Source of the DNA: Acidobacteriota bacterium
Lineage (GTDB): Bacteria; Acidobacteriota; Blastocatellia; Pyrinomonadales; Pyrinomonadaceae
Direction of reading: 5' to 3'
Assembly (NCBI GenBank): GCA_025463135.1
Contig: JAOAPY010000037.1
Location: forward strand, 1-64,000
DNA: 64,000 bases
In this document: positions 1 through 64,000 of the stretch, piece after piece
How positions within the stretch are numbered: position 1 is the first letter of the stretch
Layout of the letters: each line of letters starts with the position of its first letter
Made by a program: the position numbers and the translations under genes
Notes under the pieces: model-generated
Seen by the model: only the letters and a program-made list of their open reading frames with translations
The model's database searches: none
What the model was told of the DNA's origin: nothing

Positions 1-530
1 GATGGTGGAATCCGGTCGCTTACCGCTCCCGGCACCGACCTCATTACTCAACTCGCACCTCTTCGAAGGTAATGAGGTCAGTACCACCACGCGGTAGCGG
101 GTGGGTCTGCTCCCAACAAGATCGCTGCGCACAACCAAATCCTCTCGGCGTTATAGCTGCTCCATCGACAACCCACCCGCTACCGCGAGGTGGTACTGAC
201 TTCATAATGCCGAGGGTCACAGATCGCTTACGAGACCCCGTCGCTACCCGCTCCCGGTACTGACCTCATTACTCAACTCGCACCTCTTCGAAGGCAATGA
301 GGTCAGCGCCACCACGTGGGTCGTGAGGTCCGTCGGATCAGCAGTATGAGGTCAGTACCACCACGCGGTAGCGGGTGGGTCTGCTCCCAACAAGATCGCT
401 GGGCACAACCAGATCGTCTCGGCGTTATAGCTGCTCCGTCGTCAACCCACCCGCTACCGCGAGGTGGTACTGACTTCATACTGCCGACGGTCACAGATCG
501 CTCACGAGACCCGGTCGCTATTGCTCCCGG
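1..530. repeat. Tandem 273-bp repeat containing long inverted repeats
   Basis: The unit beginning near 75 is repeated beginning near 348 with high identity, and bases 1-74 match the end of the preceding unit (compare 241-347). Each full unit holds two 30-nt arms that are near-perfect reverse complements: 77-106 with 171-200, and 351-380 with 445-474, each separated by about 64 nt. The short ORFs that fall here are by-products of the repeat. A degenerate half of the same arm recurs at 10659-10691, beyond the tRNA/Ro60 island. Confidence 0.85.
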
Positions 531-704
531 TTCTGTAACAACCTTGACTAAAGGGCGGTCGGGTTTCGCCTAATAATAAACTGCGCCAGTGCTCCTGCTT
601 CTGCTCTTTGCGCTTGGCCCAAAAGTTCTTTTGATGCATGGGCAACTTTTCCTTTGCTTGATCGTATCAAAGGACAGCGAAAGAAACTTCGCAGTAAAAA
701 GTTC

Positions 705-734
705 TTGACACTTTCGCCGGACCTGACATATACA
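705..734 (+). promoter_or_regulatory. Sigma70-type promoter
   Basis: TTGACA at 705-710 and TATACA at 729-734 are separated by 18 nt, which is close to the housekeeping consensus. Transcription would start near 741. The first strong stop is the terminator at 1023-1077, so the promoter probably drives a short transcript of about 330 nt, with the tRNA array reached only by read-through. Confidence 0.5.
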
Positions 735-1022
735 TGTGGACCACGCGTTCAGAAGTGAAGAGCGCGAGTGAGTGAGAAAACTTCAATGACGACGAACATC
801 TTATCGAACTGGTCAACCAGAAAACACGCCGCCGCACGGCTCTATTTTAGCGGCATGCCGGGCGTCGCCTGTACCAGTCTGAGTTCGTCACTCGCCAATA
901 TTTTGGGCGGTCGACCCGGACAGGAAGCGACGACCGGATCCATAGATAGCCGTCACAGCAGGCATTAATTCGCGGGAGCGGCCTCCCGCTCCCAAATCTC
1001 AAAAATAAAATCGCGAGACTTT

Positions 1023-1077
1023 GAATGGAGCGGGCAGCTTCCCTGGGAGGCTTAAAGCCCCGCTCCATTCGTTTTTT
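1023..1077 (+). terminator. Rho-independent terminator
   Basis: A perfect 12-bp stem pairs GAATGGAGCGGG (1023-1034) with its complement at 1059-1070. It encloses a second small stem and is followed directly by G and six T (1072-1077). It fits the end of the transcript that starts near 741. Confidence 0.75.
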
Positions 1078-1468
1078 GACAATCGAAATACCTTTTTGCG
1101 AAGTAGCACAGACTTTAGTCGGTGATTCCTTTCCTCAACAAATTGAGCATTGGAACCAAAACGCAGACTAAAGTCTGTGCTACTTCGAAAGATGAAGGCA
1201 GGGAGCCTTCCGGATGACAACGCCGTGCTTTGCGAGAGTCCCGAGCGTCGCCATCCTCAGGAGAAGTGTGCCTCGAAGTGTTTCTTCATTGGCCCATCTC
1301 TCTGCCTTCATCATTTTTTTTAACACAAAAAAGATCGGATTGCATTCTGATTGGAGATTACCGAGATCTTTCTGATCTGAGATCGAGCATTGCCAATTGC
1401 TGATTTCTGATTGGCTCTTGCGCGAGAACCTTCTCCAATTCGCAATCCGAAATTCGCAATTCTTTTCT

Positions 1469-1556
1469 GCATGCGTGGCTCGAGCAGCAAAGGCATCTGA
1501 CTGTAAATCAGAAGTCCTCCGGGACTACGTAGGTGCAAGTCCTACCGCATGCACCA
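1469..1556 (+). tRNA. tRNA-Tyr(GTA)
   Basis: The acceptor GCATGCG pairs with CGCATGC and is followed by A and an encoded CCA. The anticodon stem is TCTGA/TCAGA with loop CTGTAAA (anticodon GTA at 1503-1505). A long class II variable arm is present, as expected for bacterial tRNA-Tyr. It is the first gene of the array. Confidence 0.93.
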
Positions 1557-1670
1557 GCCGATTGAAGACTTCAGATTGCTGAGTGCGGATTGGTTCTTGC
1601 GCCGGAACACTCCCGCAAGCGAGCGAATCCTCCAATTCGCAATTCGCAATCCGCAATCCGAAATTCCTGC
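1557..1670. repeat. Inverted-repeat spacer (Tyr-Trp)
   Basis: The left arm carries GATTG/GACTTC words and the right arm carries iterated AATTCGC/AATCCG words that are broadly complementary. The centre is TTCTTGCGCCGG. The same architecture precedes tRNA-Tyr at 1395-1468. Confidence 0.6.
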
Positions 1671-1745
1671 GGGGATGTAGGCTAACCGGCAAACCATCGG
1701 TCTCCAAAATCGAGATTCTCGGTTCAAATCCGAGCGTCCCTGCCA
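1671..1745 (+). tRNA. tRNA-Trp(CCA)
   Basis: The acceptor GGGGATG/CGTCCCT is followed by G and an encoded CCA. The anticodon stem is TCGGT/ATCGA with loop CTCCAAA, anticodon CCA. The D arm is weak, with only about two or three pairs, so this copy may be partly degenerate. Confidence 0.85.
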
Positions 1746-1754
1746 ACTATCTAT

Positions 1755-1842
1755 GGAAGGCCCGACAGCAGAGTGAGTCAAGCAGTCTTGAAAACTGCGG
1801 CGGCTTAGACCGTGTAGGGTTCGACTCCCTAGCCTTCCGCCA
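1755..1842 (+). tRNA. tRNA-Ser(TGA)
   Basis: The acceptor GGAAGGC/GCCTTCC is followed by G and CCA. The anticodon loop CTTGAAA gives TGA, and a long class II variable arm is present. It lies 9 nt after tRNA-Trp and 4 nt before the next tRNA-Ser. Confidence 0.92.
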
Positions 1843-1846
1843 TTTT

Positions 1847-1932
1847 GGAGATGTCGCCTAATTGGCATGGCAGCACCCCGCTAAGGTGTCGGGAGAAATC
1901 CTGTGAGCGTTCGACTCGCTCCATCTCCGCCA
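1847..1932 (+). tRNA. tRNA-Ser(GCT)
   Basis: The acceptor GGAGATG/CATCTCC is followed by G and CCA. The anticodon loop CGCTAAG gives GCT, and a class II variable arm is present. It sits only 4 nt after the CCA of tRNA-Ser(TGA), so the two must be cut from one precursor. Confidence 0.92.
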
Positions 1933-2039
1933 GAGCATTGCCGATTCCAATTCCGAATGCCAATTGGAGTCCACAGAAAAAGTCTTGTTGGAAAGCCAAA
2001 TCGTACTCGGCGATTGGCAATGCCAATCGAAAATGTCCG

Positions 2040-2117
2040 GGGCCTGTAGCTCAGCGGAATAAGAGCGGATGACTACGAATCATCAGGTCGCTGGTTCAAA
2101 TCCAGCTAGGCCCACCA
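2040..2117 (+). tRNA. tRNA-Arg(ACG)
   Basis: The acceptor GGGCCTG/TAGGCCC is followed by A and CCA. The anticodon loop CTACGAA gives ACG, which would need TadA deamination to inosine to read all of CGU/C/A. The T arm is GCTGG/CCAGC. It follows an inverted-repeat spacer of CCAATT/GGCAAT words (1933-2039). Confidence 0.92.
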
Positions 2118-2211
2118 ATCGAAAGGATGAAGGAAAAAGGATGAGGGATGGAGAAAGCAGGCGATGCGGCTTGCTTTCATCCTTCAGCCTTCATGTTTCA
2201 TCCTTGGTTTT

Positions 2212-2289
2212 GCCGGCGTAGCCCAAATGGAATGAGGCGCTAGTCTTAGAAACTAGAGCGTGGGGGTTCAAATCCCTCCGCCGGTACCA
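2212..2289 (+). tRNA. tRNA with anticodon TAG (Leu codon CUA) but a short variable loop
   Basis: The acceptor GCCGGCG/CGCCGGT is followed by A and CCA. The anticodon stem CTAGT/ACTAG encloses CTTAGAA (anticodon TAG at 2247-2249). Only five bases (AGCGT) separate the anticodon stem from the T stem GGGGG/CCCTC, so it is class I in shape. Bacterial tRNA-Leu normally has a long variable arm, so charging by LeuRS is uncertain. The spacer before it (2118-2211) is an inverted repeat of AAGGATGA/TCATCCTT words. Confidence 0.85.
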
Positions 2290-2373
2290 GATTGATTTCG
2301 GATTTCGGATCGCGGATTTCAGATTCCGCAATCCGAATTTCGCAATCCGAAATCGTCATCCCACAATCAGTAA

Positions 2374-2451
2374 GCGCGTGTAGCCCAAATGGTAGAGGCG
2401 GCTGACTTAAGATCAGCTTTGTGATGAGTTCAAATCTCTCCACGCGCACCA
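2374..2451 (+). tRNA. tRNA with anticodon TAA (Leu codon UUA) but a short variable loop
   Basis: The acceptor GCGCGTG/CACGCGC is followed by A and CCA. The anticodon stem GCTGA/TCAGC encloses CTTAAGA, anticodon TAA at 2408-2410. The variable region is short. The T stem is poor: only three of five pairs form around TTCAAAT. This is either a decayed copy or a non-standard tRNA. The preceding spacer (2290-2373) is an inverted repeat of CGGATT/AATCCG words. Confidence 0.8.
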
Positions 2452-2472
2452 GATGATTTCAGAGAGCGGAGT

Positions 2473-2549
2473 GGGGACGAACGCGAAATGGAAAGCGGGT
2501 TGACCTTCAATCAACTGATTTGCGAGTTCGAGTCTCGTCGTCCCCGCCA
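2473..2549 (+). tRNA. tRNA-Glu(TTC)
   Basis: The acceptor GGGGACG/CGTCCCC is followed by G and CCA. The anticodon stem GTTGA/TCAAC encloses CCTTCAA, anticodon TTC. It lies 21 nt after the previous tRNA and is followed by an inverted-repeat spacer of GAAGGATGA/TCATCCTTC words (2550-2694). Confidence 0.92.
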
Positions 2550-2694
2550 ACTCAAAAAGATGAAGTAGGAAGGATGAATAAAGCACGACTCTTATCCTTC
2601 ATCCTTCCACCCGGGAGCGAATGCTGAACGTGACTACATCCTGGAAATGTGTCCGTCACGCTCTATTTCTTGTCGCCCCTTCATCCTTGATTCT

Positions 2695-2772
2695 GTGGGT
2701 CGTAGCTCAATCAGGCAGAGCACCGCACTGTGACTGCGGCCATTGAGGGTTCGACTCCCTTCGACCCACCCA
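2695..2772 (+). tRNA. tRNA-His(GTG)
   Basis: The acceptor has the extra G at position -1 (2695) opposite C73, the His identity element, followed by TGGGTCG/CGACCCA and CCA. The anticodon stem CCGCA/TGCGG encloses CTGTGAC, anticodon GTG. Confidence 0.93.
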
Positions 2773-2783
2773 ACTTCAACCAG

Positions 2784-2897
2784 AAAGGAGGACCGTCAAT
2801 GTTCATAAATAATGACTATCAAGGAGGTAAACCAACATGAAGCAATAACGAACCCGCTGCCGCAATACCTGTAGGCAGCTTAGAAAGGAAAGACGTA
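2784..2897 (+). promoter_or_regulatory. Leader with two mini-ORFs, strong ribosome-binding sites and a hairpin
   Basis: AAAGGAGG (2784-2791) precedes a 13-codon ORF at 2799-2840. Inside it AAGGAGG (2821-2827) precedes a second ORF, ATG-AAG-CAA-TAA (2837-2848), whose start overlaps the first stop as ATGA. A GCTGCC/GGCAGC hairpin follows, then AAAGGAAAG ahead of the ATG at 2898. The layout resembles a translation-coupled leader. No regulator can be named from sequence. Confidence 0.5.
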
Positions 2898-3314
2898 ATG
2901 AGCGAAGAAGTAACCACGCGGTATCATGTGCGACGCCGCGAATTTCTCAACGCAGATCCGGACTTGCCTGCGTTCATCATCGGTATCGTCGAAGATACCC
3001 GCACGATTCCCGACGACGATCCCAAACAACGCTGGCATGACGGAACGATAAACCTCGATCTGGCAGACTGCTATCGGCGAGTCTCGTTCTGCTTTTACAT
3101 GTCCGACGCTGAAGAACGGGCGAACAGCCTGCAGAAGATTTCCCTGATCGCGGAAGTTGTAAACGCTGTGCGCGATGCAATTGCCCTGGAAGTCGAATCG
3201 ATAAATGCACGGCCGGCCAAAACGGTGCCGGTCCAAACTGAAACCGAGCCTGCGAAAACCAGCGAGTCGCAGGCTCCGGTCTTCACGTCCTACATAACAA
3301 CGCTGGGGCTGTAG
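2898..3314 (+). CDS. Protein of unknown function (138 aa) inside the tRNA array
   Basis: I do not recognise the family. The start ATG follows AAAGGAAAG at a normal distance. Residues 1-105 look like a compact globular domain, with a helical stretch around residues 75-100 (sequence NSLQKISLIAEVVNAVRDAI). The last 30 residues are Pro/Thr/Glu-rich and probably disordered. There is no signal peptide or membrane segment, so a cytoplasmic protein is expected. The stop codon TAG (3312-3314) lies inside tRNA-Asp, which starts at 3305, so the mRNA end and the tRNA overlap by 10 nt. Its place between tRNA-His and tRNA-Asp, just before rtcB, suggests a role in the same RNA-related island, but that is context only. 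Confidence 0.7.
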   Translation: MSEEVTTRYHVRRREFLNADPDLPAFIIGIVEDTRTIPDDDPKQRWHDGTINLDLADCYRRVSFCFYMSDAEERANSLQKISLIAEVVNAVRDAIALEVESINARPAKTVPVQTETEPAKTSESQAPVFTSYITTLGL

Positions 3315-3382
3315 CTTAGTTGGATCAAAGCGCTGCACTGTCGATGCAGAGATCGCGAGTTCAAGTCTCGTCAGCCCCGCCA
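3305..3382 (+). tRNA. tRNA-Asp(GTC)
   Basis: The acceptor GGGGCTG/CAGCCCC is followed by G and CCA. The anticodon stem CTGCA/TGCAG encloses CTGTCGA, anticodon GTC. The first 10 nt overlap the 3' end of the preceding CDS. RNase P cleavage to make the tRNA would remove the end of that mRNA. Confidence 0.93.
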
Positions 3383-3445
3383 ATAAAACGCGATCAATTG
3401 GAAATCGGCGATGGGAACTCGCAAATCACCTGGCGCATCAACTCA

Positions 3446-3562
3446 GTCCGACAAACTTCAGTTTGTCGTAACTTTACCAAAAAGCTGCCAACCCGCAATC
3501 ATCGCCACAACCCATGGCTGGCGGCCCCTATGCCACAATCGACAAACTGAAGTTTGTCGGAC
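3446..3562. repeat. Paired palindromic repeat CGACAAACTnnAGTTTGTCG
   Basis: Copies at 3446-3468 (GTCCGACAAACTTCAGTTTG...) and 3540-3562 are reverse complements of each other, and each is itself a palindrome. The pair forms a large hairpin just upstream of rtcB. Members of the same family occur at 5268-5352, 8113-8190, 31222-31283, 49361-49420 and 55201-55281. Confidence 0.8.
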
Positions 3563-3585
3563 ATTCTCAAGAAAGGAGGAACACA

Positions 3586-4764
3586 ATGCCTTACGAAAAG
3601 CTAACCATTGGTGGTGCTCACCGGGAAATTCTTTCCTGGGCCAATCACGGATTCAGCATTGAAGAGCAATCGATGCTGCGCAATGTTTCGCGTTTGCCCT
3701 GCTTGTTCAAGCACGTCGCGCTAATGCCCGACGCTCACTTGGGAAAGGGCAGCATGGTCGGTTCGGTCGTGGCCACCAAGGCAGCAGTCATTCCGGCGAC
3801 CGTGGGCGTGGATATAGGGTGCGGCATGATGGCCGTGAAGACCCCTTTCAAGAGCGGCATCCTCGACGGCAAGCTGAAAGATCTGCGACTGGCGATTGAA
3901 GAAGCAATTCCAGTCGGCTTCAGCGCCTACAAGGAGTCGGTTGACGAATCTTCGCGGTGGGACGGCTGGAGCGACTTTTACGAACTGCACAAGGGCGTGC
4001 ACGATCGCAAGAAGAGAGCGATGACTCAACTGGGCACGCTGGGTGGCGGCAACCACTTCATCGAAGTTTGTCTGGACACGGAAAACTCGGTTTGGTTGAT
4101 GCTGCATTCCGGCTCGCGCAACATTGGCAAGGAACTTGCCGAACGTCACATCGCAACCGCCAAAGGTTTGTGGCAGTTGTCGGACCTTCCGTCACCTGAT
4201 CTGGCTTACTTCATCCAGGGCACGCCGGAGTTTGCGGCGTACTGGAAAGACCTGAAGTGGGCGCAGGGCTACGCGATGAAGAACCGTGAAATCATGATGA
4301 CGCGTCTGTTGCAGGTCTTCAACAAGATGTTCAATCATCGCCTGGCGTTTCGTCCGGAACTGGCGGTCAACTGTCATCACAACTACGTTGCGCTGGAGCG
4401 TCACTATGACGAAGAAGTATTCGTGACGCGCAAAGGTGCAATCAATGCTGATAAGGATACATACGGCATCATTCCTGGTTCGATGGGTGCTAAATCATTC
4501 ATCGTCCAGGGTCGCGGGGCCGCTGAGAGTTTTAACTCCTGCTCTCACGGCGCCGGACGAAAGATGTCACGCGGCGCGGCCAAGCGGGCCTTTAGCAAGG
4601 ACGATTTGGAGCGTCAGACTTCAGGAGTTGAATGTCGCAAGGACGTAGGCGTGCTGGACGAAATTCCCGGCGCCTACAAGGACATCAAGCAGGTGATGAG
4701 AAACCAGAGCGATCTGGTAAAGATCGTCGCCGAGTTGAAGCAAGTGGTCTGCGTTAAGGGATGA
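3586..4764 (+). CDS. rtcB: RNA-splicing ligase RtcB
   Basis: RtcB seals RNA with 2',3'-cyclic phosphate or 3'-phosphate ends to 5'-OH ends, using GTP and Mn2+, and repairs or splices tRNA. At 392 aa it is close to the E. coli enzyme (about 408). Family motifs are in order: VDIGCGM (D76, C79), GGGNHF (H157), HSGSRN (H174), NCHHN (H264-H265) and SHGAGR, where H321 is the expected guanylylated histidine. I chose ATG 3586 because it follows GAAAGGAGG at 3571-3579; an in-frame extension to 3514 would run through the palindromic repeat. No archease gene is visible nearby. Its place inside a tRNA array and 3.8 kb upstream of a Ro60 gene matches the known association of rtcB with rsr and Y RNA genes in proteobacteria. 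Cytoplasmic. Confidence 0.96.
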   Translation: MPYEKLTIGGAHREILSWANHGFSIEEQSMLRNVSRLPCLFKHVALMPDAHLGKGSMVGSVVATKAAVIPATVGVDIGCGMMAVKTPFKSGILDGKLKDLRLAIEEAIPVGFSAYKESVDESSRWDGWSDFYELHKGVHDRKKRAMTQLGTLGGGNHFIEVCLDTENSVWLMLHSGSRNIGKELAERHIATAKGLWQLSDLPSPDLAYFIQGTPEFAAYWKDLKWAQGYAMKNREIMMTRLLQVFNKMFNHRLAFRPELAVNCHHNYVALERHYDEEVFVTRKGAINADKDTYGIIPGSMGAKSFIVQGRGAAESFNSCSHGAGRKMSRGAAKRAFSKDDLERQTSGVECRKDVGVLDEIPGAYKDIKQVMRNQSDLVKIVAELKQVVCVKG

Positions 4765-4802
4765 AAGCCCACGCATAGACAAAGGACGCGGGGACTGGGT
4801 AG

Positions 4803-5161
4803 GAATTGCGGATTGCGAATTGCGAATTTCGAATTTGAAGAGGCCGCGGCAGATGCCAACATGGGGCCACCATTTATTGCCGCCTTCAGCAAATCCGCAA
4901 TTCGCAATCCGCAATCCGAAATTCTTATGCATCGTTGGTCCAGACGGTTCAAGACGCGGCGTTGCCTGCGCTGAGACACCGGTTCGATTCCGGTACGATG
5001 CTCCAATCAAGAATTGCGAATCAAGAATTGCGAATCAAGAATTGCGGATTGCGAATTTCGGATTGCGAATTCGAAGAGGCCGCGGCAGATGCCAACATGG
5101 GGCCACCATTTACTGCCGCCTTCAGCAAATCCGCAATTCGCAATCCGCAATCCGAAATTCT
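4803..5161. repeat. Duplicated 121-nt inverted-repeat spacer flanking tRNA-Gly(GCC)
   Basis: The segment 4803-4923 recurs almost unchanged at 5038-5161, with tRNA-Gly(GCC) between the two. Each copy has arms made of GATTGCGAATT-type words and a conserved centre that includes GAAGAGGCCGCGGCAGATGC. Three further GAATCAAGAATTGC iterations lie at 5006-5043. Confidence 0.85.
4929..5005 (+). tRNA. tRNA-Gly(GCC)
   Basis: The acceptor GCATCGT/ACGATGC is followed by T and CCA. The anticodon stem CGGCG/CGCTG encloses TTGCCTG, anticodon GCC. The T arm ACCGG/CCGGT is good and the D stem is weak at about three pairs. Confidence 0.87.
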
Positions 5162-5185
5162 CCCTGCCAGGAGTTCCAACCTCTC

Positions 5186-5260
5186 GCGGATGTGATGTAG
5201 CTGGAAACATGTGAGTCTTCCAAACTCGCTTCGAGAGTTCGAATCTCTCCATCCGCTCCA
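5186..5260 (+). tRNA. tRNA-Gly(TCC)
   Basis: The acceptor GCGGATG/CATCCGC is followed by T and CCA. The anticodon stem TGAGT/ACTCG encloses CTTCCAA, anticodon TCC. The T arm is GAGAG/CTCTC. Confidence 0.9.
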
Positions 5261-5267
5261 ATCAAAT

Positions 5268-5352
5268 GTCCGACAAACTTCAGTTTGTCGTCGTTCCCCT
5301 AAGAAACCTTCTTACGAAAACGTCGACAAGCTTTTAAAGCATGTCGGACATT
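5268..5352. repeat. Palindromic repeat pair (Gly-Cys spacer)
   Basis: A CGACAAACT-family palindrome at 5268-5290 faces a degenerate reverse copy ending in ATGTCGGACA (5325-5352). It forms the spacer between tRNA-Gly(TCC) and tRNA-Cys. Confidence 0.7.
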
Positions 5353-5360
5353 CAAGACAG

Positions 5361-5436
5361 GCACGCGTCGCCAAGCGGCTAAGGCGCCGGATTGCAGATC
5401 CGGTATTCGTGAGTTCGAGTCTCACCGCGTGCTCCA
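5361..5436 (+). tRNA. tRNA-Cys(GCA)
   Basis: The acceptor GCACGCG/CGCGTGC is followed by T and CCA. The anticodon stem CCGGA/TCCGG encloses TTGCAGA, anticodon GCA. The T arm is GTGAG/CTCAC. Confidence 0.93.
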
Positions 5437-5850
5437 ATCTACCAGCCGCGTAGCGGCGAAATGTTTATAGACCCAAGCCGACAAAAATGCTCTCCAGCTC
5501 CGTCAGGAGCGAAATACTCATCCGCCCATGACTAAAGGACATTAAGAAGATGTCTGGGGCGATAAACATTTCGTGCCTACGGCACTGAAGACGCGCATGA
5601 ACTTTGGTGAGGAACCGAAGACGCGCGCTGCTGACGCGAAAACAGTTTCACCTTCAGGAGCGGTGACTCGCACCTTGCGAGTCGTACCTCACAACCGCTC
5701 TTGAATAAATCCACTCGCCACAGATGACCACAGATAAAAACGGATTGGCAAAACAACGCTGGGCCATATTCATCGTCAACTGCCTGCATCGTTCTTATCC
5801 GTCCTTATCAGTGTCCATCTGGGGCCAAATCCAACGAAAGGAGGTGCCGG
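5437..5850. other. Intergenic stretch between tRNA-Cys and the HNH gene
   Basis: I see no tRNA and no convincing CDS in these 414 nt. The longest ORFs lack a ribosome-binding site until the HNH start. Fragments such as CACAGATGACCACAG resemble low-level dispersed repeats (a similar word lies near 52190). Confidence 0.5.
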
Positions 5851-5853
5851 GTG

Positions 5854-6432
5854 ATGACTATCAACGGCCGAGTACTGCTACTCAATCAAACTTACGAACC
5901 GCTCGGCACCGTCAGCGTGGCCCGGGCAATCATCATGACGTTCAAGAACAGCGTCTATGTCGAGGAGTGGGACGGCGACCGCGTGCTGCGTTCGGCGCAT
6001 GATGAATTTCCTGTGCCGTCGGTAATTCGCCGGCGCACTTACATTAATATTCGTCGCCGCCGTGCGGCTGCGGGGATGAAGCGCCTGCGAATTTACATGC
6101 GCGACAAGTTCCGTTGCCAGTACTGCGGTGAAAAGAAAGCAGCCACCGCGCTGACCCTGGACCACATCATGCCGCGTTCGCGCGGTGGTGATAATGCTCC
6201 AGTTAACATCGTCGCGGCTTGCATCAAGTGCAACACGCGCAAGGGCAATCGCACGCCCGAAGAAGCACGCATGCCTTTGCTGACCTCGCAATCGGCACTG
6301 CGTGTGAAGCTCGAACGCGTCGTGCTTTGCCACTATGCCGAGGCCCGCAGCGAGTGGCGCAAGTACCTGTTCATGGATGTGCATGACGATCGGGACATCA
6401 TGGAGAAGGTGCGGCGGGAAGAACGGGCTTAG
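5854..6432 (+). CDS. HNH endonuclease
   Basis: A 192-aa protein of the common stand-alone HNH family whose N-terminus reads V/LLLNQTYEPLG. The HNH core lies at about residues 87-140: a zinc pair CQYC, the catalytic LTLDHIMPRSRGGDN (H104), and a second zinc pair CIKC followed by NTRKGNRTPEEA. Such proteins cut DNA with a single divalent metal; the specific target of this family is not known to me. The start is ATG 5854 or the adjacent GTG 5851, with AAAGGAGG at 5837-5844. It lies between tRNA-Cys and tRNA-Phe and has the same strong ribosome-binding site as rtcB and the 2799 leader ORF. It could act as a homing-type nuclease that moves the array, or be a cargo gene. Confidence 0.92.
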   Translation: MTINGRVLLLNQTYEPLGTVSVARAIIMTFKNSVYVEEWDGDRVLRSAHDEFPVPSVIRRRTYINIRRRRAAAGMKRLRIYMRDKFRCQYCGEKKAATALTLDHIMPRSRGGDNAPVNIVAACIKCNTRKGNRTPEEARMPLLTSQSALRVKLERVVLCHYAEARSEWRKYLFMDVHDDRDIMEKVRREERA

Positions 6433-6556
6433 ACCGTAATTGGCCTTGGCCTTTGGTCTTTGGTTTTTGTCAGCGTTTGGGAGCGACTAGCCTGGGAGGA
6501 TCTCTCAAACTAAAGAACCACAAACAGTCAAAGACCGAAGGCCAAAGACCAAATCC
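6433..6556. repeat. Inverted-repeat spacer (HNH-Phe)
   Basis: The arms are iterated GGCCTTTGGTCTTTGG on the left and its complement CCGAAGGCCAAAGACC on the right, around a centre containing GGGAGCGACTAGCCTGGGAG. Confidence 0.75.
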
Positions 6557-6631
6557 GGTCGGATAGCTGAGATGGATTAGCGCGGGTTTGAAGAACCCGA
6601 AAGGTTGGTTCGATTCCAACTCCGACCGCCA
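6557..6631 (+). tRNA. tRNA-Phe(GAA)
   Basis: The acceptor GGTCGGA/TCCGACC is followed by G and CCA. The anticodon stem CGGGT/ACCCG encloses TTGAAGA, anticodon GAA. The T arm is GTTGG/CCAAC. Confidence 0.93.
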
Positions 6632-6805
6632 AGAGCAAGAATGAGGGACGAAGCTGAGGAAGAGCGACGCGGGAAGAAGGACACGGAGACGCGGAGACTG
6701 GGCGACACGGAGATGTTTGGCGCAGGACAATTCTTTCACCGCGTCTCCGCGTCTCACAATCTCCGCGTCGGTTCTTCATCCTTCATCCTTCATCCTTTGA
6801 TTATC
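6632..6805. repeat. Inverted-repeat spacer (Phe-Val)
   Basis: The left side has GACACGGAGACGCGGAGAC words and the right side has the complementary CGCGTCTCC words, then TTCATCCTTCATCC. The same vocabulary returns in the spacers at 6882-7091 and 7558-7660. Confidence 0.7.
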
Positions 6806-13059: not shown

Positions 13060-14091
13060 GATAATGGCTCAGTCTTGTTCTTACTTGAAAAGCGAAGGCA
13101 CTGATGCGAGTTAAGACGCGCGGCTCGCAGACTTCGCGGATCGCTCGAGCGCGGATTAGTTTGCAGGTGCGTGTTGAATCAATGAGGAGAAAAGCCGGGC
13201 AAGAAATTCGGCGCGTCAAGATCCGGCGCCAGTTTCAGGATAGGAAAGTAGGGGCAGGTATGTCAACAGGTATTAAAGGGAATTTTCTGCGAGAGCGTTG
13301 CACTCTTAACCAGGGGCACGGGTATGGTGCATAGCGGACAGTCATTTTGCCGCTGTCGTCCTTTTCCTCCGCATTCTTTGGCAAATTACTCTTTCGTGGG
13401 GTGGCTCAATCCCCGGATCTGCACCGTTGGCGGTCCTCGCAGAATGTGCCGGCAATAGAGTTCCGCCATTTCCTGGTGGTAACTGAGGTCCTTCGTTTGA
13501 CCAACGCCGGTGGGTTCCTGATTCGCGACCTCGTCGATTTGCTCGCGGCGGACACTTCGCGTCTTGAACTTTTCCGCGCGAGTATTTCTGGGAGTCCCCA
13601 ACTCGTCGAGGTCAGTCTGGGCAGTCGCCTCTACCGCCTTCCGATTCAAACTCAGCGAATGTGTCGCCGTAGTCAGCGGCACCTGCCGGCCGCCCGCGAA
13701 AATTTCGTGACGACCGCGTGGGGGTGTTCATTCGTCTGAACAAGGTCCGACCGCGACAATCGTTCACGCCTCCCTGGTCTGATCAACCACTGCTGAAACC
13801 CTGGGAAAAGACTAAACCCACGTTGGGGTATCCGCGCCAGACTGATTCACTCTGCCCGGCGTGCCTGCGATCCCTCCCTAATTGAAAGCTGACGACCGGA
13901 ATCATAGCTAACCAAGCCAGGCTGGCAGCCTGTTGTACAGGTAAGAACCGTTTCCCTTCAACACTGGCGGTCTTCTGTGATAGAAAAGCCCACGATGTAG
14001 TTCCGAAACTCGCGTCGCAACTCGGTTGGGCGCTGTCGACAAACACTGATTCCTTTGCGCCTCGGTGCTCGGTTCAGATCGAGAAACCACT
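13060..14091. other. 1-kb intergenic region, no confident gene
   Basis: ORFs on both strands overlap at 13347-13739 (+) and 13386-13682 (-). The minus one (98 codons, GTG start, hydrophilic) is the more protein-like, but neither has a clear ribosome-binding site or a recognisable family. The region separates the divergent protease and kdsB, so it should hold their promoters. Confidence 0.4.
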
Positions 14092-14835
14092 ATGCGAATC
14101 GTCGCCGTGATTCCCGCACGAATGGGTTCGTCCCGCTTCCCCGGAAAACCTCTGGCGCCACTTCTTGGACGGCCAATGATCGAACACGTGGTGAAGCGCG
14201 CCGCGATCTGCGGCCTGCTCGACGCGGTGGTAGTGGCGACTTGCGATGAAGAGATTAGAAAAGGCGTGGCAGGATTCGGAGCCACAGTTGTCATGACGGC
14301 AGCGAGTCATGAGCGTGCCGGCGATCGCGTCGCTGAAGCGGCCGAGCACTTTGACGCGGAGATCATCGTCATGATTCAGGGCGACGAGCCGATGATCACG
14401 CCCGATATGATCGAAGCTGCCGTGGCTCCCCTCATGCTGGACCCATCGATAGAATGTGTGAATCTCGCGCATCGGATTGTCGATCGCGCCGGCTATATCG
14501 ATCCCAACACCATCAAAGTCGTGACAAACATTCACGGAGACGCTCTGTACTTTTCGCGTTCGCCTATTCCGGCGATCGACTTTTCAGCCGTCGACCCTCC
14601 GGCTGTGTTCAAGCAGGTTTGCGTCATTCCCTTCCGGGCCAACTTCCTCCGTGAGTTTGCGCGCCTCGCGCCGACACCTCTGGAACGCGCAGAGTCGATC
14701 GATATGCTGCGCATAGTTGAGCATGGCAGGCGCGTTCGAATCGTCGAGACCCTCGTGAACACTCACTCGGTGGATACGCCGGAGGACCTCCGCCTGGTCG
14801 CAGAGCTCATGAGAAAAGATCCTTTGATAGTTTAG
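14092..14835 (+). CDS. kdsB: 3-deoxy-manno-octulosonate cytidylyltransferase (CMP-KDO synthetase)
   Basis: KdsB activates KDO with CTP to give CMP-KDO, the donor for the lipopolysaccharide inner core. The 247-aa length is standard. Motifs are clear: the N-terminal nucleotide-binding PARMGSSRFPGKPL at residues 8-21, the metal-binding QGDEP at about residue 95, and a C-terminal ESIDMLRIVEHG. I use ATG 14092, since family members start with MRIVAVIPAR; an upstream in-frame start at 14065 would add nine unconserved residues. Its presence indicates a Gram-negative envelope. The next genes may belong to the same surface-polysaccharide locus. A CMP-sugar synthetase for another keto-acid cannot be ruled out. 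Cytoplasmic. Confidence 0.92.
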   Translation: MRIVAVIPARMGSSRFPGKPLAPLLGRPMIEHVVKRAAICGLLDAVVVATCDEEIRKGVAGFGATVVMTAASHERAGDRVAEAAEHFDAEIIVMIQGDEPMITPDMIEAAVAPLMLDPSIECVNLAHRIVDRAGYIDPNTIKVVTNIHGDALYFSRSPIPAIDFSAVDPPAVFKQVCVIPFRANFLREFARLAPTPLERAESIDMLRIVEHGRRVRIVETLVNTHSVDTPEDLRLVAELMRKDPLIV

Positions 14836-14844
14836 TTTGTCAGG

Positions 14845-14998
14845 TAAGTAGCACAGACTTCAGTCTGTGTCTCAAGGGTGAGTTCTTGGACTTCAGGAGC
14901 ACTGATCAAGTGTCTATGATGCGTAGCGTCGATATGATCCCGGCGTTGCAACGCCGGGCTAAAGTCACATCGACGCTACGCGTCGAAGACACTTGTTC
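14845..14998. repeat. Nested palindromes between kdsB and the dehydrogenase
   Basis: AGTAGCACAGACTTCAGTCTGTG (about 14848) is a palindromic hairpin of the family seen near 1100-1184. Bases 14908-14998 form a longer inverted repeat with arms AAGTGTCT...GCGTAGCGTCGAT and its complement, centred on the palindrome CCCGGCGTTGCAACGCCGGG (14939-14958). Confidence 0.8.
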
Positions 14999-15073
14999 AG
15001 AGCTTCCGTTAGTTTGTTACCCGCGAGGCGCACAAGTGCGCTTTCTAAACGAAGTCGCGACCTGGATCCATCC

Positions 15074-15991
15074 ATGACCTGGCGAGTCCTGATCAGTGCG
15101 CCGTATTTCCTGCCGGTCCTCGCAGAGTTTCGCTCGCGCCTGGAGGCCGAAGGCATTGAAATCCTTACGGTGCCGGTGCGCGAGCGGATTTGCGAAAAGG
15201 AACTCCTGTCTTTGGTTGGAAATATTGACGGGGCGATCTGCGGCGATGATGAATTCACTGAAGCGGTGTTGCGCGCCGCGCCGCGGCTGAAAGTGATCTC
15301 GAAGTGGGGCACCGGAATTGACTCGATCGATGCCGCCGCCGCGACCAAACTTGGCATTCGCATTTGCAACGCGCCGAACGCTTTCACGGATCCGGTGGCC
15401 GACACCGTGCTGGGTTATATACTCTGCTTCGCTCGCGGGCTGCCATGGATGGACCAGGATATTCGCCGCGGGTTATGGACCAAGCGAAATGCCGTCTCGC
15501 TGAGCAGTTGCACGCTGGGTGTAGTCGGTGTGGGGAATATCGGCAAAGCGGTAATTCGCCGCGCCCGAGCGTTCGGAATGACAGTGCTCGGAACCGACCC
15601 AGTGCCGGCGCCGGCCGCTTTCGTCGCGGAGAATGAATTGAGAATGGTACCGCTGCGAACTTTACTGCGGGAGTCAGACTTTGTATCGCTGCACTGCGAT
15701 CTAAATCCAAGCTCCTTTCATTTGCTGGGCCGCTCTGAACTAGCTTTGCTCAAGCCGGCGGCCTGTCTCATCAACACAGCGCGCGGTCCAATAATCGACG
15801 AGCCGGCCCTTATCGAGGCACTGCAGGCGCGCCGGATTGCCGGCGCTGCGCTTTGCCGAGAGAAAACTTTGAACGTTGCCTGCTATGAACGCCGCCGCGC
15901 CAATCAAAGACAATTTTCCGGACCTCGCCTCATGCGGCGACCACGCCCACCTCCTTTGCCACGGCATCAAGAGCATTCTGCGCTGCGATGA
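15074..15991 (+). pseudogene. D-2-hydroxyacid dehydrogenase, C-terminally truncated
   Basis: The protein follows the phosphoglycerate-dehydrogenase-like family: an N-terminal substrate domain (KWGTGIDSID at about residue 77), an NAD-binding Rossmann motif GVVGVGNIGKAV at about 150, and the catalytic-arginine motif INTARGPIIDE at about 235. After RIAGAAL (about residue 257) the family continues with DVFExEP (catalytic Glu), then a P-H motif (catalytic His). Here the sequence instead runs into about 48 unrelated Arg/Pro-rich residues that overlap the next gene. So two of the three catalytic residues are missing. The break is probably a deletion that joined it to the downstream gene. It is unlikely to be active as a dehydrogenase. 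Start ATG 15074 gives MTWRVLISAPYF, typical of the family. Confidence 0.8.
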
Positions 15992-17309
15992 GGCGAAAGT
16001 CGTTGCCGGGATCGCCCATTATGTCGTCGCGCAGCGTCCTGCTTTGCGCCTGTTGTCAAAATTGATCGAAAGAACTTCACATACCTCGTTCCCAACCGCG
16101 GTCGCCCTGTATGGCGGCTTGAGAAGTTTTCTTGCAGTGCACCAGGGCCCTCAACGGGGAGGCGCGGTTTGGATCGCGCGTCTCGGTAACGAACGGCAGG
16201 TCATCGAAGCAACAATTGCGCAGTCAGGAAAACAAGTCGCGGAGTCGAGTTGGACTGAGCTCAAATTTCATTGGTGGCCCGACCGGCGTGCGCTCGCTCA
16301 GTTGATGCGGATCATAAGCAAGACGCGCGCAAAATCGCGGCGGGATAACTACCTTCGCTCGCGGCGTCGTCTTTTCCGCCTCATTGCCCTACTGCGTCGG
16401 CGTTATGAGTTTTTTAGAGTGCTGCGAGTCGTGGAACTGATCGCGTTCTACAGCCGGTACGTGAACATCCTTGAGCAAGGTCAGTTCAATCTTGCGGTCA
16501 CTTCGAACCACAGTAACCCGCACGGCATTGCCTTTAATCTCGCGGCGCGCAAGTGTGGCATACCTGTCGTGCTGATCTCGCACGGTATGCCGGTGCAGCC
16601 AGTCGCCCGGCTTTCATTCAATCTGGCCGTGGTCCATTGCGAAGCGGCGCGACGGACCTACATCAATGAAGGCTGCCAAATGGCGCGTGTGCTGGTCCAT
16701 AGCCGCCGGCGAGACTACGCGCCCATGCCCACTAAACTGCCGGAGCGCCTGACAGTCGGCGTGTTCCTCTGTAAGGATGTGAATGAGAAGCGTTTGCTCA
16801 CCTTGCTCGAGCGCCTGCTGGAACATCCCCGCGTTTCCCGCATTTTGGTGCGCCCTCATCCGACGAATTTGTGGGAAGGCCTCGAAAGTTGGATTGCGGC
16901 AAGGAATGATCCGCGTGTGAGAAGCAGTGCCAATCACTCCGTCGTTCGCGATCTTGATGCTTCGCATATCGTTCTGGCAGGTAACTCCAGCGTGCTGATC
17001 GAAGCTGTCAATGCCGGCCGGCCGAGTGCTTACGTAACCGATCTGGACCACGGTGCTCCGGATATTCACGAGTTCGTGGCAAGCGGCCTGATCTATCCGC
17101 TCGCGGGCGATGTCGCATTCGAACCCGCGGCCCTGCTTCACTTTTATCAGCGCCCGGATTGGGAAAATAAGCTGCGGCTTTTCGCCAACCTCGATGAAGA
17201 TGAAACCGTAGTCGCCCAACGTATTGGCGCGGCGCTGCGAGAGCTTATCGAAGCCGGTCAGGAACCTAAAGCGGAAAGCCTGTCGAAAGCAGGTACACTG
17301 CGAATGTAG
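15885..17309 (+). CDS. Probable GT-B-type surface-polysaccharide protein
   Basis: A 474-aa protein I cannot place exactly. The C-terminal half looks like a nucleotide-sugar-dependent GT-B fold, as in capsule polysaccharide or CDP-glycerol transferase-like families: SNHSNPHGIAFNLA around residue 208, VVLISHGMPVQP around 228, LVRPHPTNLWEG around 323 and AGNSSVLIEAVNAGRP around 365. No membrane segment is clear, so it is probably cytoplasmic or peripheral. The start is ATG 15885, with an alternative TTG at 15876. It overlaps the broken dehydrogenase by 107 nt and the convergent DUF2891 gene by 44 nt. Proximity to kdsB supports a role in envelope glycan synthesis. Function is inferred from motifs and context only. 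Confidence 0.6.
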   Translation: MNAAAPIKDNFPDLASCGDHAHLLCHGIKSILRCDEAKVVAGIAHYVVAQRPALRLLSKLIERTSHTSFPTAVALYGGLRSFLAVHQGPQRGGAVWIARLGNERQVIEATIAQSGKQVAESSWTELKFHWWPDRRALAQLMRIISKTRAKSRRDNYLRSRRRLFRLIALLRRRYEFFRVLRVVELIAFYSRYVNILEQGQFNLAVTSNHSNPHGIAFNLAARKCGIPVVLISHGMPVQPVARLSFNLAVVHCEAARRTYINEGCQMARVLVHSRRRDYAPMPTKLPERLTVGVFLCKDVNEKRLLTLLERLLEHPRVSRILVRPHPTNLWEGLESWIAARNDPRVRSSANHSVVRDLDASHIVLAGNSSVLIEAVNAGRPSAYVTDLDHGAPDIHEFVASGLIYPLAGDVAFEPAALLHFYQRPDWENKLRLFANLDEDETVVAQRIGAALRELIEAGQEPKAESLSKAGTLRM

Positions 17310-18297
17310 CCAACCAATGTTCGCCTTCATAATGGCCGCTCGACACACTCGCCAATCCCGCCTGCGCGTGGAGCAACGCTGAGTTCGTAAGTCTAATGAC
17401 GGCTTCATCACCGGGTGAAAGGTTCGCGGCGATACTTTGCATGCACCAGGCGCGGCTCAGGTTCAGGCCATCGAGATGGACCAACTTTCCATCGGTTCGG
17501 TCGGACACTGTGACGGGGACAAACAGATTCCGCGGCTCGCCATTTTCCAGTTGCGGCACGAAACCTTTGAACCAATCTCTGAACGCTGCCGGCGATAAAA
17601 CTCGACGCATCAGATCCGCTTCCACCAATGCGGGTGAAAGAAAATCCTCGCCGCTCGGCTCCCAGGCGGCCGCATAATCAGCGTCTGACAAAAAATAAGT
17701 ACGGCTCCGCTCTTCGATCAATTCCGTCAATTCCTGATGCTCGGTTGTGCGGGCGTAGTCCAGTGCGAACGATAAGCCAAAGGCGGTGTTCGGATGAACT
17801 CCGGTACGAATCGGATAGAGCTGCTTTGGCAGAAAAGTCAGATATCGCTCAACCACTGCATCAACCAACGGCGTAAGATTCTGTGACCATCGCGCCACTT
17901 CCGCATCGCTGCTTAAGCTGAGTTCTTCCGCTAATTTCAGCAACCAGGTCCAGCCATACATCCGTTCAAACGAATCGCGGTCTCTTTGTTGAAAGTAGTG
18001 TGCTTCTGTCAGCAGGCTTTCCGCCGTGAGGTTCTCATTCAACGCCGCGCGAATCTCAAACGCTTCCGGAAGATTTGCAAAGAGTCGCAACAAGTGAGCG
18101 AGCAGCCAGTGGCCGTGGACCGATGAGTGCCAGTCAAAGCAGCCGTAAAAAGCCGGATGCAACGCGCGAGGATTTTTTACCTGACTGGCATCAGCCAGTA
18201 CATGATCCAGCTTGTTAGGGTATTCCCTCCGAATACAACGCAGGACCAGCCGGGCAAACTGAGAGCCATAATCGGAAAGCTTTGGTGTCATCGACAA
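17266..18297 (-). CDS. DUF2891 family protein
   Basis: The 343-aa protein matches DUF2891, with the signature HPAFYGCFDWHSSVHGHW at residues 47-64 and a mostly alpha-helical pattern typical of an (alpha/alpha)-barrel. Further conserved stretches are MYGWTWLLKLAEEL and GLNLSRAWCMQSIA. The conserved His/Asp/Trp clusters suggest an enzyme acting on carbohydrate, but the family has no firmly known reaction that I can name. No signal peptide is visible. Its 3' end overlaps the convergent upstream gene by 44 nt. Confidence 0.85.
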   Translation of the reverse strand: MSMTPKLSDYGSQFARLVLRCIRREYPNKLDHVLADASQVKNPRALHPAFYGCFDWHSSVHGHWLLAHLLRLFANLPEAFEIRAALNENLTAESLLTEAHYFQQRDRDSFERMYGWTWLLKLAEELSLSSDAEVARWSQNLTPLVDAVVERYLTFLPKQLYPIRTGVHPNTAFGLSFALDYARTTEHQELTELIEERSRTYFLSDADYAAAWEPSGEDFLSPALVEADLMRRVLSPAAFRDWFKGFVPQLENGEPRNLFVPVTVSDRTDGKLVHLDGLNLSRAWCMQSIAANLSPGDEAVIRLTNSALLHAQAGLASVSSGHYEGEHWLATFAVYLLSTGFPL

Positions 18298-18580
18298 CGT
18301 CAGCCGCTCATTTCCAATGAATCAGTTCAGACCACTTGCGGTCTCAGAGGCCCGAGGGGCAGCTGGCAGTCAGGAAGGGGACCCTGTCCCCCGCTTCAAG
18401 TTGGGCCATATTCATGAAGAGGTTGGCTCTAAAGCTGGCCCCACAAATATTTGTTCATCCTCAGCTCGAAAGTACCGCGAGTTGAAGCGGGGACAGGGTC
18501 CCCTTCCTGACTGTAGCTTCCCTATCGGGCTATTGACAACGTAGACACCTCTAAAGCCGTGGTCACAATTTAGGGATACT
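18298..18580. repeat. Inverted repeat with GGGGACAGGGTCCCC arms
   Basis: GTCAGGAAGGGGACCCTGTC (18369 on) is the reverse complement of GACAGGGTCCCCTTCCTGAC (about 18495-18514). The arms are about 105 nt apart. No ORF is supported between them. Confidence 0.8.
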
Positions 18581-19546
18581 TCAAAACAACCGTATCATGA
18601 GCCACATCACGAGCACATGCATTGTCCAGATTGTTAGTGCAAACGGCGCCTGGAACTTTATGACGCCATACTGATCACGCATATCCAACAAAGCCGTTGG
18701 GACAATATTAAAGTTAGCGGCCATCGGCGTCATTAACGTACCGGTCGACCCGGCGGTCAACGTAACGATGGCCACCATCGCCGGATCCACTCCGAATGGT
18801 TTAATGATCAAGGGCACCAGGACACCAGCCGCAATCACGGGAAAGGCTGCAAACGAATTACCCATCACCATAGTAAACAGCGCCATACCCAAACAGTTGG
18901 CGACAATCAGAAGAAAGAGGTTTTGTCCCGGGATGATTTTCTGTATGCCCTGCGCAATCAGATCCCCAATCTTGCTTGCAGTGAAGATCACGCCGAGCGA
19001 AGCCAGTAACGCGGGCAGGATATTAACGGCGCCCATCGCGTCATTCAGGCGTCTTCCCTCTTGAAAAGCTTCTCGCCAGGTTCCTCTCGTGAGGGCTATG
19101 CCGACGACCACCGCCGCAACCCCGCCATAACCAAGTCCAATCAGCGCGCCGTCATTTGAACTGTATCCCAGCCACCTGAAAACAAGTGCGAAAGCGAAAG
19201 TGATGAAAGGAATACAGAGTACCAGCAGAAAAATTCTGTTGCCTATTGAAGTGGCCCGGGATTTGATCTGGCCCGTCTTTGTAACTTCTTCGGAATCATC
19301 GCCCCGGCTGACGCGACCGGCCCCATCGATCGCGACCATTGCGAAAACCATCAAGCCTGCGATCCAGGTGGGTAAGATGCTGCCGAGCACAAAGATGATT
19401 CCCAGGATACTCCAAAACAGTGCGGTGCCGATTCTGTGTTTGTTACTACGGTCTCTGAAATTCAACGCCGCGAAAATGAAGAGTACGATGCCGGTAAGAA
19501 TATAAACCGCATTAAGACTGAAGAGTGCTGAAGTAAGGAAAGTCAT
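18581..19546 (-). CDS. DUF979 membrane protein (permease partner)
   Basis: A 321-aa polytopic membrane protein of the DUF979 family with about nine hydrophobic segments, for example [15 protein letters not shown] at the N-terminus and [16 protein letters not shown] at the C-terminus. DUF969 and DUF979 occur as adjacent genes and together resemble the halves of a transporter. The substrate is not established to my knowledge. I chose ATG 19546 because it overlaps the DUF969 stop as ATGA and removes a 39-residue hydrophilic extension that the longer ORF would add. It is translationally coupled to the upstream DUF969 gene. Confidence 0.87.
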
Positions 19547-20304
19547 GAGCTCTTGCCGGGTGACAAACGTTTCTTCTCTCGGAGGTCGAGCAACCAGAAT
19601 TGGAAAGCGGCGATAATGATTGAGAGCGAGGCAATCGGGATGGCGTACAAGACCAAACTCCAAACGCTGACCTGATAGCCCAGGCCTTTCATCACACCAT
19701 AGACGAGCAGAATACCGGGCAACACCGGTGAAAGATTCTGCCCGTAGAAATTTCCATAGTTCTCGCTCGCTGCATTCGCAGCCTTGATCTCTTCTACTAT
19801 CGTTCCCGGTATGACATCGACAGTCCTGGCGCGCGCAGCTGCTTCCGCGGCCCCCAGCGACATTGGAAACGTTAGCGGTCTGACAAAAGCCGGATGACCG
19901 TTCAACCTGATGCCCAAAATCCCCATCAGTACCCGCGAGAGCTGATAGATGAAGAGTAAGCGACCGACAGTAGCCGCCCTGATACGACGAACGAAGAGTG
20001 CGGCCTGTTCCTGCAATCCATAGCGCTCTGCGAGACCAATCGCCGGCAGCGTGAGAATAAAAAGGGTCATCAAGCGATTTTCAACAAAGGCGCGCCCCAG
20101 CATGTTGATGATGCCTTCCTGTCCCGCTCTGGTCAGGTACGGCAATCCCTGGAAAACGCCCTGGCTGGAAAGGAGCGGCAGGCCGGCCAGAAGACCGGTG
20201 ACGAGGGCGGCAGTTACCACAACCAAAGTCGTGCGCAGTCGTAGCGCCAGGCCAATGATAACGATCGCGATTCCGGCGAGCTTGAATAGTTCCGGAATGT
20301 GCAA
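19543..20304 (-). CDS. DUF969 membrane protein (permease partner)
   Basis: A 253-aa polytopic membrane protein of the DUF969 family, the usual partner of DUF979. It begins [21 protein letters not shown] and has a conserved central [11 protein letters not shown] stretch. The best start is TTG at 20304: AGGGAG lies six bases upstream and the resulting N-terminus matches the family. An ATG at 20373 would add 23 residues that are not membrane-like. Its stop overlaps the DUF979 start (ATGA). Inner-membrane transport is likely. Confidence 0.85.
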
Positions 20305-20537
20305 GTTGAACTCCCTGAGAGTTATCTTGAACTGCCGCCAAACAGTGCAGGCAGCAACCTGCGTAAGTACCAATTTCGAAAGTCCTGGAAAAACCTAAGG
20401 AAGCCCTGAATCAGCTGGGAAGAGAAGTCTCGATCAACCCGCGACAGCGGGTGCCGGCATAAAGTCTGGCGATGACTTGATAAGGAGCTTCTTATTCTTT
20501 GGAGTGCGAACTCGACGCTGCAGCGACAACAGAATTC

Positions 20538-21236
20538 TTAGAGCCGGCGACACATTTCCGCACCCCAGGGTGTCGCTACGGCTCGTCGATAGGACAATCC
20601 GATCTCCGCGAAGTTCCAGTCCTTGCGCTGCCAGATTGTGCCGTCCGCATATTCGACTCGATTGATGACGACCTTTTCCTGAAATGCAGATCCGGATTTA
20701 TTCGCCAGCGTACCCACACTGACTACGTCGGAGGGGCCCGAGAGACCGAAGGCCTGCACTTCTTTCGCTTTGTCGGCCTTGATGTTTACCCCACAAAGAA
20801 ACTGCCGGCGGGTTACATTCGTGGGATTCGCCGAGTCGATGAATTGATACTCCCAGAACAATATCTCCACTACTTTGGTACTCGTGTTCTGAACTTTCAC
20901 CTGAAAGGAAAAGCCATCGATGGGTTTGTTTTGAGGCCGGCGGGCTTCCTGCACAATCTTTTCAATGGCCGCGCTACGTCCATCGATGGTGTCCTCATTC
21001 GGATCCCTTGCTCCTGCCGGCAAATTAATTCTCGCGTTGCGTGGATAGTTTTTGTTCTCGGGAATCATCGCTCGGGCGGGAGTGTTGTCTGCGGGCGCCT
21101 CGCTTTCGATTACCTGACGACTCTTCTGGTACTTAAAAGTGAGCACCGTCATCGACGCATTCTGTTGCTGTACCGGGGGACTTTGGGGGAGAAAACCAGG
21201 CAGCAGAAACAGCGACAGGATTAATAAAGCTTTCAT
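20538..21236 (-). CDS. Secreted protein of unknown function
   Basis: A 232-aa protein with a clear signal peptide (MKALLILSLFLLPGFLPQSPP). The mature part contains FSFQVKVQNTSTKVVEILFWEYQF (two blocks, about residues 110-133), which reads like a beta-sandwich with a conserved-looking NTSTK turn, then DGTIWQRKDW near the C-terminus. I do not recognise the family. It is monocistronic, with repeats upstream. Periplasmic or outer-envelope location is expected. Confidence 0.75.
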   Translation of the reverse strand: MKALLILSLFLLPGFLPQSPPVQQQNASMTVLTFKYQKSRQVIESEAPADNTPARAMIPENKNYPRNARINLPAGARDPNEDTIDGRSAAIEKIVQEARRPQNKPIDGFSFQVKVQNTSTKVVEILFWEYQFIDSANPTNVTRRQFLCGVNIKADKAKEVQAFGLSGPSDVVSVGTLANKSGSAFQEKVVINRVEYADGTIWQRKDWNFAEIGLSYRRAVATPWGAEMCRRL

Positions 21237-21331
21237 GCGTGGTCTCCGTGGCTAAAGTAGGCGTGCCAATTGTTTTCCGAAAGTTAAGGGAAAGATAATT
21301 AACGAAAGTGCCCCTGTCAATAAAAACGCGC

Positions 21332-21510
21332 GTGGCATCGGCATCCTGCCGATGTGCGCCGGGGCCGAAGCTGCTATCCCGGGTTGTCTCTAGCGTCGCG
21401 CACACGGGCGGGTGTGGCATCGGCATCCTGCCGATGTGCGGCGGGGGCCGAAGTTGCTATCCCGGGTTGCCTCTAGCGTCGCGCACACGGGCGGGACGCC
21501 CGTGCCACGT
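21332..21510. repeat. Tandem 82-bp GC-rich repeat (GGCATCGGCATCCTGCC family)
   Basis: The unit at 21332 is repeated at 21414 with a few changes, and ends in ACACGGGCGGGACGCCCGTG. Relatives occur inside the downstream gene at 22210-22260 and at 48736-48834. Confidence 0.85.
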
Positions 21511-21542
21511 CTTCTGTTAGAATCCAGCCATTCCAAACCATC

Positions 21543-23942
21543 ATGCACTTGCTGAATCATGTACCGTCATTCTCGATGGCAGCCGCGGCAGCGCTGGCTG
21601 AAAAATGTTACGGCATTCGCGCCACCGCAACGCCGTTGCCTGGTGAACGCGACCAAAACTTTCTGCTTTCAGTTTCTCCCGCCAAAAAGTATGTGCTCAA
21701 GATTGCCAATGCTCTCGAAGAGCGCGCTTTGCTCGAAGCACAAAACCAGGTTATGTCATATCTGGAAACGCGCCTCTCTTTTTGCCCGCGCATTTCCCCC
21801 AACCTTTCCGGCGAATCTCTGTCAGAAGTTGAATCGGCAAATGGAAGCGTTAACTTCGTACGCCTTGTGACGTATCTGCCAGGTGTGCCGCTGGCCGAAG
21901 TCAAACCACACTCGCCGTCGTTGCTGCAAAGCCTTGGGGAACGACTGGGTCAACTGGATCGAGAACTCGCAGCTTTCGATCATCCGGCACTTCATCGCAA
22001 CTTTCACTGGGACCTGGCGAACGCTGAACACATCATTCGTGAATACGCGCCGTTGGTCGCAGACGAACCGCTGCGACAAATCGTTTACCGCTGCAGGAAA
22101 GATTTCTCACGCCAGGTCAGCCCGTTGTTGTCGCAATTACGCCGCAGCGTGATTCACGGCGATGCCAACGACTATAACGTGCTCGTTCAATCTGGAGATG
22201 ATAGCTACGCGCGGCATCGGCATCCTGCGGAGGCACACGGGCAGGATGCCCGTGCCACGTCGGTAAGCGGAATCATCGATTTTGGAGACCTGGTCCACAG
22301 CTATACAGTTGGCGATCTCGCGGTTGCCATCGCTTACGTGGTTCTGGACAAGGACGATCCGCTCGCCGCCGTGGCGCCGCTCGTCGCCGGCTACGCACGA
22401 GAACATTCGCTCAGTGAAATCGAGATCAACGCACTCTATGGTTTGGTACTCATGCGCCTGTGCATGAGTGTTTGCCTGGCGGCTTATCAACATCGGCAAC
22501 GGCCCGACAATGACTACTTAAGGATTAGTCAGCGTTCAATCATAGACAGTTTGCCCGGGCTCGCGGCGATTGATTGGAGTCAGGCGGCCGCCGCATTCCA
22601 TGATGCCTGCAATCAAACGGAAAGCAATCAAACAGTTGGGAATGAAAGCGCGGCCACCCTGGCGGCGCGGCGAAAATTGCTCGGACCAAATCTGAGCATC
22701 GCCTACCAGGAACCGATCAAGATCGTGCGCGGTTCGATGCAATACCTTTATGACGAAGATGGCCGTCAGTACCTCGACGCTTATAACAACGTAGCGCACG
22801 TCGGCCATTGCCGTCCGCGCATTGTCAAAGTCGGACAGGATCAAATGGCACTACTGAACACCAACACGCGTTACCTGCACGACTTGATTCTTCGCTATGC
22901 GGAACGACTCGCGGCAACTTTACCTGACTCGTTGAGTGTTTGTTTCTTTGTTAACTCGGGCAGCGAAGCAAACGAGCTGGCACTGCGATTGGCGCGCGCG
23001 CACACCGGCGGGCGCGATTTGCTTGTGTTGGACCATGCCTATCACGGGAACACCACGACGCTGATAGAAATTAGCCCCTACAAACATGATGGCCCGGGTG
23101 GCGCGGGCGCACCATCATGGGTACACAAGCTCCCGCTTCCAGATCTTTATCGCGGTCTGCACCGTTACGACGATCCGCAGGCCGCGGGAAAATACGCCGA
23201 ACACGCGGTCGAAGTGATCGCCGAATTGCGCGAGCGAGGCGTGGCCCTGTCAGGATTTATCGCCGAATCTTTGCCCAGCGTCGCCGGACAGATTGTCTTG
23301 CCCAGGGGTTATCTGGAGAAAGTGTATCGCGCGGTACGCGAGGCCGGCGGGGTCTGTATTGCGGACGAAGTGCAAACCGGCTACGGTCGAATAGGAACGC
23401 ACTTCTGGGGATTTGAGAGTTATGCAGTAGTTCCCGACATCGTCGTGCTCGGCAAACCCATCGGCAATGGACATCCCATCGGGGCCGTTATCACCACACC
23501 TGAGATTGCTTCATCATTCGCAAATGGCATGGAATTCTTCAGCACCTTTGGCGGCAACACCGTCTCGTGCGCAATCGGACTTGCCGTGCTCGATATTGTG
23601 CTGGAAGAGAATCTGCAAGCGCATGCTCTCAGCGTTGGCGAGATGATGCTTCAGGGCCTGCGCGACTTGCTGAGTAAGCATGAGATCATCGGCGACATCC
23701 GCGGCTCAGGCTTCTTCCTCGGCGCCGAATTGGTCAGCAACCGGGAAACACTTGTGCCCGCGAGCGCTGAAGCTGACGTCATTGTCAATCAAATGCGCCA
23801 AAGAGGAATACTCCTTGGCACCGATGGTCCCTTTCACAGCGTCCTCAAGATCCGTCCTCCGCTTCCCTTTTCCGCGAGCAATTCCGATCGCTTGATTTCC
23901 ACCCTGGACGACATTCTCTCGAACCTTCAAATTAGGGTGTAG
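21543..23942 (+). CDS. Phosphotransferase / class III aminotransferase fusion
   Basis: A 799-aa two-domain protein. Residues 1-340 form an APH-type kinase-like domain, with the catalytic loop [11 protein letters not shown] (H205) and the metal-binding DFG-like IIDFGD at about 244-249. Residues 350-799 form a class III PLP-dependent aminotransferase with [30 protein letters not shown], and the PLP lysine in [11 protein letters not shown] (K638). This domain order is known in proteins related to phospho-ethanolamine/hydroxylysine phospho-lyases, which suggests phosphorylation of an amino alcohol followed by PLP-dependent elimination or transamination. Residues of about 222-241 ([18 protein letters not shown]) are encoded by a dispersed repeat inserted in frame. 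Cytoplasmic. The start ATG 21543 gives an unbroken domain. Confidence 0.88.
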
Positions 23943-24109
23943 GGGGTGGGGTGTAGAGTGTAGGTGATAGCGGTATGACCCAAGCTAATAAAGGTTTAGG
24001 GGGTGGGGTGAAGGGTGGAGTAATCGCGGTATGGCGTGCGGATTAATTTATAGTGCGAGGTACAGCCTCAACACGCTCTTCCTACCCCCTACACCTAACT
24101 CCCACACCC
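23943..24109. repeat. GGGGTGTAG / CTACACC inverted repeat
   Basis: Iterated GTAGGGGGTGGGGTG words after the aminotransferase stop face TACCCCCTACACC before the convergent gene. It could act as a bidirectional terminator, although no T-run is present. Confidence 0.55.
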
Positions 24110-24868
24110 TTACGCCGCCGCGCTTTTGCTGGTCAGCATGCGGAGCATCATTTGCACCTGCGGAGGCGTGAACGGCTTGGGCAGAAAAACACTGGCGCCG
24201 GCCGCGACGCTCTCATCCCAGACCTTGGGATCCTGTTCGGCGGTGATCATACCCACCGGAATGTGGCGCAGTCGGTCGTCGCCTTTCATATAAAGAATCA
24301 GATCCAAACCCTGCATGTGCGGCATCATCATGTCAAAGATTGCCGCGCTGAATTCGGGATCCTCCTGCAGTTTCTTCAGCGCTTGTCGGCCATCCTCTAC
24401 CGGTACCGCCTGATAGCCCTGGGTTTCCACAATCGCAGTGATCATCCGCAGTGTTAACGCGTCGTCATCGGCCACCAGGACACGGCGACGCTGTTTGGCA
24501 GCCGCTGGCGGGATTTCTTTTTCCCCATTCGTTGTCAGATACTCCGCGCCCGGATGACCTCCATGCGCGGCAACAACCTGCGCGAGTAATCGAGTGTCAC
24601 TATCCGTCAGACCCGTGAAGCGTAACCCAAACCCCATCGGATAGTCTTCGAGAACGAGTTCACCCATCAATGACACCCAGAGTCCGCTGGGAACGTGCAC
24701 TTTGAAATCAACGGTGTCTCCCAGGGCCCGACCCTGCACCCGGCTGTCAATGAAGCAGCCTTCCATGCTGATTTCGCTCATGCGAGCATCTTCCTTCCCT
24801 GCGGAGCCTTCCCAAACAACATTGAGAGACACTGTGACGGCTTCGTGTCGGGGCGCGAGATTTGACAT
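24110..24868 (-). CDS. PilZ-REC response regulator
   Basis: A 252-aa protein with a PilZ-like domain at about residues 8-105 (SEISMEGCFID and MGELVLEDYPMGFGLRF) and a receiver domain at 128-250. The receiver has VLVADDDALT, the phospho-acceptor AAIFDMMMP and the conserved lysine FLPKPF. PilZ domains often bind c-di-GMP; the RxxxR motif is not obvious here, so ligand binding is uncertain. ATG 24868 follows AGGAGA; the longer ORF adds a low-complexity Pro/Ala stretch. It is the last gene of a signalling operon behind a giant hybrid kinase, so it is a plausible phosphotransfer target. Cytoplasmic. Confidence 0.87.
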   Translation of the reverse strand: MSNLAPRHEAVTVSLNVVWEGSAGKEDARMSEISMEGCFIDSRVQGRALGDTVDFKVHVPSGLWVSLMGELVLEDYPMGFGLRFTGLTDSDTRLLAQVVAAHGGHPGAEYLTTNGEKEIPPAAAKQRRRVLVADDDALTLRMITAIVETQGYQAVPVEDGRQALKKLQEDPEFSAAIFDMMMPHMQGLDLILYMKGDDRLRHIPVGMITAEQDPKVWDESVAAGASVFLPKPFTPPQVQMMLRMLTSKSAAA

Positions 24869-24927
24869 AACTGGTTCTCCTTTTGGCGCGGGCCCTGCAA
24901 GAGTTGGTGCGGGCACCGGTGCACAAG

Positions 24928-25548
24928 TCAGCCCCTGGCCAGCTCCTGCTTCCTCTCGTTCATCTCCGCTTTGACGCGTACCAGGCACTCGGGACAAATG
25001 CCGTGACTGAATTTGACGTCAAGGCGATCGGAAATATAAGTGTCGACCTTTTGCCAGTAATTTTGATCGTCACGAACTTTCTTACAATAAGAACAGATCG
25101 GCAATAAGCCCTGTAATTGACTAACCTGTGAAAGGGCCTCTTCCAACTCCCTGACCCGTTCAGCCAAGACCCATTGCAGCTCCAGCATCTGCACTCCGAC
25201 CCCAACTCTGACTCGCAGTTCCTCACGATGAAAAGGCTTGGTCAGGTAATCGTTGGCTCCTGCCTGTATACCTTTGACCACGTCATCCTTGGTGCTCATG
25301 GCACTGAGCAGGATGAGATAAGGCGGGATGGCTGGAGATAACTCTCGCACCTTGCGACAAACTTCAATGCCGTCCATGTGCGGCATCATGATGTCCAGGA
25401 TTGCCAGCGAAGGAGAGTCTGGCTGGCTGAGCTTGGCCCAGGCTATCTGCCCATCTGTCGCAATCGAAACTTCATGGTTCCAAGAGGTGAGGGTCCGTTC
25501 CAATATGCGACATGAGACCGGATCGTCTTCAGCAATCAAAATGTTCAT
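24928..25548 (-). CDS. Response regulator with C-terminal cysteine-rich domain
   Basis: A 206-aa protein. The receiver domain (1-120) has EDDPVS, LAILDIMMPHMDG (phospho-acceptor) and the TKPF lysine. A short coiled coil (about 128-150, ERVRELEEALSQVSQLQGLL) leads to LPICSYCKKVRDDQNYWQ and SHGICPECL. This CxxC...CxxC module is seen at the ends of many bacterial sensors and regulators and is probably a small zinc- or redox-binding unit. The start overlaps the kinase stop as ATGA, so the two are translationally coupled. Confidence 0.9.
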   Translation of the reverse strand: MNILIAEDDPVSCRILERTLTSWNHEVSIATDGQIAWAKLSQPDSPSLAILDIMMPHMDGIEVCRKVRELSPAIPPYLILLSAMSTKDDVVKGIQAGANDYLTKPFHREELRVRVGVGVQMLELQWVLAERVRELEEALSQVSQLQGLLPICSYCKKVRDDQNYWQKVDTYISDRLDVKFSHGICPECLVRVKAEMNERKQELARG

Positions 25549-28500
25549 TCCGGTGATCCCTTTCGTTCGGCCTGGAGTGCTTTACGGACCGCGGCAAACT
25601 CCATTTCTATTCTGGCTAACAATCGAGTGCCCTCGCCATTGGTCTGGACGTTCCCCTCCATCTCTGCGTAAAGAGCCGCTATCTTCCGCGCTCCAATATT
25701 AGCGCTGCTGCCTTTCAACAGGTGAGCCAAGCGCCGCACTTCGGTCGCATCGTTGTTGGCCGAGGCCTGCCGCAGGGCCTCGAGGTGCGTTTCAGTTTCC
25801 TCGAGAAACAGGTCGATCAGCTCCGTAACAAAATCGGGTTGTCCCGGCTGTTGAATCTCTCGCAGAGCTGCCAGTTGTGACGGATCAATGGCACTGGATC
25901 TGGAATTGTCAGCGGGTACTGTGTGCTCGATGGCGATTGAAATATCGCCGGTTGCTTTGGTCCACTGCTCCAATTTTGCCAGCAGTAAGGTGGAACTAAC
26001 CGGTTTGGTTAAATAGTCGTCCATGCCTGCTGCCAAACACTTTTCCTCGTCGCCCTCGAGGGCGTTGGCAGTCATGGCGATAATCGTGGTGTGTCGATCG
26101 GCCCCTTCCCGGCGCCGGACCTCGGCGGTGGCGGCAAATCCATCCATCTCCGGCATCTGACAATCCATCAGGACGATGTCGAAGTCCGCCAGCTCCATGG
26201 CCGTGAGTAATTCTCGTCCGTTGATTACAGTCTGGGCACGATAACCAAGATTTTTGAGTTGGCCCAGCGCCACTTTCTGATTCACCAGATTGTCTTCAGC
26301 CACGATAATACGAACGTTCGAAATCATCTTGCTCTTGTTCAGCGTCTCGGACTCGCGCAGGGTGTGACGAGTAACCAGAGGCGGCGAATGGGATTCAGTG
26401 CGCCCTGTTTGCCCCAGCAACGCTGAAAGGCACTCAAAGAGTTGAGACTGGCGGACTGGCTTTTGAAGATAGGCGGCTATTCCGGCCTCTCGCGCCCGCT
26501 CGCCATGCCCACGCTTTCCTGAAGACGGCAAAAGCACCAAAGCCACAGACGCGATTGAGGGATCAGCCTTGATTGCGGCAGCCAATTGAAAGCCGTCCAT
26601 CCCGGGCATCATCCAGTCCAATATAGCTATAGCGTAGGGTTCACCCTGCGCGACACCAGCGCGTAATAATTCAAGCGCTCTCTCTCCTGATGCGGCTTCG
26701 CAGGCCACCATTCCCCAGGACCTGGTCTGATGACAAAGAATGATTCGATTGGTGGCGTTATCGTCAACGATAAGGACCCTGACGCCTGCAAGATTTTCCC
26801 CCGCTTCTTTACCTGTCGCGCGCGGCAACTTCTGCTTCTCGAATCTGCCGGTAAACCAGAAAATCGAGCCCGCGCCAGGAGCACTCTCGATGCCGATCTC
26901 TCCGCCCATGAGTTCGACCAGTTGTTTCGAGATGGCCAGTCCCAAACCGGTGCCGCCGTACTTGCGCGTGGTTGAGCCATCGGCCTGGGTGAAGGCGCGA
27001 AACAATCCGCGCTGAGCTTCGGCGGAAATACCAATGCCGGTGTCCCGTATCTCAAAGCGCAGCCTGACGTGTTCCGGCGTTTCGCTTACTTTGGTCACAC
27101 TAACCACGACCTCACCCTGGTCCGTGAATTTGACAGCGTTACCGATCAGGTTAGTAAGCACCTGGCGCAATCTGCCCGGATCGCCGCGCAGGTCCGTGGG
27201 CACATCCTGATACACGATTGAAGCTACCTCCAGCCCTTTTGCCTGAGCTCTTTCGGCGAGCATTTCCAACGGACCCTCGACCGTTGTCCGCAATTCAAAG
27301 TCAACCGCCTCAAACCGCAAAAGGCCGGCCTCGATCTTTGAAAAGTCCAGAATGTCATCAATGATCCTTAGGAGTGACGCGGCGCTGGATTGAATCGTTT
27401 CCGTGTACTCCTGCTGCGCCGCGGACAAGTCGGTGTCGAGGAGCAAGCCGGTCATGCCGATGACTCCATTCATGGGCGTGCGGATCTCGTGACTCATGTT
27501 GGCGAGGAACTCTGATTTAAGCCGCACTGACTCCAACGCCGCATCGCGTGTTTGCTCCAGCTCGACTTCGATTAGCTTGCGCTCCGTGATGTCCTGCAGG
27601 GTGGCACGAATCCCGATATTCTCGCCGCTCGGATCCTTGAGCATCCGATCGTCAAGCTGAACGGACAGAAAGGTCCCATCCTTACGACGAAAGGAGCGTT
27701 CGACATTGGTCAGTGGTTTTGTTCCCGCAAGTTTCTCCGCGAAGGTCTTACTGGCAACCTCGGACTCTCCAATGAACTCCCAGACCTGATGTCCAATCAT
27801 TTCTTCGGAGGAATAACCCAACATCGATAGCTCTGTGGTATTGACACAGGTGATCCGTCCTTCGATATCCAACTCGTGGTAGCCGACCGGAGCATTCTCA
27901 AAAAGATCACGGAAACGTCGATCACTTTCCATCAAAGCTTCCTCGGTCTGTCTGCGCTCTGAAATATCCCGGCCCAGGCCTATCAGTCCAATGATCTGGC
28001 CGCTCTCGTCGCGCAGGGGAATTTTGGTGGTGAGGAGCCATCGTTTGTGACCCTCACTGGTGACCACGTATTCTTCCCGATTGATCACGGGTTGACCCGT
28101 TTGCAACACCACCTGGTCATCCGCCAGGAATTTTTCCGCTAACTCCTTGGGGTGCAGGGCAAAATCATCTTTACCTAAAACGTCCGCTTCTGATTGCAGA
28201 CCTGAGATGCGCACTTCGGCCAGGTTGGCAATCACTTTACGGCTGGCCATGTCTTTCACGTAGACTGAATCAGGAATGTGATCGATGAGAGTGCGGAGGA
28301 AGAGGCGTTCCTGCCGAAGTGAGTTCTCGAGTTGCTTCCGCTCCGTGATGTCGAGATTGAGGCCGATTACGCGCGTGACCTGACCGGCTTGATCCAGGAT
28401 CACGCCCTCAGCTGCCTGAACATGGCGCAGAGATCCATCCGCTCGGCGAATACGAAATTCCGCCACCTCCTGGCTCTTCCTGGCTATTGCCTGTTGCAGC

Positions 28501-30995
28501 GCAGTTTCAGCTGCGGGCCAATCCTCCGGCAGCACGGTCGCTTTCCAGAAGTCATAGGTGATCGGCGTTCCCGCGGCAACGCCATAAATCCCAAACATCC
28601 TTTCATCCCAGGTGATCGTGTTGCTTTTGATATCCCAATCCCAAATACCGATATTGCCAACCCGGGTTGCAAGCGAAAGACGCTGGGCCGTCGTTAACAG
28701 CTCTTCCTCAGCGCGCCTGGTTTCAGTGACGTCCTGCGCGTAACCAAGGACGTAGGGCATGGCCCCCGGTTCCGCAATTTGGGTATTGCGATACATCCAA
28801 ACACGTTCTTCGCCTTGCCTGGTAACGAAATTCAACAGCCCATTTACGTGAGGCTCAGTGCTAATCCGTCGCAAGTACGTTGGCAAAACCTCCCGCACTG
28901 CCGGCTTCACGTATTCGAGTAGGTTACGGCCTATCATTTCGTCAGGCGTATAGCCCAGCGAGGCGGCGGCGGCGGGATTGACCGATAGTAACTTGCCCTC
29001 CAGATCGTGAGTGCAAATCAAACCCTGGCCGCTATCAACCAAAGCGCGATATCTCTTCTCGCTAATTGCCAGGTCTTGCGCTGCTTTCCTTTGCGTGGTT
29101 ACGTCCCGACTGATACCCATAATCCCTATTATGGCTCCGTGTCGATCACGATAAGGCCACCGGGTAGTTAAATAAGTGCTCTCCACTCCGGCTTTGTTGG
29201 AGGAATTGCGTTCGATGGTTATCGTTTGACCGCTGGCGAGAATCTGATTGTCCTGTTCGCGGATTCGCTGAGCGGAATCCACTTCAATAAGTTCGTCATT
29301 TGTGGCGCCTACGATCTCGGCTACCGTCCTGCCAATCGCATCGGCTCCAGCCTGATTAATCATCAGGTAGCGATGCTCCAGATCTTTTACAAAAATCGCG
29401 TCGGTCGTTCCTTCGATCACCGCCTTCTCGCGTCGGGTTACTTCGTCGAGCGAATCAGCCATTTCATGAAAGACCCGATCCAGGTCCGCGATTTCATCAT
29501 TTCCTGCGAGCGGCGCTGAGAGTTTCCTGCCCAATGCCAGACCGGTCACATTCTCGCGGAGCCTTTGCAGTCGCCCGGTTATGCCTCCACTAAACAAGAG
29601 GGTCAAGATGCTTGCCACCAGGATTGCCCCGCTCGCACCGGCAACCAGCAGCCAGGCTAACCTTTGCCACGATGTGTCCAGGATTTTCTGCGCCTCTGCG
29701 TCCTGGCGATCTTCTTCCTGTGAGAGCCCATCCACTTGCGCGCGGATCTGCTTCATGAGCTCGGTACCTTTACCGCCTATGATAATTCTCTCCGCCTGTT
29801 CCCTGCTACCAATCTTAACCAGGCTAACAACCTGGTTCAGGTAGACTATTCGTTGGGCAGTCAGTTGTTCGATCTCCGTGGCTCTTGTTTCCTGCGGAGG
29901 ATTGTCGTTAACAAGGGTTCGCAATTGGCTCGTCGTCTCTGCAACGGACACCATCGACTTTGCGTAAGAATTGGCAAACGCTTCATCACCGGTGATTAGG
30001 TAGGCGTGTGATGCACTCTCGGATTCAGCCAGGTGTGCCAGCAGAGAATGCGAGGCACCAATCACTTCTTTCCGGTGTAGCGTCCATCGTTGGGCTGACT
30101 CACTATGGCGCTTCAGATGGACCACCAGGCCGACAAAACTCAGGAGCAGGATTAGCGGAATAGCAATCATCAGCAGGCCCTTGTAGGCCACCTTCGCGGT
30201 TGTCGCCTTATAGACGGCCAGCGAAACCAAGCCGACCACGAGACTTGAAACGAGTGCCTCGAGACCCACAACCCGCCAGGACTGTTTAGGAAACACCGCA
30301 CCCGCCCCGAGTAACAGCACCGGTAACAGGGTCACGCTGATTCCGGCACTCCACTTTGGCAAGCCCTCCGACCCGCGCTCCGCGTACGTCCAGGCGAAAC
30401 CCAGCATCACGATTCCGTAGATTAGAAACGCCACTGAAGTGTGCAGTGCCATCGGCGAGCCCAGTTGAAAGGGTAGGACGTAAGTAATCTGGAAGGAATA
30501 GCCGATAAGCGAAGTCAGAGCCAGACTAAGCGGAACCGAATTGACTACGCCGAAAATGGCGTAGGCGGTGCGCCGCACGGCAAGAATGACCAGGACGCTG
30601 CCGCCGAGAGAAAAACAGATTGCGGTGGTTAGCGCCATCCGGCCCGGGTAAGCCGGGGTCAGCTCCCACGCATCGAAGAATAGCGTATCAATGCCCAGTG
30701 AGGTTCCAGTTGCGTATTCCAGAATCACCACTGCTCCCATGAGCGCAGCGAAGCTTCCACCGATCAACACCATCATCCGTCTTCGGATCGAGAGACCCAA
30801 ACCCGCCGCTCCCAGGGCCAGGAAACACAAGGCGGTGTTGTAATGCATGGGAGTCAACCCTGGAAAAACCTGGACCGCAGTCAGAACGTGCGCCTGCCAG
30901 CCCCCAAGCACAATGAGGGCCATCAACCTGACGGCGCCACAGACACCCTGAACCGCCCTGTCCCAAACGGGATTGGTGGAGCTTGGATTTTTCAA
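25545..30995 (-). CDS. Giant hybrid sensor histidine kinase
   Basis: An 1816-aa membrane protein. In order: an N-terminal multi-pass membrane sensor (about 1-295), a CHASE3 periplasmic domain (about 300-440, [14 protein letters not shown]), a transmembrane helix and HAMP (about 450-520), and five PAS domains (about 525-1150, several ending in [15 protein letters not shown]-like linkers). Then come HisKA ([11 protein letters not shown], phospho-accepting His), HATPase ([21 protein letters not shown]), two receivers ([12 protein letters not shown] with [22 protein letters not shown] with [11 protein letters not shown]) and an HPt domain ([14 protein letters not shown]). It is a complete multistep phosphorelay. 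The HPt can pass phosphate to the two downstream response regulators. The signal is unknown; the PAS set could sense redox, light or small ligands. Confidence 0.94.
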
Positions 30996-31438
30996 GTTAA
31001 CTTCTTTCCGAACACAACTGGATTGTTCGGCGGATGGGCCAAATACTTTTAGGCGGGGCTAAACCTTAGCTGGCGACGTGTCGAGGTGGGGCTCGTCGAG
31101 GCCGTCAGGAATGAAACACTTATCGATCCCGCAGGAGCAGGACAAATAGTCGGAGCCAAATGATAGCGTACTACCCACCAGGAACCAACCTGACCGACAT
31201 ACAGGGTAGTGGGTCAGTTTGATGTCCGATAAGCTTTTAGCTTGTCGTAACGCTGCGACAAACTAAAGTTTGTCGGGCATTTGCCATACAGAACCAGCGG
31301 ACCGGGGTCCCCGGTCCGCTCTCGGTTCGATAACTTGCTTTTGAAAAAACACCCCACTCACTGACAAAGGTTTACTTCTCAACGGGTCGAACGTAAGATA
31401 CTGGACATCCCTTCCCTGTTTTGGTCGCCGGAAAAAAT
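30996..31438. other. Intergenic region with a palindromic repeat element
   Basis: It separates the divergent kinase operon and the Oar-like gene. It contains a palindromic element at 31205-31283 with a second copy at 49346-49441. A GGACCGGGGTCCCCGGTCC palindrome lies at about 31300-31318. No ORF is supported. Promoters for both directions should lie here. Confidence 0.6.
31205..31283. repeat. Palindromic element, copy 1
   Basis: GTAGTGGGTCAGTTTGATGT... through CGACAAACTAAAGTTTGTCG is nearly identical to 49346-49422. The right terminal 15 bp present in copy 2 are missing here. Confidence 0.8.
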
Positions 31439-34009
31439 ATGAATATTTCCTGGAAGCGTTCGGCGGCTTGCCGCGCATTGTCTTTCACAGTGTGCCTGGC
31501 ATTCCTATGCCTGGGCACCAACACCATCCGCGGCGCACCCGCAGGCGGCAGCGTCAAAGGAATGGTCAGAGCAACCACCGGGGCCGCTGGCACCCTTGCT
31601 GTTCCATTGCCCGGCGCGAAAATCACATTATCGAATCGCGATTTACCCACGAAGCCGTTGGAAACGATCACAGATGAGGCGGGCAATTTTGCGTTCGCGG
31701 AGCTTCCCGCTGCTACTTACCTGCTAACTGCCGAAGCCGACGGTTTGACCAAAGTCGCGCGCGAGATTCACCTGACTGAAGGGGCGAGCCTCACGGTTGA
31801 AATAGACTTGACGGCGTCTGTTTCAGAATCTGTAACCGTACTGGCCGAGGAAGGCTTACTCAGCACGAAGGAAACTTCCACCTCGAACATCGTGCGCGAT
31901 CAAACGCTGAAGAACGTCCCGCTGCGCGCGGAAAACTATCAAAGCGCATTGCCGCTAACGCCGGGTGTGGTGCGCGGAATAAACGGGGACGACAATATTA
32001 AAGGAGCGCCCGCCGGCCAAAACGCCTACACCGTCAACGGAGCTGATGTTACGGATCCGGTTACCGGCAAGCTCGCATTTGATATTCCCATGGAAGCGGC
32101 GGCCAGCGTGCAGATTGAAGAGAACCCGTATGCGGCTGAGTTCGGGCGACTCACCGGCGGCGTCACCAATCTGGAAACCAAAGGCGGCGGTAACAAATTC
32201 AAGATTGCAGCCGCGCGTGTGTTCCCAGCCTTTCGCTACTTTCTGTCCGGGCCCATTGATTCTTTCAGACCACGCGTCACGGTGAGCGGTCCGCTGGTTC
32301 GCGATCGACTTTTCTTTTTGCAGTCCTTTGAGTATCGCTTCACGCGCATTCGAGTACCGAACATTCCCGCGCCGCGCGACAACTCCACCTCCGAAGCCAT
32401 CAACTCTTTCACACAGTTGGATCTGACTCTGAATAAGAACAATCGCGCTAAAGTTATTGCCTCCTTTTTCCCGCAGAAAGCTCGCTATGTCGGACTCGAT
32501 ACTTTCAATCCGCAAGAGACTACGCCGAACATTAAACAGCGTGGTGTTCTCTTTTCGGCATCTGAACAGTCCATCTTTGGCGACGGCTCGTTTTTGACTT
32601 CGTCCCTGAGCGATAAGACTTTTGATATTGACGTCTTTGCCCAGGGAGCCAAACCGATGATTCTGGCGCCTGACGGCAACAGTGGAAATTATTTCGCCGA
32701 TACGCGTCGCCGCACTCGGCGCCTCCAGTGGCAGGAAACCTATTATGCTCACACTTTCAAAGGCGCCGGGCAGCACTCGCTTAGACTTGGTACGGAGCTG
32801 GATCGCACCAACGTTTCCACGCGCTTTCGCGATAACCCGATCTTGATCCAGCGCAGTAATGGCAGCCTCGCCGAACGCATAGACTTTGCAGCGCTGGGGG
32901 CGGTCTCTTTCCGCTCGGGCGAGCTCGCGACCTTTGTACAGGATCATTGGATCGCGAATAAGAAGTTGACACTCGATATGGGGTTGCGGTTGGACCACGA
33001 TGATATTGCCCGGAATGTCAACGTGGCGCCCCGTTTCTCGTTCCTCTTCGTTCCCAGCAAAAACAATCGCACAGTGATTCGCGGCGGTATTGGCCTTTTT
33101 TTCGATCGCACTTTGCTTTCGGTCGGCTACTTTGACGCTGTTAACGGGAGCCTGCGTGATGATGAAAAGGAGCCCGGTCAACCTATTTCTTCGTCAATCT
33201 TTTCCGACCTGCCGGAGCGGATCGTTACGCGCTTTGCCGCCGACGGTCATTCGATAGTTGGCGGCCCGCGTCGCTTCAGGGACCAGGTCCTGAGTCCGTT
33301 GCGAGATCCACGCAGTATTCGTTGGAGCGTGCAAGTCGATCAGGGAGTTACGAAAGACCTGACCATCCGCCTTGGCTTTCTCGATCGTACGACGACTGGC
33401 GAACCAATCATCGATCCGCTCGAGACGGGTCCGAATACCGGTATGCTTTTGCTTAGCAGCAGAGGACGGGCGCGTTATCGAGAGTTTCAGGCGCTGGCTG
33501 TTTACCGCGACCGTCGGCTTGGTGAATGGAGCGCGTTCTATGTCTGGTCCAGTGCGCGCGGAGACTTGAATTCCGCCAATAATTTTCTCGGCGATCTGCC
33601 GGCGTTCGTTATTCGACCCAACCAGTACGGGCCTTTGTCTTTTGACACGCCGCACCGATTCCTGATCTATGGACAGATAAAAACGTTTTTGGATATCAAC
33701 ATTTCACCGTCGCTGGAAATTCGTACCGGCTTTCCCTACTCGGTCGTCAATGAGCAACTCGATTTTGTCGGCGCCCGCAATCAGGGGGCACGGTTTCCCA
33801 CCTTCATTTCACTCGACGCCCAGATCACCAAAGGCTTCCGCGTGCCTATGTTTCCGAAATACAAGATGCGCGCCGGCGCGGCCATTTTTAATCTCACGAA
33901 CCATTTCAATCCACGCGATGTCCAGAACAATTTGGGCAGCCGGCAGTTCGGTCAATTCTTCAACGGCCTCGGCACTTCCGTGCGCGGCAAATTTGAAGTC
34001 GATTTCTGA
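31439..34009 (+). CDS. Oar-like TonB-dependent receptor with carboxypeptidase-regulatory-like domain
   Basis: An 856-aa outer-membrane protein. A signal peptide (residues 1-31, CRALSFTVCLAFLCLGTNT) is followed by a carboxypeptidase-regulatory-like beta-sandwich (about 35-125, ITLSNRDL...GNFAFAELPAATYLLT). A plug-like region (about 135-230, VPLRAENYQSALPLTPGVVR, EFGRLTGGVTNLETKGGGN) leads to a long beta-barrel ending FEVDF, a typical C-terminal aromatic signature. Such proteins are abundant in Acidobacteriota and are thought to import or bind large substrates. I prefer ATG 31439; GTG 31421 would add six residues ahead of the signal peptide. It lies upstream of two Met-rich envelope genes. Confidence 0.88.
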   Translation: MNISWKRSAACRALSFTVCLAFLCLGTNTIRGAPAGGSVKGMVRATTGAAGTLAVPLPGAKITLSNRDLPTKPLETITDEAGNFAFAELPAATYLLTAEADGLTKVAREIHLTEGASLTVEIDLTASVSESVTVLAEEGLLSTKETSTSNIVRDQTLKNVPLRAENYQSALPLTPGVVRGINGDDNIKGAPAGQNAYTVNGADVTDPVTGKLAFDIPMEAAASVQIEENPYAAEFGRLTGGVTNLETKGGGNKFKIAAARVFPAFRYFLSGPIDSFRPRVTVSGPLVRDRLFFLQSFEYRFTRIRVPNIPAPRDNSTSEAINSFTQLDLTLNKNNRAKVIASFFPQKARYVGLDTFNPQETTPNIKQRGVLFSASEQSIFGDGSFLTSSLSDKTFDIDVFAQGAKPMILAPDGNSGNYFADTRRRTRRLQWQETYYAHTFKGAGQHSLRLGTELDRTNVSTRFRDNPILIQRSNGSLAERIDFAALGAVSFRSGELATFVQDHWIANKKLTLDMGLRLDHDDIARNVNVAPRFSFLFVPSKNNRTVIRGGIGLFFDRTLLSVGYFDAVNGSLRDDEKEPGQPISSSIFSDLPERIVTRFAADGHSIVGGPRRFRDQVLSPLRDPRSIRWSVQVDQGVTKDLTIRLGFLDRTTTGEPIIDPLETGPNTGMLLLSSRGRARYREFQALAVYRDRRLGEWSAFYVWSSARGDLNSANNFLGDLPAFVIRPNQYGPLSFDTPHRFLIYGQIKTFLDINISPSLEIRTGFPYSVVNEQLDFVGARNQGARFPTFISLDAQITKGFRVPMFPKYKMRAGAAIFNLTNHFNPRDVQNNLGSRQFGQFFNGLGTSVRGKFEVDF

Positions 34010-34229
34010 AGGATAATGTTCGGTGGTTTTGGAGTGGTCGCTGCGACCTGTCGCAGCGGATTGCAAAAGAGTCCATTCTTTAGATAATGCGGCGACCAGC
34101 CCGAGCCAAAGCGGTGACGCGTCACTGCACTCCAAATTAGATGTACTCACATCCCACGGTTGATGGCGCTCAAGGTTTCCGTGGTATATTTATGACGCCG
34201 ATGGATTCGTAGTTTCCAGCTAAAGAATA

Positions 34230-34763
34230 ATGAAAAAGCGGCCCCTATTAATCCCGTTGCTTGTCGTCGCGCTCTTCTTCAGCGCCTGGAGCAACGTGAT
34301 TGCGGCCTCTTTTTGTCCTCGCTTTACCCCGAACCGCGCTTGCTCTCTCAAACATTTAACTCCGCAGGCAAGGCCCGTTAAGCCTGAGTCGTCGTGCCAT
34401 CACGAGATGGCTGAAATGCAAAGCGACGACATGCAGATGGAGACTGAAGCCGGACCTCCGACAGAAACCAGCGCGCAAACCTCACCAGTAGAACCTGCAC
34501 CGGAATCAGCGAGCGAGCAGGCGGTGTTGGATCTGCCGCTTGAAATGTGCGCCCATTGCCGCAGTCATTCACAGCCGACAACAGTCGCTGCTTCGCTGGT
34601 GGCTGTGGATCCTTCGCAGCGACTGCTGCACACAGATTCGCTTCCCACAGAGTTCGCGGATAACTTGACCACCGCTTTTACGGATTCGATCGTCCCCTCA
34701 GAGCATAGTCCACCCGGTCCCTCGTCACCACGTCACATCTTAATCAACGTCTTTCGGATTTAG
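34230..34763 (+). CDS. Secreted Met/His-containing protein of unknown function
   Basis: A 177-aa protein with a signal peptide (LLIPLLVVALFFSAWSNVIAA). The mature part has SCHHEMAEMQSDDMQMETE (about 60-78) and EMCAHCRSHS (about 107-116), possible metal-binding clusters, in a Pro/Ser/Thr-rich, probably disordered context. I do not recognise the family. It lies 70 bases upstream of the Met-rich outer-membrane gene and probably shares its transcript and a metal-related role. Confidence 0.7.
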   Translation: MKKRPLLIPLLVVALFFSAWSNVIAASFCPRFTPNRACSLKHLTPQARPVKPESSCHHEMAEMQSDDMQMETEAGPPTETSAQTSPVEPAPESASEQAVLDLPLEMCAHCRSHSQPTTVAASLVAVDPSQRLLHTDSLPTEFADNLTTAFTDSIVPSEHSPPGPSSPRHILINVFRI

Positions 34764-34863
34764 CTTCCGGTAACTATCAATCGCTAATTTCAGCGTCGAC
34801 GTGTGCCTGTTGTAGCCGCGTCGCGCAGCCTTTGTGTTACGAGAAACCAGTTCGAGGGAAATC

Positions 34864-36828
34864 ATGCAAAAGTCAAGTCTGGGCTTTTTGATTCGCCGGT
34901 GGGGCATCAGCTCGCTTATGGTTACTGCTCTAATCCTTACTGCCGCTCATCAAAGTTCTCTGGCAGGTTCTCTGGGCCAGGGCCACGACATGAAGAACAT
35001 GCCGGGGATGAAGATGCCGCAAGCCAAACCAAAGGCGCGGCGAAAAACAACGCCTAAAACCGCGAGGAGGAGAGCACGAAAGCGGCGATCAGTTAAGAAA
35101 AACTCGATGACCAGTATGCCGGGCATGAATGGGCCGGCGACAAACAAGGCGACGCCGGCGGCGAAGCCATCGACCTCGCCTGTGAACACACCTACACCGC
35201 ATCCAATGCCTATGGACATGCCCGGCATGCAGATGCCAGGCGCGTCACCGGCCCCGACAGCCTCACCCTCATCGCACATGGAGATGCAGATGCCAACGCC
35301 GCCCGCATCTCCCGCCCCATCTCCTGCCCCATCTCCTGTCCTTGGGCCGGCGCCAGAGCACGTGAACATGCCTGGAATGCAAACGCCATCGGCTTCGCCC
35401 AACCCGCAGACTGCGCCGCCACATAAAATGGAGATGAACATGCCTATGCCGGCGGCCAGCCCGTCGGCTAGTCCGATGAGTCACACCGACGCTATGGAAA
35501 GCATGCCCGGTATGGGCCCCATGAACATGGGTCCGTTGCTCGTCATGAATGGCAATGACATGGGTATACGCGTGGGTGCGAGCGATACAAACACCTCATC
35601 GATGGGGGCAATGGGATCAGGTACTAGTTGGCAGCCTTCGTCCGCTCCGATGCACATGCATTACAAGGTCGCCGGGGATTGGCTACTCTTGTTTCATTAC
35701 AACGTGATCGCCGGCATTAACCATCAGGGTGGTCCGCGTGGTACAACCCGCGCCGAGTCCGCGAACTGGTTCATGCCCATGGCTTATCACAAGTTGGGAA
35801 AAGGCACTGTTCAGTTGCGTGGCATGCTTAGCTTCGAGCCCTTCACATTTCCGCCGGGCGGCTCGCCACTTCTGTTTCAGACGGGTGAAACATATAAAGG
35901 CCGGCCCCTGATTGATAAACAGCACCCGCACGATCTCTTTATGGAATTGTCCGCTCAATACACATTGCCCCTGGGTGAACGCGGAACCTGGTTTACTTAC
36001 TTTGGATATCCGGGCGAGCCCTCGCTCGGACCGGTGGCTTTCATGCACCGCATGTCCGCGTCAGAGAATCCTTCGGCGACACTCGCGCACCACTTGCAGG
36101 ATTCAACGCATATTTCATTCGGCGTCTGGACCAACGGTTTCACTTATCGCTGGTTGAAATTGGAAGGCTCGATCTTCAATGGCCGAGAGCCGGATGAGCA
36201 CCGCTACAACTTTGACACGCACAAGTGGAACTCGCGCTCGGCAAGACTATCGATCATGCCGAACGCCAATTGGACCATGCAGGTCTCCTACGGTTTCCTG
36301 CGCAGTCCTGAGGGTCAGGAGCCGGATACGGACGTCCGCCGAGCAACGGCCTCGCTGCAGTACAATAAACCGCTGCAACACGGCAATTGGGCTTCGGCTT
36401 TTATTTGGGGACGCAATCACACGAGCAGTCCGACGGAGACGCACAACCTGAACGGTTACACGTTCGAGTCGACGGTCAACTTCCAGGATAAAGACTATCT
36501 CTACACACGTCTGGAACTGGTGGATAAGAATGAATTGCTGCGGCCGGCTGATCGCACACTCCTGGGAATCGTTGACGATCATCCGAGTTTCCGCATCGGC
36601 GCATATACCTTCGGAGGCGCGCGCGACCTCTGGACCACCGACAAGGCCTCGTTCGCGATTGGCAGCGACCTTACTTTTTATTCAAAGCCCGGGGTGCTCG
36701 ATCGCATCTATGGAGCCAATCCCGTTTCCTGGAAGTTATTCTTTCGCGTTCGTCCCGGGAAGATGGACATGAGCATGCAGGGGACGCACGGAAACAAGAG
36801 CGGAGAAAGTAAAGCACCAAATCCGTAG
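34864..36828 (+). CDS. Outer-membrane protein with Met-rich (MPGM) N-terminal region
   Basis: A 654-aa protein. A signal peptide (residues 1-35) is followed by a Lys/Arg-rich segment, then about 150 residues of MPGM / MPMDM / HMEMQMP repeats separated by Ala/Ser/Pro runs. From about residue 260 a beta-barrel-like domain begins (GDWLLLFHYNVIAGINHQGG) and ends with FFRVRPGKMDMSMQG. Met- and His-rich motifs of this kind bind Cu(I)/Ag(I) in copper-resistance proteins, so copper binding at the outer membrane is a reasonable inference. ATG 34864 is preferred over 34834 because GAGGGA precedes it and it starts directly with the signal peptide. The low-complexity part may vary in length between strains. 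Confidence 0.8.
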   Translation: MQKSSLGFLIRRWGISSLMVTALILTAAHQSSLAGSLGQGHDMKNMPGMKMPQAKPKARRKTTPKTARRRARKRRSVKKNSMTSMPGMNGPATNKATPAAKPSTSPVNTPTPHPMPMDMPGMQMPGASPAPTASPSSHMEMQMPTPPASPAPSPAPSPVLGPAPEHVNMPGMQTPSASPNPQTAPPHKMEMNMPMPAASPSASPMSHTDAMESMPGMGPMNMGPLLVMNGNDMGIRVGASDTNTSSMGAMGSGTSWQPSSAPMHMHYKVAGDWLLLFHYNVIAGINHQGGPRGTTRAESANWFMPMAYHKLGKGTVQLRGMLSFEPFTFPPGGSPLLFQTGETYKGRPLIDKQHPHDLFMELSAQYTLPLGERGTWFTYFGYPGEPSLGPVAFMHRMSASENPSATLAHHLQDSTHISFGVWTNGFTYRWLKLEGSIFNGREPDEHRYNFDTHKWNSRSARLSIMPNANWTMQVSYGFLRSPEGQEPDTDVRRATASLQYNKPLQHGNWASAFIWGRNHTSSPTETHNLNGYTFESTVNFQDKDYLYTRLELVDKNELLRPADRTLLGIVDDHPSFRIGAYTFGGARDLWTTDKASFAIGSDLTFYSKPGVLDRIYGANPVSWKLFFRVRPGKMDMSMQGTHGNKSGESKAPNP

Positions 36829-36913
36829 CAGGCTGACGATCTACACTTGTTGCTTCGGCAAGTCGAATACGAAGATTCATTGTTGTGCGAACTTTAGACA
36901 CAGCAACCCCAGG

Positions 36914-38260
36914 TTAATCCGTTCCTCCACTCTCGTCGCCGAGCCAGCCCCCTGAAAAACCCGCGCGGCGCAGCCCTTTGATGATGTGAGGGCAGGTGCG
37001 CATTAACCGCCAGAGAAATCCAGACCGGTAGTTCTCAATCATCAGGACTATCGGTCCCTGATCCAGACCATAGTAGCCTTTTGAGATCCATCCTTCGCCG
37101 CCGGTGCTGGAGAACGTGGGATTGAAACTGCATTTGAATCCGTACGTGCTGGTCATCTCAGGAAACGTCTCGTCGAAATATTGGATCGACGGCAATACAA
37201 TCTCGGGCGCGAACGGCAGTGAACCCACTACGGCCCACGGCGCCAGCGTGCCGTCGTCAGGTCCGTGCGGCACACCGCGCGCTTGATAATCATAAAAGCG
37301 GTGCAACTTGCCATCGATCTTCTTCGTTGCGGGTCCGGGACCATCGCTCGCGGTGAGACCCCAAATGTATTCACCATAACCCTTGAAGCGTCGCGGATTG
37401 CGAATCGCATACTGTTGCTGCACGTAGGTGGCGCGCCGGCTGTTCTCGAAATAATCAATACCACGGTTCCTCATGTACTCGTCCTGAATACCGCGAAAGT
37501 CAATCCACATGTGTGAAAGCTGATGGATGAAGAGCGGACTGGCATCGAGAAACTCGTAACCGTAGTGCTCACGCCACTGATAAGTCTCGGTCCAGGCCTG
37601 GTAACTTTTGGCGGGCAACGGATGAGTCGGTGAAGCGAGTCCGAGGAGGTAAAGAATCAGCGCCTCGTTGTAGCCCTGCCAGCGATACTTGATGAATCCG
37701 CTTTCCGGCCTCCAACCGTGCGTCACTGTGTCTTTCGCATTTTGCGCCCATTGCCAATCGGCCCGGGCGTAAAGGGCGTTTGCGAGTGTGCGAATTTCGC
37801 GCTCACCCTTGGTGTCACGTTTGAAATACTCTGCCGCCGTCAAGGCTCCCGCAATCAGGAAAGTCGAATCGATGGTTGATAATTCGGAATCCCAGGTCCG
37901 CCGCCCGGTCTTCAGGTCGAGAAAGTGATAATAGAAACCTTTGTATCCGGTGGCATCTGGTTCCTGACCCTGACGACTATTAATAAAGAAACGAAGCGTT
38001 GTGAGGGTGCGCTTGACGGCCGCGCTGCGCGAGATGAAGCCATGCTCGACACCAACCGCATACGCAGCCAGGGCAAAGCCGGTGGCAGTGATACTGCACG
38101 GCGATCCCTGACGAGTACTGTCAGGCACCAGACCGTTTCGTAGATCCGTCTCCTTCAGAAAATAATCAAAGGTGAGGCGCTGGAGCGTCCTGAGTCTCTT
38201 ATCAGAAAAGGGGTGTGGTTTCGGCTTCAACGCAGATTTCGCACTGGCTAAGAAGATCAA
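36914..38260 (-). CDS. GH144-like (Glycoamylase, PF10091-type) glucan hydrolase
   Basis: A 448-aa protein of the (alpha/alpha)6-barrel family typified by bacterial endo-beta-1,2-glucanases (GH144). Recognisable blocks: RLTFDYFLKETD (about 28-39), ITATGFALAAYAVGVE (about 57-72), STIDSTFLIAGALTAAEYF (about 126-144), YNEALILYLLGLASPTHPL (about 202-220), LFIHQLSHMWIDFRGIQDEY and YGEYIWGLTASDGPG (about 300). The substrate is likely a beta-1,2-glucan or related glucan. The start is a TTG at 38260; no typical signal peptide follows, so either the start is misplaced or the enzyme is cytoplasmic. Confidence 0.82.
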   Translation of the reverse strand: MIFLASAKSALKPKPHPFSDKRLRTLQRLTFDYFLKETDLRNGLVPDSTRQGSPCSITATGFALAAYAVGVEHGFISRSAAVKRTLTTLRFFINSRQGQEPDATGYKGFYYHFLDLKTGRRTWDSELSTIDSTFLIAGALTAAEYFKRDTKGEREIRTLANALYARADWQWAQNAKDTVTHGWRPESGFIKYRWQGYNEALILYLLGLASPTHPLPAKSYQAWTETYQWREHYGYEFLDASPLFIHQLSHMWIDFRGIQDEYMRNRGIDYFENSRRATYVQQQYAIRNPRRFKGYGEYIWGLTASDGPGPATKKIDGKLHRFYDYQARGVPHGPDDGTLAPWAVVGSLPFAPEIVLPSIQYFDETFPEMTSTYGFKCSFNPTFSSTGGEGWISKGYYGLDQGPIVLMIENYRSGFLWRLMRTCPHIIKGLRRAGFSGGWLGDESGGTD

Positions 38261-38425
38261 GAATTACTGAGTCAGAAACCTCACGAAGTCAATTCAAAGT
38301 CGGAAGCCCACCACAGCGTAAAGGTAATAGAACACCAGTCACTACGAGAAGCGCAAGCTATGTTAAAAGCGAAGTATTATTCTGTCGAGTATTCGAGTCA
38401 GCACGAATGTGGGTCAATCGACAGG

Positions 38426-39157
38426 TCAGCGACCAATCACTTGCACCGCGACTGCGATGAAAACTATTCCGACAATTGCGGCCACAGAAACTGTCAAACT
38501 CGATGAACGACGGTGAGCTTCAGGAAGCAAATCGCTGGTGGCCGTGTAGAGGAAGAACCCGGAAGCGAAACCCAGAAAGATTGCCAGTGCAGTTGGCGGC
38601 GGCAGAACTGCCAGGGCCAGCAGACCTCCAACGACGGGCGCGATTGCGTCCATCAACAGAAATACAATATCCCTGCGGCGCACCGGTTCTCCATGAGTGA
38701 CCAATAGAATAGTATTCAAACCATCACTCATGTCGTGTGCTATGACCGCCAACGCCACCAGCAATCCCGTTCGCCAGTTCACCAATGAAGCCGCGCCAAT
38801 AGCAGCTCCATCAAGAGTGCTGTGAATGATTAGCCCGATTGAGCCCAGGCGACCTACGTGCTGGTGAACTTCATTGGTGCAGTCGCCTTCAGGGCAGGCG
38901 TGCAGGACCAGCAGCCGCTCAACCAAATAAAAGATCAGAAACCCCACCACAACAATGCCGAGAACGAACCGGACGCTCCAGCCCTGCGTTGCCGCTACGG
39001 CTAAGGACTCTGGCAGCAGGTCGAAAAAGACGGCGCCCAGCAGGACGCCGGCGCCAAGTCCCATCAACAGATGAATCCGATGCCTTGCGGCAATCGCGAT
39101 GTACCCACCGATTAACGTTGAGCACATCGCAAGCAGAGTAAACAGGACCGTAGACAT
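38426..39157 (-). CDS. ZIP family metal transporter
   Basis: A 243-aa inner-membrane protein with about eight transmembrane helices. The metal-binding signature is visible in helix IV, HSTLDGAAIGAA (about 112-123), and in helix V, HDMSDGLNTIL (about 139-149). A DLLPE motif occurs twice (about 46 and 216), and a short His-containing loop (HACPEGDCTNEVHQH) lies between helices. It probably imports zinc or another divalent metal. ATG 39157 follows GGAGAT; the longer ORF adds 44 residues encoded by repeat sequence. Confidence 0.9.
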   Translation of the reverse strand: MSTVLFTLLAMCSTLIGGYIAIAARHRIHLLMGLGAGVLLGAVFFDLLPESLAVAATQGWSVRFVLGIVVVGFLIFYLVERLLVLHACPEGDCTNEVHQHVGRLGSIGLIIHSTLDGAAIGAASLVNWRTGLLVALAVIAHDMSDGLNTILLVTHGEPVRRRDIVFLLMDAIAPVVGGLLALAVLPPPTALAIFLGFASGFFLYTATSDLLPEAHRRSSSLTVSVAAIVGIVFIAVAVQVIGR

Positions 39158-39213
39158 TTGATCTCCATTCTCGCATGGATTCCAATTTATTGGAGTCAAG
39201 TTTTGAATCGAAC

Positions 39214-39305
39214 TTTCTTTGCGTGCCTTGCTCCTTTGCGGGAAATTCTTTGTCGCCATTGAAGAGCCTCCCGCAATGACGCAAAGCACGCAAAGGAATC
39301 TTGTC
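39214..39305. repeat. Inverted repeat, second copy of the element at 8413-8497
   Basis: CTTTGCGGGAAATTCTTT, TTGAAGA, CCGCAA, GCACGCAA and GAATCTTGTC occur in the same order as in the copy upstream of the Ro60 gene. Here it lies upstream of the ZIP transporter gene. Confidence 0.8.
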
Positions 39306-39427
39306 GGTCTGAGGCGTAGCCTCGCTAGATGTCAACAAAAATAAACCACTGGAGTCTGCCGACGGAGGCCGGCGGCAAGCCGCTTTAGACCAAGGAGCTA
39401 ACAGGTTAGCGTACTCCAAAATTTGAA

Positions 39428-40564
39428 TCACGACTTCAGGCCCAGAAATTCTCGCATGCTATTCAGTTCTGCCTCGAGTTCACGCTTGAATGCGCGATCG
39501 CGCGGTTGCGATCTGATATAGCCAAACTCGGACGTGAGCTTCCCGTCCTTCGCTGAGAGATTGGCCCAGCCAATCACGCGATCGCGCCAAAGAAGCGGCA
39601 GCGCGTAATAACCAAGTTTGCGTTTCGACGCCGGCGTGTAGGCTTCAAAGCGATATTCCCAGCCCCAAAGCAATTCGAAACGCGCACGGTCTCGCACCAC
39701 CGGATCAAAAGGGGCCAGCAGACGTACCCTTTCCCGCGGTACACCTCGCACCACATCCTCTTTCGCCCAATACCAGTCGACGCCCTCAACGCACGCATGC
39801 GATAGCCGTTCTTTAGCTCGCTGCAAAGCACTCTTCAAATCGGACTGCCATTGTGGCACCGCATAGCGCAGCCGGCTCACCAGGGATGACAAGCCCGGAC
39901 TGGGCAGCGGCGCGTAAAGGCAAACAACCACATCGATGAGGGCATCGATTTGCGCATGGCGCTGGGACGTGGCCCGGGCCTTGTGCGCATGATTCAGGGG
40001 TCGAACACCTTTGGCTGCATCGATTGGGCCGGGCTCTTGTTGAGGCGCCCTATAGATGCGGATTCCCTTCTCACGTCGCGCCACCCGCAACAGGCCGCGG
40101 TAGTGCATGTCGTCCAGCAAATGGGTCGTCGCGTTCGACGAGCCGCCCCAATAGTTCGTCACCGTGCCGTGCGCGAAGTGTTCGTCTACTTCGCGCGGAT
40201 GCACCTCACCACGCTCGCGCACAAACTCAAGCAGGCGTTGTGTTCGGCTTGATTTCGCTTTTGTTCCACCCTGTCCGTCCGAACGCGGATGCATTAACGC
40301 GTGTAAGGATCTCGTCACGAAGCCGTAGATAACAAAGAAGTCCTCTTCGATGTCGAGCGTTGCGTAGCGCCGTTCGAGGTCTCCAGCATGATAATTCTTT
40401 ACGCGCTGACGCAGAATTAGATCCTGAGCGCGGGCCGGCGCACGAATCGGATCGGCCTGCACAAAGCCCATTTTGTGGAGCGCGCGTTTTAGTGTGGTGG
40501 GATTAGGAAAGTTACGCGCAACGGTAAAGCGGCGGAGATCGTCGAGGGTGATCAGCATGAGCAA
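39428..40564 (-). CDS. YcaQ/AlkZ-like DNA glycosylase
   Basis: A 378-aa protein of the HTH_42 (DUF1006) winged-helix family, which includes the interstrand-crosslink glycosylase YcaQ of E. coli and AlkZ of Streptomyces. The catalytic motif of the YcaQ branch, Q-x-D, is present as Q36-A-D38 in [18 protein letters not shown]. The typical [18 protein letters not shown] (about 65-82), [19 protein letters not shown] and [17 protein letters not shown] blocks follow. It likely removes bulky or cross-linking lesions from DNA. Monocistronic and cytoplasmic. Confidence 0.9.
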
Positions 40565-40728
40565 TTATCATTCAAGGCGCAGCAACACTCCAAATCAAGA
40601 CAGTAGCGGTCTTGCTAAAGTCACTGCCAGCGGCGGGACCCAAAAACTCTTGGAGGGGCCGGCAGGGGCAAGGTACAATCCGTGCCCAATTCAGAACCGG
40701 TCAAACTCGAACCGCCAAAGGTTCCCCC

Positions 40729-41319
40729 ATGCCACTACCACTGGTTGCGCCACACGAAGTCACGCAGTTGCTGTTGGATTGGAATGAAGGCAATCCGACC
40801 GCCCTGGAAAAGTTGATGCCGCTGGTCTATAGAGAATTGCGGCGCTTGGCCCATCAATACCTGCGGAGGGAGCGTGATGGTCATACGCTGCAAACTACGG
40901 ACCTGGTCCACGAAGCGTATTTTGGTTTGGTGGACCAACGAAGGGTCCGCTGGCAGAACCGAGCACACTTCTTTGGTATCGCGGCCCAGCTTATGCGGCG
41001 CATCCTCGTGGACCATGCACGCGCACATAAGCGGGTAAAGCGAGGGGGTGGGGCGCCGCTGGTCTCGCTGGATCAGGCCGCCGCCGTCTCGCGTCAGTCA
41101 TCAGTTGACATACTTGCCCTCGACGAGGCGCTGACGAAACTGGCAGAGATCGATCAACGAAAGGCCCGAGTCGTCGAACTGCGATTCTTTGGCGGCTTGG
41201 AAGTTGACGAGACGGCGGAGTTCCTGCATGTTTCTCCCATAACCGTAATGCGCGAATGGAAGATGGCTAAGGCCTGGTTGCACCGAGCACTGAGTAATGA
41301 GACCGCAGCGTCTGACTGA
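40729..41319 (+). CDS. ECF-type sigma factor (TIGR02999 / Sigma70_ECF)
   Basis: A 196-aa sigma factor. Region 2 covers about residues 20-95 ([36 protein letters not shown] in two blocks, then [21 protein letters not shown]). Region 4 covers about residues 130-190 ([41 protein letters not shown]). The family is typical of Acidobacteriota and Planctomycetes, where members often pair with serine/threonine kinases. None is adjacent here. The neighbour is a convergent TPR gene. ATG 40729 gives the usual length; the ORF could be extended to 40612 without conserved sequence. Confidence 0.9.
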
Positions 41320-41375
41320 TAGTTCAGAACGTTTGACTCTTCATCAATGTCAGTTGGTGCGAAGGGTGGGAAGTC

Positions 41376-44300
41376 TCAAACGACCGCGCTGTCTGTACTG
41401 TTCTTGTTGTCTTCTTTAGAAACCGGTTGGTTGAGCTTTCTTGATTCGTCGAAGACCTTTTTCAGCAACTCGCGCGCTTGCTTGAATTCATCTTTATCGT
41501 ACACGTCCGGCTGTATCTCAAGCGCGACATCCATGTCGTCTATTGCCACGTGAAGCCATCCTCGTTGCAGCGGAATTGGCTTGCGACTAACCATCTCAAT
41601 TCCTCTTTCGTACTCGCGCCGTCCGAGAGATGGCTGGTTGCTGGCGTACAAGGTCAGAGCGAGATTAAACTGATCTGAAATATCGGCGGGATTGTCACGG
41701 ACGAGCGCGATAAACGATTTTATTGCATCATCATGTTGCCCCAGCCGGTAATGAATCCAGCCAATCAAAGACATTGTATCGACGGTCGGGGCTGTAACCT
41801 GTAGGGCTTGCGTCAGAACCGTTTCATACTTCTTACGAGCTTGATCCATTTCCTTTAACAGATACAGACTATTGCCAAGCCCACCCTGCCAGGCTAATTC
41901 GTCCGGCTGTAATTGATGAGCCGTGCCGTAGGCTTCATACGCTTCCTGAGCGCGGGCAATTCCCTGGTTCTCCAGCACCCAGCCTTTCAATCCAATGAGA
42001 TCGCCATTTTCAGGATTAATCTTGATGGCCGCGTCCAAGAGCGGAATCGCAGAATCATATTCCGCAATATTGCAGTGAATAAGTGCGGTGAAGAGGGCCC
42101 AATCAACATCGAAGGTCAGTGCGAGCGCCTTTTTCAACGCCGCCAAAGCCTCTTCGGGTTGCTCCTGGACCTGATAAGAGAACCCAAGTTCGGCCCAGGC
42201 CCAAGACAGTTTCGGACCCTTGCTTACTGCCTGCTTCAAAGTCTCACTCGCCTCTAACTCCCGACCCAAAGAGCGCAGCGTTTGTCCTCTGGCGCCCAGG
42301 GTCCAGGCGTCGTTTGGCGAGATCGCCAGGGCCCGATCCAGGCAACTCAATGCCTCATCATATTTTCCGAGAAAGCGCAGCGTTTCACCTTTGTATTTCA
42401 GTGCCAAATCGTAGTTGGGCTTAAGGCGCAAAGACCGCTCGAACGCATCGAGAGCTTCTTCGTTATGGTCTTCCGTATAGAGCGCGGCTCCGAGTTCGGC
42501 CCATCCGCGAGGAAGGTCGGGATCCATCTGCACCGCGCGCTTCAGTAACTCCACGGCTTCAGAGGCATGATCCGAAACTCGCAGCACCGCACCTTTACTG
42601 ACCAGCAGCCAGGGATGATCTGGAGCGAGGGTCAGAGCATGGTCCAAAACTTCCAGGGCCTCGTCGTAGCGCCCCATCACTCTTAGGGTCTCTCCCTTGT
42701 ATCGTAAGGCTAGAACTGAAGCTGGTTGAGATTCTAAAGCCTTGTCTAACGCCTGCAGCGATTCCGCCAACTGCCCGACTTCCCTCAAGGCCGCGCCCAA
42801 TTCCGCGAGGGCCTCAACGCGGGCGGGCGCTAGTGCGACGGCCTCCTCAAGAACCCGGACAGCATCATTGTCGCGATCTAGCGCCCTAAGTAAGCGTCCC
42901 TTAATCACCATCGCATCGACATAAGACGGCACTATGGCCAAAGCATGATCGACAGCCTTTAAGGCCTCTTCATAGCTTCTGGTAACGTAAAGAGTGTCTC
43001 CCAGTTCGGCCCACGCATAGGCCGAGTCGGGTTTCGACTGCACTATGAGCTGCAATAACTGAAGGGCCTCTGCCACACGTCCCAGCAAGCGTAGCGTTTG
43101 GGCCTTGCCTATCTGAAGATCGGTCCCATCGGGTGAAAGTGAGAGAGCCTGGTCGAACGCTTTCAGTGCTTCATCATAGTTGCCGAGCTGGAATAAGGTT
43201 TTCCCTAAATTCCCGAAAGCCCAGTCGAGCGTGGAATCTACCTGCACGGCTCTTTGCAGCAGTTCCCGTGCCCTCTCGTAATTACGTAAGTTACCCTGTA
43301 TGGTGCCGTTTAGCGCCAAAGCCGCGGCGTAATTGGGGAACAGCTCGATAGCTTTCTCCAGTGGCTCAAGGGCCTCCTGGTAGCGTCCCAAGTTACTGAG
43401 CACGGCGCCTAACCCAAAGAAGAGCCAGGGTTCGGAGGAGTTCAATTTTACGGCGCGCTGTAAACACTCGAGGGCTTCGGCTCCCCGAGACAGAACAGCC
43501 AACGCCTGTGCTTTCATCCCCAGCGTCAAGGCATTATCAGGAGCCCGGATCAAAGATTCATCCAGGTACCGCAGGCCTTCTTCGAAGTTGCCCGTTCCGA
43601 CCAGAATATATCCCTTCATCGCCAGGAGATCCGCATCATCAGGACTAATCTCGAGAGCATGTGAAACTGTCGTCGCGGCTTCATTTAACATCCCGCTCGA
43701 AATCATTTGCGTCGCGGCTTTCCGATAACTGTCGACGGCCTCTTCTGATTTGCCCTGGCTTTCCAAGTTTTCGCCCAACACCTGGTAACTTAGCGCATCA
43801 CTCGGATCCAGATTGATGCTCTCTCTGAATTGCTTCTCAGCAAGCGGCAGGCGACTGGGACTCTCTCCTTGCCGGGTAAGGCTCACGCCGTAGAGACGAT
43901 AAGCTTCGGCGTTGAGTGAGCCTTTCTCTGCCCCTATCGCAAATGTCTGAATGGCTTCCGGAATCTGCCCGACGTGGTAGAGGGCTACACCGTAATCGCA
44001 ATAGACTTCGGGTGATGGTTCGCCCTGAATCCATTTCTCGAATTCAGCTACCGCACGCTGGAAACTGGCGCCGGCTTCCTTTTCCAGCTCCAGTCGCTGA
44101 AAAGTTTTTCCCTGCATTGAAAGGGCGGTGGCATAAAGAAGGTGAAAGACTTTGACGTCGGAGCCGCTTTCGGTTCCAACAAAAGACTGCTCCAACTTTG
44201 TGATTAGCTTCGAAAGATTCGCGAGGAGTTCCTTGAAGTGACCCAAACGATACTCACTGCGAGCCAGCTCCAGTTCGGATCTCATTACCGACAGCGTATC

Positions 44301-44405
44301 CGTTTCCGGCAGATAGGTCGGCTGGGGCAAAGGAACTTGCGGAAGCCTCCTGGTGCTTTCCGTTACCAGGGATTTTTCGTCACGTGTTTCCGGCATGTCT
44401 TTCAT
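41376..44405 (-). CDS. Giant TPR-repeat protein
   Basis: A 1009-aa protein made almost entirely of tetratricopeptide repeats. More than 20 34-residue units are visible, many with near-identical consensus (GRYEEALEPLEKAIELFPNY, ALAELGAALREVGQLAESLQ). The first 80 residues are non-repeat. There is no signal peptide or membrane segment. Such solenoids act as scaffolds for protein complexes. Its start overlaps the stop of the upstream gene as ATGA, so it is translationally coupled as the last gene of a four-gene operon. The high internal repetition suggests recent duplication of units. Confidence 0.9.
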   Translation of the reverse strand: MKDMPETRDEKSLVTESTRRLPQVPLPQPTYLPETDTLSVMRSELELARSEYRLGHFKELLANLSKLITKLEQSFVGTESGSDVKVFHLLYATALSMQGKTFQRLELEKEAGASFQRAVAEFEKWIQGEPSPEVYCDYGVALYHVGQIPEAIQTFAIGAEKGSLNAEAYRLYGVSLTRQGESPSRLPLAEKQFRESINLDPSDALSYQVLGENLESQGKSEEAVDSYRKAATQMISSGMLNEAATTVSHALEISPDDADLLAMKGYILVGTGNFEEGLRYLDESLIRAPDNALTLGMKAQALAVLSRGAEALECLQRAVKLNSSEPWLFFGLGAVLSNLGRYQEALEPLEKAIELFPNYAAALALNGTIQGNLRNYERARELLQRAVQVDSTLDWAFGNLGKTLFQLGNYDEALKAFDQALSLSPDGTDLQIGKAQTLRLLGRVAEALQLLQLIVQSKPDSAYAWAELGDTLYVTRSYEEALKAVDHALAIVPSYVDAMVIKGRLLRALDRDNDAVRVLEEAVALAPARVEALAELGAALREVGQLAESLQALDKALESQPASVLALRYKGETLRVMGRYDEALEVLDHALTLAPDHPWLLVSKGAVLRVSDHASEAVELLKRAVQMDPDLPRGWAELGAALYTEDHNEEALDAFERSLRLKPNYDLALKYKGETLRFLGKYDEALSCLDRALAISPNDAWTLGARGQTLRSLGRELEASETLKQAVSKGPKLSWAWAELGFSYQVQEQPEEALAALKKALALTFDVDWALFTALIHCNIAEYDSAIPLLDAAIKINPENGDLIGLKGWVLENQGIARAQEAYEAYGTAHQLQPDELAWQGGLGNSLYLLKEMDQARKKYETVLTQALQVTAPTVDTMSLIGWIHYRLGQHDDAIKSFIALVRDNPADISDQFNLALTLYASNQPSLGRREYERGIEMVSRKPIPLQRGWLHVAIDDMDVALEIQPDVYDKDEFKQARELLKKVFDESRKLNQPVSKEDNKNSTDSAVV

Positions 44406-46099
44406 TTTTTGGTTTTGGAACTCGAGGTCGCCCTGACGCCTGCCCTGCCCACCGCCGTGGGATTTTCCAGTTCCGCCTTCTTCTTATCCTTGATGAACTT
44501 CCACAGCTTGAGTGCCGCCGTGTTGATTCTATCGGATTCTTCGGCGGTATATTGAGCTTGGGCGAGCCCGTCGATGCGACAGGCCCAGGCGGCATTGATC
44601 ACATCGCGCAGTTCAATCGTATTATTCAGCTCGAGATATTGAACGCTTTGATTGTCGGCTTTGAGTTCCTCCTCTTTCTCTTTGGTCCAGACCAACTGCG
44701 TTTCCGGTTCGCTCTTGCCAAGATTCAAGAGTGTTTCTCTGGTTGCATTCCAGGGAATCCCACAATAGATCGAGATCGCCCTTAATTGGTTCGCGCTCAA
44801 ATATTCGAAGAGATAATCGAGCCAGGTATCCAATGAGGATTGAGCCTCAAGCTTGCCCGTAGGCTTGGCTTGTTGGAGGGCTGAATCCCACTCGTCTCTC
44901 AACTGCTCGATTATTTTCGAATCAAAGCTTGCTCCAACCCCGCAATGCTTCTTCATCTTGTCCAGGACCGCCAGGATAACGTGCGCTCTCTGTGCATCCG
45001 AAAGGGCCTTGGATCTGAGTACCGATAACTTATCTTTGAGGGCCGACTTCCAGGCTGTATTCAAAGTTTCAATTATCTTTTCATCGAAAGTCGTCCCGAT
45101 TGCGCTTCCTTTCAAGGTGCTGTCTAAAACAGTTGAGAAGGCGTGACCCAGGATTTCCTCGTCAACGGCATCATATCGCCATTCATATGCCAGTCGAGGA
45201 TTAAACCGCAACAGGAGCGCGGCACAAGCGTACGCCGGCCCCATCGTACAAGTGGCGAAAGCGTCGGCGAGGCAGACCTGGATCTGTTGCCGAACCTGTT
45301 GGTTGTCACCGGCTTGTTCATCGATATAGGCGCCCAGGGTATCGTCAACACTGACAGCTACGAGTCCTAACTCATGTGCCGCAAGGGGCAGGCCCCAGAT
45401 ATTCCATTCCGGGAATCCCATCCTGATTATGCTGGCGAGAGTAACGGCCCCATGACTGGAGGGGATCGTGAGGGCGTCCCACATCTTGGCCTGCAGTAAA
45501 TTACCGCAACTGCTGATCAATTCATCCGCGATCTGACAAATGCTGTTGTCCCAGCCCTTGTCGCGCAGGGCGAGGCCGCCCAGAAAGTCTACATAATCAG
45601 AAAAGATTAATTGGTTTTGCTCACCAATCGCTTCCGTCCAGGCGTTCTCCAGGAGTTGCTGGCCGTTGGCAGGAGCAGCTAGATTCAATTTGCCCCGAGT
45701 GCTTTTTAAACTCTTCAGCCACTGATCCGTTTTTCCTTTCAGATCATTTTGCAAAGTGTACTCGAGTGCTCCTCCAACCGGCACGAGCCGGTCCTTGATG
45801 TTGCCAAGCAGCTTCTGCGCGTCGTCCATCTGCGACTTGAGCTCGTCAAGTATCGAGAAGACTTTGTTTAGATTTTCCTTAAACTTGGTGGGGGATTCTT
45901 CGACCTGTCCTGCGCCGAAAGCCTGCGCAACCGTGGCATAGGTGCTCAAATTTTCGATCATCTTGCCGGCGTGTTCCAACAGAGCGCCAAGACTCTGCGT
46001 TTCATGGTCACGAGTTCCTACGGAATCCGCAAGCCGGCGCACCTGTTCCAGATTGGTAATCAAAGACTCTAAACGGATTTTCAGAACAAGATTGCTCAT
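44402..46099 (-). CDS. Degenerate metallopeptidase-like paralogue (HELGL)
   Basis: A 565-aa protein I cannot assign to a named family. It is clearly a paralogue of the next gene upstream: both have an N-terminal helical region, a middle block FPEWNIWGLPLAAHELG (about 228-244; compare FPDYSLWNLPVAVHELG) and a CLADAFATCTMGPAYAC block (compare EFSDVFATYALGPAYVC). The HExxH zinc site is broken here: HELGL at 242-246 lacks the second histidine, and the downstream glutamate/aspartate pair is altered. So it is probably a non-catalytic partner. Its C-terminus is extended by about 150 residues and ends in a Lys-rich tail. It is coupled to the TPR gene by an ATGA overlap and lies 33 nt from the intact paralogue. 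Confidence 0.75.
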   Translation of the reverse strand: MSNLVLKIRLESLITNLEQVRRLADSVGTRDHETQSLGALLEHAGKMIENLSTYATVAQAFGAGQVEESPTKFKENLNKVFSILDELKSQMDDAQKLLGNIKDRLVPVGGALEYTLQNDLKGKTDQWLKSLKSTRGKLNLAAPANGQQLLENAWTEAIGEQNQLIFSDYVDFLGGLALRDKGWDNSICQIADELISSCGNLLQAKMWDALTIPSSHGAVTLASIIRMGFPEWNIWGLPLAAHELGLVAVSVDDTLGAYIDEQAGDNQQVRQQIQVCLADAFATCTMGPAYACAALLLRFNPRLAYEWRYDAVDEEILGHAFSTVLDSTLKGSAIGTTFDEKIIETLNTAWKSALKDKLSVLRSKALSDAQRAHVILAVLDKMKKHCGVGASFDSKIIEQLRDEWDSALQQAKPTGKLEAQSSLDTWLDYLFEYLSANQLRAISIYCGIPWNATRETLLNLGKSEPETQLVWTKEKEEELKADNQSVQYLELNNTIELRDVINAAWACRIDGLAQAQYTAEESDRINTAALKLWKFIKDKKKAELENPTAVGRAGVRATSSSKTKK

Positions 46100-46132
46100 T
46101 GCGTTTCCTGAGCGACGCGCCGGATCCCTGGT

Positions 46133-47371
46133 TTAAGATCCTTCCGGTCGTCGGACCTGAGATCTGCGATCAGTGCCACTTCGTCTCTCCTGTCGCGGTT
46201 TGCCTCCCATGATATTTCTGCACATCGCGATCGCTTTGGCGTCGATGCTATGAAGTTGAATGTCGTCTACATTCGACTGGGTAATGCGCCACAACCAGAT
46301 CGCGTTAAGGACATCCGCAATTCTGTCCCCCGGCTTGACCAGTTGCGCGACGCTTTGGTTACCTTTCAACCCCTCTGCCAATTCCGAAGCACGGGTCCAG
46401 GCTTTATATTCCACCGACGAGGCAAGCACCAGGATTGAATACAACTCCGAAAGCCGATTGTCCAGCTGGGAAAGAAGGGCCTGGTCCAGACATCTGACTC
46501 GCCCCGCTGCTTTAAGGTTTCGCTCCCAAAGATCGCTGAGATAAGCAGCGATCTTATCGTACTGGTTGTGATTGGCAACGCTCATTGCCTTCAGCATTTC
46601 CAGCATTAGGTAAGCGCGCTTGGCATGAGCTGGATGTCTCTTGCCGTCTTTGCAAGCGAAACTATCCACCGGGCTGAATACCGCCACGAGACAGGAGCAA
46701 ACGTAGGCGGGACCTAAAGCGTACGTGGCAAAAACATCCGAGAATTCCTCACGCCAAAAGGACCGTTCCATTTCCGCTTCCGCGGCCTGCGGGTAAGCAA
46801 GGGTCATTTGCTGAAGCTTATCCCGAAAAGGGACACTGCCATCGGGTTTATTTATCTGTGGACCGGCCCAATGACCGAGCTCATGCACGGCCACCGGCAA
46901 ATTCCAGAGACTGTAATCAGGAAACGTGAGCCGTATAACGCCGGTCGATTCGGTGAAAAAATTTCCCTCAGCCAGGATCGTTGAACGATTCCACTCGATG
47001 CCGGCTAGTTTGCTAAGCTCGAAAGATAGCGCATCAGCAATCCGGCACAGCTGATCAATCCTATCGATGTTGCGCAACATCGCGCCACCGAGAAAGTTCA
47101 GACATTCCTTAAAGAGTTCGGTGCACTTTCCCTTCTGAACCGTTAGCTTTTGCCAGTATGCACTCAGATCGAAGTCATCGGGCACACTATCGACGTCCTC
47201 TTTAGCCAATTGCAGATCGTTGCGCAACTGACTGATTAAGTTGGCAAATCGATACTTGGCCGAGTCGCGCAGGCCTGCGTCGATCTGCTTCGCACCCAGG
47301 CTCTCTTGCGCCGATTGCAGTTGTTGAAGCAGAGTCCCAATCTGGGCCAGCAGAATGGAGCGTTCATTCAT
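46133..47371 (-). CDS. Putative zinc metallopeptidase (HELGH)
   Basis: A 412-aa protein of unknown family with an intact zinc-peptidase motif HELGH (163-167) and a downstream REEFSDVFATY (E208 and nearby D), spaced as in gluzincin-like peptidases. Residues 1-100 are helical and probably coiled-coil (LLQQLQSAQESL, FANLISQLRNDLQLAKEDV). The C-terminus is basic (RQERRSGTDRRSQVRR). There is no signal peptide, so it acts inside the cell. It is the second gene of a four-gene operon, 18 nt downstream of the membrane-associated protein and upstream of its own degenerate copy. Peptidase activity is inferred from the motif and is not shown. Confidence 0.75.
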   Translation of the reverse strand: MNERSILLAQIGTLLQQLQSAQESLGAKQIDAGLRDSAKYRFANLISQLRNDLQLAKEDVDSVPDDFDLSAYWQKLTVQKGKCTELFKECLNFLGGAMLRNIDRIDQLCRIADALSFELSKLAGIEWNRSTILAEGNFFTESTGVIRLTFPDYSLWNLPVAVHELGHWAGPQINKPDGSVPFRDKLQQMTLAYPQAAEAEMERSFWREEFSDVFATYALGPAYVCSCLVAVFSPVDSFACKDGKRHPAHAKRAYLMLEMLKAMSVANHNQYDKIAAYLSDLWERNLKAAGRVRCLDQALLSQLDNRLSELYSILVLASSVEYKAWTRASELAEGLKGNQSVAQLVKPGDRIADVLNAIWLWRITQSNVDDIQLHSIDAKAIAMCRNIMGGKPRQERRSGTDRRSQVRRPEGS

Positions 47372-47389
47372 GGAAGCCTCCGAAACAAG

Positions 47390-48589
47390 CTAAACAGGCG
47401 GTCTCAGGCCATTGGCGATTTCACCCACCCCCCGCACACGTTTTAATAGACGCCCGGAGTCTGAATAGTCCATGCCGACCAAAACCACCGCGGACAAGAC
47501 GACCCCATAGGCGGCGGCCGCTAATAAAGCGACCTTGACGCCGGCTACCGGGATCACTAGTAACACTGTCGCCGACAAGCTAATGACTTTGACGGCCTTC
47601 TTAGCCATGGCCATGTCGTTTTGATATGGCAAGGCCAGTTGAGCTAAGTCGTTCGTGCCTTTATCCACTTTGTCTTTGTCGAGGCCGTCGATTTTTATGA
47701 TCTCTCCGATACCATCTTTTGTCTTTTGCACCGCGAAAAGATTTGACAGCAGATTGCCTACAAGGCTCCCACCGGTAACGTCCCTCCAAAGTTGGACCAC
47801 TTCCCTACCTATCTCCCTCAAGGCGTCGGAGCCGACCAGGTCCATCAGAGTCTTTATCACCGATCTTATCTTGTCGATACCCAGTTGAATGAACTGACCA
47901 ATTAGCCTGGGAGCTTCAGCAAGGGGACCACCCAATCCCTCCAGTGCCGTCAGGAGCTTTGCGGGACTTATCTTCTCCAGCAACTTTTTTATGTCATCAA
48001 TCACAGCGGTGACAACATCTTCAGCCTCGTCAACTATTAATTTGAGAGCCTTTTCAGCGCCGCTTTCGAAGGAGCTAATCGCGGATTTCTTATCGGGCGA
48101 GGTGAGCGCTTCGACGGGCACGTCAGTCTCTGCGAAACCGTAACGAACGGTGCCCGCGCCCGGCAAATCGGAGCCAGTGAGAAAACTCTCCAACGTGGTC
48201 GTGGTATCTCCCAGTCTATTAAGCGCGTCGTCCAGCAGATGAGGCTTGGGGTCTTCGTTAGTTTCCCCCAGGTTCTGTCCGGCTGTTATGTACACGTTGG
48301 CAACTTCGAGATCGCTGAGCACGTTGGCGAAAAGATTCTCTGCGACCGGTGTGCTCACGGGTTGATCCGTGCTCTCCTCGCTCTCGATTTCACTGAACAT
48401 GAAGGCTCGATAACTCGTCGTTCCAACATCGTGCTGATCGCTGGCCTCAGCCAGGTGCGTGATGGCGGAATTCTTCTTGTTCAGATTCTCTTTTGTCTTC
48501 AACGCTGCTTGCAATTCCCTGCCGGCAAGCAGCACGGATTTGGTGCTTGCCAGGTATTCATTGGTGGAGGCAAGGCGATCGGTAGTCAT
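47390..48589 (-). CDS. Membrane-associated protein of unknown function, first gene of the peptidase-TPR operon
   Basis: A 399-aa protein with no family that I recognise. The N-terminal 250 residues are helical and acidic. Two hydrophobic segments lie near the C-terminus (about 335-355, VISLSATVLLVIPVAGVKVA, and 357-378, LLAAAAYGVVLSAVVLVGM). The amphipathic region AVIDDIKKLLEKISPAKLL precedes a long helix. This could be a membrane anchor or pore-like protein that brings the peptidase/TPR complex to the membrane; that is inference from order alone. It is 18 nt ahead of the HELGH gene. Its promoter should lie in 48590-48735. Confidence 0.7.
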   Translation of the reverse strand: MTTDRLASTNEYLASTKSVLLAGRELQAALKTKENLNKKNSAITHLAEASDQHDVGTTSYRAFMFSEIESEESTDQPVSTPVAENLFANVLSDLEVANVYITAGQNLGETNEDPKPHLLDDALNRLGDTTTTLESFLTGSDLPGAGTVRYGFAETDVPVEALTSPDKKSAISSFESGAEKALKLIVDEAEDVVTAVIDDIKKLLEKISPAKLLTALEGLGGPLAEAPRLIGQFIQLGIDKIRSVIKTLMDLVGSDALREIGREVVQLWRDVTGGSLVGNLLSNLFAVQKTKDGIGEIIKIDGLDKDKVDKGTNDLAQLALPYQNDMAMAKKAVKVISLSATVLLVIPVAGVKVALLAAAAYGVVLSAVVLVGMDYSDSGRLLKRVRGVGEIANGLRPPV

Positions 48590-48735
48590 TGGTGTTTACT
48601 CCTTACTAATGAATCGGCTGATCCAGCGAGTGCGCGAGGAACAAGCAGGCTCGTGAGAATTCAGCCCAGGAAAAAAGAGCACAGCATTGATATGCGCATT
48701 CAGAAAAAAAGTCAACAATTTCGCTAGTGTTACTT

Positions 48736-48834
48736 AGTGGCACTGGCGTCCCGCCCGTGATCCACACACAAGATGCGCGTCCCACTGCCACCTGCATCCC
48801 TGCGCGGCGATCACGGGCGGGACGCCCGCGCCAC
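48736..48834. repeat. Inverted repeat GTGGCACTGGCGTCCCGCCC family
   Basis: GTGGCACTGGCGTCCCGCCC (48736 on) is the approximate reverse complement of GGGCGGGACGCCCGCGCCAC (48815-48834). It belongs with 21332-21510 and 22210-22260. Confidence 0.82.
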
Positions 48835-48883
48835 TTCTCCAGACACAATCAAACTAACCCAAATCCCTGAACTGCGCTGCCTA

Positions 48884-49264
48884 TTACGTCCGCTGTGCAA
48901 ATATCCCCGAGAAGTATTGCCGTTGACTATAGAAGACGATAAACCACAGGACTGTCGCGACGATTCCCAACGCCGCACCACTGGGATTCAGGAACCCGTG
49001 ATACAAAAGGATGTTCACAATTACAGGTCCAAGAAGCACCAGCCCGAGCGGCACGAAACGATTAACCAGCAGTAGCACGCCACCGGCGACTTGTAGCCCA
49101 GCTATAACCCAGAAGTAATGAGACAGTGCGAGGGCCATGATAAATTGGCCAGCCAATCCTGAAGGCATGGGGCCCATGTTGAGGAAATTCAAAAAACCAT
49201 TTAGCCCAAGAACGACGAACATCAGGCCGAGTAGAAGGCGCGCGATCAAGGTTACGATTTTCAT
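48884..49264 (-). CDS. DoxX family membrane protein
   Basis: A 126-aa protein with four transmembrane helices, matching DoxX-like proteins (ARLLLGLMFVVLGLNGFLNF at the N-terminus, GLQVAGGVLLLVNRF in helix 2-3, VNILLYHGFLNPSG before helix 4). DoxX relatives are quinone-reductase or redox-associated membrane proteins; the precise role of this branch is unknown. ATG 49264 follows AAGGAGAG. Inner membrane. Confidence 0.88.
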   Translation of the reverse strand: MKIVTLIARLLLGLMFVVLGLNGFLNFLNMGPMPSGLAGQFIMALALSHYFWVIAGLQVAGGVLLLVNRFVPLGLVLLGPVIVNILLYHGFLNPSGAALGIVATVLWFIVFYSQRQYFSGIFAQRT

Positions 49265-49345
49265 TTACTCTCCTTCCGACGTGGTTGTGACAGCATGGAA
49301 AAGTCACCATACTCCAAAGGCTGTACAAAAGATATGACGCTGCAG

Positions 49346-49441
49346 GTAGTGGGTCAGTTTGATGTCCGATGAGCTTTAGCTTGTCGTAACGCTGCGACAA
49401 ACTAAAGTTTGTGGACATTTGCTGCGAAACTGACCCACTAC
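49346..49441. repeat. Palindromic element, copy 2, with 15-bp terminal inverted repeats
   Basis: The ends GTAGTGGGTCAGTTT (49346-49360) and AAACTGACCCACTAC (49427-49441) are perfect reverse complements. The inside carries the CGACAAACTAAAGTTTG palindrome. Copy 1 is at 31205-31283. The size and ends are like a very short MITE or REP unit. Confidence 0.85.
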
Positions 49442-49516
49442 CGACGCTGCAGTTCAAATACGAACTCCCAGACCGGCACAACCATTTGTCGCCATCGTTG
49501 ATGCCGGGTCTCTCTG

Positions 49517-49804
49517 CTATTTGCGGCTACACCCTGAACGTTCGATCTCTTCGACGAGACACTTCGCGAGCAATCCCGCGGCCGTAAATTTGGTCCCGCG
49601 CTTTTGCATGTCAGCGAGGAGCTGTTTAGCAACCGCATCAACAAACGTAACGCTGCTTAGATCAACCAGAATCGATTCCGGCGACCTGCTGGAGGCAGTT
49701 TCCCTCCAACACTTTTCCAGTTCGCCTACGCAGGCCCCCGCAAGTCTTCCTTCGACTATGAGGCGAGTGGCTTCCGAGTCATTGCAAGTGGTAATTCTGA
49801 GCAC
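49517..49804 (-). CDS. STAS-domain protein (anti-sigma-factor-antagonist-like)
   Basis: A 95-aa single-domain STAS protein: RLIVEGRLAGACVGELEKCW at the N-terminus and ILVDLSSVTFVDAVAKQLLADMQKRG in the middle. The residue at the usual phospho-serine place is in TFVDAVAK, where D-A replaces the common D-S, so control by phosphorylation is doubtful. I use the GTG start at 49804, preceded by GAGAAGGA; an upstream ATG at 49849 would add 15 residues. It faces away from the sigma54 activator gene. Cytoplasmic. Confidence 0.85.
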   Translation of the reverse strand: MLRITTCNDSEATRLIVEGRLAGACVGELEKCWRETASSRSPESILVDLSSVTFVDAVAKQLLADMQKRGTKFTAAGLLAKCLVEEIERSGCSRK

Positions 49805-50032
49805 AGTTGATTCCTTCTCCGTTGACGTGCAGTGCAAGTGCCTTGCCACACCCCACGGACCGGATTAGGGTGGGAATTGCAGTTCATCGCGGAAGATCAA
49901 GAGTATGCAGGTGACGGTATCTGGCCATCTGGCGACGCATCGTCACACAGTGATGGAAGGGGTGACATTTGATCCGAGGGTTCCCGACAAGTATCCTTTG
50001 AGCCGGATTGAAAGAATCAGTCGGGCAAGAAG

Positions 50033-52123
50033 TTGTTGTACTCTGCTGTTAAATTGAAAGGCAAGCAAGAAGACGTGAATACCACGACCGCCCAGGTTGC
50101 CGTCACCGACGAGCAAACGAAGAAATATTTAACGCTGCTTGAGCTCTCGAAAGCCATAGCCTCGCATCGTGAGCTGTCTCAACTGTTCCACGATCTGGCC
50201 TGCCGTCTTCAGAGTCTTTTTGATTTTTCACATCTGGGCGTGCTGCTCTACGATGAAGCTCGCGACCTCTTGCGTTTGCACCTGGTGGAAACCTGCGAGC
50301 CAACAGAGTGGCAAGCACCGAAGGAGGTTCCGCTGGAAGGTTCGATCGCGGGCTGGGTCTGGCAAAATCAGGAAGCACTCGTCGTTCGCGATCTCGATTT
50401 GGAAGATCGCTTTCCGATTGCGAAGACTTTACTCAATCATCCGGTAAAGGCTGTTTGCAGCCTGCCGATGACTACTGCGCATCAGCGCCTTGGCGTGATG
50501 ACCTTCTGGAGCGAGAAAGCAGGCGCCTATGATGGACTGGATCTTGAATTCGCAAAACTTGTAGCCGCCCAGATCGCGGTCGCCGTCGAAGCTCAACGTC
50601 ATCAGCAGCGGTTGGCTCATGAACGGGATCGTTCGCAACTGCTGTTGGAAATAAACAACACACTCGTGTCCAATCTCAATCTGCGAGAGTTGTTGTCGGC
50701 GATCTCTAATTGTCTGAACACGGTCATGCCTCACGATGCAGCGGCGCTGGCGCTATACGACGAGTCGTTGAAGCAACTTCGCCTGACAGCCCTGGACTTT
50801 CCGGCGCATGAAGAGCCCTGCTCAGCGGGAGAAATCATTCCTCTTGAAGGAACATCAGCCGGTTTGGCCTTTACCAGTCGGGAAACCGTTTTGAGCGACT
50901 ACCGCAAAACTGAGGAGGCTCGCATTGCGAGGTCCGGCATTAAATCCGGTTGCACAGCGCCGCTTCTTTTTCGCGATCGGGCTCTTGGTATCTTGAGCAT
51001 CAAGAGCTTGCGCGAAAACGCCTTTTCCCCGGAGGACGCGGAACTATTCGGCCAGGTTGCGAAACAGGTTGCGATTGCCGTGGAGAATGCGCTCGCGTAT
51101 CGCGAGATCGAAACCCTAAAAAACAAGCTGGAAGAAGAAAAACTTTATCTTGAAGAAGAAATCCGGACGGAATACAACTTCGAAGAAATCATTGGTAACA
51201 GCCCGGCGCTCAAGCGTGTCTTGCAGGACGTAGAGACAGTGGCGGCCACTGATTCTACAGTATTGGTATATGGTGAAACAGGCACTGGAAAAGAACTCAT
51301 TGCCCACGCGATTCACAATTTGAGCCAACGCCGCGAAAGAACTCTGGTCAAGGTAAATTGCGCGGCCATCCCCACCGGTCTGCTCGAGAGCGAGTTCTTT
51401 GGTCACGAGAGAGGCGCCTTCACCGGCGCAATTGATCGGCGCATCGGTCGCTTTGAACTTGCAGATCAAGGGACGATATTTCTTGACGAAGTCGAGGACA
51501 TTCCACTCGAGTTGCAGTCTAAGCTCTTGCGCGTGTTGCAGGAGCAGGAATTCGAACGTTTGGGCAGCTCCCGCACTCTTCGTGTGAATGTCCGGGTCGT
51601 CGCTGCTACCAACAGCGATCTTGCCGAGCTGGTAGCTGAAAAGAAGTTTCGCAGTGACCTTTACTATCGGCTCAATGTTTTTCCGGTTAACGTACCGCCC
51701 TTGCGCGAGCGGCCCGAAGATATTCCCCTGCTGGTACATTTCTTCGCCAGCAAATTTGCCCAACAGATGAAGAGACCAATCGAAAGCGTTTCGAAGGAAA
51801 CCATGGCAGCGCTCACGAGTTACCATTGGCCCGGAAACGTTCGTGAGTTGCAGAATTTGGTCGAGCGCGGCGTAATTCTCTCGCGCGGTTCCAGTCTCGA
51901 GATACCTCTTGCCGAACTCAAGCATTCAAGCAAAGGGTCAAATCACGTGAACGGTTCGACAGCACTCGAATCAGTCGAACGCGACCACATTCTTCGCATA
52001 CTCAGCGAATCGAGTTGGGTGATTGGTGGCCCGGCAGGCGCAGCCGTTCGCCTGGGACTGAACCGCACAACCCTCAATCACCGCATGCGCAAGCTCGGCA
52101 TTACTCGTCCTCAACCACAATAA
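50033..52123 (+). CDS. Sigma54-dependent transcriptional activator with two GAF domains
   Basis: A 696-aa FhlA-like regulator. GAF domain 1 spans about residues 45-195 and GAF 2 about 210-360. A short coiled coil (IETLKNKLEEEKLYLEEEI) leads to the AAA+ domain with Walker A GETGTGKE (about 413-420), the sigma54-contact loop GAFTGA, Walker B IFLDEVEDIP, and the arginine-finger region LRERPEDIPLL. A Fis-type helix-turn-helix (about 660-690, GAAVRLGLNRTTLNHRMRKLGI) ends it. It activates RNA polymerase-sigma54 in response to a ligand bound by GAF. The start TTG 50033 is uncertain; GTG 50075 is an alternative. Sigma54 activators of the RtcR type control rtcB/rsr operons elsewhere, but this one lacks an RtcR-type CARF domain. 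Confidence 0.92.
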   Translation: MLYSAVKLKGKQEDVNTTTAQVAVTDEQTKKYLTLLELSKAIASHRELSQLFHDLACRLQSLFDFSHLGVLLYDEARDLLRLHLVETCEPTEWQAPKEVPLEGSIAGWVWQNQEALVVRDLDLEDRFPIAKTLLNHPVKAVCSLPMTTAHQRLGVMTFWSEKAGAYDGLDLEFAKLVAAQIAVAVEAQRHQQRLAHERDRSQLLLEINNTLVSNLNLRELLSAISNCLNTVMPHDAAALALYDESLKQLRLTALDFPAHEEPCSAGEIIPLEGTSAGLAFTSRETVLSDYRKTEEARIARSGIKSGCTAPLLFRDRALGILSIKSLRENAFSPEDAELFGQVAKQVAIAVENALAYREIETLKNKLEEEKLYLEEEIRTEYNFEEIIGNSPALKRVLQDVETVAATDSTVLVYGETGTGKELIAHAIHNLSQRRERTLVKVNCAAIPTGLLESEFFGHERGAFTGAIDRRIGRFELADQGTIFLDEVEDIPLELQSKLLRVLQEQEFERLGSSRTLRVNVRVVAATNSDLAELVAEKKFRSDLYYRLNVFPVNVPPLRERPEDIPLLVHFFASKFAQQMKRPIESVSKETMAALTSYHWPGNVRELQNLVERGVILSRGSSLEIPLAELKHSSKGSNHVNGSTALESVERDHILRILSESSWVIGGPAGAAVRLGLNRTTLNHRMRKLGITRPQPQ

Positions 52124-52575
52124 TAGTGACAGCGGTTTGTCACCTGACAGCATACCGTCACGTCTTGTTCACTTATTAGCCACAGAATTTCACAGATAAA
52201 TACGGATCGGAAAACAAAGGCATCAGGTTTCTGTCATTAAGAATCCGTGCTCATCCGGGGCTAATGCTCTCACAAAACGATTAAGTAAGAGAGATGAAAC
52301 GCACGGTTACTCGCGCCAGGCGGCGGTGTGGCAAGCGTGTTGCTACTCGCAGGGACATGAACTGTCATGGCGCGGTACTGAAGGCCGATAGAGAGGCGAG
52401 GCCTTCAGTCGCAAACACAAGCCTGCATCGGGGGACAGGCTTGTGGGCGGGAGTGGGCGGGCTTGAGGGTGATGTGGGTCTCCCTGGCGCAAGTCCGCCC
52501 GCTCTCTTTAACTAAGCAGCAAATGTCTCAGTCAATAATTAATTTTTTCAACAGTCAACAGGAGCAAGAAGAGTC
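52124..52575. other. Intergenic region, no confident gene
   Basis: A 73-codon ORF (52294-52515) is Arg-rich with no ribosome-binding site. GAGGCCTTCAG words and GGGCGGGAGTGGGCGGGC runs look like repeat debris. The CACAGATAAATACGGAT word recalls 5723-5743. Confidence 0.5.
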
Positions 52576-53325
52576 ATGAGTAGGCTAGAAGGAAAAGTCG
52601 CAGTAATCACCGGAGGCAATAGTGGGATCGGTCTGGCAACCGCACAGCTGTTCGCGGCTGAAGGAGCGCAGGTTTTCATCACCGGTCGCCGTCAGAATGA
52701 GCTCGACGCCGCCGTGAAGCTGATTGGAACGAACGCTGTTGGTATTCAGGGTGACGTTTCGAAGCTCGAAGATCTCGATCGCTTGTATGCCCAGGTGAAA
52801 GAGCGGCAAGTGCGTATAGATGTGCTGTTCGCCAACGCGGGTGTAGGTGATTTCGTACCGCTCGGCTCAATCACCGAGGAAAGTTTTGACAAGACCTTCG
52901 GGATCAATGTGAAGGGATTGGTCTTCACCGTACAAAAGGCGCTGCCGCTCTTTCAGGATGGCGGCTCGATTATTTTGAACGCTTCGGTTGCGGGTTCGAA
53001 AGGGATCGAGGCCTTCAGTGTTTACAGCGCGACCAAAGCCGCCGTACGGTCCTTCGCACGCACCTGGACCACTGACCTTAAGGCTCGCAAGATTCGTGTC
53101 AATACAATCAGCCCCGGCCCGATCGATACGCCAATTCTGAAGACGACCGGCCTTCCCCAGGAAGAACTTGACCAGCTAAAAACGAAGCTGGCTTCCGGTG
53201 TGCCGTTGGGCCGCATGGGCCGTGCTGACGAGATTGCCAAAGCCGCATTGTTCCTGGCGTCGGACGACAGCAGCTTCGTTACTGGTATTGAACTGTTTGT
53301 CGACGGTGGCCTGGGCCAAGTCTAA
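52576..53325 (+). CDS. Short-chain dehydrogenase/reductase (SDR)
   Basis: A 249-aa classical SDR. The NAD(P) motif is TGGNSGIG (residues 12-19), followed by GDVSKLED, NAGVG (about 87-91), the catalytic S at NASVAGS (about 139) and YSATK (Y/K at about 152/156), and the C-terminal GIELFVDGGLGQV. Arg at GRRQ (about 37) favours NADP(H). It oxidises or reduces an unknown small substrate. It is alone in its strand segment. Cytoplasmic. Confidence 0.92.
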   Translation: MSRLEGKVAVITGGNSGIGLATAQLFAAEGAQVFITGRRQNELDAAVKLIGTNAVGIQGDVSKLEDLDRLYAQVKERQVRIDVLFANAGVGDFVPLGSITEESFDKTFGINVKGLVFTVQKALPLFQDGGSIILNASVAGSKGIEAFSVYSATKAAVRSFARTWTTDLKARKIRVNTISPGPIDTPILKTTGLPQEELDQLKTKLASGVPLGRMGRADEIAKAALFLASDDSSFVTGIELFVDGGLGQV

Positions 53326-53354
53326 AGTCCAGGTAATAGCGAGGTGATTTCATT

Positions 53355-53552
53355 ATGGCATCGTCAATTTTCGAATCAATAACATTCAGCATATCGCGCG
53401 TGCTGGAGGCGATGTTCGATCGCGTCGAGTACTGGCTGGCAAGGCGTGCGGCTCGTCCCGCCGCCGGACGACGAGCAGCGTTGCGGGCAATTGGTCCGCG
53501 GGATTCCCGGCCGGACCGTACAGCTGGGGTATTCGGGAGGCAGTTATCGTGA
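53355..53552 (+). CDS. Small protein of unknown function (65 aa)
   Basis: The ATG is preceded by GCGAGGTGATTTC, a fair ribosome-binding site. The N-terminal 30 residues (SIFESITFSISRVLEAMFDRVEYW) are amphipathic and the rest is Arg/Ala-rich. Its stop overlaps the GTG of the next small ORF (GTGA), which supports both being translated. I do not recognise it. Confidence 0.5.
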   Translation: MASSIFESITFSISRVLEAMFDRVEYWLARRAARPAAGRRAALRAIGPRDSRPDRTAGVFGRQLS

Positions 53553-53692
53553 ACACACGTGTGCGGATCATAAAGCGTGGTGGTGATGACGTCCGAAAAA
53601 CTTTGCCGGCAGAGGAGCCGAAAACTCGCCGGCAGACCACCCGTGAACTCGTCAACACTGTTCAGGGCTGGATAACCGAAAGGCTGCAATGA
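53549..53692 (+). CDS. Small protein of unknown function (47 aa)
   Basis: GTG 53549 is preceded by GGGAGG at 53535-53540 and overlaps the preceding stop as GTGA. The product is hydrophilic and basic (VRIIKRGGDDVRKTL, ERL-Q at the end), with the central PKTRRQTTRELVNTVQGWI likely helical. It lies 92 nt ahead of the RND operon. No family recognised. Confidence 0.55.
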   Translation: MNTRVRIIKRGGDDVRKTLPAEEPKTRRQTTRELVNTVQGWITERLQ

Positions 53693-53783
53693 GAACAAGC
53701 TGAGGAACGCAGATTCGCTGCGCTTATGAAGTGAAGTTCCCGGCCCGGCCGTCTTTCGAGGAAAGTACTTTCTCGAGTTTCCG

Positions 53784-55196
53784 ATGAAAACAAATGAGGT
53801 TTCTATGTTAAGGGGCTACCTGGATATTTTTTTGAAGCGCAAACTATTAGTCTCCACGACCGTTGTCATGGCCCTCGTGATTCTTGCTGTCGCGATCGCT
53901 GCGGTGCGCTCGAGCAAGCCGGCGCAAGCGGCGCCGCGACCTCTCGACGTCGAAGTGGTCCAGGTTGAGCAGCGGGACATTCCCATCTACAGCGAATGGA
54001 TCGGGACGACTGACGGAATGGTAAACGCGGACATCAAGGCGCAGGTGACGGGGTACCTGCTCAGACAGGATTACAAGGAAGGCTCTTTTGTAAAGAAGGG
54101 ACAGTTGTTGTTTGAGATCGACAGCCGGCCATTTCACGCCGCGGTGGATCAGGCCAATGGACAGGTGGCCCAGTTTCGTGGGCAAATCGAACAGGCCAAT
54201 TCCCAGGTCACCCAAGCAGAAGCGCAAGTCGCGCAGGCCAACAGTCAGTTACTACAAACGCAAGCACAACTGGCCCAGGCACAGGCTAATCAGGTCAAGA
54301 CGCAACTTGATGTGAACAAGTACGCGCCGCTGGCGGAACAGAAGGCCGTTACGCAGCAGGACCTCGACAATGCCGTGCAGACTAACGTTGTTGCCAAAGC
54401 TCAAGTCGAAGCGGCCAAAGCCGGCGTCGAGACAGCGCGCGCGCAACTGCGTGCGGCCAATGCTCAGGTGGGAACTGCCAGGGCGGAAATCGCAACTGCA
54501 AAAGGACAAATTGAAAACGCGCAAGCGGCTGTCAGGACAGCGGAACTGAATTTGGGCTTTACTCGGATCGTCTCGCCTATCGATGGCATTGCCGGTATTG
54601 CGCAGGCACAGGTCGGCAACTTGATCAGTACTACGAGCAGTCCACTAACAACGGTTTCGACGGTCGATCCAATCAAGGTCTATTTCACACTCAATGAGCG
54701 GGAGTATCTCAACTTCAACAAGCGCAATCTGATCGACGCACAACAGGGCGCAAGCGTGGCACAACTCGAACTGGAATTGATCCTGTCGGACGGAACCAGC
54801 TACCCAAATAAAGGGAGCTTCTTCTTTGCGGATCGCCAAGTCGATCCCAAGACCGGAGCGATCCGGCTCGCTGGAGTTTTTCAAAACCCGGGAAATGTTC
54901 TGCGGCCCGGGCAGTACGGCCGCGTTCGCGCGGTAACCAGCACCAAAGAGCAGGGATTGCTCGTTCCACAGCGGGCAGTCTCTGAGTTGCAGGGCAGTTA
55001 CCAGGTAGCCGTCGTGGGCCGCGACAACAAGATCGAGGTCCGCACCGTTAAGGTCGGCGACCGTGATGGCACGATGTGGGTGATCGAAGAAGGATTGAAG
55101 CCGGGTGAAACGGTCGTGGCCGAGGGTACGCAGAAAGTCAGGCCAGGCGTCGTGGTCAACCCAAAGCCGTATGCGGGTGTGAAGAATCGCGGCTGA
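53784..55196 (+). CDS. RND efflux periplasmic adaptor (membrane fusion protein)
   Basis: A 470-aa HlyD/AcrA-type adaptor. An N-terminal membrane anchor (about 16-36, LLVSTTVVMALVILAVAIAAV) is followed by the first beta-barrel/lipoyl half (PIYSEWIGTTDGMVNADIKAQVTGYLL). Then comes an unusually long alpha-hairpin rich in QAxAQVAQANSQ heptads (about 115-265), the second lipoyl half (LNLGFTRIVSPIDGIAG), and a membrane-proximal domain (LLVPQRAVSELQGSYQVAVV). It bridges the inner-membrane pump and the outer-membrane channel. First gene of a complete three-gene efflux operon. Confidence 0.93.
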   Translation: MKTNEVSMLRGYLDIFLKRKLLVSTTVVMALVILAVAIAAVRSSKPAQAAPRPLDVEVVQVEQRDIPIYSEWIGTTDGMVNADIKAQVTGYLLRQDYKEGSFVKKGQLLFEIDSRPFHAAVDQANGQVAQFRGQIEQANSQVTQAEAQVAQANSQLLQTQAQLAQAQANQVKTQLDVNKYAPLAEQKAVTQQDLDNAVQTNVVAKAQVEAAKAGVETARAQLRAANAQVGTARAEIATAKGQIENAQAAVRTAELNLGFTRIVSPIDGIAGIAQAQVGNLISTTSSPLTTVSTVDPIKVYFTLNEREYLNFNKRNLIDAQQGASVAQLELELILSDGTSYPNKGSFFFADRQVDPKTGAIRLAGVFQNPGNVLRPGQYGRVRAVTSTKEQGLLVPQRAVSELQGSYQVAVVGRDNKIEVRTVKVGDRDGTMWVIEEGLKPGETVVAEGTQKVRPGVVVNPKPYAGVKNRG

Positions 55197-55200
55197 GCCT

Positions 55201-55281
55201 GTCCGATAAACTTCAGTTTGTCGTTACTCTCGCCAGATTCTCTCCACAGGGAACGACAAACTGAAGAAGTTTGTCGGACAT
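55201..55281. repeat. Palindromic repeat pair between adaptor and pump genes
   Basis: GTCCGATAAACTTCAGTTTG (55201 on) faces CGACAAACTGAAGAAGTTTG at about 55254. It belongs to the CGACAAACT family. The pair forms a large hairpin inside the operon and may tune the relative levels of the two messages. Confidence 0.8.
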
Positions 55282-55301
55282 TAGAATAGAAGGAACGATC
55301 G

Positions 55302-58300
55302 ATGATTTCGAAACTTTTTATTAACCGGCCGATCGTTGCCATGGTCATCGCCATTGTCACAATCATCGGCGGCCTCGTCGCGATGCGTGGGTTGCCCGTG
55401 GCGCAGTTTCCGGAAATCGTGCCACCGCAGATCATTGTCAACACGACGTATACGGGAGCCGACGCGGTGACGATCGAGCAGTCAGTGGCCACGCCGCTGG
55501 AGCAGCAGATGAGCGGAGTCGATGACATGCTCTACATGCAATCGACGAATGCGAATGACGGGACAATGACGCTTACCGTCACGTTCGACGTCGATACGAA
55601 TCCGAACATCGATCAGGTCAACGTACAAAATCGCGTGGCGCAGGCACAGCCAAACCTTCCCACCGACGTTAATCAGTTTGGCTTGAACATGCGCAAGTCA
55701 ACGGGAATACCTACGCTGGCATTTGCGATCTTTTCGCCGCAGCAGACTCACGACTCGCTCTTCCTTGCGAACTACGCGACCATAAACATTAACGATGCGC
55801 TCTATCGCGTTCCAGGAGTGGGTGAGGTGCGCCTGTTCGGCGCCAGCGATTATGCAATGCGCATCTGGGTCAAACCCGATCTGCTCGCCAAGCTTGGGTT
55901 GACCGTTCCCGATCTTTCACGCGCAGTGCAGCAACAGAGCGCAGTCAATCCTGCCGGCCAGGTTGGCGCCGAGCCCGCGCCGAAGGGCAAGGAGATGACT
56001 TACACGCTGCGCGCGCAGGGACGGCTTCAGACCCCGGAAGAGTTTGGCCAGATCGTAGTGCGTTCAAATCCGGACGGCTCGGTGGTTCGTCTCAAGGACG
56101 TAGCGCGAATTGAGCTCGGCGCACAAAACTATCAGCAGGTCGCTCGCTTCGGCGGCCAGCCTGCGGGCATCATCGCTGTGTTTCAGGCGCCCGGCTCGAA
56201 TGCGCTGGCAGTGGCCGACGGCGTCAAAAAGACTATGGCCGACCTGAAGCAGCAGTTTCCGGCCGATCTCGATTACGCCGTTGGGCTCGATACGACCCGC
56301 TCGGTTACCGAAGGCATCAGCGAGATTGTCCAAACCCTGGTGATTGCGATCGTACTGGTCATCCTGGTGGTCTTTCTTTTTTTGCAAAACTGGCGCGCGA
56401 CGCTGATACCGATGATCGCGGTGCCCGTGTCGCTGATCGGTACGTTCGCCGTCTTTCCACTGCTCGGCTTCTCGATCAATACGCTATCGCTATTTGCTCT
56501 CGTGCTGGCAATCGGCCTGGTCGTTGACGACGCGATCGTTGTTGTCGAGGCGGTCGAGCATCACATTGAGGAAGGCATGAGTCCGCGCGACGCGACCTTA
56601 AGGGCCATGGAGGAAGTATCGGGGCCTGTCATCAGCATCGCGCTAATCCTGGCTTCAGTCTTTATACCGGTTGCGTTGGTCAGCGGAATTCAAGGGCGCT
56701 TAAACAAACAGTTTGCCGTCACGATCGCCGTCTCTGTTGTCATATCGGCCTTTAACGCGCTGACGTTGTCTCCGGCGCTGGCGGCCATGATGCTGCGGCC
56801 GCGCAAAGAAGCACGCGGCCCACTGGCCGGATTCTTTGGCGCGTTCAATCGCTGGTTTGCGAAGGCCACGAACGGCTATGTCCGACTAAGCCGTGCCCTA
56901 ATCCGCAAAGCGGTTATTGCTGTGTTGATTCTGGTCGGCTTTGCGTTGGCGGATGGTCTTTTCGCTAACAGGCTGCCAACCAGCTTTCTTCCCGAAGAGG
57001 ACTATGGTTTTCTTTTCCTTAACATTCAGCTTCCGCCGGCAGCTTCGCTCGAGCGGACGGATCAGGTCTCGCGCAAAGTCGAGACGATTTTGAAGCAAAC
57101 GGACGGTGTGCAGTTCGTTACCAGCATTAACGGGTTCAGTCTCTTGAATCGAGTCTCGGCAAGCTACAACGGTTTTTGTTTTATCTCACTGCAGCCCTGG
57201 AGCGAGCGCAAAAATTCGGCCGAGGAGATCCTGAAGAGCATCAACGCGAGGCTGGCAGGCGAAGTGCCCGAGGCGATGGCGTTTGCGTTTAGTCCGCCGG
57301 CTATTCCCGGTCTCGGAAACTCCGGCGGGTTTTCCTTGTGGGTTCAGGATCGCAGCGGTGGGTCCGTGGATTTTCTCGATCAGAATGTCCAGAAATTCCT
57401 CGCGGCCGCCCGCCAACGCCCCGAGTTGGCTGGAGTCGGATCCCAATTCTCCGCGTCTTCGCCGCAGATCTATGCGGACGTCGATCGTGACAAAGTATTG
57501 AAGCAAGGCGTGGCCGTCGCCGATGTCTACCAAACCATGCAGGCGTATCTAGGTGGCCTCTTTTTGAATCAGTTCAACCGCTTCGGCAGACAGTTGCGAG
57601 TCTTCCTCCAGGCGGAGGGCGAGGAGCGCCTCAGCGCCAGGGACATCGAGCAATACTATGTGCGCAACAACGACGGAAACATGGTGCCGTTGTCGACCCT
57701 GGTCACGACGCGCAAAGTCTCAGGGCCCGAGTATACAAACCGCTTCAATGTCTATCGCGCGGCTCAGGTCATCGGCGCCGCCGCGCCGGGATACAGTTCT
57801 GGCCAGGCCATGGCTGCTCTCGAAGAAGTAGCGAAGCGGGAGCTGCCGCCTGAGATTAGTTACGATTGGGCTGACCTCTCTTATCAGGAGAAAAAGGCTG
57901 CGGGTAATACGACTGCCGTGTTTGGACTCTCCCTGATGTTTGTCTTCCTGATCCTCGCAGCCCTCTACGAAAGCTGGACGCTTCCGTTCTCAGTTTTGCT
58001 TACGGTGCCGATCGCGATCTTCGGCGCGTTCCTCGGACTATGGCTCAGAAATTACGATCTCGACGTGTACGCACAGATCGGGTTGATCGTCCTGATTGGT
58101 CTGGCAGCAAAGAACGCGATTCTGATCGTCGAGTTCGCCAAGGCTGAACTGGAGAAGGGGCGTGACCTCGTTGACGCTGCACTTGAGGGCGCGCGGCTGC
58201 GGCTGCGGCCGATTCTAATGACGTCATTCGCCTTTATTTTCGGATCAGCACCGCTGTGGGTCGCCGCGGGCGCGGGCGCACAGGCGCGGCGCATCCTCGG

Positions 58301-58457
58301 CACCGTCGTTATCGTGGGCATGCTGGCCGCCACCTCGATCGCGATATTCATTATTCCGGTGACTTTCTATCTGGTGGAAAAATACACGATGAGGTTTGGC
58401 AGAAAACATGCGGGCGACATCAGTTCTGCAACGCCCCAGCCGGCAGCGGGAGATTGA
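55302..58457 (+). CDS. RND multidrug efflux pump (HAE1/AcrB-like)
   Basis: A 1051-aa inner-membrane proton antiporter of the hydrophobe/amphiphile efflux family. It starts [20 protein letters not shown], has [24 protein letters not shown] (two blocks, about 30-55), and the proton-relay aspartates in helix 4, [12 protein letters not shown] (about 405-416). The helix-10/11 lysine region is in [14 protein letters not shown] (about 928-941). Two periplasmic loops of equal size confirm the full RND layout. ATG 55302 follows GAAGGAA. It exports drugs or lipophilic compounds with its adaptor and channel partners. Confidence 0.95.
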
Positions 58458-58459
58458 GA

Positions 58460-58543
58460 ATGGATTGGTCAAGTGAAATGTTCAACGAGCCTGCGGAGCA
58501 GGTCGGTGGATTAACGCCGAAGGCCTTAACAGCTGAGTCATGA
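58460..58543 (+). CDS. Possible 27-aa coupled ORF between pump and channel genes
   Basis: The ORF starts two bases after the pump stop and ends with a TGA overlapping the start of the channel gene (ATGA). The product is acidic (MDWSSEMFNEPAEQVGG...). It may only serve to keep ribosomes coupled along the operon. Low confidence as a real peptide. Confidence 0.35.
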   Translation: MDWSSEMFNEPAEQVGGLTPKALTAES

Positions 58544-59946
58544 GAAGAAAATTAATAATGACGATTCTGGCGCTCAGCCTGTCGGCGAATAGCGCCGTGG
58601 CCCAAAAGAAATACCAGCGTCCGCCTGTCAACACGCCCGACACATTTCGCGGAGCCGATTCTGCTTCGCCTGATCAGACTTCGATCGGTGACCTGAAGTG
58701 GTTTGAGGTTTTCAAAGATGAAGACCTGCAAAAGCTCGTCAGAACAGCAATGACTCAGAACTACGACCTGCGCGCTGCTTTGGCGCGAATTAATGCAGCG
58801 CGCGCCAATCTTGGTCTCGCACGATCCGATCAGTTTCCGCAGTTTGAAGCCAGCTCTGACCTTACAACTACGCGCACATCCAGAAACGGACAGTTAGGCG
58901 GCTCCAATCAGGGCGGTCGAACTCGCAGTTTTGGCAGCGCCCTCCTGAATCTCCTTAATTTTGAGATAGACGTTTGGGGTCGATTGCGCCAGCAAACCAA
59001 AGCCGCGCGCGCAGAGTTGCAAGCTTCAGAGGAAGACCGGAAGGCGGTGATGACAACTGTTGTGAGTGATGTCTCAACGGGATACTTCAGTCTGCTCGAG
59101 CTCGACAGCGAACTTGATATCGACAAGCATACGCTCTCTACTCGCGAGGACTCGCTAAGGCTCATCAAGCTGCGCCAGCAAGGTGGCGTGGCGACAATGT
59201 TGGATGTTCGTCAGGCAGAGGAATTGGTTTATCAGGCGTCCGAAACAATTCCGGATACTGAACGAGCAATCGAGCAGACGGAGAACCAGATCAATTTGCT
59301 TCTGGGCAATAACCCGGGACCGATTTCGCGCGGCCGGTCTCTGACTCAACAACAGGAACCACCAGCAGTGCCCGCCGGTTTGCCTTCTTCATTGCTCGAG
59401 CGTCGTCCGGACATTCGCGCCGCGGAGCAGAACCTTGTGGCTCAGCACGCACTTGTCTATGCGGCCAAGGCCGCTTACTTTCCTCGCATTAGTTTGACCG
59501 GCCTGCTGGGTTTTCAAAGCAATCAGCTTTCGAATCTCTTCACTGGTCCCAGCGGCGTGTGGACTTTCGTGCCGCAGATCACGCAGCCGATATTTACCGC
59601 CGGCCGGCTTAAATCAAACGTGAAGTTTGCGAAGGCGCAACAGGAATTCGCGTTGGTTCAGTATCAGCAAACGATTCAGACCGCCTTCCGCGAAGTGTCG
59701 GATGCACTGGTCCAATACCGTAGAGTGAAAGAGATTCGCACGCAGCAGGAGCTGTTGGTGACCACGCTGCGCGACCGAGCGCGGCTGGCTTATTTGAGGT
59801 ATCAGGGTGGGGTGGACACCCTGCTCGATGCCCTCGATGCCGATCGCGATCTATTTAATGCGGAGTTGAGCCTGACTCAGACCAGGCGCAACGAGTTACT
59901 GTCGCTGGTCCAACTCTACAAAGCGCTGGGCGGCGGCTGGCAATGA
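58540..59946 (+). CDS. Outer-membrane efflux channel (TolC/NodT-like)
   Basis: A 468-aa OEP-family protein with two repeated OEP units (about 60-240 and 270-460). It has a signal peptide (IMTILALSLSANSAVA) and no lipobox, so it is not a lipoprotein, unlike many NodT members. Family blocks are WFEVFKDEDLQKLVRTAM, NFEIDVWGRLRQQTKAARAE and LLERRPDIRAAEQNLVAQ. It completes the tripartite RND system. Confidence 0.92.
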   Translation: MRRKLIMTILALSLSANSAVAQKKYQRPPVNTPDTFRGADSASPDQTSIGDLKWFEVFKDEDLQKLVRTAMTQNYDLRAALARINAARANLGLARSDQFPQFEASSDLTTTRTSRNGQLGGSNQGGRTRSFGSALLNLLNFEIDVWGRLRQQTKAARAELQASEEDRKAVMTTVVSDVSTGYFSLLELDSELDIDKHTLSTREDSLRLIKLRQQGGVATMLDVRQAEELVYQASETIPDTERAIEQTENQINLLLGNNPGPISRGRSLTQQQEPPAVPAGLPSSLLERRPDIRAAEQNLVAQHALVYAAKAAYFPRISLTGLLGFQSNQLSNLFTGPSGVWTFVPQITQPIFTAGRLKSNVKFAKAQQEFALVQYQQTIQTAFREVSDALVQYRRVKEIRTQQELLVTTLRDRARLAYLRYQGGVDTLLDALDADRDLFNAELSLTQTRRNELLSLVQLYKALGGGWQ

Positions 59947-59997
59947 TCGATCCCTAAGAGGCCACGGTGTCTATTATTTATGGCGGAGAAAAACAGC

Positions 59998-60060
59998 ATG
60001 AGTAAGAATTTGAATGACTATGACCGGGATGATCATGGCGAAGAATTGCACCCATATTGA
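59998..60060 (+). CDS. Possible 20-aa upstream ORF overlapping the zf-UBP/DisA start
   Basis: ATG 59998 follows GCGGAGAAAAACAGC and encodes MSKNLNDYDRDDHGEELHPY before TGA at 60058-60060. It is in a different frame from the main gene, whose candidate starts (60014, 60020, 60029, 60035) all lie inside it. It could control access to that start. Confidence 0.3.
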   Translation: MSKNLNDYDRDDHGEELHPY

Positions 60061-61024
60061 TCTGACTGACGCTGCTACACCCCTCAGCGAAGGCTGCGCA
60101 GAGTGTCTACGGACTGGGGACGATTGGGTGCATCTGCGTCTTTGCCTTACCTGTGGACATGTTGGTTGTTGCGATGATTCCGCAAACAAACATGCCACGG
60201 CGCACTTTCATGCAATGGGTCATCCGGTTATCGAATCGCTCGAGCCGGGCGAGGCTTGGCGCTGGTGCTACGTTGACGAAATTCTCTTTCCATCCGAGGA
60301 CGGTGTGATGAAGTCGTATCCAGCAGAAAATCATAACGTGGCGCCTGGCTATATTCGATCACCGAATATTTCGAGCGAAGAGAATACGCCTGCGTGGCGT
60401 CAGTCTCTGCCATTGGTCGGCGATATAGCCGCGGGGGTCCGCAGTGGAGGAATGTTCAAATCAATTTGCCGGCGTGTGCGCCGGTGCAATAAGAAAAACC
60501 TGGAACCGACAATCGAATTGGCCGTGGAAATTGCTCGTGAAGGCAGAGAGGGTCGGCGCATTGGGACGCTCTTTACTTTTGGTGACGCTGATCGAGTGCT
60601 GGCGCGCTCGCGTCCGCTGATTCTTGACCCCTTGGCGGGGCACCCCGATCAGTCGCGAGAGATCAGAGACCCAAATCTTCGCGGGACCATAAAGGAACTC
60701 GCGCAGCTTGACGGCGCCTTTGTGGTTTCGGATCAAGGCATCGTCGTCTCGGCCTGTCGTTATCTTGACGCGATGGCTTCTGACGTGGTGTTGCCATATG
60801 GCATGGCCAGTCGTCATCTGGCGGGGGCTTCGATCTCGCAGGTGACGGACGCAGTGGCGATAGTCGTTTCTGAAAGCTCGATGGTGAGAGTTTTCGATGA
60901 CGGCAGACTAGTGGCTGAAATCATTCCCGAACTGTGGTTGATGGACCACTACAATGTGCAGCTATCCCAGCCTTACGAGGAAGAGCGCCTGGGTGACCTG
61001 GCTGTGATTACAGCCAAACCATGA
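60014..61024 (+). CDS. UBP-type zinc finger fused to a DisA-like diadenylate cyclase domain
   Basis: A 336-aa protein. A UBP zinc finger (about residues 12-90) has the Cys/His ligands C12-H14, CAEC, CLTCGHVGC and HFHAMGHP, the layout of ubiquitin-hydrolase-type fingers that bind C-terminal GG tails. After a linker, residues 165-330 match the DisA_N domain: GTLFTFGDADRVL, the DGA motif in AQLDGAFVVSDQG (about 232-244), and SRHLAGASISQVTDAVAIVVSE (about 262-283). In active diadenylate cyclases the last motif reads RHR; here it is RHL, so activity is uncertain. No membrane segment. Start codon is uncertain between 60014 and 60035. The fusion suggests c-di-AMP-like signalling linked to protein-tail recognition. 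Confidence 0.8.
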   Translation: MTMTGMIMAKNCTHIDLTDAATPLSEGCAECLRTGDDWVHLRLCLTCGHVGCCDDSANKHATAHFHAMGHPVIESLEPGEAWRWCYVDEILFPSEDGVMKSYPAENHNVAPGYIRSPNISSEENTPAWRQSLPLVGDIAAGVRSGGMFKSICRRVRRCNKKNLEPTIELAVEIAREGREGRRIGTLFTFGDADRVLARSRPLILDPLAGHPDQSREIRDPNLRGTIKELAQLDGAFVVSDQGIVVSACRYLDAMASDVVLPYGMASRHLAGASISQVTDAVAIVVSESSMVRVFDDGRLVAEIIPELWLMDHYNVQLSQPYEEERLGDLAVITAKP

Positions 61025-61119
61025 TATTTGGCAGCCCTCTCAATCAGAAGAGGGTTTCATGCCATTGTCGGAGGCTCCGAAATTCTCTTGAGGTTTACGG
61101 CTGAGATAAAAAGAATCAT

Positions 61120-61764
61120 CTAGCTTTGCGTCTCTATTGACTCTCGTAATCCCAGATATTCTCTGCCCCGTTTGGTGATTCGGACATGTTGATACAAATC
61201 GCCCTTCTTTTCACGAATCCCGCCTATCGTCTGCCCTTCGACCATTTCAATGAGATCTAACGATCGCAACCGTCGTAGTTCGGTATGCAAAAGTTTCTCA
61301 TCGTAGTCACTATTGATCTGATAAGGTGACGATCTCTCGGCTAACTTCTCAAGCCGCTTCAACTCTGATTGAGTCACAAAATAGCTGAGCAGAAACTGAA
61401 GCGATTTGATTTCGTCCTTTTGCTTGCTTTGCTCTTTTTGAACTTCACGAACTTTGAAGTCGATACCCTTGCCAGAGATAGAAAGAGTGTCCAGCGTCCC
61501 GATCAAAACTGAGTTGAAAAATAAAAGCGCGGCCAGAATGATGGCGTCGGTTGTGCCAAACTTATTGCCTCCTATCAAACCAAATGGAATTGCCGCCAGA
61601 TATGCCAGACTAAGGATAGTAATTAAAACAGTGACGATCAGCGCCATCCAGTTCCTTATCACTTCTGGTAGCGCCAACTTTTTCACACCAGACTGAGTCC
61701 TGCTTTCTGGTGTGTCGCTATCGACCTCTTCGTTTCGCTTAGTGGCAGTTGTAGAGTTTTTCAT
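61120..61764 (-). CDS. Membrane protein with coiled coil and winged-helix-like C-terminus
   Basis: A 214-aa protein of unknown family. A charged N-terminus is followed by two transmembrane helices (about 40-62, MALIVTVLITILSLAYLAAI, and 72-95, DAIILAALLFFNSVLIGTL). Then come a coiled coil (about 103-140) and a C-terminal domain with LLHTELRRLRSLDLIEMVEG...YQHVRITKRGREYLGL, which reads like a winged helix with a beta wing (about 155-208). It could be a membrane-bound sensor or toxin/antitoxin-type regulator; this is not established. Convergent with the zf-UBP/DisA gene. Confidence 0.7.
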   Translation of the reverse strand: MKNSTTATKRNEEVDSDTPESRTQSGVKKLALPEVIRNWMALIVTVLITILSLAYLAAIPFGLIGGNKFGTTDAIILAALLFFNSVLIGTLDTLSISGKGIDFKVREVQKEQSKQKDEIKSLQFLLSYFVTQSELKRLEKLAERSSPYQINSDYDEKLLHTELRRLRSLDLIEMVEGQTIGGIREKKGDLYQHVRITKRGREYLGLRESIETQS

Positions 61765-62368
61765 GGTTCATCTCGCAAAGAGTTAGACTCCAAAACAAGC
61801 ATTGAACGATCAGAGGGCCCCCCTGGTCACGCGAATGATGCGGCTTATGCATGTAGCCCTGACATCACCAGCCGCAAGCAGCGATCAAGTCTGCCTTTCC
61901 CATACAGTCTGAGGACGTGCTCGACCACCGTCATGCCTTCTTCCAATACCTCCTCGCGACTGGTTGCGGCTGGTTGCGGCTGAAGGCCCAACGCCGAAAA
62001 GAAGAACCGCGGTTGCAACGGAAAGGCCAGTCGAGTGGGGGGTATCTTACCTGATCGACCAAAGATCACTACAACTAAAGCTTGATAGCGGACCCCACCT
62101 TTTGGATCATCACGCGGGTTGTGACTTCTGTTAGACTCCGTCCCCGCCTGACTTCTGATTTTACGGCCTCAGGGTCTCGGATTCCTGCAACGTTGCGATC
62201 TGAACATCGATCGCTGATGCGGCAGCTTTTGAACCCGACTGGACTCCTTATTTCAGCGTAAGAATCTTTAGTATTAGCTATTGCAGAGTGGGCTCGTGTG
62301 TTTGCCCACCCGAGGGACTGGTCAATACAAATCAAGCAACGGTTTTCGCATGCGGAGGGTTTGAGTCT
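61765..62368. other. Intergenic region, no confident gene
   Basis: Two minus-strand ORFs (61845-62069 and 62075-62335) lack ribosome-binding sites and recognisable domains. A GACTGGTTGCGGCTGGTTGC direct repeat is at about 61959. The region probably carries the promoter of the TonB-receptor-like gene. Confidence 0.45.
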
Positions 62369-64000
62369 ATGCGCAGATCAACTCAATTGTGTTTGTTCTT
62401 TCTGCTCTTGTCAGCTTCGTCGACCGTTTTTGGCCAGAGCAACTACGCGAGTCTGAGCGGCACGGTTTTCGATCCGCAACAGAATGTGATTCCAGGGGTC
62501 ACCGTGCAAATCACGTCAGAAAGCACGCGCGCATCACGTCAAATCACCAGCAATGAACAGGGAATATTTCAACTGACGGGGTTGCTGCCCGGAGACTACA
62601 AGCTATCTGTGCAGGCCACGGGATTCGCTCTGCTCACCCGGAACGTTACGCTGGAAGTAGGACAGCAGTTGACTCTTGATGTCAGCCTCAAGCTCTCGTC
62701 TCTAAGTACCAGCGTGGACGTCAAGACCGACACGGCAATCGTGCTGCGCACTACTGATGCGAGCGTCGGAGAAGTCGTCGAGCCCACTTCTATTCGCAAC
62801 CTGCCGCTCAACGGTCGCATGCTGATTGATCTGGTGCTCACGGTGCCTGGCGCGCACGAAAGTCACGGGGCGCAGGCTGGTGATATGAGTCCGCTCTACT
62901 GGCGACCCGGTCAAAGGTCGGCGGTCAGTATCGGAGGGAATCGCCCGAACGCCAACTACTTCCTGCTCGATGGGGCCACCAATACCGATCCAACGTTCAA
63001 TACGCTCAACTTTAGTCCTTCACCCGACAGCGTACAGGAATTCAGGGTACAAACCGGAAGCTATACCGCCGAGATGGGGGGAGCCGGCGGCGGCCAGATC
63101 AACATCGTCACGCGGACCGGCGCCAACCAGTTCCACGGAACCGGCTACGACTTCCTGCGCAATGGCGCTCTTGACGCCAGGTCATTTAACGAGATGGATA
63201 CGACCAATCACCTGGTGCAAAACAATTTTGGCGCGTCGCTTGGTGGTCCGATCGTTCGCAACAAGAGCTTTTTCTTCTTTAACTACGAGGCGCTGCGACA
63301 TACCAAGTCTGACACAATGATTAGTACTGTGCCCACTCTGGACGAGATCAATGGCGACTTCAGCATGAGTGGCGCGACTGTCTACAATCCGTTTAGCTCG
63401 CATGCGAATCCGAACTTTGATCCAACAAAACCAATCAGTCCCGGCAATCCTCAAAATATTCGCGATCCTTTTCCCGGCAATGTCATTCCTCAGAATCTGA
63501 TTGATTCAAAAGCGGCGTCGTTCCTGCGCCAGTACATTCCCCGGCCGAACATGGACATGGGCATGAACGGTTGCGGCATGACGATGATGGGCGTGCCAAC
63601 GGTAGTTGGCGCCGGCACCGACTGTAATAACTTTCTCGACGTCCGCAATGAACACCATGTAACGGATCAAGCGACGATTCGATTTGACCAGATGCTCAAG
63701 CGCGGGGACAGCCTGTTCGCGCGCTATTCCTTCAGTAAGGAAAAGGGCTTCATGCCTCAGAACCTGCCGGGCTTTGGCGCTCTTCATGACAATCTTTCAC
63801 AACACGGCAGCATCGGGTGGAACCGGATCATCAGTCCGAACGTGGTGAACATGGCGGCGATTACTTTTTCGCGATTATCGATGCACCGCTCATCCGAGAA
63901 TAGCGAAAGCAACGACATTGTTTCGCAACTTGGGATTCAAGGGGTAGGGTTCGGCGGCAAGGGTGCGTTTGGAGCGCCATGGTTCAATGTGCAGGGCTAC
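62369..64000 (+). CDS. Oar-like TonB-dependent receptor (cut by the window end)
   Basis: The reading frame is open from ATG 62369 to the last base (544 codons), so the gene continues outside the window. A signal peptide (LCLFFLLLSASSTVFGQ) is followed by a carboxypeptidase-regulatory-like domain (about 25-110, ASLSGTVFDPQQNVIPGVTV). Next is a plug with NLPLNGRMLIDLVLTVPGA (about 145) and NYFLLDGATNTDPTFN, then the barrel. The VQEFRVQTGSYTAEMGGAGG stretch is the family hallmark. A Met-rich insert MDMGMNGCGMTMMG (about 395) recalls the Met-rich protein at 34864, perhaps coincidental. Outer membrane. Confidence 0.88.
   Translation, partial: MRRSTQLCLFFLLLSASSTVFGQSNYASLSGTVFDPQQNVIPGVTVQITSESTRASRQITSNEQGIFQLTGLLPGDYKLSVQATGFALLTRNVTLEVGQQLTLDVSLKLSSLSTSVDVKTDTAIVLRTTDASVGEVVEPTSIRNLPLNGRMLIDLVLTVPGAHESHGAQAGDMSPLYWRPGQRSAVSIGGNRPNANYFLLDGATNTDPTFNTLNFSPSPDSVQEFRVQTGSYTAEMGGAGGGQINIVTRTGANQFHGTGYDFLRNGALDARSFNEMDTTNHLVQNNFGASLGGPIVRNKSFFFFNYEALRHTKSDTMISTVPTLDEINGDFSMSGATVYNPFSSHANPNFDPTKPISPGNPQNIRDPFPGNVIPQNLIDSKAASFLRQYIPRPNMDMGMNGCGMTMMGVPTVVGAGTDCNNFLDVRNEHHVTDQATIRFDQMLKRGDSLFARYSFSKEKGFMPQNLPGFGALHDNLSQHGSIGWNRIISPNVVNMAAITFSRLSMHRSSENSESNDIVSQLGIQGVGFGGKGAFGAPWFNVQGY

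Follow-up and report, generated by a model that had tools for sequence, protein, structure and literature searches.

Short-armed leucine tRNAs in a tRNA array next to RtcB, Ro60 and YrlA in an Acidobacteriota bacterium

The window, i.e., the whole 64,000-nt stretch of DNA from this soil bacterium that was analyzed, carries near its start an array of 23 tRNA genes (1469–8286), all on the plus strand, with about one gene per isoacceptor and U34 in most four-codon boxes. The 6.48-Mb genome yielded 66 tRNA matches, about 43 of them outside the array; the 23 clustered genes, where at least 20 define a long array of the Anabaena type, thus come in addition to the housekeeping set. Nearly all of them encode the CCA end. 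The array is incomplete, as no tRNA-Pro gene was found and tRNA-Gln(UUG) (8277–8349, plus strand) is a 5'-truncated remnant joined to a gene with a UAU anticodon; the Gln gene is intact in the related locus L070 of another genus. The tRNA-Ser(UGA) and tRNA-Ser(GCU) genes (1755–1932, plus strand) have long variable arms of 16 and 15 nt, respectively. Also on the plus strand are a 138-aa open reading frame without assigned family (2898–3314), which is conserved at 39–60% beside the arrays of several relatives, the sole RtcB RNA ligase gene of the genome (3586–4764), an HNH endonuclease gene (5851–6432) of a kind that adjoins many tRNA arrays, and a Ro60/Rsr gene encoding a TROVE plus a vWA domain (8570–10144). 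They are followed by a YrlA-type Y RNA with a tRNA-like domain (10476–10611, plus strand), which matches the family over its full length with 60 bits (E 3.9e-13) and lies below the Rfam gathering score of 69 in the window, but above it in L055 and L060. Rsr, YrlA, and RtcB are therefore found in one locus, as is characteristic of an rsr-yrl-rtc operon. A second, weak YrlA-like stretch was noticed at 10230–10333, and both YrlA-like stretches are conserved in L070.

Upstream of the array, a non-coding stretch (895–1102, no strand assigned) is 83% identical to L070 and possibly represents a leader, promoter, or control element; it gave no convincing Rfam match. The promoter scan revealed nothing above chance, and terminator-like sites on the plus strand within the array were no more frequent than expected by chance. 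It is possible that the array is read as one long transcript. Neither RtcR nor RtcA was found in the host genome, so that the known regulator and its partner are missing for this array and control by RtcR/RtcA can be ruled out.

Two array genes on the plus strand, tRNA-Leu(UAG) (2212–2289, 57.3 bits) and tRNA-Leu(UAA) (2374–2451, 49.1 bits), were assigned in agreement by ARAGORN and Rfam. An earlier note on this DNA had described their variable regions as being of the five-base type, which was confirmed by the cloverleaf fit with AGCGT (5 nt) for Leu(UAG) and TTTGTG (6 nt) for Leu(UAA), whereby all variable-region lengths reported here are the output of one automatic fit. Both genes present a leucine anticodon within a full cloverleaf, encode CCA, and have A73, and both lack the long arm of class II tRNAs that is expected for bacterial tRNA-Leu. 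The anticodon stem, the variable region, and the T arm use up every base, which rules out an overlooked long arm, the finding that according to the earlier note would have overturned the observation. Leu(UAG) forms five of five T-stem pairs, one of them G-U, and carries A14, A15-U48, GGNA, and C2:G71. The T stem of Leu(UAA) is weak, as had been noted before, since only three of the five pairs of ATGAG/CTCTC form, and U48 is lost. Because of these two defects, Leu(UAA) of this genome is probably a decaying copy rather than a tRNA with a special function. When the two tRNAs were folded singly by free energy, the z-scores were weak (-1.5 and -1.7) and the fold was not purely a cloverleaf, so that this says little either way.

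The earlier note had considered the short region anomalous for a bacterial tRNA-Leu and had proposed a comparison with the chromosomal genes. The five chromosomal tRNA-Leu genes of the same genome (CAA, UAG, UAA, CAG, and GAG) are indeed all long, with variable regions of 13–16 nt. With the chromosomal UAA gene as query, homologues were obtained from 35 of 36 genomes, and in the 23 homologues that could be measured the variable region spans 13–17 nt. Thus, housekeeping tRNA-Leu genes do not as a rule have the short form, and the possibility that it is normal in this phylum fails for the chromosomal genes. It does hold for the arrays, where a short variable region is normal for the leucine tRNAs: after removal of identical sequences, 36 of the 42 Leu-anticodon tRNAs from Blastocatellia arrays are short-armed (3–6 nt), whereas long arms are present in 21 of 22 tRNA-Ser and in 12 of 12 tRNA-Tyr; these counts cover related sequences, so that statistics based on them overstate independence. 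Exceptions exist also within Blastocatellia, e.g., a long Leu(GAG) in one clade. Beyond this class, short arms were observed for 25 of 30 leucine tRNAs on viral contigs that had been found through RtcB or Ro60, and, in Nostocales, for all 12 carried by six plasmid arrays of the Anabaena trn type, while Pseudarthrobacter contributed one short and Mycolicibacterium two long forms. The arrays surveyed are those reached via RtcB, Ro60, or HNH, and the phage comparison left out mycobacteriophage cluster C1, so that the frequencies apply to this sample and not to all phage tRNA arrays. Taken as such, the arrays reveal that tRNA-Leu without a long arm forms a large class in bacteria and phages. As a side observation, the chromosomal tRNA-Leu(UAA) genes of L281, L282, L286, L288, L290, and L292 contain apparent introns of a few hundred bases.

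Across the 36 short-armed leucine genes from Blastocatellia, 704 of 720 stem cells are paired, compared to a mean of 502 and a maximum of 524 after shuffling, a statistic that is inflated by the relatedness of the sequences. For many of the stem pairs, between four and six of the standard types occur. Leu(UAG) of the window is 90% identical to its counterpart in L070, and Leu(UAG), Val, Ala, and Thr together range from 90 to 95%, although most of the spacers cannot be aligned. Since Leu(UAG) is kept at this level amid diverged spacers and the stem pairs covary, the short form is not a product of chance.

Concerning aminoacylation, the determinants described for Escherichia coli LeuRS are A73, A15-U48, G18G19, and A20a; the long arm is dispensable for this enzyme, arm-less variants stay active, and human mitochondrial LeuRS accepts tRNA without a long arm as well (PMC9976931). 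SerRS, in contrast, depends on the long arm (PMC7609411), and C2:G71 acts as an element against SerRS (PMC9976931). A73 is present in 80 of 80 array leucine tRNAs over all groups, including 42 of 42 within Blastocatellia. The combination of A73, A14, A15-U48, and GGNA, which follows the E. coli LeuRS determinants, occurs in all five chromosomal tRNA-Leu genes and in 28 of the 36 short array genes, compared to 19 of 142 other A73 array tRNAs with normal variable-region length; A15-U48 by itself is frequent among array tRNAs in general. The corresponding counts for C2:G71 are 35/36 versus 18/142. In the window, Leu(UAG) has the entire determinant set, whereas Leu(UAA) misses U48. The host genome contains a single full LeuRS gene, and a second one can be ruled out, as the other hits of the LeuRS model are short and weak, with scores under its cut-off. 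Judged from these sequence features, the short leucine tRNAs are most likely usable, true leucine tRNAs that are charged by the single LeuRS. The restriction of the arm loss to leucine fits this, because SerRS is published as arm-dependent and LeuRS as arm-independent, and it is the pattern that would be expected if LeuRS alone can dispense with the arm. Other isotypes of the Blastocatellia arrays retain their identity elements as well, namely G3:U70 in tRNA-Ala (13/13), C73 in tRNA-His (16/16, with G-1 in 14 of 16), U73 in tRNA-Cys (17/17), and G73 in tRNA-Asn plus tRNA-Asp (33/33) and in tRNA-Ser (21/22).

On balance, we favor, with reasonable though far from complete confidence, the reading that the short-armed genes encode genuine leucine tRNAs belonging to a reserve set within an RNA-repair island, to be charged by the host upon damage or blockage. 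Its observed basis comprises the anatomy, conservation, and covariation of the genes, the retained identity elements, and the one LeuRS; what we infer is the charging with leucine, an induction under damage or translational stress, and why the arm was lost. The array would constitute a second, near-minimal tRNA set within an island of RtcB, Ro60, YrlA RNA, and HNH. Damage to housekeeping tRNAs or a block in translation would lead to its transcription, and host synthetases would charge its products and thereby replace the lost tRNAs, while RtcB would reseal cut tRNAs and Ro60/YrlA would deal with damaged RNA. The leucine members could have shed the long arm since it is dispensable for bacterial LeuRS; SerRS and TyrRS require it, which would be why the serine and tyrosine members keep it. 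A near-complete spare set tied to Ro60/YrlA/RtcB repair genes would make the role of Ro60 and RtcB in bacteria directly testable.

Several known systems resemble parts of this arrangement. The trn operon of Anabaena PCC 7120 likewise provides 20–30 extra tRNA genes with about one per isoacceptor; it is silent until antibiotics that target translation induce it, and it favors survival (PMC10272220). The six Nostocales plasmid arrays, which are relatives of the PCC 7120 array and do not include PCC 7120 itself, share with the window an adjoining HNH gene and short Leu tRNAs, in the plasmid arrays with the anticodons UAA, UAG, and CAA. The Anabaena trn type differs in being plasmid-borne, in having no Ro60 seen adjoining it, and in that rtcB lies elsewhere, in the TrcR regulon. 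The rsr-yrlBA-rtcBA RNA repair operon of Salmonella, which senses cut tRNAs, also combines Rsr, YrlA RNA, and RtcB (PMC7790460), but the window adds the tRNA array and its genome is without RtcA and RtcR. Phage tRNAs save phages from tRNA-cutting defenses (PMC11555353, PMC10264068), and phage arrays with RtcB or Ro60 (Myxococcus phage Mx1 and IMG/VR contigs) have short Leu tRNAs like the window, and some of those beside RtcB or Ro60 also share long-armed UAU tRNAs; they differ in that they are phage-carried, in part lack the encoded CCA, and mostly show no Ro60 within the sequence that was read. Animal mitochondrial tRNA-Leu also combines a short variable region with specification of leucine by A73 and A14 (PMC9976931), although it belongs to an organelle with its own LeuRS, and no common ancestry is implied.

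The link of the array to RtcB, Ro60, and the tRNA-like YrlA, an RNA suggested as a possible nuclease inhibitor (PMC7790460), would also be in line with a non-translational role, in which the tRNAs are sacrificial substrates of anticodon nucleases or ligands of Ro60/RtcB. Such decoys would need the fold and the anticodon loop but no charging. The retention of A73, G3:U70, G-1:C73, U73, and G73 in the respective isotypes is needless for them, as is the CCA that almost every gene of the window array encodes, and we regard this explanation as unlikely. Much the same, with slightly less weight, applies to the idea that the array came from a phage or plasmid, has no present role, and survives as decaying remnants. 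The truncated Gln gene, the Pro gene that was not found, the poor T stem of Leu(UAA), the patchy distribution with Ro60 in 20 of 60 relatives, and the occurrence of the same tRNA forms in phages point in this direction, but the identity of Leu(UAG), Val, Ala, and Thr to another genus despite diverged spacers and the covariation of the stems argue against it.

The earlier note had suspected poor charging, charging by another synthetase, a missense or specialized role, or no use in translation. In line with a tRNA that has a leucine anticodon and recodes because it receives another amino acid or is poorly charged, the class II arm is lost, the D arm (TAGCCCAA..GAGGC) is unlike that of the chromosomal leucine tRNAs, and nearest-neighbor ancestry tracing over the whole body finds a tRNA-Leu as closest host tRNA for only 13 of the 36 short forms. 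However, retention is selective for the leucine determinants and for the anti-SerRS pair, the genome has one ordinary LeuRS gene, of a kind that in E. coli is arm-independent, and no synthetase was recognized among the window proteins scanned. These suspicions have thus become less likely, and we consider recoding by the short-armed tRNAs highly improbable, the most so of all readings weighed here.

The gene at 8194–8286 (plus strand), to which the Gln remnant is joined, has a UAU anticodon, a long variable arm (25 nt), A73, and a leucine identity core, but no CCA. Such long-armed UAU tRNAs (22–25 nt) were found in eight Blastocatellia arrays and on three phage contigs. Loci noted for such a tRNA with A73 are the window, L070, L074, L076, L084, L085, L086, L168, L182, and L188. 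A73, A14, A15-U48, and GGNA are present in the eight Blastocatellia tRNAs and are mostly missing in the phage ones. Allo-tRNAs are defined by an 8/4 or 9/3 acceptor branch together with serine identity. The UAU gene is not one of them, as its position 73 is A and all pairs form when a 7/5 branch is fitted. It is possible, from its sequence, that the UAU tRNA has leucine identity. If LeuRS charges it, leucine would be placed at AUA (Ile) codons when the array is switched on. The array might then swap classes, with short-armed leucine tRNAs beside a LeuRS-charged long-armed UAU tRNA and stress-induced leucine at AUA, whereby the short-armed forms could escape nucleases that recognize long-armed tRNAs. 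We hold this for quite improbable; if true, a mobile tRNA set would perform stress-induced recoding. The nematode nev-tRNA-Ile(UAU) also combines a long arm with a UAU anticodon, but it is eukaryotic; its charging with leucine has been shown in vitro (PMC4300185). Separately, L077, L104, and L105 contain a long-armed tRNA with a Trp anticodon (CCA; variable region of 20–22 nt) and a body resembling that of the UAU tRNA; in L077, G73 was read.

Related arrays were found across Blastocatellia, and a tRNA array adjoins most of the Ro60 loci in the 20 related genomes. A broader scan covered 75 Ro60 loci. Arrays were present in acidobacterial ones and in a small number from Verrucomicrobia; in most other phyla, no array accompanies Ro60. 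In 12 relatives, the YrlA RNA family was detected beside Ro60 with one or two exceptions. The HNH gene beside the array and the patchy distribution suggest that the array is mobile. Elsewhere in the host genome (L001), ARAGORN called a 332-nt intron-containing tRNA-Arg (G000:C17, near 21938–22011), which may be spurious. Furthermore, the 3'-terminal 58 nt of the chromosomal tRNA-Leu(UAA) recur without any change at G000:C49:103841–103898, about 2.7 kb away from the gene, as would be left by an integrated element.
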